From assembly GCF_003724155.1 (NCBI RefSeq), contig NZ_RJJQ01000015.1:62001-126000 (forward strand): a stretch of DNA of 64,000 bases. The letters run 5' to 3'. A program made the position numbers and the translations under genes. Under the pieces are notes generated by a model. The model was not told the DNA's origin. It made no database searches and was given only the letters and a program-made list of their open reading frames with translations. The DNA comes from Flexivirga caeni. Its GTDB lineage: Bacteria > Actinomycetota > Actinomycetes > Actinomycetales > Dermatophilaceae. Positions 1 to 64,000 of the stretch are shown in pieces (within the stretch, counting starts at the first letter, position 1; every line of letters begins with the position of its first letter).

Positions 1-1
1 G

Positions 2-58
2 TTCGAGATCACCCAGGGTGACAAGGGCCCGCAGGCGGCCAACGTCGTCCCGGTCTGA
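2..58 (+). CDS. Cold-shock protein, C-terminal fragment
   Basis: The window opens inside a gene whose last 18 residues read FEITQGDKGPQAANVVPV before a TGA stop. This is the characteristic end of small actinobacterial CspA-type cold-shock proteins, which bind single-stranded RNA/DNA through an OB fold and act as RNA chaperones. Only the C-terminus is visible, so promoter, 5' UTR and the RNP motifs cannot be checked. A strong terminator follows about 50 bases downstream. Confidence 0.8.
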   Translation, partial: FEITQGDKGPQAANVVPV

Positions 59-106
59 TCGACCTGAACTAGCAACACCATGGTCGGGCGGCCTCGCCCA
101 CCAGCG

Positions 107-140
107 GAAAACCCCCGGAAGCACGCTTCCGGGGGTTTTC
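107..140. terminator. Bidirectional intrinsic terminator
   Basis: A perfect stem (AAAACCCCCGGAAG, short CAC loop, CTTCCGGGGGTTTT) has A-rich and T-rich flanks, so it can end transcription in both directions. It separates the cold-shock gene on the plus strand from the penicillin-binding protein gene on the minus strand, which converge here. Confidence 0.85.
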
Positions 141-178
141 TGTGTCCGCAGTCCGTGCCCGTATGGCGCAGGCGCCCC

Positions 179-2092
179 TCAGCTGTTGGCGAGCACGGTG
201 AGAAACTTCGCCGCGAGCGGTGCCGCGGTGTTACCGCCACTCTTGCCCTTGGGAATGCTTTCGACGAGCACGCAGAACGCGGTGTTGCCCTGCCAGCCGG
301 TCAGCCAGCCGTTGACCCCGGTCGTGCCGCCCTCGGCGAACTCGGAGGTGCCGGTCTTGGCATAGACCGGGCCGCCCGGCACCTTGTCGACCGCGGTCGC
401 GGTGCCGTCGGTGACGGTCAGCCGCATCAGCTTCCGCAGCTCCGTGATCGCCGCGGCGTTGAGCGCCTTCGGGGTGCGTGAGCCCTGGGGAGCGGGGTCC
501 GTGACCAGGGCAGGCGGCAGGTAGGAGCCCCGCGCGACCGACGCGGACATCACCGCGATCGACAGCGGAGAGGCCTGCACCCGGCCCTGTCCGAACACCG
601 AAACGGCTTTGTCCGTCGCGCCGTTCGCGGTCGGGACGTTGCCCGCGTAGGCGCCGTCGACGCCCAGCTCGCCGGCCCAGTCGTCGCCGAGACCGAGAGT
701 GTTGGCGGCCTGCTGCAGCTCGGTGTCGCTGAAGCCCGAGCTCGCCTTGACGAACGCGGTGTTGCACGAGTTGGCGAAGTCCTGGCTGAACTTCGGGCTG
801 CCGGCCGTCTCGCCCTCGAAGTTGCCGATCTCGTAGCCGTCGACGTAGAGCGACTTCGGGCACGACACGACGGTGTTGGGGTTGAAGCCGTGCGTCAGCA
901 GCGCGTAGGTCGTGGCGATCTTCATCTGCGAACCGGGCGCGTAGCGACCGCTCAGCGCCCGGTTGATACCCCAGGTCGGCGAATTCGCCACCGCCGAGAC
1001 ACCGCCGGTCTTCACGTTGATCGCGACGATCGCCGCCGGCTTGTCCTTCACCGACGCCAGTGCACTCTCGGCGGCGTTCTGCACGGTCGGGTCGAGCGTC
1101 ACCGAGATGTTCTTGCCGTTGGTCGCCTTGGTGCCGAAGAGCACGTCGGAGGTGTCGGACCGCGGGGTGATCGAGAATCCGGCGGTGGGGCGAAGCCTCG
1201 CGTCATACTGCGCCTGCAGGCCGGAGAGGCCGACATACTGGCCGACCTGGTAGGTCTTCGGCGACTTCTTGACCATCTCGGCGGTCGGCTGTCCGACCGT
1301 GCCGAGCAGTGGCTGGCCGAAGGTCCGGGTCGCCGCCAGCGGCTGCTTGCGCTGCTGAACCACGACGCCCTGGAGGTTCTGGAGGTTGTTCTGGTAGGCG
1401 AGGTAGTCGTCCTGGCGGTAGGTGATCACCGGGATCAGCGCCTGCGACCTGGCCTTCTGGGCCTTGTCGAGTTGGGTGACCAGGCCGGGGATGTTGACGA
1501 CGTTCTGCAGCTGCCCGATCGAGGCGTCGGTCGCCTTGGTCGGGTCGATCGAGATGTCGTAGACGGTCTGGTTGATCATGATGCCGCTGCCGCCGGGACC
1601 CCTGATCTCACCGCGCAGCCCGGCCGTCTGGGTCACGGCGAACGCGTCGGACGCCTGCAGTTTGGGGTGCCACAGCGACTTCGTGGAGTCAACCTGCACG
1701 CCCCACGTGCCTCCCTGGCCCTTGGTCAGTGCGATGGGGTCGTCCCAGCGGAAGACCTGCCTGTTGGCAAGTGTCCACGCCACGTGCAGGGTTGCGGTGG
1801 CATCGCTGCCGTCCCGGTTGAAGGTGGCGACCTGCACCGAGATCGGCCCTGTGCCGAGGGCCCCGGTCGCAGTGGCGAAGTTGGCGGCGGCTGCGTGACC
1901 GGTCGTGCCGACATACGTGGCCCGGTCGAGGGTGCGGGCCGACCAGTCGTGCGCGAATGCGGTCGCCGCGGCCTTCGCGGCGGAGTTCTGCTTGTCGACC
2001 GCCGACACCTGTTGCAGGTACATGTAGCCGCCGACACCGCCGGCGATCAGGACGGCCCCAGCGGTGACCCCGAGAACGGCACGTGAACTCAT
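179..2092 (-). CDS. Class B penicillin-binding protein with MecA-N domain
   Basis: A 637-residue D,D-transpeptidase that cross-links peptidoglycan outside the membrane. One N-terminal membrane anchor (about residues 5-27) is followed by an NTF2-like MecA_N domain (about 35-150), a PBP dimerisation region and the transpeptidase domain. The active-site SxxK is SQMK near residue 388, SxN is SCN near 441, and KTG is in AKTGTSEF near 578. All three catalytic motifs are intact. It lies 59 bases downstream of an LCP gene on the same strand, so the two probably form a cell-wall operon. The MecA_N domain is usual in many actinobacterial PBPs and does not by itself imply methicillin resistance. Confidence 0.93.
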   Translation of the reverse strand: MSSRAVLGVTAGAVLIAGGVGGYMYLQQVSAVDKQNSAAKAAATAFAHDWSARTLDRATYVGTTGHAAAANFATATGALGTGPISVQVATFNRDGSDATATLHVAWTLANRQVFRWDDPIALTKGQGGTWGVQVDSTKSLWHPKLQASDAFAVTQTAGLRGEIRGPGGSGIMINQTVYDISIDPTKATDASIGQLQNVVNIPGLVTQLDKAQKARSQALIPVITYRQDDYLAYQNNLQNLQGVVVQQRKQPLAATRTFGQPLLGTVGQPTAEMVKKSPKTYQVGQYVGLSGLQAQYDARLRPTAGFSITPRSDTSDVLFGTKATNGKNISVTLDPTVQNAAESALASVKDKPAAIVAINVKTGGVSAVANSPTWGINRALSGRYAPGSQMKIATTYALLTHGFNPNTVVSCPKSLYVDGYEIGNFEGETAGSPKFSQDFANSCNTAFVKASSGFSDTELQQAANTLGLGDDWAGELGVDGAYAGNVPTANGATDKAVSVFGQGRVQASPLSIAVMSASVARGSYLPPALVTDPAPQGSRTPKALNAAAITELRKLMRLTVTDGTATAVDKVPGGPVYAKTGTSEFAEGGTTGVNGWLTGWQGNTAFCVLVESIPKGKSGGNTAAPLAAKFLTVLANS

Positions 2093-2151
2093 GACGTCCT
2101 ATCCAACCTTATGAGGTGGGCGCGTTCGTATGACGGGAGCCACCGCGAGTC

Positions 2152-3837
2152 TCAGCAGGAGTCGGCCGTGTCGCTGATCGGGTTGGTCGTCGTGCTGGAC
2201 GACGGGGTGCTCGGCGAGGAGGTAGCTGACGTGGTCTGACCCGGGGCCGGAGCCTTCTTCTTGGTGTGCTTCCGGGCGATCGCCTGCTGGATCCACCGGT
2301 GAATCTGCGCGAAGTCCGGGTTGGCGTTGCTCCGCGAATTGGAGATGTCGACCGTGCGGATGTTGCCGTGTTTCATCTGGTCGGCCAGCGTGGCGAAGGC
2401 GGGCAGGTCATCCTGGTTGATGTCGATGCGGATGTTCTTGGCCGCGACCTGCATGATCGACGGGAATTTCTGCACCATCTGGAACGGATTCGCCTGGGAG
2501 ATCAGGTCGTTGAGCATGCAGCGCTGGCGGCGCATCCGCTGGTCGTCGCTGCTGGCGACCCGGCTGCGCGAATACCACAGTGCCTCGCGGCCGTCCAGCT
2601 TCTGGTAGCCGAGTTTGATGTAGCCGGTGATCGAGCCCGGGACGACCTGGCCGTTCTGGATCACGCCGCCGATCGGGATGCCCTTCTGCGGGTCCAGCCA
2701 CTGGCCCGGATCTGCCTTGACGTTGACCCACACGCCGCCCATGGCGTTGACCAGTTGCTCGAAGCCGGACATGTCGATCACTGCGGTGTAGTCGATCTTC
2801 AGCCCGGTGATGCCGGTGATGGCGTCGCGGGTGGCGGAGAGGCCCGGCGACGGGTCGTCCTTCGGGTAGAGGTTCTTGTTGGCGATGCCGACCGCCCAGA
2901 CGCTCTCCATCAGGCCCGCGGCGGCGTCGGTCTGGCCCGGCAACGCGACGAGGCCGCCCGGGTAAAGCTTGTGCAGCGGGGAACTCGCCGGGAAGGGCGC
3001 GTGGCCCATATTGCGCGGCACGCTGACCAGCACGGTGTCACCGGTCTTGGTGTCGATGCTGGCGACCATCATCGAGTCGGGACGCTGTGAATAGCGGTCG
3101 GCGCCGGCGTCGGAGCCGACGAGCAGCAGGTTGACCCGGGGGATGTTCTTCCACGGGTTGCTGCCGCCCTTGGGGGTCGCGGCATCGGGGTCGTTGGTGT
3201 AGCGCTTGGTGAAGATCTGGTCGAACGCGTTGCGGGTGATGATCACGTCCCGTGCCGCGTATGCCGCGGGCGCCGCCACGACGAGGCACATCAGCGTGGC
3301 GAAGACCGCGTGCATCCACCGGGTCTGGTGCGGCCAGCGCCGGTCGGTCGTGGTCAGTGCGGTGAGCACGATGCCGCCGATCCACAGGAGGCCACCCATG
3401 ATGGTGAAGAGCAGCAGCATGACCAGGCCCTTGTGGGTGAGCAGTTGCGCTGCGCCATGGACCAGGCCACCGCTGGACACGATGATGGCCAGGCTTATGC
3501 CGCCGATCAGCGTGATGCCGATCAGCAGCAGCCCGATCATCCGTCGCTTGGTCCACAGCAGGCCCAGGCCGGGCAGCAGCACGGACAGCGCTGTCAGGCC
3601 GAGTGCGCGGCGCACGTCGCGCGCGCGTGCGATGCGCCGGTCGTGCCGCGACCGCAGCGGCGTGCGGGCAGCACCACTCTGGCGGCGTTCGAGTTCGCGG
3701 CGGGTGGCGATGATCGTGTCATCGGGATCGCGCTTGGGCACAGCGCGGCGTCCGTCGCCGACACCTCGGACGTCGTCCGTCATACGCCTGCCTTCGCTTC
3801 GCTTCGTTATCTGGTCGTGACCATTATGAACGGTCAA
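2152..3837 (-). CDS. LytR-CpsA-Psr (LCP) family protein
   Basis: LCP enzymes transfer undecaprenyl-linked glycopolymers to peptidoglycan. The N-terminus is basic and cytoplasmic. Several hydrophobic segments follow (about residues 78-200). The extracytoplasmic LCP domain starts near residue 234 at VNLLLVGSDAG and has the typical RPDSMMVASID and VSVPRN stretches that hold the pyrophosphate-binding Arg and Asp residues. The C-terminus is a Ser/Thr/Pro-rich tail. A second in-frame ATG at residue 19 (MTDDVRGVG) is an equally plausible start. The four-helix membrane part is longer than the single anchor of most LCP proteins, but is common in this type. It is probably co-transcribed with the downstream PBP. 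Confidence 0.9.
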   Translation of the reverse strand: MTVHNGHDQITKRSEGRRMTDDVRGVGDGRRAVPKRDPDDTIIATRRELERRQSGAARTPLRSRHDRRIARARDVRRALGLTALSVLLPGLGLLWTKRRMIGLLLIGITLIGGISLAIIVSSGGLVHGAAQLLTHKGLVMLLLFTIMGGLLWIGGIVLTALTTTDRRWPHQTRWMHAVFATLMCLVVAAPAAYAARDVIITRNAFDQIFTKRYTNDPDAATPKGGSNPWKNIPRVNLLLVGSDAGADRYSQRPDSMMVASIDTKTGDTVLVSVPRNMGHAPFPASSPLHKLYPGGLVALPGQTDAAAGLMESVWAVGIANKNLYPKDDPSPGLSATRDAITGITGLKIDYTAVIDMSGFEQLVNAMGGVWVNVKADPGQWLDPQKGIPIGGVIQNGQVVPGSITGYIKLGYQKLDGREALWYSRSRVASSDDQRMRRQRCMLNDLISQANPFQMVQKFPSIMQVAAKNIRIDINQDDLPAFATLADQMKHGNIRTVDISNSRSNANPDFAQIHRWIQQAIARKHTKKKAPAPGQTTSATSSPSTPSSSTTTNPISDTADSC

Positions 3838-3985
3838 TCGTGATCGCTCGTGCCCCGGATCACAAATCGGGCCCGTCGGCGTAGACGCACGGCACGCGCG
3901 CCCGGTTGCCGGACGGCGGACCCATTTTGAACTTCGGGCCGTCCCTTGGGTAGCCTTGCCACGCTTTCACCGTCAGGTGAGCACT

Positions 3986-4076
3986 GGAGGCGTCGCCTAG
4001 TCTGGTCTATGGCGCCCGCCTGCTAAGCGGGTTTGGGGATAAAACCCCATCGAGGGTTCAAATCCCTCCGCCTCCG
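3986..4076 (+). tRNA. tRNA-Ser(GCT)
   Basis: A 91-nt type II tRNA. The acceptor arm GGAGGCG pairs with CGCCTCC, the anticodon loop reads CTGCTAA with anticodon GCT, the long variable arm (GGGGATAAAACCCC) marks a serine tRNA, and the T-arm is GAGGGTTCAAATCCCTC. CCA is not encoded. Confidence 0.95.
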
Positions 4077-4082
4077 CGTCGA

Positions 4083-4129
4083 ATGATGAGAGGGCACCAG
4101 GCGCGCAGCGCCTGGTGCCCTCTCATCAT
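4083..4129. terminator. Perfect 22-bp hairpin after tRNA-Ser
   Basis: Two 22-base arms separated by GCA form a perfect inverted repeat ending in CTCTCATCAT. There is no clear U tract, but its position 6 bases past the tRNA suggests a processing or termination signal for the tRNA transcript. Confidence 0.6.
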
Positions 4130-4188
4130 GTCGAGATTGAGTACGGGGATTTGCGAACGACGCTGTGCAGGCGAAGGCGCCCCGTTGC

Positions 4189-4203
4189 TCGACAACTTGT
4201 AGA
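4189..4203. promoter_or_regulatory. BlaI/CopY-type operator A
   Basis: TCGACAACTTGTAGA lies 9 bases before the GTG start of the CopD/CtaG gene. Its extended 20-base form matches the reverse complement of the site at 9638-9650 except at two bases. The ACAA/TTGT core fits the TACA/TGTA dyads bound by BlaI, MecI and CopY repressors. At this position a bound repressor would cover the start of a leaderless transcript. Binding is inferred, not shown. Confidence 0.7.
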
Positions 4204-4211
4204 ATCACCGC

Positions 4212-6170
4212 GTGCCTCGCTCCTTGCCACCCCGACCAGCGTGGGGGCGTCGCGTCGCCGTCCTGAATTTCGGTGCGTTGACGATCCTGGTCGCGACCGT
4301 GGTCGCGGTCGCGCGAGGAGGCCGGGACTACCTGCCGGTGCACGTCAGCAATCCCGGCGCGGTCACGACGGGGCTGAGCGCCGTGCTGCAGGGTGCGGTG
4401 TGGCTGGGGAGTTCGGTCTGCCTCGGGCGGTGGGTGCAAGTCGCGTTCCTGCGGCCCCGCCGTGGGGCTCGCCGGCGGGCGATCGGCGTGCACGGTGAAC
4501 TGGTCCCCGCAGTGCGGGCCGGACTGGTCTGGGCGGTCGGCGCCACGGCACTGATCTGGGTCGATGCGGCGGATGCTGCCGGCCAGCCGGTGTCGTCGCT
4601 GAACACCTCGGGGGCGTGGTGGTTCCTGCTGCATGCGAATTATCTGCCGCGCGCCTGGATCGTCAGCGCGGCGTGCGCGTGGGCGATCGTGGTGATCTCG
4701 GTGCTCGCGACCCGGTGGGACACCGTGGTCGGCACGCTGCTCCTCGGGCTGGTCGGGGTGCTGTCGCCGGTGGTGGTGACGCAGGTGCTCGTCGGGCCCA
4801 ACCATGACTACGGCGGCGACGCGGCAATCATCGGCACGCCGGCGTTCGTGCTGCTGGTCGGCATCGCGGTGGCTCGTGCCTGCTGGCCGACAATGTCGGC
4901 CGGCGATCCGATCGAGGAGCGCCGGGCGCGTCATACGACGATCGCACTCGCAGCGACCAGTGTTCTCGCCGACGTCGTGGTGTGCTGGTTCGAAATGGCC
5001 GGGCACGTTCCGTGGTCGGAGCCGACCGGTCGGCTGCTGATCGGCAAGAACGTATGCGTGCTGGCGATTGCTCTTGCCAATGCGCGCAGTTCGGACCGAC
5101 GCCGGACGCCATATCTCACGGCGGGCGCGGCGATCGCGGCCGTGACGTGCACCGCGATCTCGTTCCGTATCCCGCCACCGCACTACTTCCTGCCGACCAC
5201 GATCGCGCAGAATTTCTTCGGCTTCTCCGTGACCGCGGCGCCGACGTTCGAGCGACTGCTGACGGCGTGGCGGGTCAACATCCTGTTCGCGGTGCTGAGC
5301 GCGGTCGCCGTCGCGGTGTATGTCGCGGCGTTCGTGCGGTTGCGTCGTCGCGGGGATCGGTGGCCGGCCGGCCGGCTGGTTGCGTGGGTGTGCGGCTGGC
5401 TGGTCATCTTCGGGTGCACCAGCTCAGGGCTGGGACGGTATGCCGGGGCCTCGTTCAGCATTCACATGGCGTTCCACATGGGCACCAACATGCTCGGCCC
5501 GTTGCTGCTGGTGATGGGTGGCGCGGTCACGCTGTTCCTCCGTGCGACGACACCGCACCGACGGGACGACGCAGCCGGTCCGCACGAGTGGATCGCCGCC
5601 GTCACCCAGTCCTGTTTCGCCCGGTGGATCTATCACCCGGCCGAAGTATTCGTGGTGATGGTCGGCTCCTATTACGTGCTGTATTTCACGCCGTTGTTCG
5701 AGGACAGCCTGCGCTTCCACTGGGCGCATCAGCTGGCCTACCTGCACTTCGTCATCGCGGGCTACCTGTTCTACGGGCTGGCGATCGGGGTCGACCGCTT
5801 GCCGCGGGAGCTGCCCTACCTGGGACGGCTGGCGATGATCCTGGCCGCGATGCCGTTTCACGCGTTCTTCGGGGTGCTGGTCATGACCCGCGACGGCGTG
5901 ATCGCCAAGACGTTCTACGAGTATGTCGGTGCGCCCTGGATGAAGAACCTGGCGCACGATCAGTATGTGGGTGGCGGCATCGCGTGGGCCGCGGGCGAGT
6001 TCCCGCTGATCATCGTGGTCCTCGCGCTGGTGATCCAGTGGGCCCGCCAGGACTCCACGGAATCCAAGCGGTTCGACCGGCAGACGGACCGTGGCCTGGA
6101 CGACTCGTTCGACGCCTACAACGATCTGCTGGCCAGTCTGGCGACCCGATCGGAGCGGAACGAGCAATGA
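4212..6170 (+). CDS. CopD / CtaG-like copper membrane protein
   Basis: A 652-residue polytopic membrane protein with two regions. The N-terminal half resembles the CopD copper-resistance domain. The C-terminal half (from about residue 390) resembles caa3-type cytochrome oxidase assembly factor CtaG, with conserved His/Met stretches such as FSIHMAFHMGTNM and FHAFFGVLVMTRD. Fused proteins of this kind are annotated in actinobacteria as bifunctional copper transport/oxidase assembly proteins. The GTG start has no Shine-Dalgarno sequence, which suggests leaderless translation. Its stop overlaps the start of the copper ATPase (ATGA), so the two are translationally coupled. The upstream BlaI-type operator suggests copper-responsive control. 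Confidence 0.88.
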   Translation: MPRSLPPRPAWGRRVAVLNFGALTILVATVVAVARGGRDYLPVHVSNPGAVTTGLSAVLQGAVWLGSSVCLGRWVQVAFLRPRRGARRRAIGVHGELVPAVRAGLVWAVGATALIWVDAADAAGQPVSSLNTSGAWWFLLHANYLPRAWIVSAACAWAIVVISVLATRWDTVVGTLLLGLVGVLSPVVVTQVLVGPNHDYGGDAAIIGTPAFVLLVGIAVARACWPTMSAGDPIEERRARHTTIALAATSVLADVVVCWFEMAGHVPWSEPTGRLLIGKNVCVLAIALANARSSDRRRTPYLTAGAAIAAVTCTAISFRIPPPHYFLPTTIAQNFFGFSVTAAPTFERLLTAWRVNILFAVLSAVAVAVYVAAFVRLRRRGDRWPAGRLVAWVCGWLVIFGCTSSGLGRYAGASFSIHMAFHMGTNMLGPLLLVMGGAVTLFLRATTPHRRDDAAGPHEWIAAVTQSCFARWIYHPAEVFVVMVGSYYVLYFTPLFEDSLRFHWAHQLAYLHFVIAGYLFYGLAIGVDRLPRELPYLGRLAMILAAMPFHAFFGVLVMTRDGVIAKTFYEYVGAPWMKNLAHDQYVGGGIAWAAGEFPLIIVVLALVIQWARQDSTESKRFDRQTDRGLDDSFDAYNDLLASLATRSERNEQ

Positions 6171-8518
6171 CCAGCCACCTCGAGCAGGTGCCCGCCATAC
6201 AGGACACGACACCGGAGTCCCTCGAACTGGATGTCGGCGGTATGACGTGCGCGGCGTGTGCCACGCGGGTGGAGCGCAAGCTCAACAAGCTGGACGGCGT
6301 CTATGCCACGGTCAATCTGGCGATAGACCGTGCCACTGTCACCGGCCTCGGTGCCGATCGTGCGGGGGAGGCCATTCGCGCGGTGGAGCAAGCGGGCTAC
6401 ACCGCGACGATGCACGATCCGGCCGACGACACCTGGACCGAGCGGGCGGCGCAATTGCGGTTGTCGTCGCTGCGCCGCAGGCTGGCGGTGTCGGCGCTGC
6501 TGGCGATCCCGCTGTGCGATCTGACGATCTTGCTCGCGCTGGTTCCCGGGTGGCGGTTCACCGGGTGGCAGGTGTTGTGCGTGCTGCTCGCGGTCCCGAT
6601 CGTGACGTACTGTGCTGCGCCGTTTCACCGGGCCACCTGGCGTGGCTTGCAGCACGGGGTGCTGAGCATGGACACGCTGGTGTCGATGGGTGCGCTGATC
6701 TCGTTCGGCTGGGCGCTCTACACGCTGGCCGTGCCGTCCACACACCCCGGCTACTGGCTCGGCTTCGGGCACACCCCGGCCGGCGCGGACGCCATCTACC
6801 TGGATGTCGCCGCCGGCATGGTCACCTTCCAGCTCGGCGGGCGCTACTTCGAGACGCGGTCCCGGCGCCGGCTGGCGGATGTCAGTCAGGCCCTGGCCGA
6901 CCTCGGCGTACGCACCGCAGTGCTGGTCGGTGCCGATGGCGCCCGCCGGGAAGTTCCCAGTGAGCAGGTCCGGCCCGGCGATCTGTTCCTAGTCGCGCCC
7001 GGTGGCAGGCTGGTCACCGACGGCGTCGTCGAATCGGGAACGGCCGGTCTCGACACGAGTCCGATGACCGGCGAATCCGCCCCGGTCACCGCCGGACCGG
7101 GTGACACGGTGCTGGGCGGCACCGTCGACCTGGACGGAGAGCTCACCGTCCGCGCGACGGCGGCCGTGGCCGCGTCACGGCTGGCCCAGATGGCGCAGAT
7201 CGCCGCCGAGGCACAGCGTCGCAAGTCCCGGGTGCAGCGCACCGCCGACCGGATCACCGGATACTTCGTGCCGACCGTGATCGCCCTGGCCGTGCTCGTG
7301 GGTGCCGGCTGGTGGATCTTCTCCGGCAGCGCGGACCGCGCCCTGGCGAACGGTGTCGCGGTCCTGATCATCGCCTGCCCGTGCGCACTCGGCCTGGCGA
7401 CGCCGACCGCGCTGATGGTCGGCATCGGTCGCGGCAGCCAGCTCGGAGTGCTGATCAAGGGCCACGACGCGTTGGAGATGTCGGGGAAGGTCGACACCGT
7501 CGTGTGGGATAAGACCGGCACGATCACCACCGGGCGGATGGCCCTGACCGGCACCCACCTGCTCGACCCGGAACGCATCGGCGCATTGGACGCGCTGCGG
7601 TATGCCGCGGCGCTGGAGACCGCATCCCGGCATCCGATCGGCCGGGCGCTGGTCGCAGCGGCCCGCGCGCAGGCCGGTCGCGTATTGCGGGCGACAGATG
7701 TGCGAGCCCGTCCGGGCCAGGGTGTCGTCGGCGTCGTGGACGCTGCACCGGCCATGATCGGCAACCTGATGCTGCTGGAAGCCGAGGGCATCCGTGCCGA
7801 CGGTGAGGTCCGCAACCGGATCGAGGCCGCGGCCGGCGCGGCGGCGTCGGCGTGCGTGCTCGCCGTGGACGGCGTTCCCGTTGCCGTGTTCGAACTCTCC
7901 GACACGATCCATCCGACTGCGGCGGATGCGGTCGCCACTCTGCAGCGCCTCGGGCTGCGGTCGGTGTTGCTGACCGGTGACAACCCCGTCGCTGCGCGGC
8001 GGGTGGCTGCGGCGGTCGGCATCGACGACGTCATGGCGCAGGTCCTGCCCGATCAGAAGGCAGCCCGGATCGAGGAGTTGCGCGCATCGGGACGGTGCGT
8101 CGCAATGGTCGGCGACGGCATCAATGACTCCGCCGCTGTGGCAACCGCGGACCTGGGCATTGCGCTGGCCAACGGCACCGACATCGCCATGAAGGCGGCA
8201 GACGTGATCATCGTGCGTGACGACTTGCGCACCGTGGTCGATGCGGTCCGGCTCTCGCAGCGCACTTTTCACACGATCCGCGTGAACCTCGGGTGGGCAT
8301 TCGGCTATAACATCATCGCGATCCCGGTCGCAGCCGCCGGGTTGCTCAACCCGTTGATCGCCGCGGCCGCCATGGCGATGTCCTCGGTCCTGGTGATCAG
8401 CAACTCCATGCGCCTGCGCGAGTTCGCACCGACACGAAGCTCCGGGCTCACTGAACGGTCGGTCGTGTCCGCAACGACTCCGGACGGCGAGCCGACGACT
8501 GCGGCGAACGCCGGCTGA
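6167..8518 (+). CDS. copA: Copper-translocating P1B-type ATPase
   Basis: A 783-residue Cu+ exporter. It begins with a heavy-metal-associated domain holding GMTCAACATRVE (about residues 25-36). Membrane helices follow, then the actuator motif TGES, the ion-site CPC in IACPCALGLATP, the phosphorylation motif DKTGT and the hinge GDGINDSAA. All catalytic residues are present. The open frame extends far upstream, but ATG at 6167 overlaps the previous stop and starts just before the metal-binding domain, so it is the credible start. The gene belongs to the copper block with the CopD/CtaG gene and the converging BlaI/M56 genes. Confidence 0.95.
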   Translation: MTSHLEQVPAIQDTTPESLELDVGGMTCAACATRVERKLNKLDGVYATVNLAIDRATVTGLGADRAGEAIRAVEQAGYTATMHDPADDTWTERAAQLRLSSLRRRLAVSALLAIPLCDLTILLALVPGWRFTGWQVLCVLLAVPIVTYCAAPFHRATWRGLQHGVLSMDTLVSMGALISFGWALYTLAVPSTHPGYWLGFGHTPAGADAIYLDVAAGMVTFQLGGRYFETRSRRRLADVSQALADLGVRTAVLVGADGARREVPSEQVRPGDLFLVAPGGRLVTDGVVESGTAGLDTSPMTGESAPVTAGPGDTVLGGTVDLDGELTVRATAAVAASRLAQMAQIAAEAQRRKSRVQRTADRITGYFVPTVIALAVLVGAGWWIFSGSADRALANGVAVLIIACPCALGLATPTALMVGIGRGSQLGVLIKGHDALEMSGKVDTVVWDKTGTITTGRMALTGTHLLDPERIGALDALRYAAALETASRHPIGRALVAAARAQAGRVLRATDVRARPGQGVVGVVDAAPAMIGNLMLLEAEGIRADGEVRNRIEAAAGAAASACVLAVDGVPVAVFELSDTIHPTAADAVATLQRLGLRSVLLTGDNPVAARRVAAAVGIDDVMAQVLPDQKAARIEELRASGRCVAMVGDGINDSAAVATADLGIALANGTDIAMKAADVIIVRDDLRTVVDAVRLSQRTFHTIRVNLGWAFGYNIIAIPVAAAGLLNPLIAAAAMAMSSVLVISNSMRLREFAPTRSSGLTERSVVSATTPDGEPTTAANAG

Positions 8519-9272
8519 GGCGCTGGGCACGCAACGCCGCACCCGGATCTTCGGTGAGGGTCGCCAGGGCACAGAGGGCGGATGCCGCAATTTCGGGACC
8601 GCACGCACGCGCGGCCGTGTCGTCGGCGGCCAGCTCGGTCAGCAGATGCACGGTCTGTGCGAAGCCACGTCCGCATCGAGCCCGCGGGGCTGCGGAGCCG
8701 GCCACCATGGCGACCGTCCGCAGCATTGAGTGCCGGCCCTGCAGATGACCGAGTTCGTGGTGGATGACCGACCGGAGTTCGGCGGGGGTCAGCACGTCGA
8801 CCAGGCTTTGGGAGATGACGACATCGGCGTCGCAGTCGCGGGTGGCGACCGCGAACGCGGTCGGCGCCGCCACGACGGAGACCTCGGCGCTGTCGACCGT
8901 CATTCGCTGCGTCTCGCTGCGGGCCACCAGCAGCAGGACGGAAGCGCCGCCGGTACGGCGACCCTCGACCAGGGGACCGGCGTGGTGCGTGATCACCCCG
9001 ATGGCGACGCCGAGCACAGCGAGCAGTAGCCAGCCGCTCAGCACCGTCGCGGTCGCGGTCACCGCGCCGGAGCTGTCGGTAGCGCCGGCAGCCTGGATGA
9101 TCGCGGCGAGCACGCTGCCCAGGAACGCGGCCACTCCCAGGACGAACAGAGCAAACCACAGCCTCAGTGCACGCGCCGGGCGGGCGACCTGCCAGCCCAT
9201 GTCACGCAACAGCCAGGGGCCGGCCGTGGCGCACAGCACCCCGAGGCCCATACAGGCCAGGACCAGGATCAT
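8448..9272 (-). CDS. M56 (BlaR1-like) membrane metallopeptidase
   Basis: A 274-residue membrane protein with several N-terminal helices and a zinc-peptidase motif HHELGHLQGRHS containing HExxH, followed by LLTELAADDTAA with the third zinc-ligand Glu. M56 enzymes such as BlaR1 act with BlaI-type repressors. This one lacks the extracellular penicillin-binding sensor domain of BlaR1. Start ATG at 9272 overlaps the stop of the BlaI gene (ATGA). Its 3' end overlaps the 3' end of copA by 71 bases on the opposite strand. In this copper context it might respond to metal stress rather than beta-lactam; that is inference. Confidence 0.85.
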   Translation of the reverse strand: MILVLACMGLGVLCATAGPWLLRDMGWQVARPARALRLWFALFVLGVAAFLGSVLAAIIQAAGATDSSGAVTATATVLSGWLLLAVLGVAIGVITHHAGPLVEGRRTGGASVLLLVARSETQRMTVDSAEVSVVAAPTAFAVATRDCDADVVISQSLVDVLTPAELRSVIHHELGHLQGRHSMLRTVAMVAGSAAPRARCGRGFAQTVHLLTELAADDTAARACGPEIAASALCALATLTEDPGAALRAQRLSRRSPQSSARRPESLRTRPTVQ

Positions 9273-9631
9273 CAGTCGCCGAGCGCGGCACGCAACACCG
9301 CGAGATCGTGCTCGGACAGGGCACCGGCGAATTGCTGCAGCACGGCACTTCGGTCCCCGGACGCACCCAGGACCTGGGACATCTGTTGCGCGAAGTGCTC
9401 GGCCTGGGGGCGGGTGACGGAGAACACCGACGCGCGGCCCTGCTGCTCGCGTGCGACCAGGCCTTCGCTCTCCAGTCGGCTCAGCACCGTCAGCAGCGTC
9501 GTGAGAGCGGGACGTTCGCCGGTCGGAAACCGGTCGAGCAGGACGTTCGCGGTGACCGGGCCGTCGCCGTCCCACAGGAGGCGCAGCACATCGGCCCGCA
9601 ACTGCCCGCGTTCCCGCTTGCTCATGGGCAT
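9272..9631 (-). CDS. BlaI/MecI/CopY-family repressor
   Basis: A roughly 119-residue winged-helix repressor. The N-terminal part, with RADVLRLLWDGDGPVTANVL and LTTLLTVLSRLESEGLV, is the penicillinase-repressor DNA-binding domain. The C-terminal helical part serves dimerisation. CopY members bind TACA-TGTA dyads and release DNA on metal binding, while BlaI members are cleaved. No C-terminal CxC pair typical of enterococcal CopY is present. Start is ATG at 9631 or 9625. It is translationally coupled to the M56 gene. An operator (9638-9650) sits directly upstream, which implies autoregulation. Confidence 0.9.
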   Translation of the reverse strand: MPMSKRERGQLRADVLRLLWDGDGPVTANVLLDRFPTGERPALTTLLTVLSRLESEGLVAREQQGRASVFSVTRPQAEHFAQQMSQVLGASGDRSAVLQQFAGALSEHDLAVLRAALGD

Positions 9632-9636
9632 CGATT

Positions 9637-11061
9637 CTACAACTTGTCGAGTCTGCGTGGCCGCCGCGCCATCACCAAGGCGTCCACGAGCAGGAAGGCC
9701 AGCAGGGTGATGCCGAGCTCGGGCAGGAGCATGCCGAGTCCGCTTGCCCCAGCGGCGAGCAGCAACTGAGCCCACCACGGAGCGCGCGCCAACGCGCCCG
9801 CGGGCGGGCGGCGTCCCATTTTGCGTGCCGCGCGAGTCGGTCGCCGGTGCCACCACATCACATACCCGAGCACCACCATGGCCGCCATCGCCAGCCCGAG
9901 GACGAACAGCACGATCTGATTGGCTAGCCCGAAGAGCAATCCCATGTGCCCGTTGATGCCCCACTGGGTCAGTTTGGCGGCGAGCGGGAATTTGGCCCAA
10001 TTTGTTTGGGAGACAACGGACATGGTGCTGGGATCGATGGCGACCGAGTTGGCGGCGATCGGCCACTGGCGGCGAATCTCGGCGACGGTCCACGCCTGAC
10101 CGGGTTGCGTGGGCAGGTCGATCTCGACCTGAGAGTTGTGGATATTGACCGACCGCGCCTTGGCGAGCACCTCGTCGAAGACGCGCAGGTCCTTTCCGGT
10201 CCGCTGTGCGTCGCCGTCGTATGCCGCGGGCGTGTCGTCGGCGCCGCCTGTCGTCGGGGTCGTGGTGGTCAGTGCCGGTGCGGACCAGTTCAGCGCTGAC
10301 CGGATCTCACGCACGTTCGACCCGGCGTGCAACGACCAGGTGATGCCGGTCGCCGACAGGAACAGAGCGCCCAGCAACAGCCAGACGCCGGTCGCGGCGT
10401 GCCAGGACCGGCTGCGCCGGTAGCTCGGCCCCCTCATGGTCGGCACCAGTAGCTCCCGCTTGGTGCGGGTCTTGCGCAACCGGACGACCCAGAGCCCGAG
10501 GCCGGCCAGCGCGATCACCCCCAGCCAGGACGCGGCCAGTTCGCTGTAGGCCCGGCCGACGTCACCCAGGAAGAGGGTGCGGTGGAAGAAGTCGAGCCAG
10601 GTTTCGATCGGCAGCGCCGTGGAGTACACCAACAGATCCCCGTGGGAGGCGCCGGTGACCGGGTCGATCCACACCGAGCGCACCTGGCCGGCCCGCAGTC
10701 CGCGTTCGGAGAACATCACCTGCGTTGTCGCACCGGCGTGTGAAGCGGGCTTCACCCCGAGCAGTACGTCGCCGGGGTGACGGTGGGCGATGTACCGCTG
10801 CGCCGACCCGATCTGGGTTGCGAGGGGCAGCGCCGGCCCGCGTGACTGCGTGGTTACCTGGTGGTGGTAGACGAGATGATCCACCGTCGGTGCTGCCGCG
10901 TAGGCCGCGCCTGACAAGGCTGCCACCAGGATGAACGGTCCGACCAGGACACCCGCATAGAAGTGCAGCCGTCGCAGCAGCGGCGCCCACCAGCCCCCGC
11001 GCTGCGGCGCACCCCCGGGCTGCTGTGTCGATGTGAGAGGCCGGTCGTGAAGTGTGGTCAC
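9637..11061 (-). CDS. PepSY-associated transmembrane protein
   Basis: A 474-residue membrane protein of the PepSY_TM family. The first helix starts near residue 30 (RLHFYAGVLVGPFILVAALS), a large extracytoplasmic PepSY-containing loop follows, and more helices lie near residues 175-215, 235-255 and at the C-terminus. Related proteins (PiuB-like) are found with metal uptake and reductase systems. It sits between the DUF5134-like gene and blaI in the same direction. Together with the copper genes this suggests a role in metal handling at the membrane. The molecular function is unknown. Confidence 0.85.
   Translation of the reverse strand: MTTLHDRPLTSTQQPGGAPQRGGWWAPLLRRLHFYAGVLVGPFILVAALSGAAYAAAPTVDHLVYHHQVTTQSRGPALPLATQIGSAQRYIAHRHPGDVLLGVKPASHAGATTQVMFSERGLRAGQVRSVWIDPVTGASHGDLLVYSTALPIETWLDFFHRTLFLGDVGRAYSELAASWLGVIALAGLGLWVVRLRKTRTKRELLVPTMRGPSYRRSRSWHAATGVWLLLGALFLSATGITWSLHAGSNVREIRSALNWSAPALTTTTPTTGGADDTPAAYDGDAQRTGKDLRVFDEVLAKARSVNIHNSQVEIDLPTQPGQAWTVAEIRRQWPIAANSVAIDPSTMSVVSQTNWAKFPLAAKLTQWGINGHMGLLFGLANQIVLFVLGLAMAAMVVLGYVMWWHRRPTRAARKMGRRPPAGALARAPWWAQLLLAAGASGLGMLLPELGITLLAFLLVDALVMARRPRRLDKL
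9638..9650. promoter_or_regulatory. BlaI/CopY-type operator B
   Basis: TACAACTTGTCGA lies 6 bases upstream of the blaI-like ATG and overlaps the last codons of the PepSY gene. With its flanks it is nearly the reverse complement of operator A upstream of the CopD/CtaG gene. The placement indicates that the repressor controls its own gene and the M56 gene. Confidence 0.7.
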
Positions 11062-11134
11062 TGACAGCTCATTTCAGGGGAGGGACTCTGCGGAAGGAGC
11101 GGGGGAATAGACACCGGTTCGGGTTCACAAGGGT

Positions 11135-11770
11135 TCACCATGCCGGCACGAACGCAAGCGCCATACCGGCGCTCATCAGCACCAGCAAGCCGGCCTCGAA
11201 CACCTCCCCGCGTGCGCGCCGCCGGGCGGTCCGGAGCCACCGCACCAGCAGCGCGCAGGTCGCCACCGAGAACATCGCCACAAGAACCCACGACAGCGCC
11301 GTCCATCCCGTGCCCAGGTGCATCGACATCTTCGGCATCGACGGGCCGCCCATCGACATGCCCGGCATCGAATGATCGGACCCGGCCGAGCCGTGCATGT
11401 CCCGCATCATCAGGCCCATCACGGCCATGGCGGCCATCATCAGCGCGTGGTAGCCCAGCAGCACCTGCCGCTCGCCGCCGACGCCGTGCTGAGTGTGGCT
11501 GGCAAAGCGGTCTCCGCCGACCAGCAGCACCAGGAAGTAGGCGGTCGCCAGCCCGAACACGATGACCTGCACCATCGGCGGCGCGACCTTCGGCCCCCAC
11601 GACCATGGCATCGACAGCATCGCCGCACTCATCACCACGTGCAGCACGTCGCCCACGCCGGCAGAGGCATCGCCGCGGCGCCATACGCCCAGCAGCGCGT
11701 AACCCACCGCCGTACCCGCGAACAGCGCTGTCAGCAGGACGGACACAGGAGTGTTGTATGTCACGACCAA
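11135..11770 (-). CDS. DUF5134-like membrane protein with Met-rich loop
   Basis: A 211-residue integral membrane protein with about five helices. Between helices 4 and 5 (about residues 125-152) is a Met/His-rich loop with HSMPGMSMGG and MPKMSMH, the kind of cluster that binds Cu(I) in copper-resistance proteins. The N-terminal part also carries Met residues in MSAAMLSMPWSWGPK. It has its own BlaI-type operator about 29 bases upstream of the ATG, so it is probably expressed with the other copper genes. I recognise the DUF5134 type but no biochemical function. Confidence 0.8.
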   Translation of the reverse strand: MVVTYNTPVSVLLTALFAGTAVGYALLGVWRRGDASAGVGDVLHVVMSAAMLSMPWSWGPKVAPPMVQVIVFGLATAYFLVLLVGGDRFASHTQHGVGGERQVLLGYHALMMAAMAVMGLMMRDMHGSAGSDHSMPGMSMGGPSMPKMSMHLGTGWTALSWVLVAMFSVATCALLVRWLRTARRRARGEVFEAGLLVLMSAGMALAFVPAW

Positions 11771-11798
11771 CCCTTCGGAGCGACTCGATCGAGTAGCA

Positions 11799-11815
11799 CT
11801 CTACAACATGTAGAG
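11799..11815. promoter_or_regulatory. BlaI/CopY-type operator C
   Basis: CTCTACAACATGTAGAG is a perfect palindrome (7-bp arms, 3-base centre) upstream of the Met-rich membrane protein gene. It shares TACAAC-TGT with operators A and B and is the most symmetric of the three. Confidence 0.75.
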
Positions 11816-11865
11816 CAAACGTCTTTCGTCGCGACACCGACCACGCGACCTATGTCCGCGGCGTC

Positions 11866-12514
11866 AGCACCGCGGAGGAACGGACGGTCGTGGGATCCGG
11901 GCCGAACGGCCTGGCCGTGGCCGTGAACCTGGCCCGCGCGGGCCTGTCGGTCGATGTCGTCGAGCACAACGCCTGGCCGGGCGGGGTCTGGCCACCCGCG
12001 AGATCACGCTGCCTGGCTTCCGGCACGACGCGGCCAGCGCAGTGCACCCGATGGCGCTGGAGAGTCCATTCTTCCGGGTGTTCGGGCTCGACCGGCGGAT
12101 CGACCTGGTCGTCCCGCAGGTGTCGTTCGCGCACCCGCTGGTGGGTCGCCGCTGGGCAGCGACGTCACGGACCTGGGGGAGCTCGCGCCATACGACGCCT
12201 GTGTGCTGGACGTCGCGGTGCCCGCATTCCAGCAGCCGAGTGTGGTCGACCCGTCGCGGGCACCGACCGGCAAGACGGTGCTGTGGGCCCACACGCACGT
12301 ACCGCTGGGCAGCGAATTCGACGCAACCGCAATGATTTCGGCGGCGATCGAGGACTATGCGTCAGGTTTGGGCGATCTGATCCTGGCGAGCACCGCGGCC
12401 ACCGCGGCACGGCTAGGCCCCACGGTGAGCGCGAACTTCGCCGGTGGTGACTTCGCCAGCGGCGCGATGACGCTGCGCCAACTGATCACGCGTGACGGTC
12501 CTGGCGGCGGCTGA
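11866..12514 (+). pseudogene. Decayed CrtI/phytoene-dehydrogenase-like oxidoreductase
   Basis: Three frames carry consecutive pieces of one FAD-dependent oxidoreductase. First comes the Rossmann start VGSGPNGLAVAVNLARAGL with VVEHNAWPGG (about 11890-11990). After a frameshift come LPGFRHDAASAVHPMALESP and FGLDRRIDLVVPQVSFAHPL (to about 12145). After a further shift with loss of the middle of the protein comes the C-terminal part with LWAHTHVPLGSEFD and NFAGGDFASGAMTLRQL. Intact homologues are roughly 500 residues, so over half is missing. No full-length product can be made. Confidence 0.85.
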
Positions 12515-12530
12515 CGGTCGAACTCGCGGT

Positions 12531-12552
12531 TGACGGCGCAGCTGCGCCGTCA
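12531..12552. terminator. Perfect 22-bp palindrome
   Basis: TGACGGCGCA followed by GCTGCGCCGTCA is fully self-complementary. It lies between the pseudogene and the converging gene at 12588 and probably works as a hairpin terminator, although it has no T tract. Confidence 0.55.
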
Positions 12553-12587
12553 CCGGCGGCTTCGGGCGTCAATGGTGAACTCACCGG

Positions 12588-13115
12588 TCACCAGTCGACG
12601 GCGCGGATGAAGTCCGTCGAGGGCCGCTGCAGCCACTGTGTCACCCGCATCACGAGCGCGAGATCGGCCTGTTTGGCGCTGCGCAGGTTGGTCAGCCGGC
12701 TCGGCGTGCACCCGATGACGTCGGCCAGGTCCGCCCAGGTCATCTCCCGGGCCTGGCGCTGATCGTTCATCGCGGCATGCACACCGGGCAGATCCCAGCG
12801 CAGCCGACTGTCCGTCCCCGCCCGTGGCAGCCGGACCGTGCCAACGTCGCACACCTCTCCGGTCAGAAAGTCCTCGGGCGCGCGGTCCAGCCAGCGAAGC
12901 AGGAAAAGCGCGTACTGACAGGAGGTTTCGCCCCTCGTGGCGAGGCGGCCGATCGCCCCGCCGCACATCGGATGGTCCTGCGGTCGGCGCGCGTTCAGCG
13001 CCGCCGACTGGTCCCATACCTGGTCGGCAAGGTCGTACCACCCGAGGTCGTCCTGCTGCCGCCGGGCGTTGAGGGCAGTCGTGAAGGCGGCGAAGTCGAA
13101 GACCGGAAGCGCCAT
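12588..13115 (-). CDS. Protein with two XRE-like HTH segments
   Basis: A 175-residue soluble protein of unknown role. It appears to be an internal duplication: an N-terminal unit around LNARRQQDDLGWYDLADQVW and a C-terminal unit around NDQRQAREMTWADLADVIG, followed by TPSRLTNLRSAKQADLALVM, which has the spacing of a lambda-repressor-like helix-turn-helix. The first unit has lost the clear recognition helix. It may be a transcriptional regulator or a DNA-binding protein of the XRE type. No operon partner is evident. Confidence 0.7.
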   Translation of the reverse strand: MALPVFDFAAFTTALNARRQQDDLGWYDLADQVWDQSAALNARRPQDHPMCGGAIGRLATRGETSCQYALFLLRWLDRAPEDFLTGEVCDVGTVRLPRAGTDSRLRWDLPGVHAAMNDQRQAREMTWADLADVIGCTPSRLTNLRSAKQADLALVMRVTQWLQRPSTDFIRAVDW

Positions 13116-13133
13116 ACCGGCATGCTACTCCGG

Positions 13134-13568
13134 TCACTCAGCGGGGACGGGCTCCCCGATCGGCCGCTGCGCGAACCACTTGCGCAGCATGACGAACCGG
13201 ATGATGGTCGCGACGACGTTGCCTGCGAGTTGCACCGCAGATTGCAGCAGATGGGACGCGTGCGGGTCGGCCAGGGACAGCAGCCACAGCGCCAGTGCGG
13301 TCGCGCCCCACATGACCAGCCAGAGCACCAGCCCCTGCAGTTGCGCACGGGCGGCGCCCTCGCGGCTGCGGACCCCGAAGGTGTAGCGCCGGTTGGCGGC
13401 CGTATTGACGATGGTGGTCAGCACCAGCGCGAGCGCGTTGGCGACCTGGGTGTTCATCAGGTGGTTGAACAGGTAGAAGAGCACGACGTTGGCGAGCGTG
13501 CTCGCGACGCCGATCACCGCGAAGCTGCTCACCTGGTGGTGCAGTCGGGTATGGCGCTGTGCCGTCAT
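13134..13568 (-). CDS. GtrA-family membrane protein
   Basis: A 144-residue protein with four predicted helices and the GtrA signature: FAVIGVASTLANVVLFYLF near the start and NTAANRRYTFGVRSRE in the first loop. GtrA proteins are thought to help flip lipid-linked sugars or otherwise assist cell-surface polysaccharide synthesis. The start overlaps the stop of the histidine kinase gene (ATGA), so it is the last gene of the two-component operon. Confidence 0.88.
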   Translation of the reverse strand: MTAQRHTRLHHQVSSFAVIGVASTLANVVLFYLFNHLMNTQVANALALVLTTIVNTAANRRYTFGVRSREGAARAQLQGLVLWLVMWGATALALWLLSLADPHASHLLQSAVQLAGNVVATIIRFVMLRKWFAQRPIGEPVPAE

Positions 13569-15142
13569 ACGGTCACCCGGGGTTCGTCCGGTGTCACAGG
13601 CGCCGGGTGCGCGATGCCCTGCCGGCGCGGCAACCGGATCGAGAAGACCGTCTCACCCGGCCGGGAGGTCACCTGGACGGTGCCGTGGTGGGCGGCGACC
13701 ACCGCAGACACGATCGACAGGCCGAGGCCGGTCGATCCTTCGGTGCGGGTGCGGGCGACGTCGCCACGGGTGAAGCGTTCGAAGATGTGCGGCATGAGTT
13801 CGGCAGGTATGCCGGGGCCGTTGTCCCGCACGTGCAGCAGCACGTGATCGGTCTGCGGTCGCAGTGCGACCACCACCTCGGTGCCGGCCGGGGTGTGCTT
13901 GCGCGCGTTGCCCAGCAGGTTGATCAGGATCTGCCGCATCCGGGCCTCGTCGGCCTCGATCTCGACACCCTCCTCGGGCAGGTCGAGGGTCCAGTGATGG
14001 TCCGGGCCGGCGGCGCGGGCGTCGCTGATGGTCTCGATCGCGATGATCGGGAGCTCGACCGGCCGGAAGTCCAGCGGACGTCCCGCGTCGAGCCGGGCGA
14101 GCAACAGCATGTCCTCCACGAGCATTGTCATCCGGTCGGATTCGGACTCGATGCGTCGAAGCGCATGCCGCACGCTTTCGGGCACGGGGCCGGTCTCCCG
14201 CCGGGAGAGTTCGGCATACCCGCGGATGGAGGCCAGCGGCGTGCGCAACTCGTGTGAGGCGTCCGCGACGAACTGTCGCACTTGCATTTCGCTGGCCTGG
14301 CGGGCGGTGAGGGCGTTGTCGATGTGCTCGAGCAACTCGTTGAGCGCCGCTCCGACCTGCCCGACCTCCGTCCGGTCGTCGGTGTCCGCCGCGTCGACGC
14401 GCTCGTGCATCGCGACCTCGCCGGAGGCGAGCTGAAGCTTCGAGACGCGGGTGGCGGTCGCGGCCACCCGGCGCAGGGGCTCCAGGTTGCGTCGCACGAT
14501 ATACGTCGCGGCCAATGCGACCAGGATGACGCCGGATGCGCTGAGCAGCCCGATCGCGGCGGCGGTCTTGAACTCGGTGGACTCGTTGGGTCCGAGTGGC
14601 AGCCCGATGATCCGGGTGACCGACACCTGGACGGGCAAGCCGGTGGTGATGTTGGTCGAATTGATCGTCATCGGCAGCGCCATGACCCGGTACTTGCCGA
14701 GTGAGCCACCGAGGTCGATGGTCCGGGCGCTCGAGCCGAGCCCGGCCTTGTTCAGGGTCGAGATCTGGGCACTGCTCAGCGACGACCGCTTGCCATCGTG
14801 GTAGAGGACGTTGTCGGTGTAGGGGACCAGCCCTGAGGCGGACAGGTAGGCGAACTCGGCAACCTTTCCGTCCGAGGCGAGCAGGGTGACGCGGAACGAC
14901 TCGCCCGCCGCGGGCGGCGGACCGTTCTGGTTGTCGCCGGCCCGGTCGCTCGCTCGCGGGCGCTGCTGCAGGGCCGATTGGTACAACTGCCGGTCCAATT
15001 GGTCCTGCAGCGTCCGGTGCAACTGCCAGACGCTCAGCGCGCCGATCGCCAGGGTGACGGCCAGGAAGAGCAGCAGCATCCACGCGACGAGTTTGGTGCG
15101 CAGCGTCCATCGGCTCGGTCGCCAGAGTGCTTGTGCGGACAT
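13565..15142 (-). CDS. Sensor histidine kinase (HAMP-HisKA-HATPase)
   Basis: A 525-residue membrane kinase. One helix near residues 20-40 is followed by a periplasmic sensor region (about 45-190), a second helix (about 195-215), HAMP, the dimerisation helix with SHELRTPLASIRGYAELSR (phospho-His near residue 295) and the ATPase domain with N-box NLLGNARKHT, G1 DNGPGI and G2 GSTGLGLSI. It autophosphorylates and passes phosphate to the response regulator encoded just upstream. The signal is unknown. Confidence 0.94.
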   Translation of the reverse strand: MSAQALWRPSRWTLRTKLVAWMLLLFLAVTLAIGALSVWQLHRTLQDQLDRQLYQSALQQRPRASDRAGDNQNGPPPAAGESFRVTLLASDGKVAEFAYLSASGLVPYTDNVLYHDGKRSSLSSAQISTLNKAGLGSSARTIDLGGSLGKYRVMALPMTINSTNITTGLPVQVSVTRIIGLPLGPNESTEFKTAAAIGLLSASGVILVALAATYIVRRNLEPLRRVAATATRVSKLQLASGEVAMHERVDAADTDDRTEVGQVGAALNELLEHIDNALTARQASEMQVRQFVADASHELRTPLASIRGYAELSRRETGPVPESVRHALRRIESESDRMTMLVEDMLLLARLDAGRPLDFRPVELPIIAIETISDARAAGPDHHWTLDLPEEGVEIEADEARMRQILINLLGNARKHTPAGTEVVVALRPQTDHVLLHVRDNGPGIPAELMPHIFERFTRGDVARTRTEGSTGLGLSIVSAVVAAHHGTVQVTSRPGETVFSIRLPRRQGIAHPAPVTPDEPRVTV

Positions 15143-15170
15143 CAGATTCGCCGGACTGCCGAGCTCCTGC

Positions 15171-15893
15171 TCAGCTCGCGGGCTTCAGCACATAACCGGC
15201 GCCGCGCATGGTGTGGATCATCGGGCTGCGGCCGGCGTCGATCTTCTTGCGCAAGTAGGAGATGTAGAGCTCGACGACGTTGGCCTGGCCGCCGAAGTCG
15301 TAGTGCCACACCCGGTCGAGGATCTGTGCCTTGGACAGCACCCGCTTCGGGTTGCGCATGAGGTAACGCAACAGCTCGAATTCGGTTGCGGTCAGGTTGA
15401 TTTCGTCGTCACCGCGGAACACCTCGTGGCTGTCCTCGTCGAGCCGAAGGTCGCCGACCACCAGCATCGACGAGCTCTCCTCTGCCATCGCGACCGATCG
15501 GCGCAACAGTGCGCGCACGCGAGCGACGACCTCTTCCAGGGAGAACGGTTTGGTGACGTAGTCGTCCCCGCCGGCGGTCAGCCCGGCGACCCGGTCCTCG
15601 ACCGCGTCGCGTGCAGTCAGGAACAGCACGGGCACCGTCGGGTCCTCGTCGCGCAGCCGGCGCAGCACTTCCATGCCGTCGAAGTCGGGCAGCATCATGT
15701 CGAGCACGACCGCGTCGGGGCGGAATTCCTTCGCCATACGCACCGCGCCGGACCCGGTGCCCGCGCTCTTGATCTCCCACCCCTCGTAGCGCAACGCCAT
15801 CGACAGAAGTTCGGTCAGGTTGCTCTCGTCGTCGACGACGAGGACGCGCACGGGGGACCCGTCGGGGTGCTTCAGGCCGGATACGGAGGTCAT
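15171..15893 (-). CDS. OmpR/PhoB-family response regulator
   Basis: A 240-residue regulator from ATG 15893; an upstream in-frame GTG at 15917 would add eight residues. The receiver domain has the acidic pair VVDDE, the phospho-acceptor Asp in VVLDMMLPD (about residue 60), the T in FLTARD and the K in YVTKPFS. The C-terminal winged helix ends with VELYISYLRKKID and MRGAGYVLKP, typical of OmpR members. It pairs with the histidine kinase gene 28 bases downstream. Confidence 0.94.
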   Translation of the reverse strand: MTSVSGLKHPDGSPVRVLVVDDESNLTELLSMALRYEGWEIKSAGTGSGAVRMAKEFRPDAVVLDMMLPDFDGMEVLRRLRDEDPTVPVLFLTARDAVEDRVAGLTAGGDDYVTKPFSLEEVVARVRALLRRSVAMAEESSSMLVVGDLRLDEDSHEVFRGDDEINLTATEFELLRYLMRNPKRVLSKAQILDRVWHYDFGGQANVVELYISYLRKKIDAGRSPMIHTMRGAGYVLKPAS

Positions 15894-15998
15894 GGAGTCC
15901 ACCTTCCCGTGGGACACTGTGCGCTGACCCGGGCAATTCTATGCTCAACCTGTGCTATGTCTGTATGACGAATTCCGCTGCGCGACAGGTTGGCCGGG

Positions 15999-17954
15999 CT
16001 ACCGCCGGACGAAATGCGCGATGTGGTCTTCGTCGACGGTCAGTGCGTAACGAGTCTGCTTCCAGGTGCCCGCCCGATCGGCCCACACCGTGTATTCGCC
16101 CGGCACCAGTCGGGCCGAACCGGTGAGCCAGCCGCCGTCCTCGTCGACCGTGATCTGGGTGGACAATAGGCCGGCATTGGCGAGCTGCCGGATCCGCTCG
16201 TGGCGGGCTTCCGGCGTCTCCTCCTCGGCTGCGTCCGATTGGCCGGCGGTCAGGGAGTCGACCGTCAGCGCGGCGAGGGGCGCGTGCAGCGACTGGTCGG
16301 CGTGTACCGCGAGCGAGGTCAGGCGCGTGCGGAAGCTCTCGACCGGCCCGGACGGGCCCTCTTGCGGACGGCCGTCGATCGTCACCGTCCGCTTGGCGCC
16401 GGACAGGTCGAGGCTGAACCGCTTGGCGTCGTTCGCGTAGGCGACGGCCCCACGGCCCGGTAGCAGCGCCGGCCGGGGCTCCCCACGGAAGAGCACTCCG
16501 TCGCGACGATCCAAGCCCAGCCAGGAACAGCGCATGCGGAGGTCCCACACCTCCTCGCTCAACGGCTCGCCGCCGGCATCGGTCGCACAGTCGACGACGG
16601 CTCGGCTGCGAAACGTCACCTCGTGCCCGTTCGACTCGAGCGCCGGCTCGGTGAGGGGCTCCACTGGCACGACCCAGGTCACGTGTGAGGACCTGCTGCG
16701 CACGGCGATCGAGGTTCGCATCTCAGCCACCGGATCGGAGATCCGCCACTGGCGGGGGACCAGCCGGTCCAGTTCCGGGCCGAAGTCGAGGCGCAGCCGC
16801 CGGCCTCTGGGGACGAGCGAGACGCGATCGGTGTCGGTCAAGCTCCACCGCGTCTCGACGTCGATCCACAGTTTTCCGTCGCTCCATCCGGCGTCGACCA
16901 CTGTCACCGACGCGGTGATGCTCTCGAGGGCGAGTTGCAGCGACCGCGCCCTATCGAGCCGGCCGCACCTGATGACCCAGGCCAGCGCCCGGTAACCCCT
17001 CGGGAATCGGCTGACCACGCGGCGCCGCCCGTAGCGGCGGATCAGCTGCGCCGACCGTGCGAACGCCATCTGCTCCGCCGCTGCGTCCTGCTGTGCAATG
17101 CTCGCGTCGCCGCGTTCGGGCGCGGTGAGCTGCCGGGCCAGTCGATGCACCGCACGAAAGCAGAGGTTGTTCGCGATCATGTTGAGGCGATCGTCGGCAT
17201 ACTCCTTGCCGGCCAGCGTCGTCTCGATGTGCTCGAACAGATTCCCCAGGCGGTCCCAGAACTCCTCGCGAGAGGGGTCGAACGTGTGCGAGGTGTTTCC
17301 GGTGCTTGCGTGCCACAGATACAGCGGAAAATCCTCGAGCATGGCAACGCGGCCATACCGGTAACTCGGGATATTGACATACCAGTCTTCCCAGAGGACA
17401 CGACCTCCTTCGGGGAACCGGATGTCATGGTCGAGGAAAAGCTGCCGCCGGTAGAGCTTGTGCGGGACCATCGGCATCATGCCGTTGATGCCGATGCCCG
17501 CTGCCCGGATGTCCGGTACGGTCTCGGACTCTTCGCCGTGAGTCGCCCACCACACGTCGTTGGTCTTGGACTCCTTCGGGCTCACGACATCGATGTCGTG
17601 TTCGACGGCGAATTCATAGGCACGCCGCAATGCGTCGGGATAGAGGGAATCATCGTGATCCATGAAAAGCAGATATTCCCCGCGCGCCTGCTCGATCGCG
17701 ACATTCCGGGGCCGGCTTGGCCAACCGGAATTCTCCAACTCGACCACCCGCACATGCGGCCGGCTTCGCGCGAATTCGTGCAAGCGCTCCACGGTGTCGT
17801 CGCCCGATCCGTCGTCGGCGAAGATCACTTCCAGTTGCCCTGGCGGCAGACTTACCTCGTCGATCGAGTCGAAGACGCGCTGAATCCCCGGACCCGAACG
17901 AAATGTCGGGACGATGACGGTCACAGCAACGTGATCGTCGCACTGATGACTCAA
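15999..17954 (-). CDS. Family 2 glycosyltransferase
   Basis: A cytoplasmic GT-A enzyme that transfers a sugar from a nucleotide donor to a surface glycan acceptor. The catalytic domain begins TVIVPTFRSGPGIQRVFDSI, contains FADDGSGDDT and the metal-binding DxD region FMDHDDSLYPDAL, and spans roughly the first 230 residues. The remaining 400 residues are beta-rich and of unknown fold, perhaps substrate binding. I chose the TTG at 17954, which follows GGAGGAATCC; the longest frame starts with ATG at 18044. It is a single gene next to the two-component operon. Confidence 0.85.
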   Translation of the reverse strand: MSHQCDDHVAVTVIVPTFRSGPGIQRVFDSIDEVSLPPGQLEVIFADDGSGDDTVERLHEFARSRPHVRVVELENSGWPSRPRNVAIEQARGEYLLFMDHDDSLYPDALRRAYEFAVEHDIDVVSPKESKTNDVWWATHGEESETVPDIRAAGIGINGMMPMVPHKLYRRQLFLDHDIRFPEGGRVLWEDWYVNIPSYRYGRVAMLEDFPLYLWHASTGNTSHTFDPSREEFWDRLGNLFEHIETTLAGKEYADDRLNMIANNLCFRAVHRLARQLTAPERGDASIAQQDAAAEQMAFARSAQLIRRYGRRRVVSRFPRGYRALAWVIRCGRLDRARSLQLALESITASVTVVDAGWSDGKLWIDVETRWSLTDTDRVSLVPRGRRLRLDFGPELDRLVPRQWRISDPVAEMRTSIAVRSRSSHVTWVVPVEPLTEPALESNGHEVTFRSRAVVDCATDAGGEPLSEEVWDLRMRCSWLGLDRRDGVLFRGEPRPALLPGRGAVAYANDAKRFSLDLSGAKRTVTIDGRPQEGPSGPVESFRTRLTSLAVHADQSLHAPLAALTVDSLTAGQSDAAEEETPEARHERIRQLANAGLLSTQITVDEDGGWLTGSARLVPGEYTVWADRAGTWKQTRYALTVDEDHIAHFVRR

Positions 17955-18068
17955 GGATTCCTCCACGAGGTGACGGTTCACACCATCCGTCGCCGACGGA
18001 TGGTGGGCGTCATCGTAGCGGGGGGAGCACTGGTCGGGCAGCACTTTGCCGGGCGATGACCACCGGGC

Positions 18069-18866
18069 TCACCAGGTGACGGTGAAGGTCGCCTTGTCGT
18101 CGAGCGCGCTCACGGCATACGCGGTGCCGGGGAACTGCCAGCCTTCGGCGGACTGTTGCCAGCCCTCTCCCGGCAGGGACGCCGACCAGTAGGCCTCGAT
18201 GTCGGTGGGCAGGTAGGTGATGCGCAGGGTCAGCGAGCTCCCGGTGCGGGCAACGACCTCCCACGTGGTGCCGTCGGGCATGGCGAGCATCCGGATGCCG
18301 TGCCCGGTGTCGCCGAGCGGGACCGGGCCTGTGTAGGGACCGCTGTTCAGGGTGCCGTTCTGGGGAAGCGTCGGCGACAGTGTGGGAGGAAGCGCAGTGC
18401 CCGATGTGCCGCTCGCGGTGCGCGAACTCGGCGCCACGCCGGTGCCGGTGAGGGTCCGTCCCGAGGCGGTCGACAGCGGACGTCCGTCGGAGAACTGCTG
18501 CACGTGGGGTGCAGCGCCGCGGTGCTCGGCGGCGGACGACGTGTGCGTGGGAGTCGCGCTCGCGGTCGGAGGGCCGACCGCGCGGCTGGTGCTCACCGGG
18601 GCCAGGGCACCGACGGGCTCGCCTTGTTGCGTCGGCCGGAGCGCGAGCGAGACCACACCGACCGTCGCCGCGGCGGCGGCGAGGATGCCCACGCCGGCGA
18701 CCACGCGGCGGGTCCGGCTCGCACCAGGCCGGCGAGCGAGCTGCCGGGCGACGAACTCCTCGCGATCGATGTCGAGGTCCCCCGGCCCGATTCCGTCGGC
18801 CTTGGCGGCGAACGCTGCGCGCAGGAGGTGCTCCAGGTCGTCGTGGCCGTCCTGCTGCTCAGCCAT
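18069..18866 (-). CDS. Membrane-anchored partner of ECF sigma factor
   Basis: A 265-residue protein with a short acidic cytoplasmic N-terminus, one membrane helix near residues 54-75 (VVAGVGILAAAAATVGVVSL), a Ser/Thr/Pro-rich linker and a C-terminal extracytoplasmic domain. Its start overlaps the end of the sigma-factor gene by 8 bases. That arrangement, with a cytoplasmic N-terminus of about 50 residues, suggests a regulator of the sigma factor. However, there is no zinc-finger anti-sigma motif HxxxCxxC. Function is inferred only from position. Confidence 0.65.
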   Translation of the reverse strand: MAEQQDGHDDLEHLLRAAFAAKADGIGPGDLDIDREEFVARQLARRPGASRTRRVVAGVGILAAAAATVGVVSLALRPTQQGEPVGALAPVSTSRAVGPPTASATPTHTSSAAEHRGAAPHVQQFSDGRPLSTASGRTLTGTGVAPSSRTASGTSGTALPPTLSPTLPQNGTLNSGPYTGPVPLGDTGHGIRMLAMPDGTTWEVVARTGSSLTLRITYLPTDIEAYWSASLPGEGWQQSAEGWQFPGTAYAVSALDDKATFTVTW

Positions 18867-19458
18867 CGGAGTCCCTCCCTTCCTGCATGATCGTGGCCAG
18901 GGCGGCCATCGCCCGGCTCGCCTGGGATTTCACGGTGCCCTTGCTGATGCCGAGTGCGTCCGCGATGTCGGCCTCGGACAGATCCGACCAGTAGCGAAGC
19001 ACGAGCACTTCGCGCTGCCGCGGCGGCAGTTGATCGACCGCGCGCAGCACTTCGCGGTGCTCCTCCGCCAGCAGCACGTCGCTGTCGGCGGGCGGCGCGA
19101 TCTCCGGCTCGGCGGCCTTCAGGTGGGCACGCACAGTGCGGCGCCGGCGCAGCATCGACCGGGACTGGTTGACCACCGCCTGCCGCAGGTAGCCGACGGC
19201 GGCGGCCGGATCGCGCAGTGCGGCACGGTTGCGGTGCATGCCGAGGAACGCTTCCTGCACGACATCCTCCGCGCTCGCCAGGTCGTCGACCAGCAAGCGC
19301 GCCAGTCGCACCATCTGCAGGTGGTGCGTGCGGTAGAGCTCGGCCAGATCGACCGAGTCACCGGCGCTCATCGCGTCGCGGGAGATCGCAGACCCATGGA
19401 TCCGACCTCCCACGCGATATGGCCTCTCGGCATACACGGCGGGCGCGCTCACGGTCAT
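18859..19458 (-). CDS. ECF sigma factor (SigE/SigM type)
   Basis: An RNA polymerase sigma-70 family factor. Region 2 includes LAELYRTHHLQMVRLARLLV and AEDVVQEAFLGMHRN. Region 4 includes LPPRQREVLVLRYWSDLSEADIA (read in two parts) and GISKGTVKSQASRAM, the DNA-binding helix-turn-helix. The longest frame starts at 19458; the ATG at 19371 (MSAGDSVDLAEL) gives a protein closer to the family length. It is co-directional with and overlaps the membrane-anchored gene downstream, a probable regulatory partner. Confidence 0.92.
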   Translation of the reverse strand: MTVSAPAVYAERPYRVGGRIHGSAISRDAMSAGDSVDLAELYRTHHLQMVRLARLLVDDLASAEDVVQEAFLGMHRNRAALRDPAAAVGYLRQAVVNQSRSMLRRRRTVRAHLKAAEPEIAPPADSDVLLAEEHREVLRAVDQLPPRQREVLVLRYWSDLSEADIADALGISKGTVKSQASRAMAALATIMQEGRDSDG

Positions 19459-19621
19459 GAGGCGCCGACCTTCCGCTCAGACCATAACGAGTGACCGGCA
19501 CGCGAGGTAGCGCCGCCAGGGACCTGCCGGTCACCTGTGCGGGCTGCCGCCCCTGCGTTGCTCCTCATGATGGGAAGACGCGTGAGAGTCGGTCAGGTTG
19601 CCTGTGTGGGTATGGCGCGAG

Positions 19622-20296
19622 TCACTCGACCTGCAGCAGCGCGTCGGCGCGGTCGCGGGTGCTCCGGACCAGCTCCGCATTGCGTTCGTCCGAGCCGAGC
19701 GCCCGGCCGGTCGCCTCCTGCACCGAGTCCCCGAACTGCACGCGCCGCGCGACGAGCCAGTCGTGCCGGCGGGCGTCGGGCGTGTCGGCATACCAGATGG
19801 CATCGAGCAGACCCGGCAGCCGTGACCAGGGGTCGGTGGGGAGGAGCAGGTAGTTCCCTTCGGTGAGGACGAGGCGGGTGCCGGGCGGGACCTCGATGGA
19901 GCCGGCCACCGGATCCTCCAGCGCACGCTCGAAATTCGGCGCCCACACCGACTGGCCGCGCTCGATGCGGATGCGGGCGAGCAGGGCGGCATACCCGGCG
20001 GCGTCGAAGGTGTGCGGCGCGCCCTTCACAGGTGCCCAGCCACGCGTGTCGAGCACCGACTGGGACAAGTGGAAGCCGTCCATCGGGACGACGACGGTCG
20101 GCACGCCTCGTACGGCGCACGCGGCGGCGAGGGCCGCTGCGGCGGTGGACTTGCCCGCGCCTGGCGGGCCGGTGATGCCGACGATCGCCCGGTCGCGACC
20201 GGCGGCGAGAGCGAGCAGCGCCGGCACCGCGTCGGCGAGGGTGAGCCGCTGGACCCATGTCACGGGCAGACTCTGCGGCATCCGAGCGTGGGGCAC
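19622..20296 (-). CDS. P-loop nucleoside/sugar kinase family protein
   Basis: A 224-residue kinase of the uridine kinase/pantothenate kinase-like superfamily. It has the Walker A motif GPPGAGKST (about residue 43), a substrate loop MDGFHLSQSVLD, VLTEGNYLLL and the lid region RRHDWLVARRVQFG. These match the actinobacterial group labelled nucleoside/nucleotide kinase family or fructose transport-linked kinase. The true substrate cannot be told from sequence. It diverges from the B12 riboswitch and operon to its right. Confidence 0.82.
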   Translation of the reverse strand: MPHARMPQSLPVTWVQRLTLADAVPALLALAAGRDRAIVGITGPPGAGKSTAAAALAAACAVRGVPTVVVPMDGFHLSQSVLDTRGWAPVKGAPHTFDAAGYAALLARIRIERGQSVWAPNFERALEDPVAGSIEVPPGTRLVLTEGNYLLLPTDPWSRLPGLLDAIWYADTPDARRHDWLVARRVQFGDSVQEATGRALGSDERNAELVRSTRDRADALLQVE

Positions 20297-20324
20297 AAGC
20301 CCGGCGCGCCGCCGCTGACGGGTG

Positions 20325-20475
20325 GCTCGCGGGTCGCGGTGCTACCGTTTCTGGCTGACGCCCCGCCCGGGCGTCCAGGTGCGAGCAGGGGAAGCCGGTG
20401 CGAATCCGGCGCTGACCCGCAGCCGTGAGCGACGCAACCATCGCGAGCCGGAATACCTGCGCCACCGGTCACCTC
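20325..20475 (+). promoter_or_regulatory. Cobalamin riboswitch
   Basis: The leader contains the conserved B12-box features: GGGAAGCCGGTGCGAATCC, then GCGCTGACCCGCAGCCGTGAG, and GAATACCTGC at the 3' end. Upstream arms are GGTGCTACCG and GCGTCCAGGTGCGAGCAG. AdoCbl-type riboswitches fold this way and repress downstream genes when cobalamin is plentiful. It lies directly ahead of the ECF cobalamin uptake operon, which fits its expected target. Boundaries are approximate. Confidence 0.92.
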
Positions 20476-20505
20476 AACGACTGCCGCGGACTGCAGTCGC
20501 GAGCG

Positions 20506-21492
20506 ATGCCCCTGTCGCGCGCGCCTGATCCGCGCGAAAGGACGGCGCCGATCATTCCCGCCACGCCCCGCCGCTTCCTGCGAGCGGCAACCGCCGTCGC
20601 GATCGCGACCTCCGCCACCGGGCTGGCGTACGTCGGATCGGCCGCCCCCGCGATGGCAGCCGGATACAACGGCTACTGCACCACGAGCTCCGGGGTGACC
20701 GTGGTCGTCGACTTCCGCGCGCTCGGCGGCGGCGTCGCGGTTCGATGCGCACCGGTTGGCAAGGGGGCCAACGGTTTTGACGCGCTCGCTGCGGCTGGCA
20801 TACCGGTGCAACAGCCAGTGCGCACCCCTGGTTTCGTCTGCCGGCTCTATGGACTGCCGGCCGCCTCCACCACCTTGCCGGGGGGCTACCACGAGCAGTG
20901 TGTGAACACCCCACCGATCGACGCCCACTGGGACTACTGGCAGGCCGCGAACGGCGGCTCCTGGCAGTACAGCAGCTACGGTGCAGGCAGCAGCCAGGTC
21001 ATCCCCGGCGGGTTCGAGGGGTGGTCCTTCTCCGAGGGCGCGCAAGCACCACCGGCCGCGGCGCCGCTGCGGCCGTCCGCGTCCTCGTCGCCGGCACCGT
21101 CGTCGTCGGCCAGCAGTTCGCCGGCGCCGCGCCATACCTCGGCCGGTTCGCCGCAGTCGAGTTCCAGCTCCAGCTCGAGGCAGTCGTCCGCCGGGCACAG
21201 CTCCTCCGGCCATGCCAGTTCGTCGTCGTCCGGGCATTCCTCGACGCACTCCAGCACGTCCTCGTCGAGCACTCACAGCTCCTCTCCCGCGGGTAGCTCG
21301 TCGCGCTCGGCGGTGTTGGCAGGTGCGGCGGGCGCGGGTGACCCGACGCTTGCCGACAGCAACACGCTCATCAAGGACTCGGACAAGTCGTCGGGCGTGG
21401 GCGCCACGACGGTCATCGGCGGCATCGTGCTCGCCGCCCTGGCCGCCGGCGGCGCGGCGATCGCGATCGTTCGACGGCGCCACCTCGGGTGA
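20506..21492 (+). CDS. Secreted, membrane-anchored Ser-rich protein of B12 operon
   Basis: A protein of about 328 residues. It has a signal peptide with cleavage likely after APAMAA, a globular domain (about residues 45-185) with four to five Cys and aromatic-rich stretches such as HWDYWQAANGGSWQYSSYG, a long Ser-rich linker (about 190-270) and a C-terminal membrane helix ending RRRHLG. The globular part resembles the DUF4430/transcobalamin-like domain found with B12 uptake genes. It is the first gene after the cobalamin riboswitch and overlaps ecfT (GTGA). An extracytoplasmic corrinoid capture role is likely but inferred. The start codon is uncertain, since no good ribosome site precedes ATG 20506. 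Confidence 0.75.
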   Translation: MPLSRAPDPRERTAPIIPATPRRFLRAATAVAIATSATGLAYVGSAAPAMAAGYNGYCTTSSGVTVVVDFRALGGGVAVRCAPVGKGANGFDALAAAGIPVQQPVRTPGFVCRLYGLPAASTTLPGGYHEQCVNTPPIDAHWDYWQAANGGSWQYSSYGAGSSQVIPGGFEGWSFSEGAQAPPAAAPLRPSASSSPAPSSSASSSPAPRHTSAGSPQSSSSSSSRQSSAGHSSSGHASSSSSGHSSTHSSTSSSSTHSSSPAGSSSRSAVLAGAAGAGDPTLADSNTLIKDSDKSSGVGATTVIGGIVLAALAAGGAAIAIVRRRHLG

Positions 21493-22577
21493 AGCGGCTG
21501 CCGGGTGTCGTCCATCCGGTCGCCTGGTGGCTGTGGGCGATCGGTATGGCGGTCGCCGCCTCGTTCACCACCAACCCGCTGCTGCTGCTGATCCTCATCG
21601 GGGTCTCGTGTTTCGTGGTCGTGCTGCGCCGGGGCAGCGCGCCGTGGTCCCGGTCGCTGCGGGTCTACCTGCTGCTCGGGCTCGCCATCGTGGTCGTGCG
21701 GGTGTTCTTCCGGTGCTTCCTCGGGGCGGCGGGCGGTGGGCCGGTGCTGCTGGACCTGCCGCGGATTCCGTTGCCGCAGTGGGCTGCCGGCATCACCCTG
21801 CTCGGTCCGGTGCGCCTGTCCGATCTGCTCGCCGGCCTGTATGACGGGCTGCATCTCGCGGGGATGGTCGTCTGCGTCGGCGCGGCGAACTCACTGGCCA
21901 ACCCCAAGCGGCTGCTGAAGGTCGTGCCGATCAGCCTCTACGACATCGGGACGGTGGTGGTCGTGGCGGTGTCGGTGTTCCCGCAGTTGGCCGACAGCAT
22001 CGGGCGCGTCCGTCGCGCCCAGCGACTCCGGCCGGCGAGAGAGGGCCGATGGCATGTCGTACGGCGGACGATCGTGCCGGTGGTCGCGGACGCACTGGAC
22101 CGGTCGCTGCTGCTCGCCGCCGCGATGGACTCCCGCGGCTATGGCCGCCGCGCCGCGACGTCGGCTCGCACTCGCACGCTGGTCTCGGTGGTCACGGTCG
22201 CCGGCCTGATCGCGGTGTGCATCGGTGTTTTCGGCATGCTCGACGACCAGGCACCCCTGCTCTTTCGGGCGCCCGCGTTCGTGACAGGTCTCCTGCTCGC
22301 GGCGGGTGGGCTGGTCTTCTCCTCCAGTGAGCGCACCGTGACCCGCTACCGTCCGGACGCCTTTGATCTGCGCTCCGCCGCGGTCGCCGCCAGCGGCCTG
22401 GCCGCCGGGGCGCTGATGCTGGTCGCCACCCGGCAGGCACCGGCGCACCTGAGCACTCCGGTCGAACCGGCACAGTGGCCGGTGGTGGATCTACTGCCCC
22501 TGGTCGCTGCGATGATCGGCGTGCTCGCGGCGGTCGTGTCGCCGCGTCCGGTGCTGCACGAGGAGGTGACGGCGTGA
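21489..22577 (+). CDS. ecfT: ECF transporter T component (EcfT)
   Basis: A 362-residue integral membrane protein of the CbiQ/EcfT family that couples the ATPases to the S component. The first helices (LHPVAWWLW-like start, TTNPLLLLILIG) and the cytoplasmic coupling-helix region near RRAQRLR and AAMDSRGYGRR are characteristic; the latter holds the conserved Ala-Arg-Gly-type motifs that contact EcfA. The GTG start overlaps the previous stop. An extra C-terminal extension of about 100 residues with two to three more helices is visible. Confidence 0.9.
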   Translation: MKRLPGVVHPVAWWLWAIGMAVAASFTTNPLLLLILIGVSCFVVVLRRGSAPWSRSLRVYLLLGLAIVVVRVFFRCFLGAAGGGPVLLDLPRIPLPQWAAGITLLGPVRLSDLLAGLYDGLHLAGMVVCVGAANSLANPKRLLKVVPISLYDIGTVVVVAVSVFPQLADSIGRVRRAQRLRPAREGRWHVVRRTIVPVVADALDRSLLLAAAMDSRGYGRRAATSARTRTLVSVVTVAGLIAVCIGVFGMLDDQAPLLFRAPAFVTGLLLAAGGLVFSSSERTVTRYRPDAFDLRSAAVAASGLAAGALMLVATRQAPAHLSTPVEPAQWPVVDLLPLVAAMIGVLAAVVSPRPVLHEEVTA

Positions 22578-24154
22578 TCGAGTTCAACGGCGTGTCGCTG
22601 CGTTACGACGACTCCCGCCCGCCGGAGCTGGCGGACATCGATCTCAGCGTCGACGAAGGGGAACTCGCGCTCGTGGTGGGTCGCACGGGGGTCGGCAAGT
22701 CGACCTTGCTGGGCGCGATCAACGGGCTGGTCCCTCACTTCACCGGCGGGCGGCTCTCGGGGCGGGTGGTCGTGGGCGGATTGGACACGAGGGATCACCC
22801 GCCGCGGGAGCTGGCGGAGGTGGTCGGCCGGGTCGGACAGGATCCGGTGGCGGGTTTCGTCGCCGACACGGTCGAGGAGGAACTCGCCTACGGGATGGAG
22901 CAGTTGGGCGTCGTATCCGCGACAATGCGCAAGCGGGTCGAAGAGACGCTCGACCTCCTCGGTGTTGCCGAACTGCGCTCGCGGTCGCTCGCCACGCTGT
23001 CCGGCGGGCAGCAGCAACGGGTGGCGATCGGCGCCGCGCTGGTGACCGCGCCGTCGGTCCTGGTGCTCGACGAGCCGACGTCGGCGCTCGACCCGGGTGC
23101 CTCCGAGGAGGTGCTCGCGGCCGTCACTCGACTCGTGCACGACCTCGGGACGACTGTCGTGATGGCCGAGCATCGGCTGGAAAGGGCTGTGCAGTATGCC
23201 GATTCGGTCATCGTGTTGCCGGGCGACGGTGTGGTCCGCAGTGGCGACCCGGCGCAACTGATGATCGATTCGCCGGTTGCGCCGCCGGTGGTGGAGCTGG
23301 GGCGGTTGTGCGGCTGGTCGCCGTTGCCGCTGTCGGTGCGCGATGCCCGGCGGGCCGCGCGCGACCTGCGGCCGCGGCTGGGTGAGGTGCCTACGCGGCG
23401 CCGGGAGGCGGGGGAGGCGGTGCTGCGGGCACGCGGGGTCACCGTGACCTATCGCGAGCGGGTCGCCGTGCGTGACATCGACCTCGACCTCGCCGCCGGC
23501 ACGGTCACGGCGCTGATGGGGCGCAACGGCTCCGGCAAGTCCTCGCTGCTGTGGGCGCTGCAGGGCAGCGGTCGGCGTGCTGCGGGATCGGTGCTGGTCG
23601 GTGGGAAGGAGACGGCCGGGCGGGACACGGCGCAGCGTGCCGGCAGCGTCGGTCTGGTGCCGCAGACCGCGGCCGACCTGCTCTATCTGGAGACCGTCGG
23701 CGAGGAGTGCGCGGTCTCCGGGCCGGGCGCCCGGGAGTTGCTGGAGCGCCTTGCGCCGGGCATCGACGATGCACAGAACCCGAGGGATCTGTCTGAAGGA
23801 CAACGGCTTTCGCTGGTGCTCGCGATTCAGCTGGCGGCCGGCCCGAAGGTGCTGTTGCTGGATGAGCCCACGCGCGGGCTGGACTACGCCGCAAAGCACC
23901 GGCTCGCGGAGCAACTGGACCATCTCGCGCGGGCCGGCCACGCGGTGCTCGTTGCGACCCACGATGTCGAGTTCGTGGCAGGGTCGGCCGACCGGGTCGT
24001 CGTGCTGGCCGACGGCGACGTGATCGCGGACGGACCTACTGCCGACGTCGTCGCGTCGTCGCCGATCTTCGCCCCGCAGGTGGCCAAAGTGCTGGCGCCC
24101 GTGCCGTTGTTGACCGTGCCGGATGTGGCGGTCGCGCTGGGCGGTTCGCGATGA
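22574..24154 (+). CDS. ecfA: Fused double ATPase of ECF transporter (EcfA1-EcfA2)
   Basis: A 526-residue protein with two ABC domains. Domain 1 has Walker A GRTGVGKST (about residue 38), signature LSGGQQQR and Walker B VLVLDEPTSALD. Domain 2 has Walker A GRNGSGKSS, a variant signature LSEGQRLS and Walker B VLLLDEPTRGLD. It energises cobalamin uptake with EcfT and the S component. GTG at 22574 overlaps the ecfT stop; the frame upstream of it is spurious. It ends in an ATGA overlap with the S-component gene. Confidence 0.94.
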   Translation: MIEFNGVSLRYDDSRPPELADIDLSVDEGELALVVGRTGVGKSTLLGAINGLVPHFTGGRLSGRVVVGGLDTRDHPPRELAEVVGRVGQDPVAGFVADTVEEELAYGMEQLGVVSATMRKRVEETLDLLGVAELRSRSLATLSGGQQQRVAIGAALVTAPSVLVLDEPTSALDPGASEEVLAAVTRLVHDLGTTVVMAEHRLERAVQYADSVIVLPGDGVVRSGDPAQLMIDSPVAPPVVELGRLCGWSPLPLSVRDARRAARDLRPRLGEVPTRRREAGEAVLRARGVTVTYRERVAVRDIDLDLAAGTVTALMGRNGSGKSSLLWALQGSGRRAAGSVLVGGKETAGRDTAQRAGSVGLVPQTAADLLYLETVGEECAVSGPGARELLERLAPGIDDAQNPRDLSEGQRLSLVLAIQLAAGPKVLLLDEPTRGLDYAAKHRLAEQLDHLARAGHAVLVATHDVEFVAGSADRVVVLADGDVIADGPTADVVASSPIFAPQVAKVLAPVPLLTVPDVAVALGGSR

Positions 24155-25029
24155 GGCCGGCGGCGGGCTCGACAGCACCGGAGCGACCGGCCGACCAGGG
24201 CCGGCCCACGGACCTGGTCACCCGGTTGCAGGGCACCGCCGTGCCGCTCGGCCTCCGGTCGGCCATCGTGCTGACCCTGGTCTCGATCGCCGGGCTGGCG
24301 ATGTTCTGCTGGCCGCTGCTGACGCATCACGGGCCGTCGAACACTGGGCACGTCACCGACGCGCCGATCATCTTCGCGGTCACCCTGCCGCTGCTCGTGC
24401 TGGTGGTGCTGGCCGAATTCGCCGACGGCGGAATGGATTCCAAGGCGCTCGCGATGCTGGGGGTGCTGTCCGCGGTCGACGCCGCGCTGCGCCCGGTCGG
24501 CGGTGGCACGGGCGGTGTCGAGACCGTCTTCTTCCTGCTCATCCTCGCCGGACGGGTCTTCGGCCCGGGTTTCGGTTTCGTGCTCGGCTGCACCTCGCTC
24601 TTCGCCTCGGCGTTGCTCACCGCCGGAGTGGGTCCATGGCTGCCGTTCCAGATGCTGTGCTCCGCGTGGATCGGCATGGGTGCCGGGCTGCTCCCGCGGC
24701 GGGTGCGCGGCGCGCGCGAGGTCGTGATGCTGATCGGGTATGGCGTGCTGGCGGCATACCTCTTCGGGCTGTTGATGAACCTCTTCAACTGGCCCTTCCT
24801 GGCCGGCACCGACATCGCCGGTCACGCGAATCTGGCTTTCGTCCCTGGCGATTCGCTGTGGAGCAACCTGCACCGTTTCCTGATCTATACGCTCGTGACG
24901 TCCACGGGAGGCTGGGACACCGGCCGGGCGATCACCAATGCGGTTGCCATCGCATTGCTCGGCCGGCCGGTGCTGACCTTGCTGCGTCGCGCCGCACGGC
25001 GCGCGTCATACGACCCGGTGCGCACCTAG
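24151..25029 (+). CDS. ECF transporter S component, probably cobalamin-specific
   Basis: A 292-residue membrane protein with about six to seven helices. The core includes DGGMDSKALAMLGVLSAVDAAL-type sequence (about residues 90-115), FFLLILAGRVFGPGFGFVLG and LPFQMLCSAWIGMGAG, typical of CbrT-type substrate-binding subunits. The specificity for B12 is inferred from the cobalamin riboswitch at the head of the operon. It is the last gene of the four-gene operon. Confidence 0.88.
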   Translation: MRPAAGSTAPERPADQGRPTDLVTRLQGTAVPLGLRSAIVLTLVSIAGLAMFCWPLLTHHGPSNTGHVTDAPIIFAVTLPLLVLVVLAEFADGGMDSKALAMLGVLSAVDAALRPVGGGTGGVETVFFLLILAGRVFGPGFGFVLGCTSLFASALLTAGVGPWLPFQMLCSAWIGMGAGLLPRRVRGAREVVMLIGYGVLAAYLFGLLMNLFNWPFLAGTDIAGHANLAFVPGDSLWSNLHRFLIYTLVTSTGGWDTGRAITNAVAIALLGRPVLTLLRRAARRASYDPVRT

Positions 25030-25034
25030 CCGGG

Positions 25035-25268
25035 CTACCGGGCGGTGCTCAGTCGTCCGAGCAGCGAGGCGGGACCGTGGTTGGCGCTGGCGCGGCTCGA
25101 CCCGATCTCAGGGTTGACGAGGTAGTCGTAGTCGTAGCTCAGCACGTCGAGCATCGGCATGGGGAAGTCCTTGCCGCCGGCCAGGATTCGCTGGTCGCCG
25201 GAGTAGATGCGCTGGGTCTTGGTAGGGGCGGCATATGCGTCCACATCCTGCGCCCAGGAAACGCTCAC
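25035..25268 (-). CDS. Short unknown protein, possibly a truncated remnant
   Basis: A 77-residue frame with normal high-GC codon use. It reads like the end of a larger secreted or enzymatic protein (PMPMLDVLSYDYDYLVNPEIG near the middle) and has no recognisable start region. It begins just before the repeat-rich stretch at 25350-25460 and runs against the B12 operon. I do not recognise the family. Confidence 0.4.
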   Translation of the reverse strand: MSVSWAQDVDAYAAPTKTQRIYSGDQRILAGGKDFPMPMLDVLSYDYDYLVNPEIGSSRASANHGPASLLGRLSTAR

Positions 25269-25353
25269 ATTGAGACCAGCGTGGGCTTTCGGATCGGGTA
25301 GGCAATCGCGCTTGTGAACCTGGGGTGGCTGACCGGCTCTGGTGCGACTCCTC

Positions 25354-25460
25354 GCCGAGCGGGGTACTTCACCGCCGACCGGGGTACATATCGGGGCCCT
25401 GCAGGCCCTTGGTTCTACCCCGCTCGGTGCGTAACTACCCCGCTCGGTGCGGACTCGCCC
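25354..25460. repeat. Short direct and inverted GC-rich repeats
   Basis: CGCCGAGCGGGGTAC and CGCCGACCGGGGTAC occur in tandem (25352-25386). About 30 bases on, two copies of TACCCCGCTCGGTGCG (one starting near 25417, one near 25437) are inverted relative to them. The stretch can fold into alternative long hairpins between the aldo/keto reductase terminus and the short gene. No protein-coding signal is visible. Confidence 0.6.
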
Positions 25461-25472
25461 GACCGACCCGGC

Positions 25473-26309
25473 CTACATTTCTTCGTGGGTGTCGGGGTCG
25501 CCGCCGAAGAGCCGGCCGTCTGGCCGGCCGAGGGCGGTGATCGCGTCGACCTCGGCCGCCGTGAGTTCGAAGCCGAAGATGTCCAGATTGTCCCGCTGGC
25601 GTTGCGGCGTCGCCGATTTCGGCAGTGGCACCGAACCGAGCTGGTGGTGCCAGCGCAGGATCACCTGGCCGGGGGTCACGCCGTGGGCGGCGGCGGCAGC
25701 CGCGACCGGCAACTCATGGAAGGGTGCCTGCCGCTTTCCCAGTGGGCTCCACGCCTGTGTGCGAATCCCCAACTGTGCGTTGACTTTCCGCATCTCGACC
25801 TGCGGAAAGTAGGGGTGCATCTCGAGCTGGTTGACGGCGGGCGTGACTCCGGTGGCGTCGATGACGCGGTGCAGTTGCCGCTCGGTGAAATTGGAGACGC
25901 CGATCGTCGTGACCAGCCCCTCCTGCTGCGCGGTCACGAGCGCCCGCCAGGCCTCGACATACCGATCGACGCTCGGGTTGGGCCAGTGGATCAGATGCAG
26001 GTCGGTGTGGTCGACGCCCAGCACGGTGAGCGAGGCCCGGATCGAGGCAAGAGCTTCGTCATACGCGTGGTGCCGTCCGGGGATCTTGGTCTGGATGAGC
26101 ACCTGGTCACGCGGCACGCCGGAGCGGCGGATGGCCTCGCCGACTTCGGGCTCGTTCTCGTAATTGACTGCGGTGTCGAGCAATCGGTAGCCGGAGTCGA
26201 GTGCGCTGCGGATCGCGGCCGTGCCGTCGTCATCGCGCAGCGGGTAGGTGCCGAAGCCGATCGCGGGCAGTGCGCTGCCGTCGTTCAGGGTGTATGCCGG
26301 GATGCTCAC
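25473..26309 (-). CDS. Aldo/keto reductase
   Basis: A protein of about 278 residues with a TIM-barrel NADPH-dependent oxidoreductase pattern. The catalytic tetrad is seen as Asp and Tyr in LLDTAVNYENEPEVG, Lys in IQTKIPGRHH and His in LHLIHWPNP. Substrate and cofactor loops appear as VSNFTERQL and VPLPKSATPQRQRDN. Typical substrates are small carbonyls such as 2,5-diketo-gluconate or methylglyoxal, but specificity cannot be assigned. GTG at 26309 (VSIPAYTLND) is preferred; the longest frame starts at 26336 and would overlap the serine hydrolase stop. Confidence 0.92.
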   Translation of the reverse strand: MSIPAYTLNDGSALPAIGFGTYPLRDDDGTAAIRSALDSGYRLLDTAVNYENEPEVGEAIRRSGVPRDQVLIQTKIPGRHHAYDEALASIRASLTVLGVDHTDLHLIHWPNPSVDRYVEAWRALVTAQQEGLVTTIGVSNFTERQLHRVIDATGVTPAVNQLEMHPYFPQVEMRKVNAQLGIRTQAWSPLGKRQAPFHELPVAAAAAAHGVTPGQVILRWHHQLGSVPLPKSATPQRQRDNLDIFGFELTAAEVDAITALGRPDGRLFGGDPDTHEEM

Positions 26310-26319
26310 CACGACCACG

Positions 26320-27453
26320 CTACGCGTCGACGGCACCCGCTGCGAGGTCGGCGAACGTGGCGCGCGCCACGTCGGCCGGGAACGCGCCCGCCATACCCTC
26401 CGGTGTGGTGTTGGTGAGCGCGACGATCACGGTGCGGGTGGCCGGGTCGATCGCCCACGAGTGGCCGTAGGCACCGCCCCAGTGCACCGAGTCCACCGGC
26501 AGCCCGTAGAGCGGGGCGGTGTCCGGCGAGGTCACCGCCCAGCCCCGGGCAAAGGAGTCACGCAGCGCCGGCGTGAGCTGGCGGCCGATGCGGGCGGCAT
26601 ACATCTCGGCGACCGTGCTGGACCGCAGGATCGGTGCCCCGCCGAGGGCGATCGTCTCCAGGAAGCGGAGCACGTCGTCGGCCGTGCCTGCCGCGCCGGC
26701 GCCGCCGGACGGCCATTGCCGCGCGTCGAAGATGCGCCCCGGAGAGTAGCGAACAACGTTGATATCGTTGGGGATCGGCTCGTCAGTGATCGGGATCAGG
26801 CCGTCACTGTATGCCGTGGCGACGTGCGCCTGCTCGCCGACGGAGAAGCCAAATCCGGGCATCCCAACCGGGCCGCACACCAACTCGGCGACCGCCTTCG
26901 GCAGCGGGGTCGCCGTGACCGTCGAGATGACGCCACCGAGCACGTCGTAGGCGACCGAGTAGCGGAACTCGGTGCCCGGTCTCGCACGCAGTGTCGTCCG
27001 CGCAATGCGGTCCAGATTCTCCGCCAGGGTCAGCTCGGTGCGGTCCAGGCCGTCCGACACCTGCAACTGGTCGTAGTCGCTGCCGGGCGGTTCGCCCATC
27101 CGGTAGGCGAGTCCGGCGGTGTGAGTCAGCAGGTGGTCAACGGTGATGTCAGGAGCGGACCCATCGGCGAGTTTCGGGCGAAAATCGGGTAGCCAGTGGT
27201 GGATCGGTGTCACCAGGTCGAGTTCGCCCGACTCGACGAGCCGCATCGCCGCAGCGGCGATGACCGGTTTGGTGACCGATGCCAGCCGGAACGTGGTCTC
27301 GCGGGTCATCGGTGTCGCGGAGGCGAGGTCCGCCATACCCGCGGCCTGCTCGTGCAGCAACTGGCCGTCCCGGCTGACCAGCAACACTGCTCCGGCGACG
27401 TGTCTGGCGCCGATGGCGTTCTCGACCGCGCGAGTGACTCCGGGAAGCGTCAT
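26320..27453 (-). CDS. Serine hydrolase of the beta-lactamase class C family
   Basis: A 377-residue esterase/peptidase-like enzyme. The nucleophile motif SxxK is SVTK in RLASVTKPVIAAAAMRL (about residue 58), the YxN-equivalent Tyr is in FRYSVAYDVLGGV, and the third motif is HWGGAYGHSW. There is no signal peptide, so a cytoplasmic location is likely, as for EstB-type esterases. The physiological substrate is unknown. It runs just ahead of the aldo/keto reductase gene in the same direction. Confidence 0.9.
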   Translation of the reverse strand: MTLPGVTRAVENAIGARHVAGAVLLVSRDGQLLHEQAAGMADLASATPMTRETTFRLASVTKPVIAAAAMRLVESGELDLVTPIHHWLPDFRPKLADGSAPDITVDHLLTHTAGLAYRMGEPPGSDYDQLQVSDGLDRTELTLAENLDRIARTTLRARPGTEFRYSVAYDVLGGVISTVTATPLPKAVAELVCGPVGMPGFGFSVGEQAHVATAYSDGLIPITDEPIPNDINVVRYSPGRIFDARQWPSGGAGAAGTADDVLRFLETIALGGAPILRSSTVAEMYAARIGRQLTPALRDSFARGWAVTSPDTAPLYGLPVDSVHWGGAYGHSWAIDPATRTVIVALTNTTPEGMAGAFPADVARATFADLAAGAVDA

Positions 27454-27561
27454 ACGCCGACCCTATGCTGCCGGCCCTCACTCGGCGGGGAGCGTGCCGC
27501 TGGCATACTCATCGTGTCATGTTTTCTTGACATGCAATCGCCTGTCAGGTTTACTTGACGC

Positions 27562-27768
27562 ATGAACGACGAGATGAAGCTCACCGAAGCGGCCGCGAGT
27601 GCCAACCCTGCTCAGGGACTCGCCGCGGTTCGCGCCCTTCGTGTCCTCGCCGACCGGCTGGAGGAAGTGCAGGTGCGCAATGCACGCGAGCGCGGCTGGA
27701 GCTGGCAGGCCATCGCTGATGTCCTGCAGGTCAGCCGGCAAGCCGTTCATCAGAAGCATTCACGGTAA
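27562..27768 (+). CDS. Small HTH protein
   Basis: A 68-residue protein with a helix-turn-helix at its C-terminus (ERGWSWQAIADVLQVSRQAV followed by HQKHSR). This type commonly precedes a ClpN-domain gene in actinobacteria and regulates it. The promoter region has two repeats, TTTTCTTGACATG and TTTACTTGACGC (27521-27560), the second 2 bases before the ATG; these may be its own operator or two -35 elements. Confidence 0.8.
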   Translation: MNDEMKLTEAAASANPAQGLAAVRALRVLADRLEEVQVRNARERGWSWQAIADVLQVSRQAVHQKHSR

Positions 27769-27804
27769 AAGTGCTGTGAATCAACGACTTTCAAGGAGAC
27801 AACC

Positions 27805-28608
27805 ATGTTCCGACCCATGGATTCAGAACTACGGATAGCAACAATGCAGGCGATGGAGGAGCGTGCGGAGCTGGGGCATGAACTGCTCGGCCCCGACCAC
27901 CTGCTGCTCGGCCTCCTGTCGAACGTGCGGGGCTCGGCATACAAGATGCTCACGGAGCACGGTGTGACCTACGAGTGGGCACGCCGCGTCGTAGCCGAGA
28001 AGCACGACGACTCCGCTGCGGCGGCCGCTCCGGACGAGGACGACGAGACGGCCAGCAACCTCGACGAGGACCGAGAAGCGTTGCGTGCCATTGGCATCGA
28101 CCTGGACAAGGTCCGTGCCGCAGTGCGAGAGACGTTCGGTGAGGACATCACCGAACGCTGGGGTCAGCGTCGCCCGCGCGGCGGCCGGGGTGAGCGTCGA
28201 GGCCATCGCGGTCACGAGCCGCGCGGGCACGGACCGCACGGTCGTCCCGCCCCGGATGATGGCGAATTCGGTCCGTGGGGGCCAGGATTCGGCCCCGGGA
28301 TGTTCGGACCGGGGGCCTTCGGGCCGCGCGGTCGCGGCCGGCGTGGCCCGCGCAGGCGGTTCGGGCGGATGAGCCCGAGCCTGCGGTCGATCGTCGAGCA
28401 GTTGCGCGACGACATGATGCGCGAACTGCACGATGACCTGCATCGTGGTGATCGGCCCCGGCTCGCCGAGGGCGCATTCACGCCCCGCGTGCTCGCTGCC
28501 GTGTTCGCCAGCGGCGACCCGGTGATCGAGGCGATCATCGAAGCCGCGGACGACCCAGGCGCGCTGCGGGCCGCCGTCGACGAGTTCGCCGGCAACGCCA
28601 CCGCCTGA
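27805..28608 (+). CDS. ClpN-repeat domain protein
   Basis: A 267-residue protein starting with a Clp N-terminal domain (about residues 5-60: [20 protein letters not shown] then [16 protein letters not shown]), which binds substrates or adaptors in Clp ATPases. No ATPase domain follows. The middle is Arg/Gly/His/Pro-rich and probably disordered. The C-terminus repeats a helical unit ([20 protein letters not shown]). It is in an operon with the small HTH gene 36 bases upstream. Such stand-alone ClpN proteins are thought to act in stress or proteolysis, but evidence is thin. Confidence 0.75.
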
Positions 28609-28619
28609 GCGAGAAGTTC

Positions 28620-28654
28620 GAAGGCCCGGTCACCCGAGCGGTGGCCGGGCCTTC
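28620..28654 (+). terminator. Hairpin terminator after ClpN gene
   Basis: GAAGGCCCGGTCACC and GGTGGCCGGGCCTTC form a 15-bp stem with one G-T wobble and a 5-base loop, 12 bases past the stop codon. Confidence 0.8.
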
Positions 28655-28774
28655 GCGTGCGGTGTCTCGCTCCGCCCGGCATACGGCGTGCGCAACGTTC
28701 ACCAGTCGAGCGATGAAGAGGTCTACCCTGCGGAGAGCCCCACGACAACGATTGCCGATGCGAGGAACGGTTCG

Positions 28775-29509
28775 ATGCTTGGACTGCCGGATGCCGTCAC
28801 CACTTGTCTGTTCGACCTCGATGGTGTCCTCACCGACACCGCGAGCGTGCACCGGAAGGCGTGGCAGCAGATGTTCGACGCGTTCCTGAAGGCGCGGGAC
28901 GGGGACGGCTTCCAGCCGTTCACGGGCGATGACTACAACGAGTATGTCGACGGCAAGCCACGCCAGGACGGCGTCCGCGACTTCCTGGCGTCTCGCGACA
29001 TAAACCTGCCCGACGGGACTCCCGACGATCCGCCGACCGCCGAAACCGTCTGGGGTCTGGGCAATCGTAAGAACAACCTGGTGCAGGACGAGATCGCGCA
29101 GCACGGCGTCGAGGTCTACGAGGGCAGCCGCCGATATCTGCAGCAGGCGCAGGCCAGGGGGCTGCGGCGCATCGTCGTCTCCTCGAGCGCGAACACCGCA
29201 ATGGTGCTGCGCGTCACCGGCCTCGAGCAGTATGTCGAGGGGCGCATCGACGGGGTGACCCTGCGCGAACAGAACATCAAGGGCAAACCCGCGCCCGACT
29301 CCTATCTCGCCGGCGCCAAGCTCGCCGGGGCACCCCCGGACCAGTGCGCCGTCTTCGAGGACGCGGTCTCCGGGGTCGAGGCGGGCCACGCCGGCCACTT
29401 CGGCTGCGTGGTCGGCGTCGACCGGGTCGGGCATGCGGACGCATTGCGCGCGGGCGGCGCGGACGTGGTGGTGCAGGACCTGTCCCAGCTCATCGACGAG
29501 GAGAAGTGA
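28775..29509 (+). CDS. pgmB: Beta-phosphoglucomutase family HAD hydrolase
   Basis: A 244-residue HAD phosphotransferase. Motif I is [10 protein letters not shown] with nucleophile and acid Asp; motif II is [12 protein letters not shown]; Lys is in [10 protein letters not shown]; motif IV is [12 protein letters not shown]. The enzyme converts beta-glucose 1-phosphate to glucose 6-phosphate. ATG 28775 follows GAGGAACGG and is preferred over the longer frame. The next gene, 3 bases downstream, is a GH65 phosphorylase that makes beta-glucose 1-phosphate, so the two form one catabolic step pair. Confidence 0.92.
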
Positions 29510-29512
29510 CGA

Positions 29513-31876
29513 ATGACCAAGAGCGAGTTCACTGTTGAGCCGTGGCGGGTGCGCGAGCTGGGACTGCACCCGGGCAACCTGGCTCAGTCGGAGTCGATCT
29601 TCGCACTGTCCAACGGGCACATCGGGGTGCGCGGCAACTACGACGAGTCGACGCCGAACGGCCTGCTCGGCACCTACCTCAACTCGTTCTACGAAGAGCG
29701 CCCGCTGCCGTATGCAGAGGCGGGATACGGCTACCCCGAAGAGGGTCAGACGATCGTCAACGTCACCGACGGCAAGATCATCCGGCTGCTCGTGGACGAC
29801 CAGCCACTGGACATGCGGTATGGCGTGGTGCGTCACCAGGAGCGGTCACTCGACCTGCGGGAAGGCACGCTGCACCGCGACGTGATCTGGGAGACCACCG
29901 CGGGCGCGCAGGTGCGGATCCGCTCCACCCGGATGGTGTCGTTCACCCAGCGTGCGATCCTCGCGATCCGCTACACGGTCGAGGCGATCAACCAGCCGGT
30001 GCGCATCGTGATGCAGTCGGAAATGGTTGCGAACGAACGCCTTTCGATGAAGTCGAAAGATCCGCGCGTCGCGGCTGCGCTGAAGGACCCGCTGCGCCCG
30101 GAGGAATACTCCAACAGCAACAACCGGTCGCTGCTGATCCACCGCACCCGCCGCAGCAAGTTGCGCGTCGCGGTCGCGTGCGACCACGTGATCCACGCCG
30201 ACGGAGATTTCCACACCAACACCTACGTGCAACCCGACTGGACTCGCACCACGGTGGGCACCGAGCTGGAGCCGGGCGACACGGTCGGACTCACGAAATT
30301 CGTTGCCTACGGCTGGAGTTCGCAGCGCACGTTGCCCGCACTGCGCGATCAGGTGGATGCCGCGCTGTCCGCCGTGCTGCACACCGGGTGGGACAACCTG
30401 GTCGCCGAGCAGCGCGCGTATCTCGACGAATTCTGGGACGGCGCGGACGTCGAGGTCGACGGTGACCCGGTGATCCAGCAGGCGGTCCGCTTCGGGCTGT
30501 GGCATGTCCTGCAAGCGGGTGCGCGTGCAGAGGGCCGCGCCATACCGGCGAAAGGTCTGACCGGGCCCGGGTATGACGGCCACTGTTTCTGGGACAGCGA
30601 GATGTATGTGCTGCCGGTGCTCACCGCGACCGCACCGCAGGCGGCGCGGGACGCCATCGGCTGGCGGCTGTCCATCGCCGGGATGGCACGAGAGCGCGCG
30701 CAGACCCTGAAACTGAAGGGTGTTGCCTTCCCGTGGCGGACCATTCGCGGGCAGGAGTGCTCGGCATACTGGCCGGCCGGCACGGCGGCGTTCCATGTGA
30801 ACGCGGCGATCGCGGTGTCGGCGGCGCGCTATGTGTTCTGGACCCTGGACGAGGAATTCGACCGGGAGATCGCACTGCCACTGCTGGTCGAGACCGCGCG
30901 GCTGTGGGCCGACCTGGGATACCACGGCGACGACGGACGCTTCCACATCGACGGGGTGACCGGGCCCGACGAATACAGCGCGATCGTCGACGACAACACC
31001 TACACCAATCTGATGGCCGCCCGGAACCTGCGGTATGCGGCCGAAGCGGCCGAGCGCTGGCCCAAGGCGGCCAAGGAGCTGAAGGTCGGCGAGGCGGAAC
31101 TCGCGGACTGGTGGAGCGCGGCGCAGACGATGGCCGTTCCCTATGACAGCGAGCGGGACGTCCACATGCAGGACGCCGATTTCACCCAGCACCGCATGTG
31201 GGACTTCGAGGAGACCGCCAAGGACGGTGGCTATCCGCTGCTGCTGCACTACCCGTATGTCGAGATCTACCCCCGGCAGGTCGTCAAGCAAGCCGACCTC
31301 ATCCTCGCAATGCATTGGTGCGGCGACGAATTCACCCAGGAGCAGAAGGCGCGCGCCTTCGAATACTACGAAGCCGTCACCTGTCGCGACTCCTCGCTGT
31401 CGGCCTGCACCCAGGCGGTCATCGCCGCGGAGGTCGGGCAGGTTGCCCTGGCGCACGACTATGCGACCGAGGCTGCCCTGATGGACCTGCGTGACCTGGA
31501 GAGCAACACCGGCGACGGGGTCCACATCGCGTCGCTGGCCGGCGGCTGGATCGCCCTCGTAGCCGGTTTCGGCGGCATGCGGGATCACCACGGCGAGCTG
31601 AGCTTTGCGCCCGCGCTGCCCGACGGCATCACCCGGCTGGCCTTCGCGATCCGCTGGCAGGGCTGCAAGGTCCGGGTCGAGATCACCCACGATCACACGC
31701 GCTATCTGCTGGAGGACGGCCCGGACGCGCACGTCACGATCAAGCATTACAACCGCAGATTCACCCTGCACTCGGGCAAGCCGGCCGCGAAGGCGACCAA
31801 ACCGCCGAAGCCGCTCACCCCCCGGCCGACGCAGCCGGTCGGCCGCGCGCCGATCCGTGCCGGCTCGGGCACGTGA
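29513..31876 (+). CDS. GH65 glycoside phosphorylase (trehalose/maltose type)
   Basis: A 787-residue inverting phosphorylase that splits an alpha-glucosyl disaccharide with phosphate, giving glucose and beta-glucose 1-phosphate. The N-terminal domain starts with LAQSESIFALSNGHIGVRGN. The (alpha/alpha)6 domain contains GHCFWDSEMYVLPVL and the general-acid Glu in TGPDEYSAIVDDNTYTNL (about residue 487), then QADLILAMHW. Trehalose is the most likely substrate in actinobacteria; maltose or kojibiose cannot be excluded by eye. The last 45 residues are a Pro/Lys-rich tail. Confidence 0.9.
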   Translation: MTKSEFTVEPWRVRELGLHPGNLAQSESIFALSNGHIGVRGNYDESTPNGLLGTYLNSFYEERPLPYAEAGYGYPEEGQTIVNVTDGKIIRLLVDDQPLDMRYGVVRHQERSLDLREGTLHRDVIWETTAGAQVRIRSTRMVSFTQRAILAIRYTVEAINQPVRIVMQSEMVANERLSMKSKDPRVAAALKDPLRPEEYSNSNNRSLLIHRTRRSKLRVAVACDHVIHADGDFHTNTYVQPDWTRTTVGTELEPGDTVGLTKFVAYGWSSQRTLPALRDQVDAALSAVLHTGWDNLVAEQRAYLDEFWDGADVEVDGDPVIQQAVRFGLWHVLQAGARAEGRAIPAKGLTGPGYDGHCFWDSEMYVLPVLTATAPQAARDAIGWRLSIAGMARERAQTLKLKGVAFPWRTIRGQECSAYWPAGTAAFHVNAAIAVSAARYVFWTLDEEFDREIALPLLVETARLWADLGYHGDDGRFHIDGVTGPDEYSAIVDDNTYTNLMAARNLRYAAEAAERWPKAAKELKVGEAELADWWSAAQTMAVPYDSERDVHMQDADFTQHRMWDFEETAKDGGYPLLLHYPYVEIYPRQVVKQADLILAMHWCGDEFTQEQKARAFEYYEAVTCRDSSLSACTQAVIAAEVGQVALAHDYATEAALMDLRDLESNTGDGVHIASLAGGWIALVAGFGGMRDHHGELSFAPALPDGITRLAFAIRWQGCKVRVEITHDHTRYLLEDGPDAHVTIKHYNRRFTLHSGKPAAKATKPPKPLTPRPTQPVGRAPIRAGSGT

Positions 31877-31969
31877 TACGGGTCCGCGGACGAGTGACAC
31901 ACTGGGATCAGGCGGCCGAGGCGGGCTGAACCGGGCTTCGGCGCACGTCACTGACAGGAGCCGAAAACG

Positions 31970-33382
<1,413 letters not shown>

Positions 33383-33430
33383 GCCGCAAACCTGCACGTC
33401 GCTCCCAGGTGACCTTGATGGGCTGGTGCT

Positions 33431-34114
33431 GTGGCTTCGACGGTGATCAGAACGCGGATGGACTATGTGCCGGATCGTTCGACAGGACGGTCGGCGCGAA
33501 TCGAGTTCACCGAGTCGGAGACCCTCCGGCCCGGCCTCGACCGCTGCTACGTCTGGGCGGTCGTCGTGCTGGGCATCGTCTTCGCGGCGTCGCTGCTGCT
33601 GCAACTGTTGCTCTACCTCTACATCGCGCAACGCTGGTACAGCCCGGCCTGGCTGATCGGCTCTCTGGTCGGTGCCGTAGCGGTGTTCCTCGTCACGCGG
33701 GCACGCGTGCGCCGGGAAACGCGCTCCCGCACGGTGATCCGTAGCCTCACCACGGGGGCGACGGCGGCGCAGTTCGGCAAGATTTCGGCCGGCCTGACCG
33801 AGGACCAGATCCGCGAAATGTCCGGCTGGCCGGACGCAGCGCTGTCGGCGTTCGTGCTCGCCCCGGCGCCGCCCGGGTCTCTCTTCACTGTGCGCGCGGC
33901 TCTGGCGGCGGCGCAGTTGCACGACGCCGAGACCACCGAGATGCTGTTGCAGGAGGTGTTGTCGTCCCCGACCTACCTGCGCGGCGACGGCTCGCAGGTC
34001 ATGGAGGGCATCGCGGCGACGATCGGCCTGCCCGGCTCGGCACAGACGACCGCACGGGTCACTGGCTTCGATGCCGCGCTGCAGCAGCTGTTGCCGGCGA
34101 CGCCGGCCGGCTGA
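33431..34114 (+). CDS. Membrane protein of unknown function
   Basis: A 227-residue protein with two adjacent helices (about residues 42-64 and 74-92) and a C-terminal cytoplasmic region of about 130 residues. The GTG start follows fumC by 48 bases. I see no catalytic motif. It could be a small actinobacterial envelope protein of lineage-specific type. Confidence 0.65.
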   Translation: MASTVIRTRMDYVPDRSTGRSARIEFTESETLRPGLDRCYVWAVVVLGIVFAASLLLQLLLYLYIAQRWYSPAWLIGSLVGAVAVFLVTRARVRRETRSRTVIRSLTTGATAAQFGKISAGLTEDQIREMSGWPDAALSAFVLAPAPPGSLFTVRAALAAAQLHDAETTEMLLQEVLSSPTYLRGDGSQVMEGIAATIGLPGSAQTTARVTGFDAALQQLLPATPAG

Positions 34115-34140
34115 CCCGGCTCAGGCTGATCCGCTACCGG

Positions 34141-35313
34141 CTACGGGTTGGCGGCCAGGAAGAGGAATGCCGCCAGCAGCACCAGGTGCAGACCGCCCTG
34201 CAACCGCGTCGCCCGGCCGGGCACGACGGTCAGGATGCCAACACCGGCCGTAATGGCGAGCAGCACGATCTGGGTCGAGCCCAGCCCGAGGTGCAGGTCG
34301 GTCGGGAGCCAGATCGACGCGACCGCGATGGTCGGGATGGTGAGCCCGATCGAAGCCATCGCCGAGCCGTAGCCGAGGTTGAGGCTGATCTGGGTGCGGT
34401 CCTGCCGGGCGGCGTTGATCGCGGCGAGTGTCTCCGGTGCGAGTACGAGCAGCGCGATGATCACGCCGACGAAGGAGTGCGGCAGGCCGAGCCACGCGAC
34501 GCCGTCCTCGATCGGCTTCGACTCGACCTTGGCCAGGCCGACAACCGCAACGAGCGAGACCAGCAACATGCCCAGGCTGATCAGCGCGGTGCGATTGCTG
34601 GGTGGTTCGGCGTGCTCGCCGTCATCGTTCCCGTCATCCTCGACGCCTCCTGCCGGCTGCTCGGCGGACTGCGCCGCATGCCCGGAAGCCGTTGCCAGTG
34701 GCCGGTGCTCATGCTTGGCGACGGGCAGGAAGAAGTCACGGTGCCGCCGGGTCTGGGTGACGACGAACAGCCCGTAGAGACACAGCGCGGAAATGGCGGC
34801 GAAGGTCAGCTGCGAGCCGGAGTATGCCGGGCCGGGCTCGCTGGTGAACGTCGGGAGCACGAGGCACAGCGTCGCCAGCGTGATGACGCAGGCGAGCGCT
34901 GCCCCGGTGCCCTCGGCGTTGAAGGTGACGGTGTGGTGGTGCATGGCGCCCACGAGCAACGAGATGCCGACGATGCCGTTACAGGTGATGATCACTGCCG
35001 AGAAGACAGTGTCCCGGGCGAGGGTGCTGGCGTCGTCGCCGCCACTCACCATCAAGGTCACGATGAGTGCCACCTCGATGATCGTGACGGCGACTGCGAG
35101 CACCAATGACCCGAACGGCTCGCCAACCCGGTGGGCGACCACCTCGGCGTGGTGGACGGCCGCCAGCACCGAAGCACCCAGCAGCAGTGTCACCACGACG
35201 ATCCACACGGCGCCGATGTGGCGGCCCCAGGTGAACGGCAGTGGCAACAGCGCGAGGACGGGTGCCCAGAGGGTCCAGCGGTTCAGCACGGCCTGCAGTC
35301 GAGGTGAATCCAC
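34141..35313 (-). CDS. CaCA-family cation/proton exchanger (ChaA-like)
   Basis: A 390-residue antiporter with about eleven helices. The two alpha-repeat motifs are LVLAVAVTIIEVALIVTLMVSG-type sequence near residues 65-85, and a second around LLVLAPETLAAINAARQD near 305. Both carry the acidic residues that bind Ca2+ or Na+. A His/Asp/Glu-rich cytoplasmic loop (about residues 195-235) could sense ions. It likely exports Ca2+ or Na+ in exchange for protons. Confidence 0.88.
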   Translation of the reverse strand: MDSPRLQAVLNRWTLWAPVLALLPLPFTWGRHIGAVWIVVVTLLLGASVLAAVHHAEVVAHRVGEPFGSLVLAVAVTIIEVALIVTLMVSGGDDASTLARDTVFSAVIITCNGIVGISLLVGAMHHHTVTFNAEGTGAALACVITLATLCLVLPTFTSEPGPAYSGSQLTFAAISALCLYGLFVVTQTRRHRDFFLPVAKHEHRPLATASGHAAQSAEQPAGGVEDDGNDDGEHAEPPSNRTALISLGMLLVSLVAVVGLAKVESKPIEDGVAWLGLPHSFVGVIIALLVLAPETLAAINAARQDRTQISLNLGYGSAMASIGLTIPTIAVASIWLPTDLHLGLGSTQIVLLAITAGVGILTVVPGRATRLQGGLHLVLLAAFLFLAANP

Positions 35314-35351
35314 CAGACCATTATCCCGTCATCCGCCGGCCAGTCACCGGA

Positions 35352-37028
35352 TCAGGGCAGGTAGTAGGTCGGGTTGGGCAGCTTGACCGGCACGAGGGCG
35401 TGCCCGCCGATCAGGTCGCTGAACTGGTCGCCGAAGTTCGCGAGGATGGTGTAGCCGCCGCCGGACGGCGACTCGACGTGCGCCCGGGTCTGCGACTTGA
35501 ACTCGATCGTCGTGCACTTGGCCGCGGCGCAGGTGATGTATGGCGGCTGCTGGCTCGACCCGACACCGGTCCACTTGGTGTAGTAGTTCGCGGCGGTGAA
35601 GCCCTGGTAGCCGTCCTTCGCCAGGTTGCCCATCGTCGCGGTCTTCTGGTCGTCGTGGCGTCCGGTGAGCCCGATCAGCGTGCACCCGGCCCTGTTCGCG
35701 GCGTTGACCATTGCTACCATGCCCGGGTTCGCCGGGAACTTCTCGTCCTGCACCCAGGTGTCCTGCAGCGCCGGGTCGAAGTTGAAGTGCATGGCGCCGT
35801 CCTCCATGTCGTAGGTCCACAGCGTCGTGTCGTCGGCGTCCAGCACGATCGCCGGCTTGGCACCGAGCAGCTTCCCGACCGTGCAGGCAAAGCTGAGCAG
35901 CGGCGTGACCCTGCGGGTCAGCCGGGTCATCTCGGTGATGTACGGCGACGATGTCTTGTTCGCGATGCCATTCGCGCCCGCACCGTAGTAGGTGCGGATC
36001 GTCGCCTTCACCGAGTCGATGTTCGGAATACCCTCTCCGCCTTGAGTTTTCCCACTCGAGCCATCGGCCTTCATGATGAAGTGGGTGCGCGGGGAGAGCC
36101 GCGGCTGCGACATCCCCGGCAGGTCCGGGGACGGCAGGTAGTAGGTCGGGTTGGGCAGCTTCACGGTGTGGTCGGCGGATCCGCCCTGCAGGTCGGAGAA
36201 CTGGTCGCCGAGGTTGAGCGCGACGTCATACCCCATCGACTCGATGTGCTTGCGGGTGCCCGCCTTGAACTCCACGGTCGTGCACTTCGCCGTGGCGCAC
36301 GTGATGTATGACGGCTGCTGGCTCGAGCCGACGCCGGTCCACTTGGTGAAGAAGTGCTTCGCAGTGAAGCCGGTGTAGCCGACCTTCTTCAGGTTGCCGA
36401 GCGTCGCGGCTTTCTGGTCGTCGTTGCGGCCGGTGATGCCGAAGATGGTGAATCCGGCTGCCTTGGCTGCCTTTTCGAACTTCACCATGCCGGGGGTCGC
36501 CGGGAACTTCTCGTCCTGCACCCAGGTGTCCTGCAGTGCAGGGTCGAAGTTGAAGTGCATGGCGCCGTCTTCCATGTCATAGGTCCACAGCGTCGTGTCG
36601 TCGGCATCGAAGACGATGGCGGGCTTCTTGCCGTGCGCGGCGCTCTGCTTGTAGAGCGACTTCAGGCGCGCGGTCTGCGCCGCCAGAATCGAGTCCATCT
36701 GGCTGATGTATGGCGACGACTTCTTGTTCGCGATGCCGTGCGCGTCGGCGTTGTAGTAGGTCCGGATCGTCGACTTGACCACGGCGATGTTCGGGATGCC
36801 CGCGCCACCAACGGTATTCCCGCTGGAGCCGTCCGGCTGCATGGTGAAGCTGGTGCGTGGGGTGAGGTAGGTGTCGGTCCAGGACGCGAGCGATTTCACC
36901 GCGCTCTGCTGGCTCAGGGTGGTCCGCGAGTGGTGACCCGTGTCGGCGCTCGCGGCCGGTGCGAGGGCGAGCGCGGGAGCGGCTGCCGCCACCGCGATCG
37001 CAGCGATCATTGCTGCACGACGATGCAT
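35352..37028 (-). CDS. Secreted HAD acid phosphatase with duplicated domain
   Basis: A 558-residue exported protein with a signal peptide ending near APAASA. It carries two tandem copies (about residues 45-295 and 305-558) of a class B/plant-type acid phosphatase HAD domain. Each has DADDTTLWTYDMEDGAMHFN (catalytic DxD), a TGRxDDQK motif and a LGDQFSD/FGDQFSD motif. Each also begins with LSPRTHFIMKADGSSG or a near copy and ends with KLPNPTYYLP. Single-domain homologues are about 250-290 residues, so this is an internal gene duplication. Both active sites look intact. Confidence 0.88.
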   Translation of the reverse strand: MHRRAAMIAAIAVAAAAPALALAPAASADTGHHSRTTLSQQSAVKSLASWTDTYLTPRTSFTMQPDGSSGNTVGGAGIPNIAVVKSTIRTYYNADAHGIANKKSSPYISQMDSILAAQTARLKSLYKQSAAHGKKPAIVFDADDTTLWTYDMEDGAMHFNFDPALQDTWVQDEKFPATPGMVKFEKAAKAAGFTIFGITGRNDDQKAATLGNLKKVGYTGFTAKHFFTKWTGVGSSQQPSYITCATAKCTTVEFKAGTRKHIESMGYDVALNLGDQFSDLQGGSADHTVKLPNPTYYLPSPDLPGMSQPRLSPRTHFIMKADGSSGKTQGGEGIPNIDSVKATIRTYYGAGANGIANKTSSPYITEMTRLTRRVTPLLSFACTVGKLLGAKPAIVLDADDTTLWTYDMEDGAMHFNFDPALQDTWVQDEKFPANPGMVAMVNAANRAGCTLIGLTGRHDDQKTATMGNLAKDGYQGFTAANYYTKWTGVGSSQQPPYITCAAAKCTTIEFKSQTRAHVESPSGGGYTILANFGDQFSDLIGGHALVPVKLPNPTYYLP

Positions 37029-37117
37029 ATTTCATCTCCGGAAGAATGTGACGGGAAAGGGGTTCACCGACACTACTGCGCGCGAGCGGCGGATGGGGCT
37101 CTGAGCGGCCGACGAGT

Positions 37118-38005
37118 TCAGCCGACGAAATTGAAGTGGTAGTCCTCGCCGTGCTGCAGCGTGGCGGCATACGGGTTGTCGAAACCGAAACCCGCCTGGT
37201 GGGTGAGCAGCCAGTCGTTCGCGGGGGCGCCCCAGGAGAAGCGCCACGGCACGTCGCGTTCCTCGAAGTCGATCGCGAGACCGTAGCCGTGGTTGGAGGT
37301 GCCGGGGTCGGCGGCGCGTGGCGAGCCGAAGCGCTCGAACCAGAATTCCTGCTCGGCATACGATCGGTAGGTGAGGTCGATGGTCGCGTAGTGCCCGAAT
37401 CGCCGGCGGAACGACCGTTGCAGGAGGTGCAGCGCCTCGAGCGCCGCGTCGTTGAGGTAGCGGATCGTGGTCGGTCCGTAGCCGGGTTCGAAGGTGCCGG
37501 ATGCGTTGTAGTGCAACGGGATCGGTGCGAGGAGGCGTTCGGAGATCCGGCCGTTGATCGTGGTCGGATCGCCGGTGTGGAAGGTGAGCGTGCCGCCGTT
37601 GACGTAGCCGCGGTCGGTGCGGATCCACGGTCCCTGACCGACGAGGCTGCCGCTGACTGCTTCGTGACGCTGGCAGCGGCCGACGACCGGATGCCCGAAA
37701 CTCGGACCGGACCGGACATTGGCGAACTGGTCGTCGCTGGTCACCCTGCCTTCCAGGCGCGGGCACGGCGTGCCCGGCTGCTCTGGCGGGGCATCCGGTG
37801 TCAGGTAGGCACTGCTGACGCACGCACCGCGCAGCGGTCCCTGGGTGATCTGTAGCCAGTCGCCCGCGCCGATGCCGACCACGCGCGCGTCCGGCACGAG
37901 CACGCCGACGACCGGGTATGACGTGCCCGACCCCATGCGAACGTGCAGGTTGTCGATGCCGGGCACGACATACCGCGTTGTCGGCTCGGCCGGCGCGTCA
38001 TCCAT
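37118..38005 (-). CDS. VanY-type peptidase with SH3-like repeats
   Basis: A protein of about 295 residues. Two SH3b-like segments (about residues 10-65 with VRMGSGTSYPVVGVL and 85-140 with VRSGPSFGHPVVGRC) precede a C-terminal D-alanyl-D-alanine carboxypeptidase domain of the M15 family. Its zinc motifs are SNHGYGLAIDF (His and Asp) and EDYHFNFVG (His near the C-terminus). The enzyme would trim peptidoglycan stem peptides. I chose ATG 38005, which overlaps the amidotransferase stop by 8 bases. No signal peptide is evident from this start, which is odd for a wall peptidase. Confidence 0.82.
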   Translation of the reverse strand: MDDAPAEPTTRYVVPGIDNLHVRMGSGTSYPVVGVLVPDARVVGIGAGDWLQITQGPLRGACVSSAYLTPDAPPEQPGTPCPRLEGRVTSDDQFANVRSGPSFGHPVVGRCQRHEAVSGSLVGQGPWIRTDRGYVNGGTLTFHTGDPTTINGRISERLLAPIPLHYNASGTFEPGYGPTTIRYLNDAALEALHLLQRSFRRRFGHYATIDLTYRSYAEQEFWFERFGSPRAADPGTSNHGYGLAIDFEERDVPWRFSWGAPANDWLLTHQAGFGFDNPYAATLQHGEDYHFNFVG

Positions 38006-38753
38006 CGTCACGGCCGGTGCCTCGAGCCCGGGAGGTGACCAGCTCGGCGAACCGGGTGGCCAGCAGTTCGGCAACTCGGCGGATTCCCGCGTCGGCCTCG
38101 GCCACTGCCGCGACACCGTCGGCCACGCGCTGTCGTTCGCCGGGGTCGGCGCTGCGGAACTCGCTCGCCCACTGCGCGTAGGTCTCGGGCGGGATCTCGG
38201 GGTGGAACTGCACGGCCCAGGTGTATGGCGCGGCCCGGAACGCCTGATGCGGATAGGTCGCCCCGGTGCCGAGGAGTATGGCGCCCGGCGGCAACTCCTC
38301 GACGGCGTCGCCGTGCATGGACGCGACCTCGATCTGCGGACCGAGGCCGTGGAAGAGCAGGTCGTCGTCGCACGCGGCCGTCAGCTCGACGGGGACCACT
38401 CCGCCCTCGGTGCCGGCCGCGCCCTTGACCACGCGGCCACCCAGTGCCTGGGCCAGCAGCTGAGCGCCCAGGCAGATCCCGAGAGTGGGTTTGCCGTGGC
38501 TCACCGAGTTGCGCACGAGTGCCCGAACCCGTTCCAGCCAGGGGTGATTCGCGTCGTCGAGGGAACTCATCTCGCCGCCGAGCACGACCAGCGCGTCCGC
38601 GCCGAGGTCGGCGGGCACGGTCTCACCCGCGAAGGTGCGGACCGTCTCGGTCTCGAGTCCGAGGCCGGCGAACCACTCGCCGAACCGGGCGAGCGGATCG
38701 TCGTCGCCGGGCTGGACGACGAGCACCTCGGGAGCGGCTGCGGTCTGCGGCAC
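37998..38753 (-). CDS. Class I glutamine amidotransferase-like protein
   Basis: A 251-residue GATase1 protein related to stand-alone GMP synthase-like amidotransferases. The nucleophile Cys is in LGICLGAQLLAQALGG (about residue 99), and the catalytic His-Pro-Glu is in WAVQFHPEIPPE. No synthetase domain is attached. Members include gamma-glutamyl hydrolases. It is coupled to the downstream VanY-like gene. Confidence 0.9.
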   Translation of the reverse strand: MPQTAAAPEVLVVQPGDDDPLARFGEWFAGLGLETETVRTFAGETVPADLGADALVVLGGEMSSLDDANHPWLERVRALVRNSVSHGKPTLGICLGAQLLAQALGGRVVKGAAGTEGGVVPVELTAACDDDLLFHGLGPQIEVASMHGDAVEELPPGAILLGTGATYPHQAFRAAPYTWAVQFHPEIPPETYAQWASEFRSADPGERQRVADGVAAVAEADAGIRRVAELLATRFAELVTSRARGTGRDDG

Positions 38754-38839
38754 GTGGAGTCTCCTTCCGTGGCGATCCGGGCGTTGTCACCCGTTACCGG
38801 ACATCATCTCGCGGATGCCTGCCGGCGAGCGCGCGCCCC

Positions 38840-39505
38840 TCATGCCTGGATCAGCCCGGTGCGGATGGCATATCGCGTCAGCTCCACCCGGTCGCGCAGC
38901 CCGAGCTTGGCCAGCAGGTTGGCGCGGTGCCGTTCGACGGTCTTGGGGCTGATCACCAGCAACTCGGCGATCTCCCGGGTCGAGCGACCTTCGGCGACGA
39001 GCTTGAGGATCTCTTCCTCCCGCGGGGTGATGCGCGACTCGGTCGGCTCTTCGCCGCGGGCGACCTGGTCGAGGTAGTTGCGGATGAGCGCGGTGACGGC
39101 GCCGTGGTAGAGGAACGGCCGGCCGTGCAGGGCCGCGCGGCAGCCTTCGATCAGGTCGCGGTCGGCGACCGACTTCAGCACGTAACCGGCGGCCCCCACC
39201 TTCAGCGCTTCGAAGAAGAACTCCTCGTTGTCGTGCATGGTGAGGATGAGGATCGGCAGACCCGGCATCAGCCGGGACAGTTCCCGTGCAGCCTGCAGGC
39301 CGGTCATCCGCGGCATCGAGATGTCCAGGATCACCAGGTCGGGCCGGCAGGCGCGCGCCTGTTCGACGGCTTCGGCGCCATCGCTGCCTTCGGCGACCAC
39401 GGTCAGGTCCGGCTCGTTGTCGATGATCAGCCGCACGCCGCGGCGCACCAATGCGTGGTCGTCCGCGAGCAGCACGGCGGCGGGGTTCGTCGCGTCATAC
39501 GGCAT
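38840..39505 (-). CDS. NarL/LuxR-family response regulator
   Basis: A 221-residue regulator. The receiver has VLLADDHALVRRGVR, phospho-Asp in LVILDISMPRMTG (about residue 61) and Lys in AGYVLKSVADRD. The LuxR HTH is LTPREEEIL-like (ITPREEEILKLVAEGRSTRE), with VISPKTVERHRANLL as recognition part. ATG 39505 overlaps the stop of the kinase gene by 11 bases. It pairs with the adjacent NarX-like kinase. Confidence 0.94.
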   Translation of the reverse strand: MPYDATNPAAVLLADDHALVRRGVRLIIDNEPDLTVVAEGSDGAEAVEQARACRPDLVILDISMPRMTGLQAARELSRLMPGLPILILTMHDNEEFFFEALKVGAAGYVLKSVADRDLIEGCRAALHGRPFLYHGAVTALIRNYLDQVARGEEPTESRITPREEEILKLVAEGRSTREIAELLVISPKTVERHRANLLAKLGLRDRVELTRYAIRTGLIQA

Positions 39506-40466
39506 GGGGGTCACCGCCACGCTCGCCGGCCGGGACGTGCAGGCAGATCAGGCTGCCGCGGCCGCTGGACGGCGCGCCGACGGAGAGTTGGGCGCCGATC
39601 AGCAGGGCGCGTTCGCGCATGCCCTGCAGCCCGGCGCCTTCGAGCGCCCCCGCCATACCGGCGCCGTCGTCGCGGACCTGGAGTTCGACGGCGCCGGATG
39701 CCCGGGCCAGCGTCAGCGCGGCACGGCCTGCTCCGGCGTGTCGGACGACGTTGGTCAGCGCCTCCTGCGCGACGCGGTAGATGACCAGTTCGGTCTCGTC
39801 GTCGAGTGCGGGCAGGTCGGGGTCGCAGATGAAGTCGACGACCAGTCCGGTGCGATCGGCGATGTCTACGGTCAGCACCTTGAGCGCGCTGGGCAGTCCG
39901 AGCTCGCTCAGCACGCCGGGCCGCAACCGCTGCGCGATCCGCCGGATCTCCTCCAGGCTGCCGCGCGTGGTCTCCTGCACCTCGCGCAACTGCGCGCCGA
40001 CCTCCGGCGGTGCGGCGTCGGCCACCCGCTTGAGGTCCAGCAGCACGGCGGTCAGCGTCTGGCCGACCTCGTCGTGCAGTTCCTGGGCGATGCGCCGCCG
40101 CTCACCCTCTTGCGCGGACAGGGCACGGGCGGTGCTGCGGCTGCGTTCGGCCTCCAGTCGGCCGAGCATGCTGTTGAAAGTGTGGATCACCTCGCCGACC
40201 TCGCCGCTCCCGGCGTCGACCGGCCGGGTGTGCGGCTGCAGCAGGTCGACCGACGCCATTGCCCGGCTGAGCCGGCGCAACGGAGCCAGACCGATGCGGA
40301 AGAGGATGGCGTCCAGCGCGAGCAGCAATGCGAGTCCGACTGTGAGCACAAGGATTTCGGCGAAAACCGGCCGGGTCGAGACACTGACCGGGCCCGCGAG
40401 CAGGGTGACGGTGGCGGCGACGAGCACGACGGCGTTCAGCAGGTAGATCCGCCAGAACAGCGACAC
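39495..40466 (-). CDS. NarX-type sensor histidine kinase (HPK7)
   Basis: A 323-residue membrane kinase from the GTG at 40466, which follows GGAGGCGGAGGA. Two N-terminal helices with a short loop are followed by HAMP, a HisKA_3 domain with the phospho-His in AQELHDEVGQTLTAVLLDL and an ATPase domain (ALTNVVRHAGA, RDDGAGM, GLQGMRERALLIGA). It has almost no periplasmic part, so it may sense something in or at the membrane. The open frame continues upstream but without coding character. Confidence 0.93.
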   Translation of the reverse strand: MSLFWRIYLLNAVVLVAATVTLLAGPVSVSTRPVFAEILVLTVGLALLLALDAILFRIGLAPLRRLSRAMASVDLLQPHTRPVDAGSGEVGEVIHTFNSMLGRLEAERSRSTARALSAQEGERRRIAQELHDEVGQTLTAVLLDLKRVADAAPPEVGAQLREVQETTRGSLEEIRRIAQRLRPGVLSELGLPSALKVLTVDIADRTGLVVDFICDPDLPALDDETELVIYRVAQEALTNVVRHAGAGRAALTLARASGAVELQVRDDGAGMAGALEGAGLQGMRERALLIGAQLSVGAPSSGRGSLICLHVPAGERGGDPHAV

Positions 40467-40677
40467 TCCTCCGCCTCCCACCGCGGCCGGCCGTCCCGGG
40501 CGTGACGGCTCCGTGTCGTGAGCCTGACACGGCATACCCTCGCCCGTCCATCCGTGGTGACACCCATCCGGGCCTGCAGCGCGGACGTCCGGTGGATGGG
40601 TGCACGCACGGATAGTGCTGCGGCGGCGACCGGGAGAGGGTGGAACCGGACGCCGATCCCGACGGGGGGAGGAGCCG

Positions 40678-41520
40678 ATGATGACACGACCACGACGACA
40701 TCTCTGGGCGGCACTGGCCATTGCGTTGCTGGTCGTTCTCATCGGTATGGCGCTCGGGCACGGGCTGGTCACCGCACTGGGACTCGTGGTGGCCGGCCTG
40801 TCCTGTGTCGAGGCGCCGCGGCGGCATACCCGATCGGGCGTCGAAGATGCCTGGATCCCCCTGCCCGATATGGGTGTTGGCACGGATACCACCGGGCCGT
40901 CCGATCGCGGAGGCTGGGGACGAAGCGACGGCGATGCGAGGACGGAGGCCGCGACGATGACGAGAGTGACACCGGGTGCGGTCGGGCTACTCTGCGCCGT
41001 TGCAGACAGCCGGGAGTCCCGCGGGACCAGGACGGGAACGAGCGCTATGCAGGCCGGAGACATCGCTGCCCACGTGCCGACCGTGACCTTGGCCGATCCG
41101 GTGATCCGGGCCGTGCGGGTGATGGCGGTCAGCCGGCTGCCCGGCCTGATCGTGGTGGACGAGAACTCCTACCCGGTCACGGTGCTGCCGGGCAGCCAGG
41201 TGCTGCGGCTGATGGTGCCGGACTCCTACCGGGGCGATCCGGCGCTGGCGCGCGCGGTCGACGAGTCGCATGCCGACCGGTTCTGGCTGCCGGCGGGTTC
41301 TCGCGCGATCGCCGACTGCCTGCCGCACCCGGTGCAACGGCCGGTGATGGTGCGGCGAGACGCCACCCTGCTCGAGATTGCCGCGCTGATGGCGCGATGG
41401 CGCAGCCCGGTCATCGCCGTGCTCGACCGGGACGGCTCACTCTACGGCGCGGTCACGCTCGAACGGCTGATCACCAGCCTCGCGGTGACCGCCGGGGAGG
41501 ACCCGCCCGGCACGCCCTAG
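40678..41520 (+). CDS. CBS-domain protein with N-terminal membrane segment
   Basis: An open frame of 280 residues from ATG 40678, which follows GGGGGGAGGAG. The first part has two hydrophobic segments (about residues 9-42) and then a low-complexity link. The C-terminal 157 residues from the internal ATG 41047 ([20 protein letters not shown]) form a CBS-pair protein of the kind that precedes ArsB/NhaD permeases in actinobacteria and may gate them by nucleotide binding. The CBS protein may be translated separately from 41047, with the N-terminal part a small membrane protein lacking its own stop. Confidence 0.7.
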
Positions 41521-41587
41521 ATCGCACCGAACGCCCAGTGGAGGAGGACCTCGTGAACTGTCGACACGATCTTGCGGGGTCCGGGCG

Positions 41588-42880
41588 ATGACGGCGGCGC
41601 TGGCACTGACGATCTTCCTGATTGCGTTCTTCTTCATCGCCACCGAGAAGGCCGACAAGGTCGCGGTCGTGCTGATCGCGGCCGGCGCGATGGCCGGGCT
41701 GAAGCTGATCCCCGGCAGTGAGGTGTTCTTCTCCGAGCACGCCGGCATCGACTGGAACGTCATCTTCCTGCTGCTGGGGATGATGATCATCGTCGGCATC
41801 ATCAAACAGACCGGGCTGTTTGACTTCCTGGCGATCTGGGCAGCGAAGCGGGCCCGTGGCAAGCCCTATCGGCTGATGGTGATGCTGATGGTCATCACGG
41901 CGATCGCGTCGCCGTTCCTGGACAATGTCACGACGATCATGCTGGTCGCCCCGGTGACCGTGGTCGTGTGCGACCGGCTGGCCGTCTCCGCGCGGCCCTA
42001 CCTGATCGCCGAGGTGCTCGCCTCCAACATCGGCGGTGCCGCGACGCTGATCGGGGATCCGCCGAACATCATCATCGGCAGCCGGGCCGGCCTGACGTTC
42101 ACCGACTTCCTCGCGCACCTGGCGCCGATCGTCGTGGTGGTCTTCGTCGTGTTCGTGCTCGGGACACGCGTGCTGTTCCGCGCCGAGTTCCGCTATCACC
42201 CCGAGCGGGTCGCCGAGGTGATGCTGCTCAACGAGCGCCGGGCGATCACCGATCCGGTGATGCTGCGGCGCGCGCTGGTCGTCTTCGCCGCGGTCGTGGT
42301 GGGTTTCTGCCTGCACGGTGCGCTGCATTTCGACCCGGCGATCGTCGCGCTGCTGGGTGCCGGGGTGATGCTGCTGGTCACGCGCACCGACCCGCAGGAG
42401 GCGCTGCGGGAGGTCGAGTGGCCGACACTGGTCTTCTTCATGGGGCTGTTCGTCATGGTCGCCGGGTTGGCGCACACCGGCGTCATCGAGACGCTCGGCC
42501 GCTGGGTCGTTGATGCGGTGGGTGACGACTACTTCATGGCGGCTTCCGCCCTGCTGTTCGGCTCCGCCATCCTGGGTGCGTTCTTCGACAACATCCCGTA
42601 TGTCGCGACGATGGCGCCGATCGTCGAGGAACTGGCGGCGGACGCGCCGGACGAGCAGACCGGGCGCTCGCTGTGGTGGGCGTTCGCGCTCGGGGCTGAC
42701 TTCGGCGGCAACGGCACCGCGGTCGCGGCGAGCGCGAACGTGGTGGCGATCGGGCTCGCGGCGCGCACCGGGCACCGCATCAGCTTCTGGCAGTTCACCC
42801 GCTACGGCATCGTGGTGACCGCCGCGACGACGACCATGGCGTGGGCCTATGTGGCATTACGGTATTTCGTGCTGGCGTGA
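41588..42880 (+). CDS. ArsB/NhaD (SLC13)-type permease
   Basis: A 430-residue transporter of the ion-transporter superfamily with about eleven helices. The paired motifs are DNVTTIMLVAPVTVVVCDRL and, in the second half, FFDNIPYVATMAPIVEEL. Ligand loops are IGGAATLIGDPPNIIIGS and GADFGGNGTAVAASANVV. These place it with ArsB, NhaD and P-protein type carriers; arsenite, Na+ or a dicarboxylate are possible substrates. No arsR or arsC gene is nearby, so arsenite export is not supported. It lies downstream of the CBS gene, a conserved pairing. Confidence 0.9.
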   Translation: MTAALALTIFLIAFFFIATEKADKVAVVLIAAGAMAGLKLIPGSEVFFSEHAGIDWNVIFLLLGMMIIVGIIKQTGLFDFLAIWAAKRARGKPYRLMVMLMVITAIASPFLDNVTTIMLVAPVTVVVCDRLAVSARPYLIAEVLASNIGGAATLIGDPPNIIIGSRAGLTFTDFLAHLAPIVVVVFVVFVLGTRVLFRAEFRYHPERVAEVMLLNERRAITDPVMLRRALVVFAAVVVGFCLHGALHFDPAIVALLGAGVMLLVTRTDPQEALREVEWPTLVFFMGLFVMVAGLAHTGVIETLGRWVVDAVGDDYFMAASALLFGSAILGAFFDNIPYVATMAPIVEELAADAPDEQTGRSLWWAFALGADFGGNGTAVAASANVVAIGLAARTGHRISFWQFTRYGIVVTAATTTMAWAYVALRYFVLA

Positions 42881-43419
42881 CGGAGTGCGTGTCATCGCGG
42901 GGGGTATTCGGTGAAAATGGGGTGCGGCCCCGCGCGCCCGTCCGGTTTGATCGGACGTATGGCGATCACTGTTTCACCGGGCAGCGTGGCGACGCTCGAC
43001 GAGGTCGTCGAGGCGGTCGCGAGCTGGCAGCAGGAAGGTGCGCCCGTGCAAGTGCACCCGGGCGATCTGGGGTGGAATACGAGTCTCGGCACTCAACACC
43101 TGGCGGACGAGTTACGAGTGTGGCGGCGTGATGGTCGTCTGGTCGCGATTGGTATGGCGGACGGGCTGATCCGGCTGGCGCTCGCGCCGGAGGTGGATGA
43201 GGACGAGGAGTTCGCCGCCCGGCTGGTCGATGACTTGTCGGATCCGGCGCGTGGGGTGCTGCCCGCCGGCGGGTCGGTCGAGGCCCGGTATGGCGCCGCG
43301 CTCCGCCGCGTGCTGGAGCGGCGCGGGTGGACACCGGACGAGTCGTGGACACCGTTGCGGCGAAGCCTGGCCGAGCCGGTCGAGGATGTCGGGCGGCGCG
43401 TCGAGATGCTGGACGCAGG

Positions 43420-45797
<2,378 letters not shown>

Positions 45798-45801
<4 letters not shown>

Positions 45802-46427
45802 GCTGTGCTTCCCTTCATCTGAACGGTACGGAACCGCTGCGCTTGCCACCGCGGCGTTGAGATCGGCCGCGCGCAGCGTTGTCGGGTAAATTTCTCCGAG
45901 TCCACGAGGCCGGTTTGTTCGAGGCGGACACGGATGGCTTGCTGGCTAACGCCGAAGTAGGTCGCAAGCTGGTCGATGCGTTGCGTGATGTTGCAGAAGA
46001 CGCGCTTCAGTTCTGGCTTCGGCATGAGGGTGCAGGCGGCGAAGTAGTCGGCGGCGCGTTCGGCTTCCCACTCGCTGGCGTACAGCCGGTGGTGGGCACC
46101 GTGGTCGATGATGTGTTTGAACTCGTGCAGCAGCGTGAAGCGCTGTCTGGCTGTGCCGTCAGACTCATTCAGCGCGATGATCCATTCCCGGCCGTTCCAG
46201 TAGCTCAGCCCGCTGGTGGGCAGCGGTTCTCGGACGATGCGCAGCCGCGGCAGTGCTGCCAGGTGGTGCTCGTGAATGCCGTCGTGCTGGGAGCCGAGGA
46301 GTTCGAGCAGGCGCGTCGCCTGACGCTCGGCCACCGCCTTGGTGTCGTCGAAGTCGAGACGGCACTGCGGGATAAGTGCACGGAGGCTCGTCAGCGTGGA
46401 TGGTTGATGTGATGATGTGTGGTTCAT
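45798..46427 (-). CDS. immA: ImmA/IrrE-type metallopeptidase
   Basis: A 209-residue zinc peptidase with the motif LLHEFKHIIDHG (HExxH) and the downstream acidic ligand in WEAERAADYFAACTLMP. ImmA enzymes of integrative elements cleave the XRE-type repressor and so release excision and transfer genes. The repressor gene lies 31 bases upstream and the integrase gene directly downstream, the layout known from ICEBs1-like control modules. The C-terminal part carries a further helical segment near residues 150-170. Confidence 0.9.
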
Positions 46428-46458
46428 GGTGAGCCTCCTTTCGGTTATCTGTTGGTAG

Positions 46459-46836
46459 TTATTGCTCGTCTTCGCCGGGACGAGGACCCGCGTGATTTGG
46501 ATCGATACCGTATTTCTCGGTGATCGCCGTGATCTGTTTCAATGCTGCTTCCGGTAGCTCGGGATATTTGCGGCGGAAGTAGGGCTGAAGAGTTGGCAGC
46601 GCCCCAGCGATGTCGTATCCGGCGGCGGCACACGCTTCTGTTGCGTCGATACCGAGCACCGCAGCAAGCCTAAGAAGGTTGCCAAGCTCAGGCGAGTCGA
46701 CTTCGTCGCGCTCCCAGGCAGCAAGTTGCGTCTTACCCATCCCGGCTTCCGCGGCAGCTTGACGCAGGCTCAACCCAGACCGCTCCCGCGCTCTTCGGAG
46801 AAGTTGTCCAATTGTTTCGTTATGAATTTCGTTCAT
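46459..46836 (-). CDS. immR: XRE-family repressor (ImmR-like)
   Basis: A 125-residue protein with an N-terminal helix-turn-helix (about residues 9-60: GLSLRQAAAEAGMGKTQLAA then WERDEVDSP). The C-terminal part (about 65-125) is a helical region likely recognised by ImmA. It probably represses itself and the transfer operon through GTCCG-N6-CGGAC sites, one of which begins 21 bases upstream of its ATG. A TAAAAT -10-like element lies at 46843-46848 on the minus strand. Confidence 0.9.
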   Translation of the reverse strand: MNEIHNETIGQLLRRARERSGLSLRQAAAEAGMGKTQLAAWERDEVDSPELGNLLRLAAVLGIDATEACAAAGYDIAGALPTLQPYFRRKYPELPEAALKQITAITEKYGIDPNHAGPRPGEDEQ

Positions 46837-46852
46837 AATTCTATTTTACGCT

Positions 46853-46876
46853 AATTGTCCGGCAAAGCGGACAATT
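46853..46876. promoter_or_regulatory. Element operator 1 (GTCCG-N6-CGGAC)
   Basis: AATTGTCCG and CGGACAATT form a 9-bp dyad around GCAAAG upstream of the XRE repressor gene. The 16-base core GTCCGGCAAAGCGGAC recurs with changes only in the centre at 52201 and 52238. Confidence 0.8.
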
Positions 46877-46934
46877 TTCTCGTTTTCTACAACACATTCT
46901 TATGTCGTTTAGATGTCTGCTATTTGTTGTGTTT

Positions 46935-46979
46935 GGGTGGGAATCAGGGAGGTAGATTGCCTCAACCTGATTCCCACCC
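46935..46979. terminator. 14-bp perfect hairpin at end of transfer operon
   Basis: GGGTGGGAATCAGG and CCTGATTCCCACCC pair perfectly across a 17-base loop, which itself holds GAGG/CCTC. It lies between the convergent-spacing end of the RHH gene (47011) and the repressor promoter. Likely a terminator or insulating hairpin; an origin-of-transfer role cannot be excluded. Confidence 0.65.
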
Positions 46980-47010
46980 GGTGCAGGAGTTGGACAGCCG
47001 TAGCTGGGTG

Positions 47011-47289
47011 CTACGCCGTCGTACCTTTCCGTGCCGGAGCCTTGCTCGGCTTGGTGCCGAACAACGCCTCGATGGCAGCGCGCTGCTCGTCGGCCTCTCG
47101 CGTGATCGCTTCCTGGTACTCGGCAGCCTTGGCTGCCACTTCCGGGTTGCGTGCCATCTGCTCGACCTGCTGCTCGATGGCGGTGCGGATGGCATCCGTC
47201 ACCGACACACCGGACAGCTTGGCCAGGATGGTCAACCGAGCATGCAGTTCGCTGTCCAGCCGGACCGCCAGAGTCTTGGTGTCGCTCAT
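47011..47289 (-). CDS. Ribbon-helix-helix protein
   Basis: A 92-residue protein. Residues 5-50 (TLAVRLDSELHARLTILAKL then SGVSVTDAIRTAIEQQVEQM) fit a MetJ/Arc ribbon-helix-helix DNA-binding fold; the rest is a charged helix. In transfer operons such proteins bind the origin of transfer or act as local repressors. It is the last gene of the operon that starts at 52154. Confidence 0.85.
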   Translation of the reverse strand: MSDTKTLAVRLDSELHARLTILAKLSGVSVTDAIRTAIEQQVEQMARNPEVAAKAAEYQEAITREADEQRAAIEALFGTKPSKAPARKGTTA

Positions 47290-47353
47290 GGCGGGTTCTC
47301 CTTCCTGAGGGTGTTCGTCCTGCCCCCGCCGCGTAGGCGAACGACAGGCCACC

Positions 47354-47419
47354 GTCCTCGGGGTGGTGCAGCCCTCGACGCTCGGAATTGAGGTCGAGTG
47401 GCTGCAGGCTCCCGAGGAC
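47354..47419. other. Nested inverted repeat, candidate oriT or RNA hairpin
   Basis: Outer arms GTCCTCGGG/CCCGAGGAC enclose inner arms GCAGCCCTCGAC and GTCGAG-T-GGCTGC around a 13-base loop. The total span is 66 bases. It sits between the ArdA and RHH genes. Long nested inverted repeats next to DNA-binding accessory genes are typical of transfer origins, but a terminator or mRNA processing site is equally possible. Confidence 0.5.
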
Positions 47420-47434
47420 CGGGAGGTGTTCCGG

Positions 47435-48052
47435 CTATGGGTCGGCTTCCCGGTCCGGTCCGCGAAACAGATGCACCCCGCCCATGCGCGCCGGAAGCGC
47501 CAAGAGTCCGGAGACAGCGACTTCGTGCGCAGCCGCACCGAGGTAGTCGACGGTGACCCACTCCCGAACGTGCTCCGGGATCCGCGCCTCGCTCCAGCCG
47601 GTGGCCTCGATGAGATTCCGGCCGAGTTCACGGTAGTTCGGGAAGGTGCCGATGTAGTGCTCGCCGAAGAGGTCGAGCATCTCCGAGTCGCCGTCGTGCA
47701 GCTGCGCCCAGGCGGCGAAGGCCGGGCCGTGCTCTTGGATGGCGCGGGCGACCCTGGAGATAACTCCAGGATTTTCGCCTGGCTCGAGGACGAAGGGGCC
47801 GAACCCAATGGTGTCGTAGATGGCGCGGCCGTCAAGGGCTGCTTCGATGTCGCTCGGGTCGAGGGTGGCGTCGATCCACTGGCCAGTCATGGCTGTCGAG
47901 TCTTCGGCGGCCCAGATACCGGGTCGGGATGGAAAGTGCTCGGGGTCGAAGCCGACGGCCGGTTCGTCGTCGCGGCGCTCCGGTTGCTCTGCTTGCTCGT
48001 GGGGTTCGTTCTCGTGCTGGTTTCCGCTGTGGCGCGGGGTGTATTCGCTCAT
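47435..48052 (-). CDS. ardA: ArdA-like antirestriction protein
   Basis: A 205-residue acidic protein with an N-terminal extension of about 45 residues. The ArdA-type core has GIWAAEDSTAMTGQWIDATL, YDTIGFGPFVLEPGE, HGPAFAAWAQ and the conserved DLFGEHYIGTFPNYRELGR, then VDYLGAAAHEVAVSG near the end. ArdA proteins mimic DNA and block type I restriction enzymes when the element enters a new host. The start overlaps the MT-A70 methylase stop (ATGA). Confidence 0.85.
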   Translation of the reverse strand: MSEYTPRHSGNQHENEPHEQAEQPERRDDEPAVGFDPEHFPSRPGIWAAEDSTAMTGQWIDATLDPSDIEAALDGRAIYDTIGFGPFVLEPGENPGVISRVARAIQEHGPAFAAWAQLHDGDSEMLDLFGEHYIGTFPNYRELGRNLIEATGWSEARIPEHVREWVTVDYLGAAAHEVAVSGLLALPARMGGVHLFRGPDREADP

Positions 48053-48648
48053 AGTGCTCCTCCTTTCGTTGTCTCGGAGATGTCTGCGCTGTCGCTTGGC
48101 TCATTCGGTACGGGATAGCCAGAGATGTGGATATCGCTGTGGATTTCGTTGCCCCAGACATGCCAGCGCGCTTGTCCCGGTGTCCACGGTGGTCGCCTGC
48201 GGGCGAACAGCTCGAGGTACGGGCCGGGAGAGATGCGCTCGATGAGGGCGTACTGCTCCTCCGGCTTATGCGAGTGGTCTTGGACTGGTGCCTGGATCCA
48301 GGTCGGCTGGGAGCGGTACTGGACCGGCGCCTTACCCCTGGTGGCGAAGAGCAGATGCTCTGTGCTGTTCCGTAGGTAGTTGCCGAGGCCGAGGCGGAAC
48401 TTGACCCAGGTGAGCGGTGAGCGGACTGTGAAGCCCCAGGCTTCGGCGACGTCGTAGCCGTGACGGAGCGTGGCGTTGGTGACCCAGAGCCACAGGTGGG
48501 CATCGTCGGCAGCCAGATCGGCGACCGGCATGGCCTTGATCCGTTCCAGGCTCATGAGCTTGTAGTGCCCGACCGCGCCGCGGTGCCCCTTCTGCTCGAT
48601 GTCCCACGGTGGGTCGGCCAGGATGGTGCGATATTTCGGCGCGTTCAT
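48049..48648 (-). CDS. MT-A70 family adenine methyltransferase
   Basis: A 199-residue N6-adenine methyltransferase. The catalytic motif DPPW is in ILADPPWDIEQKG (about residues 11-15), and the SAM-binding and later motifs appear as HLWLWVTNATLRHG and YLELFARRR. On mobile elements such enzymes methylate the element's DNA and so protect it from restriction, complementing ArdA. It is coupled by short overlaps to both neighbours. Confidence 0.92.
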   Translation of the reverse strand: MNAPKYRTILADPPWDIEQKGHRGAVGHYKLMSLERIKAMPVADLAADDAHLWLWVTNATLRHGYDVAEAWGFTVRSPLTWVKFRLGLGNYLRNSTEHLLFATRGKAPVQYRSQPTWIQAPVQDHSHKPEEQYALIERISPGPYLELFARRRPPWTPGQARWHVWGNEIHSDIHISGYPVPNEPSDSADISETTKGGAL

Positions 48649-49652
48649 ACCGCGCCTCCACTGGTGAGCATCTGCTCGACCGAATCAGCAGGGGCGTACC
48701 GGAACAGCTCGGGGGTGAGCCGACCGGCACGGAGGATGCGGCGACGGAGCTCGGTAGCCCGAGCAGCAGCTCGGATGCCATGGAAGACCCACAGCACCAA
48801 CGGGAATGTGCCACTGTCTGCTTGTTCGCGACCGGAGCGGTAATAGGCCTCGTACTGCTCGCATTTGCGCACCAGCGTCGGCAGGGACTCGGTCCCGCAG
48901 TCGATCTCCATGAACCAGCGGTCTTCGTAGGCTCCGTCGGCGTCCTCACCCGCCAGGCGCAGCGCCAGATCCGGAGTCAGCCGCAGCGCCGCGCCGCCGA
49001 GCCCGGTGTAGGTGCGGCTGGCGCGCTGTTCGATCTGGACCTGCAAAGCAGCCCGCATGTCGGCAGCAGCCTGGATGGAGGCCAGGTGTGCGTCGGCGAT
49101 CGCCAGCTCGTGAACCAGGAAACGGGTCGTCGGCGCCTCGGCCCGATAGCGCCAGGATGGCTCGGCACTCGGTCTGGCGGTTTCGGTCGCCAGCCGGTGG
49201 CCGGCGCTGGTTAGTTGCCAGATCTGGACGCCGGAGCCCGCTTCGATGCCACCGACCCGGCGGGGCGTCACGTTTTGGAGTACACCGGCTCGCTTCAGGC
49301 GCAGTAGGGTGCGTCGGGCTTCACGGGCGGCCGAGTCGAGCCGCAGCTGGTTACTGGCTGGGAAGCAGAAGCGCTGTACCTGGTGGGTGCTAAGGAAACG
49401 GTGCATGCCAAGGACGGCCAAGATGGCGCGGTCGCGGTCAGCGAGATCGGCGCGCAGCCGAGCCCGGGCCACGGTGCCCACGACGCGGCGGCGGGCTGGG
49501 TTCTTCGCCCCTTTACGGGGCGAAGTATTCGCGGGCGAGGAAGCGGCCTGTGTGGCCGTGACGTCGGCAGATGCAGCAAAGCCACCAGGGGCGGCCGGAC
49601 GGACGAACGGACTGGCCTGGTCACTGTTGGAACTGCTGTTTTCACTACTCAT
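48645..49652 (-). CDS. Replication-relaxation family protein
   Basis: A 335-residue protein with a disordered N-terminus (about 50 residues). A winged-helix region follows (RDRAILAVLGMHRFLSTHQV, then REARRTLLRLKRAGVLQ), then a nuclease-like/restriction-type domain with RLTPDLALRL and WFMEIDCGTESLPTLVRKCEQ (acidic residues in ExD-type positions). This matches the Replic_Relax family found beside TraG-like coupling ATPases in actinobacterial elements, with a probable role at the transfer origin. No classical MOB relaxase is present, so this protein may substitute. Confidence 0.85.
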   Translation of the reverse strand: MSSENSSSNSDQASPFVRPAAPGGFAASADVTATQAASSPANTSPRKGAKNPARRRVVGTVARARLRADLADRDRAILAVLGMHRFLSTHQVQRFCFPASNQLRLDSAAREARRTLLRLKRAGVLQNVTPRRVGGIEAGSGVQIWQLTSAGHRLATETARPSAEPSWRYRAEAPTTRFLVHELAIADAHLASIQAAADMRAALQVQIEQRASRTYTGLGGAALRLTPDLALRLAGEDADGAYEDRWFMEIDCGTESLPTLVRKCEQYEAYYRSGREQADSGTFPLVLWVFHGIRAAARATELRRRILRAGRLTPELFRYAPADSVEQMLTSGGAV

Positions 49653-51880
49653 GACTCGTCCTCCTTCCTCGTTTCGTTTGCTGCTACTTCGTTACTCGTG
49701 CTGGCTGTCGAGCGCCGGGAGTTCCGTGAGCGGCCGATCCGCTCTGGCCCTTTGTCGCTGCGGCTGGTCATCGATCTGCTGCCTGCCAGGCGCGCCAGCG
49801 CGACTTCGGTGTCGCCGGTCGGCTGCCCGAATGTCGCTTCCGATCGGCGTTGTAACTCGGCTGGGTCGCGCAGCGGCTCCGCTAATCCCAAAGTGGTCAG
49901 GGAGACCCACGGCGTCGTTGAGCCGTCGACCAGCAGCCGGGCGTACGCCTGGTGTTTCGGCAGCGTCTCGAAGTCGTGCTTGTCGAGGACGCCGTCGCCG
50001 AAGAGGTTCGCTGTCGTGCTGGCATCGTCGCCAGTCAGGCGGAAGGTGATCTTCGTACCGGTGTTGGCGTCGACGCCAGCCACGAGCCCACCGAGCTGCT
50101 TGCGGTACTGGTGCGCCATGGTGACGCTCATGCCGAGCGATCTGGCCTGCGCCAGCGCGTCGTCGAGTGAGCCGGGCAAGCGCAGGTAGTCCTGGGTCTC
50201 GTCGATGACCATGCCGACTTGCTTCCGCAGCGCGGCTGGCACCTGCAACCGGGTGAGTGCCGCACGCCACGCGTCGGCCACGATGAGCGCGCCGAGCAAT
50301 GAGGCGGCTTCCTGCCCGATGCGGTCTTTACCAAGCCGGACGAGCAGGATTTTGGCTTCGGTGAATACCTGCTCAATGCGGAAGGTGGGTTCGAGTTGCC
50401 CGACGATGCCGCGTAACGAGGGTCGCAGCAGCACGGTGCGCAACTTGTTCATGAGCGGCCGGATGACGACCGTGCGAGCCTCGTCGCTCAGTGCCTCGTA
50501 CTCGGCCCAAAAGGCGCCGAGTCCGAGCGGGTCGTCCGGTCCGACGGCAGCGATGACCTTGCGTCGTAGTCCGGGGTTGGTCAGCAGCAGCGGGATCAGC
50601 GCCAGCGAGGCCTCCCCACCTTTGAGGTGGTAGCGCGCCAGGCTGAGCGCGGCCGAATGCAACAGGTCGCTCGACCGCGGGCCGAGTCCGCTACCGAACA
50701 ACGAGCTGAACACGGTGACGATCTGGTCGGCCACCAGGTCGGCCTCAGCCGGGGCGGTAACGCTGCCAAGGCTGTTGAACCCAACTGGTTGCGCCGACGA
50801 CGAGTCGAGCACCACGACGTCGCCCAGGCGGTGCTCCGGAATCCGAGCCAGTAGGTCGCTCACCAGCTCGGACTTCGGGTCGATGACGATCTGGCCGAGT
50901 CCAGCGTCGATCTCTTGCAGGATTTGCTGGGCCAGCAGTGTCGACTTGCCGACGCCGGTCGGGCCGAGTACGTGCCGGTGCTGCAACCCATCCCTCACCG
51001 GCTGATGGATCTCCCGCTCTCGGCCGCGCTCATGAGCGTGGGTCGCCAGGCCGTAGTAGATGCCGCCCGTCATGGGATGCGCACTGTTCGCAGGCAGCAG
51101 ACGCGGATGCCGCGGTCGCAGGCCAGGCAACGCGGTGTCGGGCTTATCCGCCACCGGCAGGCCGAGCGGCACCAGGTCGGCCACGCTCAAGCTGAGCGGC
51201 CAGAGGAACGGTGACGACACTGCTGTCACCGACTTCGGGCTGCAGCCGACGAGGCGCACCGCTTGGCCGGGTGCTTCCAGGCCGCGGAGCGCAGCCCCGA
51301 CCTGCCCGATGAGGTGCCCAGCACGTTCCTTACTGCCCGAGATGGCCAGTACCCGGATGCAACAGCCGAAGCCATGTTGGCCGAGCTTGGCTGCCTCATC
51401 CGCCGGTGCTTTGTGACCATTCGCCGTCGATAGCCTCCGCGGCCAGGTGCGGACACCAAGCACCAGCTGAAACCGCAGCGCTTCCTTCGTGCCGGCCTGC
51501 GCCAGTGTGGCCAGCAGGCTGCGCGTGACGGCCAGTTGCTCGGTGCCCGAGCCGGCACGCAGCGGCCGAGCCCGATGCGACGCAATCCGCAAGGTCGCGG
51601 CCAGCTTGACCTGGTCGCCCTCGACCGGCATCACCGGCTGCGACAAAGAGACAAGCACCTCCGGCACATGTGTGCGGAGGACGTGCAGCGCTTTGCGCAG
51701 CGCCACATCGTCGTCGGCACCGAGCCGCCAGCTGACCGCGCCGTCGGTACCGGTAACTTCCAGCACCAGACGTGGTTGCCGAGCCAGCGCCGCCAGGCCG
51801 AGAAAGACGGCCCGGGCGGTGTCGGGCGACAGCGCCTCCGCGAACTCCAAATCGCGCCAGATCAGCGAGGACTTACGCAT
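49649..51880 (-). CDS. TraG/VirD4-like conjugative coupling ATPase
   Basis: A 743-residue P-loop ATPase. The N-terminal 340 residues are a divergent region with no obvious membrane helix. The ATPase domain starts with LGPTGVGKSTLLAQ (Walker A, about residue 350) and continues with IVIDPKSELV, SSDLLHSAALSLARYHL and GMVIDETQDYLRLPG (Walker B). A TraM-recognition-like segment and a Ser/Arg-rich tail follow. Coupling proteins carry DNA to the transfer pore. ATG 51880 overlaps the upstream stop by 8 bases; the longer frame to 52165 lacks coding sense. Confidence 0.88.
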   Translation of the reverse strand: MRKSSLIWRDLEFAEALSPDTARAVFLGLAALARQPRLVLEVTGTDGAVSWRLGADDDVALRKALHVLRTHVPEVLVSLSQPVMPVEGDQVKLAATLRIASHRARPLRAGSGTEQLAVTRSLLATLAQAGTKEALRFQLVLGVRTWPRRLSTANGHKAPADEAAKLGQHGFGCCIRVLAISGSKERAGHLIGQVGAALRGLEAPGQAVRLVGCSPKSVTAVSSPFLWPLSLSVADLVPLGLPVADKPDTALPGLRPRHPRLLPANSAHPMTGGIYYGLATHAHERGREREIHQPVRDGLQHRHVLGPTGVGKSTLLAQQILQEIDAGLGQIVIDPKSELVSDLLARIPEHRLGDVVVLDSSSAQPVGFNSLGSVTAPAEADLVADQIVTVFSSLFGSGLGPRSSDLLHSAALSLARYHLKGGEASLALIPLLLTNPGLRRKVIAAVGPDDPLGLGAFWAEYEALSDEARTVVIRPLMNKLRTVLLRPSLRGIVGQLEPTFRIEQVFTEAKILLVRLGKDRIGQEAASLLGALIVADAWRAALTRLQVPAALRKQVGMVIDETQDYLRLPGSLDDALAQARSLGMSVTMAHQYRKQLGGLVAGVDANTGTKITFRLTGDDASTTANLFGDGVLDKHDFETLPKHQAYARLLVDGSTTPWVSLTTLGLAEPLRDPAELQRRSEATFGQPTGDTEVALARLAGSRSMTSRSDKGPERIGRSRNSRRSTASTSNEVAANETRKEDES

Positions 51881-52154
51881 ACGGCACCTCATCCGTGGCT
51901 CCGTCTGGCGGCTGATCGTTCTCATCGTTCGCCTCAGCGGCGGCTTGGGCTTCCGCCTCGGCTTGCGCCATAGCCATAGCGATAACGGCGCGGGCGATCT
52001 TCTGAACGTCCGGCTTGTCGCGCAGCTCGCCCCGAACACTGAGACGACGTTCCCGGCCGCGACGCGAGCGGGCAGTCGACCGCCCCTGTGAGTCCCGACG
52101 ACTCTTCGGCGTCTGCGGACGCCTGTCGTTTGATTGCTTCCTGTTTTTAGGCAT
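51873..52154 (-). CDS. Small basic protein at head of transfer operon
   Basis: A 93-residue protein with a strongly basic, hydrophilic first half (RRPQTPKSRRDSQGR) and an Ala/Glu-rich helical second half (ARAVIAMAMAQAEAEAQAA). It is the first gene after the operator-promoter at 52201-52259, with ribosome site AAAGGAGGG ahead of the ATG. Function is unknown; DNA or partner binding is plausible. Confidence 0.75.
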   Translation of the reverse strand: MPKNRKQSNDRRPQTPKSRRDSQGRSTARSRRGRERRLSVRGELRDKPDVQKIARAVIAMAMAQAEAEAQAAAEANDENDQPPDGATDEVPYA

Positions 52155-52200
52155 GACGAATACACCCTCCTTTCGAGTTAGTTAGCAGTGGATTGCAGGC

Positions 52201-52216
52201 GTCCGGAATGCCGGAC
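52201..52216. promoter_or_regulatory. Element operator 2 (GTCCG-N6-CGGAC)
   Basis: GTCCGGAATGCCGGAC, 47 bases upstream of the first transfer-operon ATG and just downstream of the probable transcription start. It matches the operator at the XRE repressor gene in both half-sites. Confidence 0.8.
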
Positions 52217-52237
52217 AATTCCTGCTTCTTACTATGC

Positions 52238-52253
52238 GTCCGGCAATACGGAC
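52238..52253. promoter_or_regulatory. Element operator 3, inside promoter spacer
   Basis: GTCCGGCAATACGGAC fills the space between a minus-strand -35 TTGACT (52254-52259) and -10 CATAGT (52231-52236), which are 17 bases apart. A bound repressor would block RNA polymerase. This is the likely main promoter of the transfer operon. Confidence 0.82.
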
Positions 52254-52359
52254 AGTCAATACAGTTTGTCTATTCCACAACGCCGAACGGACGGGTAGCG
52301 ACCTCGGTATTGCCGATGGATTCAGACAGAAATTTCGTCGGTATTCTCGGAATGGCGTT

Positions 52360-52563
52360 TCACCAACCGCGCCAGCGTCGAATTCCCAGCCACGCTCCGA
52401 ACCCGCCGACGATGACGAAGGCCAGCAGGCAGAGCCACGGCCAGATGGCTTTCAGGATCTCGACCGCGCCCCAGAGCGCAATGGCACCAACCAGAATGGC
52501 TGCACAAGCGCCGACCAGCCGGTCGAGCAAGCGTCTCGGATCTGATTCACCAGCCATGGTCAC
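52360..52563 (-). CDS. Small membrane protein of transfer region (67 aa)
   Basis: A 67-residue protein with two hydrophobic segments (about residues 17-35 and 41-58) joined by a tight Pro-Trp turn and a basic end RRWRGW. It overlaps the 76-residue gene by 4 bases (ATGA). It is the last of four overlapping small genes that run toward the operator region. Role unknown. Confidence 0.75.
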   Translation of the reverse strand: MTMAGESDPRRLLDRLVGACAAILVGAIALWGAVEILKAIWPWLCLLAFVIVGGFGAWLGIRRWRGW

Positions 52564-52790
52564 TCGAACGGGTTGCGCCAGGACTGACCAGCCGCTTGGT
52601 TCATCTGGCGCTTGGCATCGCGGAGGGCGACGGCCAGGTGGTCGTCCGCACGCCGAGCACGTTGACGCAGCCGATTACGTTGCCTTTCGTCCTGATAGCC
52701 GTGCCACAGGGCGGCCGTCAGGGCAGCTAGGAACCAGATCGCGCCAGAGAGGATGCCCGCGACGAAGACGCCAATTGCTAGCGTCACCAT
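52560..52790 (-). CDS. Small membrane protein of transfer region (76 aa)
   Basis: A 76-residue protein with one N-terminal hydrophobic stretch (about residues 2-30) that could span the membrane once or twice, and a charged coiled-coil-like tail with many Arg and Gln. It is coupled to both neighbours by overlaps. Role unknown. Confidence 0.75.
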   Translation of the reverse strand: MVTLAIGVFVAGILSGAIWFLAALTAALWHGYQDERQRNRLRQRARRADDHLAVALRDAKRQMNQAAGQSWRNPFE

Positions 52791-53101
52791 GGCTGGTCAC
52801 CCCGACGCTCCGGCCTATTGATCGGCTTCTCGAAGCGGCGCAGTTGTTCCCGCAGTCGGACGTCACCGCAAGCGAGTTGGTCGGCGTAGGCACGCACCTG
52901 CGCAGATCGGTAAGCAGCGTGGCCGTCGACGCGAGACAGAACTCCGGTCGATGGAGGCTCGACGCGACGCGTAGGACGACGCTGGTGTCGACGACCAAGA
53001 CGACGTGCGCATCGTCGCAGGTACCGAACCGCCTCTTGTGATCCTGCGACGACTGCACCACCTGCCACTCCGCCGACCACGCTGACCAGCAGCGTGGTCA
53101 T
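52784..53101 (-). CDS. Small protein of transfer region (105 aa)
   Basis: A 105-residue protein with a short hydrophobic N-terminus (TTLLVSVVGGVAGGAVVAGS) and a very basic rest, rich in Arg. It could be a membrane-tethered DNA-binding protein. It overlaps both neighbours by 4 to 7 bases. Confidence 0.7.
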   Translation of the reverse strand: MTTLLVSVVGGVAGGAVVAGSQEAVRYLRRCARRLGRRHQRRPTRRVEPPSTGVLSRVDGHAAYRSAQVRAYADQLACGDVRLREQLRRFEKPINRPERRGDQPW

Positions 53102-53403
53102 GACGGGAAGTCCGAGCCGAAGTTGCGCTGGATGCGCTGCGCCTTGTCGACGAAGCCGACCTCGATGCGGGTCAGCACCGAGTCGAGCACCGGATCGCCG
53201 TTGGCCAGTTGGCGGCGATAGTTGTCCAGGTCGACCGCCCGCTCCATGATGCGACCGGTCAGGGCGGCTTCGGCGTCAACCTTGAGGGCGTTGAACTTGG
53301 TCTCACGGATGAGGTTGCCGACGGCACGCGAGTGCTGCCGCTCTTCCTTGCTCGGGACCAGGCTGCGCCGGGTGTCGGCCCAGCGTTCGAGTTCGTTTGG
53401 CAT
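53098..53403 (-). CDS. Small helical protein of transfer region (101 aa)
   Basis: A 101-residue soluble, mostly helical protein (ETKFNALKVDAEAALTGRIM, VDLDNYRRQLANGD). It is first in the four-gene chain with GGAAG as ribosome site. Start ATG 53403 is chosen because upstream frame has no coding sense. I do not recognise the family. Confidence 0.75.
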   Translation of the reverse strand: MPNELERWADTRRSLVPSKEERQHSRAVGNLIRETKFNALKVDAEAALTGRIMERAVDLDNYRRQLANGDPVLDSVLTRIEVGFVDKAQRIQRNFGSDFPS

Positions 53404-53557
53404 GGTGCTGACTTCCTTCCAGGCCACCTGCGGTGTCCCGATGGTTCGGGACTTCCTGCCCCGTTTGGTGGCGCCGGATCTATCGTCGAACCACACAGCA
53501 GGCGCTCTCCCCGCGTAAACCAGGCATAAACCGAGTAGTATCCAGGCAGAAGGAGAC

Positions 53558-54019
53558 GTGAGCGTCACCCGAGCAACAAGGAGCCGGGCTGACGTAGGTG
53601 TGGAGGGGCTGGAGCGCCCGCATCCTGAGCTGTTGGTGCGGGAGTTGCGGTTTGTGCTGACAGTCGGCACGCGTGTCGCTAGCATCGCGCCATGTATAGG
53701 CAAGGTCCAAGGACTCGCACAGACATATGCGCCGGCAGCTGAGTCCTCGTACTACGCGGCCGTCGCCATCTGTTCTGGCGTAGAGGAACTAGTGGGGCGC
53801 CTCGGCTACGGACCATACGGTCGGGCGGCTGCCCACCTGTTTGGTGTCAGCGACGAAGCTCGCGGCCTTACGCTTACACGCCGCCGGACGCTCGCCGCAA
53901 CCGAACTCGACGTTCAGCCGCCGACAATAGTTCGCTGGTGGCAGCCGCGGATCGTAGAGGACGTGGCAAGTGAGTTCTATCGCTCCTCGGACAGCAATTC
54001 CCGGAATCAGAGCCAGTGA
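53558..54019 (+). CDS. Protein with actinobacterial wHTH-like domain
   Basis: A 153-residue protein starting at GTG after AAGGAG. The C-terminal half (GLTLTRRRTLAATELDVQPP, then WWQPRIVEDVASEFYR) resembles a winged-helix-like module that occurs in many actinobacterial proteins of signalling or conflict clusters. It may be the sensor or regulator of the cluster that follows. It overlaps the longest frame of the TauD-like gene. G+C content falls below that of neighbouring regions soon after it. Confidence 0.65.
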   Translation: MSVTRATRSRADVGVEGLERPHPELLVRELRFVLTVGTRVASIAPCIGKVQGLAQTYAPAAESSYYAAVAICSGVEELVGRLGYGPYGRAAAHLFGVSDEARGLTLTRRRTLAATELDVQPPTIVRWWQPRIVEDVASEFYRSSDSNSRNQSQ

Positions 54020-54044
54020 CGGCATATTGACAGATAGCGCTGTG

Positions 54045-54668
54045 ATGCGGTTCATCGATCACGACGATGGGGTCCTAAGATTCACGTGGCGCCACGCCGC
54101 CGAACTCTTAGACGCCGTATGTGGAATATTTAAAATCGTGGAGCACCCGGATGCCGACGGGGCCGGCGTTACGCGGATCGTTCCAGATCACAGGCGTACC
54201 AACCATAGCTCTCCGCTCGGATTCACACATCACGAACTCAATTTGCACACGGACGGAAGCGCAACCTCGAATCCCGCCGAATACCTTCTGGTCGCCGTTG
54301 AGCAAGCGGCCAGCTACGGAGGCGATGCTATAGTTGCAGATTGCACAAAGGCTTACGCTAAGCTCTCAGCGAGAGCGAAGAACCAGCTGGAAGAGAGTTT
54401 TTCATTTGCTGGCACTATGTGGCCAGTTTACATGAATAACGCAGATCAGCCCATCTTTCGATACAGGTCCGACGGTCAACTGTTGCCGCAGACCAACGCC
54501 TCTGCGAAGGCCCTCGATGAGTTTCGGACGATCCTATTGTCAAACTCGTGTCAGATATCGCTCCCCTCGAATCACGGGTATCTCGTCAAGAATCACACAT
54601 GGACCCACGGTAGAACGACCTTTCAAGGAGACCGCATCGCGCTCCGGATCCTTTTGGACAGGAGATAA
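54045..54668 (+). CDS. TauD/TfdA-like Fe(II)/2-oxoglutarate dioxygenase
   Basis: A protein of about 207 residues (ATG 54045; GTG 53970 would add 25). The metal motif HxD is in LNLHTDGSATSNPAEY. The distal His and 2-oxoglutarate Arg fit NHTWTHGRTTFQGDRIAL and RILLDRR. These match the jelly-roll TauD fold, which hydroxylates small molecules. It is shorter than TauD (about 280) and lacks some N-terminal strands. The substrate is unknown. The context (PP2C, NUDIX, TPR proteins) suggests a small-molecule or signalling pathway. Confidence 0.75.
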   Translation: MRFIDHDDGVLRFTWRHAAELLDAVCGIFKIVEHPDADGAGVTRIVPDHRRTNHSSPLGFTHHELNLHTDGSATSNPAEYLLVAVEQAASYGGDAIVADCTKAYAKLSARAKNQLEESFSFAGTMWPVYMNNADQPIFRYRSDGQLLPQTNASAKALDEFRTILLSNSCQISLPSNHGYLVKNHTWTHGRTTFQGDRIALRILLDRR

Positions 54669-54675
54669 CTCTACC

Positions 54676-55671
54676 TTGGATATCTCTGTCGCAAGCGCTA
54701 GAATCGACGCATTGCCTCCCAGCACATCGCCATCGTTCCTCGACGATGCGCGGAGCCAGAGCATTACGGAAATTCCAGACTCGGCGATTGCAGCAATCGT
54801 TGAAGACGCTGCAGCACCAGAGGAGCGTCGGTTTGCGGCACTCTACATTGCGACGCATAGGCTGCGAAGACAGCGCGCGATGAGCGAATACCGCACACTT
54901 GTCGATAAGTACCGACATCAGTTCAGTCAGTATGAACTGTTCCAGACATTTGATGTCGCCTACCTGCGCAGCCTTGGAGACGACCGCCGGGCGATGGAGA
55001 GAAGCCTGAGGCAGGCGGAGAGTGCTGTGGCGGCTTTTCCGCAAAGTCCAGGGGTGTTACACCAGTACGCAGACTTGGTCGCAACAATGATGGAACGATT
55101 CGATGATGTCGGCGAAAGTCGATCAAGAGATGCGATGGACGCCGTGCGGCGTGCGATTAAGCTATCAGCAAAGGAACCTCCGAAGTACTGGTCAACTCTC
55201 GCCCGCCTAGAAGCCGGTATCGGCCTATACGCAGCCGCCCGCCGATCTATAGCCGAGGCGCTCGAATTGTCAGCGATAGAACCGGATCCCACACGTGCAT
55301 TGATGTATAATGAATTCATGGTGATTGAACGGTCTATATCGCTATCAGAGGCTCAGGGTAATGCACGAGCCGAACTCCTTTCCGCTAAGGGAGAAGTTGT
55401 CAACATGAGGGGCCAACTGCTCGAGTTGCTCGGCCTGTTGGCAGCCATCATCGCGTTTATAATTAGTAGTGTGTCAGGAGCATCGTCAGCAAAAAACCTC
55501 GGCGGCGCACGGGATATCTTGTCAGCCTCAGCAGGGATGATCGCGATTGTATTCGCCGCATTTTCGTACGCTTTTAAGATAGCGACAATGCGTCGTGCAG
55601 TGATCCTTTTTACTGTTGGCGTCTTGCTGATGGTATGGTATCCGGTAACTCATCACATTGGGTTAGGGTGA
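54676..55671 (+). CDS. TPR-like protein with C-terminal membrane pair
   Basis: A 331-residue protein from TTG 54676, which follows GGAGATAACT. A cytoplasmic helical-repeat region (about residues 35-235) has tandem helix pairs such as FAALYIATHRLRRQR, YELFQTFDVAYLRSLGDDRR and ALELSAIEPDPTRALM. A coiled stretch is followed by three C-terminal hydrophobic segments (about 245-330). It could tether the cluster's enzymes to the membrane. Codon use is clearly less GC-rich than the chromosome. Confidence 0.7.
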   Translation: MDISVASARIDALPPSTSPSFLDDARSQSITEIPDSAIAAIVEDAAAPEERRFAALYIATHRLRRQRAMSEYRTLVDKYRHQFSQYELFQTFDVAYLRSLGDDRRAMERSLRQAESAVAAFPQSPGVLHQYADLVATMMERFDDVGESRSRDAMDAVRRAIKLSAKEPPKYWSTLARLEAGIGLYAAARRSIAEALELSAIEPDPTRALMYNEFMVIERSISLSEAQGNARAELLSAKGEVVNMRGQLLELLGLLAAIIAFIISSVSGASSAKNLGGARDILSASAGMIAIVFAAFSYAFKIATMRRAVILFTVGVLLMVWYPVTHHIGLG

Positions 55672-55672
55672 A

Positions 55673-56464
55673 ATGGAACTGATCTGTCGTTCAACTTCAT
55701 CCTCGCCAGGCGGTGAAAAGCCAAACGAAGACTCCATCGGGTTTGGCTCATCCTCCGCATGGGTGATTGACGGAGCCACCCAGGTCGTTGCATCCACACC
55801 GCTGGATTCAGCCACCGAGGCGTCATGGCTCGTACCGCGGATATCAGAAGCGCTTTCTTTCGCCTCGAGTTCCTCGATCACGGCGTCTCAAGCTCTTATA
55901 TACGCCGCCGAGAAGCTCGCGGAATTACTTGAAGGCGAAGATCTTACTCAGGTCGATACCCCGCCTGTTGCTTCCGTTGGGGTTGCGTCCCTCGTTGGCC
56001 GAGCGCTCGAAGTCGCGACAGTCGGCGACGTAACAATACTTGTCCGCGCGGCGGGTGGCGAAATCTCGCGAGTCTTCAATGATTCATTTCTTGAGAATGA
56101 ACGGAAAGGTGTTGAGGACGAACATGACGTAGAACATGGCATCATGAAGCGAAGGAGATCGTATATTTCTGGTACGGGGAGAGCCACTGTACTTACCGGA
56201 AACCCAGCAGTCGTAGAGAGACTGGCTCTTTGTCAGGCGCACGTGGCAACGGCAGGAATGGATGTGATAATTGCGTCGGATGGCCTAATGCGGTTAGTGG
56301 ATGTCTATGATATTCTCACGACATGTGAACTATTTGATCTTGTCGTAAATGAAGGCTCTTACCGAGCTGTAGCATTGCTCCGAGAGCACGAAGTGCTTAC
56401 TCGAGAGGATGCCTTATACAAACGAGCCGACGATGCTGCGGTGCTGCATGCGCGGGTCTACTAG
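55673..56464 (+). CDS. PP2C-family Ser/Thr phosphatase
   Basis: A 263-residue metallophosphatase. PP2C metal motifs are in EKPNEDSIGF, AWVIDGATQV (DG pair), ATVGDVTILVRA, IIASDGLMRLVD and KRADDAAVLHAR (DD pair). It would dephosphorylate Ser/Thr residues on partner proteins or act on a small phosphate ester. It starts one base after the TPR gene and is followed 12 bases later by the NUDIX gene, so the four genes form an operon. Confidence 0.85.
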   Translation: MELICRSTSSSPGGEKPNEDSIGFGSSSAWVIDGATQVVASTPLDSATEASWLVPRISEALSFASSSSITASQALIYAAEKLAELLEGEDLTQVDTPPVASVGVASLVGRALEVATVGDVTILVRAAGGEISRVFNDSFLENERKGVEDEHDVEHGIMKRRRSYISGTGRATVLTGNPAVVERLALCQAHVATAGMDVIIASDGLMRLVDVYDILTTCELFDLVVNEGSYRAVALLREHEVLTREDALYKRADDAAVLHARVY

Positions 56465-56476
56465 GAGGATGGTCTG

Positions 56477-56953
56477 ATGTATTCACGCATTGCGCAAGAT
56501 GAAAGCCACCCCTACCTCATCAAACATCCAAGCGGTGATTGGTTTGAGTACGTTCTACCCGTTTCGGTTAAGGGAATTGTAATTTACGATGATGAGGTTC
56601 TTCTCGTTGGCAACGATCGGGGTGAGCTAGAACTTCCCGGTGGGAAGCTTGAATTGGGTGAGCGACCGGAAGACTGCGTCGTGAGGGAGCTTTCCGAAGA
56701 AACGGGCGTGGCGGTATGTGCAGGACTTCCAGTCCATACGTGGGTGTACGAAATATTCCCTCACCGGCACGTCTTTGTCGTCGCTTATGGCGTTGATCTG
56801 GCTGAAAAGAAAGGTAGAAAGCCACATCCGAACGCTGATCCAGAAGTCAAGATTGCGGGATGGGTCAAGTTGGCGCAACTCGATGATGTCACGATGCCAG
56901 CGGAGTACTCTGAAGCGATCAAGCGCTGGGTAAGAATCCGTAATGCGCAGTAA
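56477..56953 (+). CDS. NUDIX hydrolase
   Basis: A 158-residue pyrophosphohydrolase. The Nudix box GGKLELGERPEDCVVRELSE followed by ETGV (about residues 54-77) is complete, with all metal-binding Glu residues. These enzymes split nucleoside diphosphates linked to another group. In this cluster it may process or remove a nucleotide signal. AGGAGG lies ahead of its ATG. Confidence 0.92.
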   Translation: MYSRIAQDESHPYLIKHPSGDWFEYVLPVSVKGIVIYDDEVLLVGNDRGELELPGGKLELGERPEDCVVRELSEETGVAVCAGLPVHTWVYEIFPHRHVFVVAYGVDLAEKKGRKPHPNADPEVKIAGWVKLAQLDDVTMPAEYSEAIKRWVRIRNAQ

Positions 56954-57028
56954 GCTAATTCGGCGCGAGCACGACAGGTACGACCCCCCGTGCTGATGGC
57001 ATCGCCCCTTTGAGTGAGGGCTGAGCAC

Positions 57029-57487
57029 TTACAAAAGCTTGGTGATGTCGGCCACCGCCTGATCTGTGGGTACATGCTCCCAGATTCGAAGTACGGTCCA
57101 CCCATCGCTAGTGAGTGCTGTCACCTGGTCTTCATCTCTCTCAATGTTGCGCCTCAGTTTCGGCCCCCAGTACGCGGTGTTCCTTCGCGGTGAGCCACCA
57201 TGCTCCGGGCAGCCATGCCAGAAGCAGCCATCAACAAAGACGGCCACGCGCTGCTTGGTGAACACGATGTCGGGCCGCGCTCGGACGCCGCTCTCCGTCC
57301 GGATCAGCAGATCTTTGCGAAACCGATACCCAGCGCGGTGGAGTGCTGACCGCAGCGCCAACTCAGGCTTGGTACCGGTGCGACGGATGGCGCGCATGTT
57401 ACGACGGCGACCCTCGGAGGTAGGGTCAATCCCGTGCGCTGGGCGTGCCGCATCCACATCCCGTGGGTGCTCCCCTGTATCGTCCAC
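57029..57487 (-). CDS. vsr: Very short patch repair endonuclease
   Basis: A protein of about 152 residues (GTG 57487; the frame is open to 57568). The Vsr signature is present: NMRAIRRTGTKPELALRSAL, RPDIVFTKQRVAVFVDGCFW (active Asp and Phe region), HGCPEHG and WEHVP. Vsr nicks T-G mismatches that arise from deaminated 5-methylcytosine, and typically accompanies a C5 methylase. It diverges from the C5-methylase gene across a region with two GTTCGAACA repeats. Confidence 0.93.
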   Translation of the reverse strand: MDDTGEHPRDVDAARPAHGIDPTSEGRRRNMRAIRRTGTKPELALRSALHRAGYRFRKDLLIRTESGVRARPDIVFTKQRVAVFVDGCFWHGCPEHGGSPRRNTAYWGPKLRRNIERDEDQVTALTSDGWTVLRIWEHVPTDQAVADITKLL

Positions 57488-57521
57488 AGCGTGGCCATGT
57501 CCTCTCGCCGTCCCGACACGC

Positions 57522-57556
57522 GTTCGAACATGATCACTCTGACAAGTGTTCGAACA
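57522..57556. promoter_or_regulatory. Repeated TGTTCGAACA between vsr and methylase
   Basis: GTTCGAACA at 57522-57530 and the perfect palindrome TGTTCGAACA at 57547-57556 are 25 bases apart in the divergent region. They could bind a regulator, or the methylase itself, to balance restriction and methylation. Confidence 0.5.
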
Positions 57557-57595
57557 AGTGGTGCTCATGACGAGTCACCAGAGTCGGAGGTCAGT

Positions 57596-58591
57596 ATGCC
57601 TGAGATGACGTGCCTGGAGATCTGTGCGGGGGCCGGTGGACAATCGATTGGGCTGGAAGCAGCCAACTTTCGCCACCTCGCTGCGCTGGAGATCGATCCA
57701 GATGCCTGCGAGACCCTCCGCCTGAACCGACCAGACTGGAAGGTACTCGAGGAGGACGTCCACGACCTCGACGGCACCGAGTTCGAAGGCGTGACGCTGC
57801 TCGCAGGCGGCGTGCCATGCCCGCCGTTCTCGATCGCCGGCAAGCAGCTCGGCTCCGACGACGAACGCGATCTGTTCCCGCAGGCGCTCCGCCTCGCCGA
57901 AGAGTGCCAGCCTGAAGCCGTCATGCTCGAGAACGTTCGCGGGCTTGCCTCGGCGAAGTTCGATGACTACCGGCAGCAGATCCTCGATCGGCTCGCTGAG
58001 CTGGGTTACGAAGCTGATTGGAAGCTCCTGAACGCCAGCGACTTCGGCGTGCCGCAGCTCCGTCCGCGCTTCATCCTGGTCGCACTGCGTCCGGAAGCGT
58101 TCGCTCACTTCGTCTGGCCGACGAAGAAGAATGAGCCGCCTACCGTCGGGCAGAAGCTCGGGAAGCTCATGGCAGCGAACGGCTGGAAGGGCGCCAAGGC
58201 GTGGGCGAAGCGTGCCAACGGCATCGGGCCGACACTCGTCGGCGGATCACGCAAGCACGGTGGTCCCGACCTCGGACCAACGCGCGCACGCGAAGGCTGG
58301 CTCCGGCTCGGTGTCGACGGCAAGGGTCTGGCTGACGCTGCGCCGTCAGCCGACATCCCTGAGACCTGCACGCCGCGGCTGACGGTGCAGATGGCTGCAA
58401 TCGTCCAGGGCTTTCCACCGGAGTGGAAGTTCTCCGGGCGTAAGACCGCTAGCTATCGGCAGGTGGGAAACGCCTTTCCACCTCCGGTCGCCGAGGCCGT
58501 CGGAGGTGCGATCAGAGAAGCGATCGTCGCAGCACGCGCCGCGGCTGATGCCGAGACGCCGGTGCGGTCAGTCCTCGAGAGTGCTGGCTGA
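57596..58591 (+). CDS. C5-cytosine DNA methyltransferase (NaeI-like)
   Basis: A 331-residue m5C methylase. Motif I is LEICAGAGGQS, motif IV with the catalytic Cys is GGVPCPPFSIAGKQ (about residue 77), motif VI is MLENVRG, motif VIII is PQLRPRFILV, and motifs IX-X end in YRQVGNAFPPPVAEAVG. ATG 57596 is the best start. Next to a NaeI-type endonuclease gene it probably protects GCCGGC sites, though the target-recognition region has not been compared. Confidence 0.92.
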   Translation: MPEMTCLEICAGAGGQSIGLEAANFRHLAALEIDPDACETLRLNRPDWKVLEEDVHDLDGTEFEGVTLLAGGVPCPPFSIAGKQLGSDDERDLFPQALRLAEECQPEAVMLENVRGLASAKFDDYRQQILDRLAELGYEADWKLLNASDFGVPQLRPRFILVALRPEAFAHFVWPTKKNEPPTVGQKLGKLMAANGWKGAKAWAKRANGIGPTLVGGSRKHGGPDLGPTRAREGWLRLGVDGKGLADAAPSADIPETCTPRLTVQMAAIVQGFPPEWKFSGRKTASYRQVGNAFPPPVAEAVGGAIREAIVAARAAADAETPVRSVLESAG

Positions 58592-59401
58592 CCGAGCCCG
58601 GCGGCGCCGTGCTTCTTCGGCCCGGATCGCTGTAGGAATGTTCTCCGGCAGTTCCGTCACGACCGTTGCTCGATAATATGCCCGCACTCGAGCGCCCTCG
58701 TTGTAGCGATTCTGGTGTTCGATCTTCCAGCCGAAGAAGCGGAGGTCGCGCAGACGACGCTGCCAGTCTTCCTGATACTCCTTGGCACTTGCCACGATGC
58801 CGATGAGGTCGCCGCGCACCCATTCGCCCTTGAACGCGGCCAACAACGCACCGATCCGCCGCTGCGGTTCGTCATAGCTGATCGCCTTACGAATCTCTTC
58901 GGCATGCGCTTCGAAGCTATGGAAGTAGTCGCGCTTGCCGGCATTGCAGTCTTCGCAGAGCGGCTGGAGGTTGTCGACGTCGTTCGAGCCGCCCCATGAT
59001 TGCGGGATGCGGTGGTCGACCACCAAAGTCACGTGGTGCTCGAGAGGTGTCTTGCCGCACATGGCGCAGCGCTGCGGCGCCAGCACCTCGGCACGCCGAC
59101 GCAGGCTAATCGGGGCGCCATCCGCAGCAGGATGCTTGGCCCAACCGCGCAGGATGTAACGATGCTCGCCGTCAATGCGCTCGGCCGCAACATCAAAGTA
59201 GCGACGAAGCTCGCGGACTCGGCGGTCGGTCTGCGACTGATCTTCACCAAGTGCCTGCGCCGCAAAGAGGCGCAACTCCACCATGGTCGGCGGATTACTC
59301 CGTCGGCGATAGAGCAACCCATACAGCAGGCGTTGTGAGGTCGAGCCGACGAGTGCGGCCAGCTCTTCGCTGTCAGGTTCGGGTAACGGACGAGACTCCA
59401 C
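58568..59401 (-). CDS. HNH endonuclease of the R-M locus
   Basis: A protein of about 277 residues (GTG 59401; ATG 59494 is possible but overlaps the NaeI gene). A central HNH domain has two Cys pairs (CAMCGKT, CEDC) around LVVDHRIPQSWGGSNDVDNL and CNAGKRDY. An N-terminal winged-helix-like part (RRVRELRRYFDVAAERI) may contact DNA. It lies between the methylase and the NaeI-like endonuclease, so it belongs to the same defence island. It may be a second nuclease or a modification-dependent enzyme. Confidence 0.85.
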   Translation of the reverse strand: MESRPLPEPDSEELAALVGSTSQRLLYGLLYRRRSNPPTMVELRLFAAQALGEDQSQTDRRVRELRRYFDVAAERIDGEHRYILRGWAKHPAADGAPISLRRRAEVLAPQRCAMCGKTPLEHHVTLVVDHRIPQSWGGSNDVDNLQPLCEDCNAGKRDYFHSFEAHAEEIRKAISYDEPQRRIGALLAAFKGEWVRGDLIGIVASAKEYQEDWQRRLRDLRFFGWKIEHQNRYNEGARVRAYYRATVVTELPENIPTAIRAEEARRRRARSASTLED

Positions 59402-59426
59402 AAGCTCGGACGCTAGCCGGCAGCCA

Positions 59427-60356
59427 CTACGAGATCGGCTTCTGACGCCTGGTATCTGGCAGCAGAGGTGCTGGCACTGTGATGGGCTCGTCATCGCGGG
59501 CTAGGCGCCAGTACTTGCCATCAAGCTCGACAACATTGGAGTCTCCCGGGTCAGCCGGAACGATCCGGAGACTGACAACCTCGCCTGGCGCTGGCACTGC
59601 CGCCCCAAGGCTACGGGCGAGTTCACGATGCACTTCGTAGTCGCCCCCTGGAATCACGTATCCCTCGACCGCGAGCGCGCTACGAGAACCTCCATTACTA
59701 CGGACACGCTTCATGTAATCGTCTTGCTGAGCAACCGTGGCGATGGTGTTGCGACCAATTCTGCGGTTGGTTGCCAGTCGCAGAAGCTCGTTGAGGCGCG
59801 CCTGGCCACTCCGTGGTGCGAAGATCCGGTCGATGGTGTCCCGCGGCAGCGCCAGCAGGACGTTCGGCGGAAGCGCTGCATCGCGCGCCAGCCACCGGAT
59901 TGCCTGGCGACCAGCAGGGTTCAGTTGCGTTTTGTTGTCGCGGTTCCGGCTGCTCCGCAGGTGATCCTCAGAGGCACGCACCATGCCAAGACTCCAGGTG
60001 CCTGCCGCGTCGTCGGCCGTGCCGACGAGCAGCAGTTCGCCGAACGCTTCAGGCGGAATCATCCAGCCGCCGTCCTTCTGCGAGTACTTGCAGTCGATGT
60101 CGAAGCCGACGATCCGGTAGTCGAGCAGGACGCCATCGTCGATGACGTCTCTGAACTCCCGGCGCAGGTTGATCTCCAGCAGCGTGCCGAAGTGCGTCTT
60201 CTCCGTCTTGTATAGCTGATCCCAGCGATACCGGCCGGTGTGCTGGCCGTCGTAGAGCTGGTCGAACGTCTCGCGCACCACGGCGGCAGCGCGATCGTTG
60301 GTGGGATCCGCTTGTCGCCAGCGAGCGAGGACGTGCTGCAACGCGGTATCTGGCAT
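59427..60356 (-). CDS. NaeI-type type II restriction endonuclease
   Basis: A protein of about 309 residues (ATG 60356; GTG 60377 and ATG 60440 are alternatives). The nuclease part has LLEINLRREF, LLDYRIVGFDIDCKYSQKDG (Glu, Asp, and the DxK core). The second, DNA-binding CAP-like domain includes NRRIGRNTIATVAQQDDYMK and RSNGGSRSALAVEGYVI. NaeI needs two GCCGGC sites and cuts one (type IIE). The LYDG in FDQLYDGQHTGRY keeps Leu where a Lys mutation turns NaeI into a topoisomerase, so a normal endonuclease is expected. Confidence 0.9.
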   Translation of the reverse strand: MPDTALQHVLARWRQADPTNDRAAAVVRETFDQLYDGQHTGRYRWDQLYKTEKTHFGTLLEINLRREFRDVIDDGVLLDYRIVGFDIDCKYSQKDGGWMIPPEAFGELLLVGTADDAAGTWSLGMVRASEDHLRSSRNRDNKTQLNPAGRQAIRWLARDAALPPNVLLALPRDTIDRIFAPRSGQARLNELLRLATNRRIGRNTIATVAQQDDYMKRVRSNGGSRSALAVEGYVIPGGDYEVHRELARSLGAAVPAPGEVVSLRIVPADPGDSNVVELDGKYWRLARDDEPITVPAPLLPDTRRQKPIS

Positions 60357-60548
60357 CTGATGGCTGTTGTCGGACACGGGAATGAAGGGTATCCGCTCGC
60401 TGTTCCTCAGCATCATCAGATGCAGGCCTGATACATCCACCAGACGGATGCGTCCGTCGGTCGTCGCTACACAACACGAAGAGGGCGTCGCAGCGACACA
60501 CCTCCGCCGCGGTTTCGAAAGCTACATCCTGATATGCAAGAGTGGCTT

Positions 60549-61574
60549 ATGGTTGCTCATCGGATCCCCTTGCCAGCCGACGCCTACGTCCCAATTCTGA
60601 AGGGCAAGCGCGCAGAACTCGACGCGGTCTCTGGGACTCCAGCAGACAAACTCGTACCTCTCCTGGAATTCCTCGATCCGGCAAGTGTGGCGGCGCAGCT
60701 CACACGAGCGTGGAAGCATCCGGACGACGTCGTGTGGATACAGGCCCTCAACGCTGATGGGGCCGACGACGCGGCGTTTGCAACAGCACTGACCGACATG
60801 TTCAACTCGTTGCGCTCTGACTTTCGGGCCGTTCCCGTCTTGACCAGCACCGAAGAACCCGCCACGTTGGCGGCTTTTTCTCGGATCGCTGCGACGGACA
60901 GTCGAGGCGTAGTCCTTCGCATCGATGTCGAAGAGCTAATCGACGAGAGCATTGATAGCACCGCGGACATCACAGCCACACTCTCCGCGGTAGGTATGCC
61001 CGAGTCTGAAGTGGATCTGGTACTGGACGCTGGTCTACTGACCGGCTCAGCGACGATACAGTCAGCCGTCGCTCTCCAGGCAATCAACGAGCTACCACAT
61101 ACGAACTGGCGAACAATCGTAGTAGCGTTCTCAGCGTTTCCGGAGGCTATTGGCAACGTTGTCCCAAAGAACACCGTCGTAGCTATCCCGCGTATCGACG
61201 CAGCAGCATTTACCGCTGTTCGACGGGCGGCAAAGCTTCCATTGGTCTACGGCGACTACGCGATCGGAGTACCAACCTACAGCGACGTCGCCTTCACGCC
61301 GATCCCAAACATACGGTACGCCTCCGACGCAGAGTGGTATATCCATCGGGGCCGCGAGCGTGCCAATCCTTCCCCGCAGTATCGGGCGCTGGCACGTGCC
61401 CTTGTGGCTGCACCTTACTACTCAGGCGCTGCTTTCAGCCCGGGTGATCAGCAGATCAACGACGTTGCGACAGAAACCTCCGGGCCAGGAAACGCGACGA
61501 CACACCTGCGCGCGGGCATGTCCCGTCACCTTCACCTGGTTCTTTCGCGACTCGCCAGCCTTGGCGTTCCGTGA
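60549..61574 (+). CDS. Beta-family protein (PF14350-like)
   Basis: A protein of about 341 residues (ATG 60549; ATG 60534 in frame). It begins with AYVPILKGKRAELDAVSG, the hallmark of the beta protein family named after a T4 protein, and has VLRIDVEELIDE and the C-terminal region SDAEWYIHRGRE. The family's function is unknown, but members are often beside sce7726-family genes in defence islands. Its last 119 bases overlap the 3' end of the sce7726-like gene on the other strand. Confidence 0.82.
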   Translation: MVAHRIPLPADAYVPILKGKRAELDAVSGTPADKLVPLLEFLDPASVAAQLTRAWKHPDDVVWIQALNADGADDAAFATALTDMFNSLRSDFRAVPVLTSTEEPATLAAFSRIAATDSRGVVLRIDVEELIDESIDSTADITATLSAVGMPESEVDLVLDAGLLTGSATIQSAVALQAINELPHTNWRTIVVAFSAFPEAIGNVVPKNTVVAIPRIDAAAFTAVRRAAKLPLVYGDYAIGVPTYSDVAFTPIPNIRYASDAEWYIHRGRERANPSPQYRALARALVAAPYYSGAAFSPGDQQINDVATETSGPGNATTHLRAGMSRHLHLVLSRLASLGVP

Positions 61575-62109
61575 GAGCGGTCGTTACGATCGACCTCAAC
61601 TGATCTCGCTCAGTAACATCAGCTAGGTGTTTCGCAAGCTCGTTTCGCGTGAGGCCACGATAGCCGCCTGCTTGTCCGAGAGCGTCGAGAGCATGCAAAA
61701 GCTCGTCCCGCCATAAAAGAAGGGCCAGCGCAACAGTGTCAACAGAACGTCGCTGGTTTGCTTGTCGCACTTGTTGATAGGAGAGCCCATCATCGGGCGT
61801 CCGATCAACAACAGCCAGACCCCATCCGCGCTTCAGAATTTGTCGCGCCTTGGACAAGTGTCGCGTCGTCACTACCAATACGCAGAAATCGAATACGTCA
61901 CCAAATACGTCCATCTGGCGAGGTAGCCTCGTGAGCGTGTCTCGATCGCTCTTCAATTCATAGCCAACGAGGTGGTCACCGATTACCGCAATATCAATGC
62001 GCCCACGCTCACCAATGACGAACTCATCGACAACGAGCCTCGAAGCGTCGTCACAAGCAACTGTGTCATGGACAACCGACCGGATCTCATCCTCGGTCAC
62101 CGCGATCAT
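61456..62109 (-). CDS. sce7726-family protein
   Basis: A protein of about 217 residues (ATG 62109; ATG 62154 is in frame). The N-terminus has RLVVDEFVIGERGRIDIAVI and ELKSDRDTLTRLPRQMDVFG, which looks like a PD-(D/E)xK nuclease core (D, then ExK), followed by FCVLVVTTRHLSKA. A C-terminal region with NELAKHL may be a winged helix. The family is a known neighbour of beta-type proteins; both are suspected anti-phage or modification-dependent factors. Confidence 0.8.
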   Translation of the reverse strand: MIAVTEDEIRSVVHDTVACDDASRLVVDEFVIGERGRIDIAVIGDHLVGYELKSDRDTLTRLPRQMDVFGDVFDFCVLVVTTRHLSKARQILKRGWGLAVVDRTPDDGLSYQQVRQANQRRSVDTVALALLLWRDELLHALDALGQAGGYRGLTRNELAKHLADVTERDQLRSIVTTALTERQGWRVAKEPGEGDGTCPRAGVSSRFLARRFLSQRR

Positions 62110-62179
62110 GAGGATGATGCTAGTCGGAGAGCACTCGGCGCGATGCATTGACATCCTGTGGTCGTCGCTGCGGCAGCGC

Positions 62180-62443
62180 TCACCGATACCGCACTCCCCA
62201 CGGCCGGACCTCGATCCCGCGCTGGCGCAGAATTCGCAGCACGGTCGACTTGGCGAAGCCAAGCTCTTCCGCCACGGTCCGAGCATCCTCGCCCGACGTG
62301 TAGCGGCGAACGATCTCATCCTTGTCTGCCTCACGTAGGCGACGTCGGCCACGAGTGTCCGCGACCGGACGCGGAAGAGGTGCCCTGACCGGCGTCGATG
62401 CCAAATCCTCGCGGTTGATGTTCAGACCAGAGAGGGCGACCAT
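62180..62443 (-). CDS. Small HTH protein, copy 1
   Basis: An 87-residue protein. The C-terminal 45 residues (EADKDEIVRRYTSGEDARTV then AEELGFAKSTVLRILRQRGI) match the Hin/resolvase-type helix-turn-helix. There is no recombinase domain. The N-terminus is Pro/Arg-rich. It is nearly identical to copy 2 at 63452. The start codon lies at a Fur/Zur-like palindrome. Confidence 0.75.
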   Translation of the reverse strand: MVALSGLNINREDLASTPVRAPLPRPVADTRGRRRLREADKDEIVRRYTSGEDARTVAEELGFAKSTVLRILRQRGIEVRPWGVRYR

Positions 62444-62457
62444 AATGATTATCATTA
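62443..62457. promoter_or_regulatory. Fur/Zur-like palindrome, copy 1
   Basis: TAATGATTATCATTA is a perfect 15-base palindrome (7-1-7) like the core of Fur-family operators. In such GC-rich DNA it stands out. It overlaps the start codon of the small HTH gene and is repeated in copy 2 (63715-63729). A metal-regulated role would fit the zinc-dependent VanX-like enzyme, but is only inferred. Confidence 0.6.
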
Positions 62458-62462
62458 CCATA

Positions 62463-62490
62463 AATCGCCTCTGTAACGGAGGCGATTTTG
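62463..62490 (+). terminator. Intrinsic terminator in block, copy 1
   Basis: AATCGCCTC and GAGGCGATT form a 9-bp stem with loop TGTAACG, followed by TTTTGTG. It could end plus-strand transcription from the left, or attenuate a transcript begun at the palindrome. It is conserved in copy 2. Confidence 0.75.
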
Positions 62491-62645
62491 TGTCCGATCA
62501 GTACTGATTCCGCGCACTCGTGCGTCAGTGGTGTGACTCCATCACCTCTGTAAGCGTCGGTTCAAACCCGTTCACTTGGGTTCATCGGTACATAGTTTTC
62601 CCGAGTCTGCTTCTTGAGGTCGGATGTACCGATGAAGTGAAATAC
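62490..62645. other. Structured non-coding segment, copy 1
   Basis: No gene is visible. Conserved hairpins include CGCAC/GTGCG (62513-62524), GGTGtGA/TCACC and AACCC/GGGTT, plus the inverted arms TTCATCGGTACAT (62581-62593) and ATGTACCGATGAA (62624-62636) with 30 bases between. Copy 2 keeps the arms while the loop varies. It lies between the HTH gene and the vanX-like gene and could be an RNA leader, an operator or a recombination site. Confidence 0.6.
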
Positions 62646-62665
62646 ACCACCTGCTCCAATGCATA

Positions 62666-62696
62666 TACCATGTATGAGTCCGTTTCATACGTGGTA
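62666..62696. promoter_or_regulatory. Inverted repeat before vanX-like gene
   Basis: TACCAtGTATGA and TCATACgTGGTA form a dyad with a 7-base centre, 11 bases before the ATG. Absent from copy 2. A probable operator for the dipeptidase gene. Confidence 0.55.
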
Positions 62697-62706
62697 CAGT
62701 AATAAT

Positions 62707-63420
62707 ATGGATATTGCCGATAGAATTGAGCGATCTAAAAGCACAGAGCGTATTGATTACACGAAAATCGGCTTTGATGGGCGCGGCGACCCACTCGTGA
62801 AAGTAGAGTCGTCTGACAAGATTATGGTTAGTCCGGTATGGATGCTAGAAGATGATTTTGAAGGCAGCATGTACGCCGATTACATTGCAGAACATCCGGC
62901 GTACGACGACATCTATGTACGGTCTCAATTGTTGCAAAGAATCGAGCGGGCTGCGGAGTCGCTCGATGACAAATATAAGCTCGTTGTGAGAGCTGGCCAC
63001 AGACCGTTAGCGATTCAGCGTCGCCTGCTACGAGAATGCGCGCAAGATTACAAGGATGATCATCCAGACGCTACCGACCAGGAAGCGCTCAAACACGCGC
63101 GTACCTTCGTGAGTGATCCGGACATCTCGCAACCACCGCATTGCTGCGGTGCGGCGATCGATGTCGAACTGTTTGACATCGACAGCAACAAGCTGGTTGA
63201 TTTCGGCAGCGCTATGAATGTTGATGACGAGATTTCATACTTGCATTATGACCAAATTAGCCCTGAGCAAAAGGCTAATAGGATGCTGCTTCTCTCAACG
63301 ATGTTGGAGCAGAAGCTCGCAAGTGTTGCATTCGAATGGTGGCACTTTTCCTATGGCGATCAGACTTGGGCGTGGTTCTATGGAGAACCTTGTAGCTTTT
63401 ACAGTCCGGTCGATATCTAG
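62707..63420 (+). CDS. VanX-like D-Ala-D-Ala dipeptidase
   Basis: A 237-residue M15D-type zinc dipeptidase. The catalytic Arg is in VVRAGHRPLAIQ; zinc ligands are His and Asp in PPHCCGAAIDVELFD and the Glu/His pair in FEWWHFSYGDQTWAW. VanX removes D-Ala-D-Ala and so supports glycopeptide resistance when vanH and vanA are present; neither is in the window. No signal peptide. The gene is much poorer in GC than its surroundings and is flanked by direct repeats, so it is recent cargo. ATG 62707 lacks a Shine-Dalgarno sequence. Confidence 0.88.
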   Translation: MDIADRIERSKSTERIDYTKIGFDGRGDPLVKVESSDKIMVSPVWMLEDDFEGSMYADYIAEHPAYDDIYVRSQLLQRIERAAESLDDKYKLVVRAGHRPLAIQRRLLRECAQDYKDDHPDATDQEALKHARTFVSDPDISQPPHCCGAAIDVELFDIDSNKLVDFGSAMNVDDEISYLHYDQISPEQKANRMLLLSTMLEQKLASVAFEWWHFSYGDQTWAWFYGEPCSFYSPVDI

Positions 63421-63451
63421 CGAGGTCACACAAGCACGAGAAGACTATGGC

Positions 63452-63715
63452 CTAGCGATAGCGCACTCCCCACGGTCGGACCTCGACGCCACGTTGGCGC
63501 AGGATCCGCAGAACCGTGGACTTCGCGAAGCCGAGCTCTTCAGCCACGGTCCGAGCATCCTCGCCCGACGTGTAGCGGTGCACGATCTCATCCTTGTCCG
63601 CCTCACGCAGGCGACGCCGGCCACGGGTGTCCGCGACCGGACGCGGAAGTGGCGCTCTGACCGGCGTCGATGCCAAATCCTCGGGGTTGATGTTCAGACC
63701 AGAGAGGGCGACCAT
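63452..63715 (-). CDS. Small HTH protein, copy 2
   Basis: An 87-residue protein that differs from copy 1 at only a few positions (for example NPED for NRED, VHRY for VRRY, RGVEV for RGIEV). Most base changes between copies are silent, which suggests both genes are under selection for protein function. Confidence 0.75.
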   Translation of the reverse strand: MVALSGLNINPEDLASTPVRAPLPRPVADTRGRRRLREADKDEIVHRYTSGEDARTVAEELGFAKSTVLRILRQRGVEVRPWGVRYR

Positions 63716-63729
63716 AATGATTATCATTA
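63715..63729. promoter_or_regulatory. Fur/Zur-like palindrome, copy 2
   Basis: Same 15-base palindrome as at 62443-62457, at the start codon of the second HTH gene. Confidence 0.6.
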
Positions 63730-63912
63730 CCATAAATCGCCTCTGTAACGGAGGCGATTTTGTGTCCGATCGGTACATGATTCCGCGCACTCGTGCGTCA
63801 GTGGTGTGATGCCATCACCTCTGTAAGCGTCGGTTCAAACCCATTCACTTGGTTTCATCGGTACATGGTTTTCCACAGGCGGCTTCTTGAGGTGGGATGT
63901 ACCGATGACATG

Positions 63913-64000
63913 ACATCCTGCTTATGGTTATACAATCAAATTATGTATTGTCAATTGGCTTGTGACGCTCTATATTGATAGCAGAGACACGTTTAAAAGG
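63913..64000. other. AT-rich right edge without a visible gene
   Basis: After the second block the sequence turns AT-rich (TTATACAATCAAATTATGTATTG), as upstream of the vanX-like gene, but no long frame begins before the window ends. Another cargo gene may start just beyond. Confidence 0.5.

Follow-up and report, generated by a model that had tools for sequence, protein, structure and literature searches.

A repeated HTH unit in Flexivirga caeni as the probable detached 3' end of a large serine integrase gene

Repeated block and its genomic setting

The window, by which we mean the whole 64,000-nucleotide stretch of the Flexivirga caeni contig that was analysed, holds, as the original prediction had it, two direct copies of a block (62180-62640 and 63452-63912); they are 92% identical over ~461 bp, and a third copy, of 355 bp and 87% identity, lies 2.2 kb rightward on the same contig, beyond the window. 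In all three copies the minus strand carries an HTH frame, which in copy 1 matches Pfam HTH_7 (resolvase HTH; E 5e-7) and which we call the tail for reasons developed below; the tail protein of copy 1 shares 97% identity with that of copy 2 and 92% with that of copy 3. Codon differences between the HTH copies had been read as mostly silent, and pN/pS ratios of 0.05 (copies 1 and 2), 0.13 (copies 1 and 3) and 0.12 (copies 2 and 3), with 30-40% of synonymous sites changed, bear this out: judged by codon comparison, the tail frames are under purifying selection. The predicted 15-bp palindrome at the HTH start, TAATGATTATCATTA, is likewise present by letter check in copies 1 and 2 (62443-62457 and 63715-63729), and a strong hairpin (62462-62488; z -5.7) follows it in copy 1. 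Inverted arms that are kept while their loop changes were recovered in copies 1 and 2, and two copies hold no covariation; the arms are missing from copy 3. The covariation check proposed for the hairpins was equally unproductive, as those of the three copies are identical, RNAalifold on eight poorly aligned integrase-coded hairpins returned four pairs, one double change and no usable consensus, and an Rfam search of 61400-64000 gave no match.

Table 1. Features of the window, with their positions, strand and the basis of each assignment
Feature	Position	Strand	Basis
tRNA-Pro (CGG), putative integration site	43942..44018	+	ARAGORN; alignment with relatives' tRNA-Pro loci
Putative attR core CGACCA, the tRNA-Pro 3' end	44013-44018	+	Letter check
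Large serine integrase, catalytic part	44019..45849	-	tblastn, Pfam domains
Hairpin inside integrase C-terminal codons	44033..44063	+	z -5.43
ImmA/IrrE-like protein, beside integrase	45798..46427	-	PF06114 E 1e-17
Xre-type HTH regulator	46459..46836	-	PF01381 E 6e-12
ArdA-like antirestriction protein	47435..48052	-	PF07275 E 5e-9
MT-A70 methyltransferase	48049..48648	-	PF05063 E 5e-27
Replication-relaxation protein	48645..49652	-	PF13814 E 5e-35
Possible coupling/transfer ATPase (weak)	49649..52165	-	PF10412/PF02534 E 0.003, below cut-off
Cargo: restriction-modification set (Vsr, C-5 methylase, HNH, NaeI-type endonuclease)	57029..60440	.	
Cargo: beta family protein (PD-Lambda-2_C-like)	60534..61574	+	PF14350 E 1e-55; PADLOC E 8e-37
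Cargo: sce7726 family protein	61570..62109	-	NF033832 E 5e-35
Putative detached integrase tail 1 (HTH), copy 1	62180..62436	-	Pfam, joins, codon comparison
Putative attL core CGACCA (tail strand: TGGTCG), same as tRNA-Pro 3' end	62437..62442	.	Joins, letter check
Presumed tRNA-Pro trailer with 15-bp palindrome and terminator hairpin	62443..62488	+	Alignment, fold, letter check
Inverted arms, 12-13 bp, variable loop	62581-62593 / 62624-62636	.	Copies 1 and 2 only
Cargo of unit 2: M15 (VanX-like) peptidase	62707..63420	+	PF01427 E 2e-15
Putative detached integrase tail 2 (HTH), copy 2	63452..63708	-	DNA search, codon comparison, alignment
Putative second att core, trailer and terminator block	63709..63760	.	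Alignment, letter check

The tail of copy 1 occupies one end of an 18.4-kb stretch whose opposite end is held, on the same strand, by the catalytic part of a large serine integrase (Table 1). This protein has the domain order of large serine recombinases, with Resolvase (PF00239, E 2e-32) followed by Recombinase (PF07508, E 2e-12) and a zinc ribbon (PF13408, E 4e-9), and its ORF continues into antisense tRNA-Pro. At 45753-43945 it gives a tblastn match of 54% identity over 616 aligned positions to the joined product of genome G1075 (see below), and it shares 74% DNA identity with the copy that lies at the tRNA-Pro of Leekyejoonella antrihumi. The word TGGTCG is common to both ends of the stretch, and reading across it joins NVNTL of the integrase to VALSGLNIN and the HTH of the tail in a single frame of 729 codons, stop to stop. 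The rest of the same gene, at 43942-45849, lies outside the block coordinates of the original prediction; the HTH, then taken for an independent, recombinase-free gene, is better read as a serine integrase C-terminus. We take tRNA-Pro (44.0 kb) and copy 1 (62.44 kb) as the limits of the window element, with a defence island as its load; for transfer genes, the Replic_Relax match is strong and that to a coupling protein falls below the cut-off.

Long DNA matches to the block were found in 2 of the 98 relatives searched, namely the window's own genome and L. antrihumi, and a further four of the six genomes with DNA matches share 27-50 bases only. By protein or profile search, counting the window's own genome where drawn, the tail was found in 2/396 genomes of the order (E <= 1e-8), 4/394 of the class (1e-6) and 25/341 of another family, f45 (1e-7; many weak), which may be Nocardioidaceae; a motif search for the tail N-terminus in one genus found it in 3/49 genomes. 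The tail keeps varied company. In the window its neighbours are the beta and sce7726 genes, the M15 peptidase and a three-gene unknown set, in Leekyejoonella a PD-T4-2/NsnA-like gene and a HEPN gene, in G797 a type I restriction enzyme and a Ppl-like ATPase, and in G1075 an MzaB-like ATPase, and the orientation of tail to cargo is variable. Recurrence elsewhere with differing neighbours excludes the outcome of a block found only here or always beside the same neighbour, and agrees with the predicted unit that carries changing cargo to the extent of marking a mobile unit; the notion that it controls that cargo found no support. Between copies 2 and 3, the cargo (L012:5975-7684) comprises three frames; one, of 103 aa, matches Cas2 very weakly (E 0.04), and the other two match no family. 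To the right of copy 3 lie a disrupted-looking serine resolvase frame (PF00239; L012:8064-8648) and, towards the contig end, a kinase-like gene pair (label by eye; L012:8660-9954).

Empty site, contiguous junction and in-frame joins

In G1075, a 24.6-kb island stands between a leuA-like gene (labelled by eye) and tRNA-Arg(TCT), and its relative G922 has tRNA-Arg(TCT) immediately after the same leuA-like gene (91% identical in DNA over 2.5 kb). The G1075 HTH starts where identity to G922 ends, at the end of the leuA-like gene, and at the other side of the island a large serine integrase abuts tRNA-Arg, its ORF passing into antisense tRNA. Joined across the shared core, the two parts give one open frame of 688 residues, in which the Resolvase-bearing part ends in DMNTLV and is followed by LLAQVKVNP and the HTH. 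Set against G922, G1075 thus shows a precise insertion whose site is empty in the relative, which extends to the window only by analogy; the host itself showed no empty tRNA-Pro site, G1075/G922 supplying the one empty site. Before that site revealed a tRNA and a serine integrase, the hairpin with its VxLAxxNxNT start had been considered as the end of an unknown transposon, as a leaderless promoter and as an attC-like site, all of which were then dropped; a CCTCTGT motif near some copies was set aside, a 7-base word being too common.

G883 offers a natural case in which the integrase C-terminus runs on into the HTH within one frame (L067 9351-9701 against residues 567-686, 42% identity), as expected where one element integrates beside another. 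The same contig bears at L067:6183, ~3.3 kb from the full tail, a solo hairpin and att with ~14 tail codons and without the HTH, which looks like a truncated older tail.

When integrases and tails were joined by script, one frame was restored in 7/10 genomes tried: the window genome (G000), Leekyejoonella, G1075, G870, G797, G844 and G945. These joins share ancestry and are not independent trials, and their cores were set by hand (G000, Leekyejoonella, G1075, G870 and G797, as well as the 4-bp core of G945) or taken from a list of shared words. In Leekyejoonella the integrase lies at its own tRNA-Pro and the tail on a different contig. G844 has a 43% identical integrase at tRNA-Ile and an in-frame join over an 11-bp core, for which two other short words would likewise have given in-frame joins. 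The integrase of G756 is frameshifted, and G860 was left undecided. A join in G1037 is in frame by eye and stands outside the seven; this genome also has two double-HTH tails (L075, ~8.3 and 12.1 kb), 3.8 kb apart and on the strand of one integrase ~31 kb away, which make up a further tail array. In G975, a relative of G945, the tail-flanking gene is present with neither a tRNA nor a hairpin beside it, and for that reason the G945 flank does not confirm the model.

With the joined G1075 product as query, tblastn also recovered integrases in G870, G797 and G756, which, like that of the window, share the strand of the tail and have their 3' ends 18-25 kb away from it; weaker matches (32-34%) were obtained in L074 and L101. 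All five integrases (G1075, window, G870, G797, G756) end in a tRNA 3' end, and the integration targets comprise tRNA-Pro, -Arg, -Met and -Ile, the last three within another family. Across f45, with three candidates scored per genome, 22 integrase places were found in 17/341 genomes at E <= 1e-90. Five of these are close relatives; in four of them the match stops between residues 600 and 630 of 688, the point at which the tail is cut, and the match to the frameshifted G756 integrase ends at residue 395; the other 17 end by residue 517 from lost similarity and are uninformative on the tail. Eighteen of the 22 places have, on the opposite strand, a tRNA or tmRNA at most ~0.5 kb past the 3' end of the match, and L207 is a nineteenth, at 0.66 kb beyond a partial match; none was found past the match in L197, L198 and L208, the first and last of which are at contig ends. 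The wider serine integrase set in L196-L212, 40-52% identical and lying beside antisense tRNA-Ala, -Ser, -Arg, -Ile or tmRNA, has tails such as VELRGFEPLTSSM, and many of its members may share the split design.

Strong tails (E <= 1e-19) occur in 10 f45 genomes, only 5 of which carry a close integrase passing E <= 1e-90; at that threshold none was found in G464, G931, G1098, G865 and G883. A tRNA-Met stands ~14 kb from the tail of G464 in the same arrangement, with no integrase match there. The tails of G464 (L022) and G865 (L073) are near long RHS/YD-repeat-like genes (labelled by eye), where no integrase was found, and in G1098 (L071) an excisionase-like frame and tyrosine integrase pieces were seen by eye 300-1850 bp past the orphan tail, on the host side.

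Origin of the tails and competing explanations

We consider it very probable that a large serine integrase gene loses its 3' end when the element integrates, and that the repeated HTH unit is this detached end. Support at the sequence level comes from the domain make-up and topology, the shared cores and in-frame joins, the one empty site and the one contiguous junction. Under this model, attP would lie inside int, its core being deduced from attL, attR and one empty site, with the C-terminal resolvase-type HTH domain encoded just downstream. Recombination with a tRNA gene at its 3' end would then place the catalytic part of int next to the tRNA, where it now ends in antisense tRNA codons, and the HTH tail at the far end of the element, adjoining the displaced tRNA terminator; copies 2 and 3 would be tails of further related elements accreted with cargo at the same site, their integrase gone. 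We infer, further, that the element forms a circle, that the full-length protein is the integrating enzyme, and that loss of the tail alters integrase activity. No intact full-length int gene, circular form or read pair was seen. Searches of phages and plasmids with the window tail and the window integrase, and of plasmids with the G756 tail, gave no relevant match, nor did phage and plasmid searches with the G797a tail, where one weak match reached 42% coverage; viral contigs likewise gave none of relevance.

The hairpins fit the same model. One stands beside each tail, on the host side of the core, and at the 13 other tRNA-Pro loci that have an exact 26-base match to the tRNA 3' part, a hairpin follows the tRNA within ~70 bases by eye in every case, with very different hairpins between genomes. 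What had been proposed as cassette-specific structured DNA is most likely the displaced terminator of the tRNA used as integration site. In all six attR sequences the integrase has a hairpin of its own in its last codons before the core, five of which, folded on the tRNA strand, have z of -4.7 to -6.5; such integrase-coded hairpins, including that at 44033-44063, perhaps replace the terminator that the tRNA has lost.

How copies 2 and 3 arose is a separate matter. Across the three copy pairs, tail-side identity is 232/259, 224/260 and 220/259 bases, against 61/62, 61/62 and 62/62 in the 62 bases past the core (Fisher p 0.02, 0.004 and 0.0002). The contrast is not sharp at the core, as the final 23 tail bases are also identical between copies 1 and 2, and further out these two copies diverge (92/101) and copy 3 is unrelated. 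Such a pattern is suggestive of tails from different related elements at one site. The trailer block recurs before each cargo, however, which simple serial integration does not explain, and tail sites may have exchanged through the integrase, or islands at this tRNA may have undergone unequal homologous exchange. If copies 2 and 3 were true att-flanked cassettes, each of trailer block, cargo and tail, and moved in integron-like fashion by the resident integrase, then the direct repeats, the same core, the constant order of cargo, tail, core and terminator, and a similar two-copy array in G797 would all be accommodated. We nevertheless consider this rather unlikely, given that no excised cassette was seen, that islands sharing a tRNA could yield an identical picture by unequal homologous exchange, and that one G797 tail (G797b), which is without a start-like codon, may be decayed.

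Selection on the separated tails could alternatively mean that a tail acts independently. In one rival reading the HTH would be a small independent regulator that accompanies defence cargo and has the palindrome at its start codon as its binding site; a small frame adjoining defence genes, purifying selection, and the position of the palindrome in the window genome can all be cited for it. Yet the conserved first position is no start codon in G945, G797b and G1098, orientation to cargo is variable, and the hairpin probably leaves scant promoter space before the frame. The palindrome is probably not the tail's operator, because it lies on the tRNA-trailer side of the core and is absent from five other attL sequences. 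Continuation of the G883 frame into an integrase C-terminus, together with the in-frame joins elsewhere, weakens the case strongly, and we regard an independent regulator as highly improbable. Simple local tandem duplication of one block would account for three direct-order copies within 4 kb and for their near-identical ~62-base trailer block, but has hardly any chance of being correct given old, selected tail divergence (many synonymous and few amino-acid changes), a different cargo for each copy and the occurrence of the unit in other genera.

A detached integrase tail would explain a class of orphan HTH genes in such genomes, and odd recombinase C-termini derived from antisense tRNA (e.g., GTGFEPVTSGL). 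Orphan tails could serve as markers of defence-island ends and of serial integration at one tRNA, and the split genes as natural truncations for testing how the direction of serine integrases is set. More tentatively, and with the balance somewhat against it, these may be self-switching serine integrases in bacteria, in which integration is the work of the full-length, HTH-tailed enzyme, the integrated form, having lost the tail, cannot excise, and an incoming full-length enzyme, or int rejoined to a new tail, mobilises or exchanges residents. If so, defence cassettes marked by tails would be built up into tRNA-anchored arrays, copies 1-3 among them, with no conventional directionality factor.

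Relation to known systems

Among known integrating elements, SSV1 integrates at tRNA genes. In the SSV-type 'suicidal' integrases, attP lies in the integrase gene and integration splits that gene in two, according to the relevant part of a 2021 review (PMC8371274), which places self-disrupting integrases in archaea only, describes them as tyrosine type, and reports that the resident can be acted on by another element's complete integrase (SSV1, pTN3, pT26-2). An attachment site within the integrase gene, split by integration, is likewise what the sequences indicate here, none of the 10 genomes contradicting it. In contrast to these archaeal tyrosine recombinases, whose catalytic domain is in the C-terminal piece (same part of PMC8371274), the window integrase is bacterial, has serine recombinase domains instead of the tyrosine recombinase fold, retains its catalytic domains and appears to lose only the C-terminal HTH. 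We therefore regard it as working like the SSV type without being a member.

Large serine integrases of the phiC31, Bxb1 and A118 type share the Resolvase, Recombinase and zinc-ribbon domains, and differ in that here the C-terminal HTH tail would be encoded beyond attP and the target is a tRNA 3' end. To our knowledge, a C-terminal HTH tail beyond attP is no feature of phiC31, Bxb1 or A118. The pertinent section of a 2011 survey of actinobacterial elements (PMC3218068) treats tRNA genes as rare targets of serine recombinases, and the integrative conjugative and mobilisable elements covered there resemble the window element in having an integrase at a tRNA gene and variable cargo. The replication-relaxation protein is a further likeness to such elements, whereas the split integrase and the weakly identified transfer genes set the window element apart. 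Integron cassette arrays have attC sites and a tyrosine IntI; in the window the resident integrase is a serine recombinase and the repeated core is a tRNA 3' end.

The attP-bearing gene of mycobacteriophage BPs is its repressor, not its integrase. As far as the relevant passages on BPs (PMC4557955) and XacF1 (PMC5666396) go, both have attP in a coding region, with integration changing or splitting the product, and the interrupted XacF1 gene is a possible phage regulator, not an integrase. No title among the matches listed from the open-licence literature, which is weak evidence, concerned a serine integrase of bacteria whose own gene contains attP, and the accessible part of an integrase-prospecting study (PMC12884075) has none. 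A bacterial serine-type version of the split design would mean that it arose twice, in unrelated enzymes.
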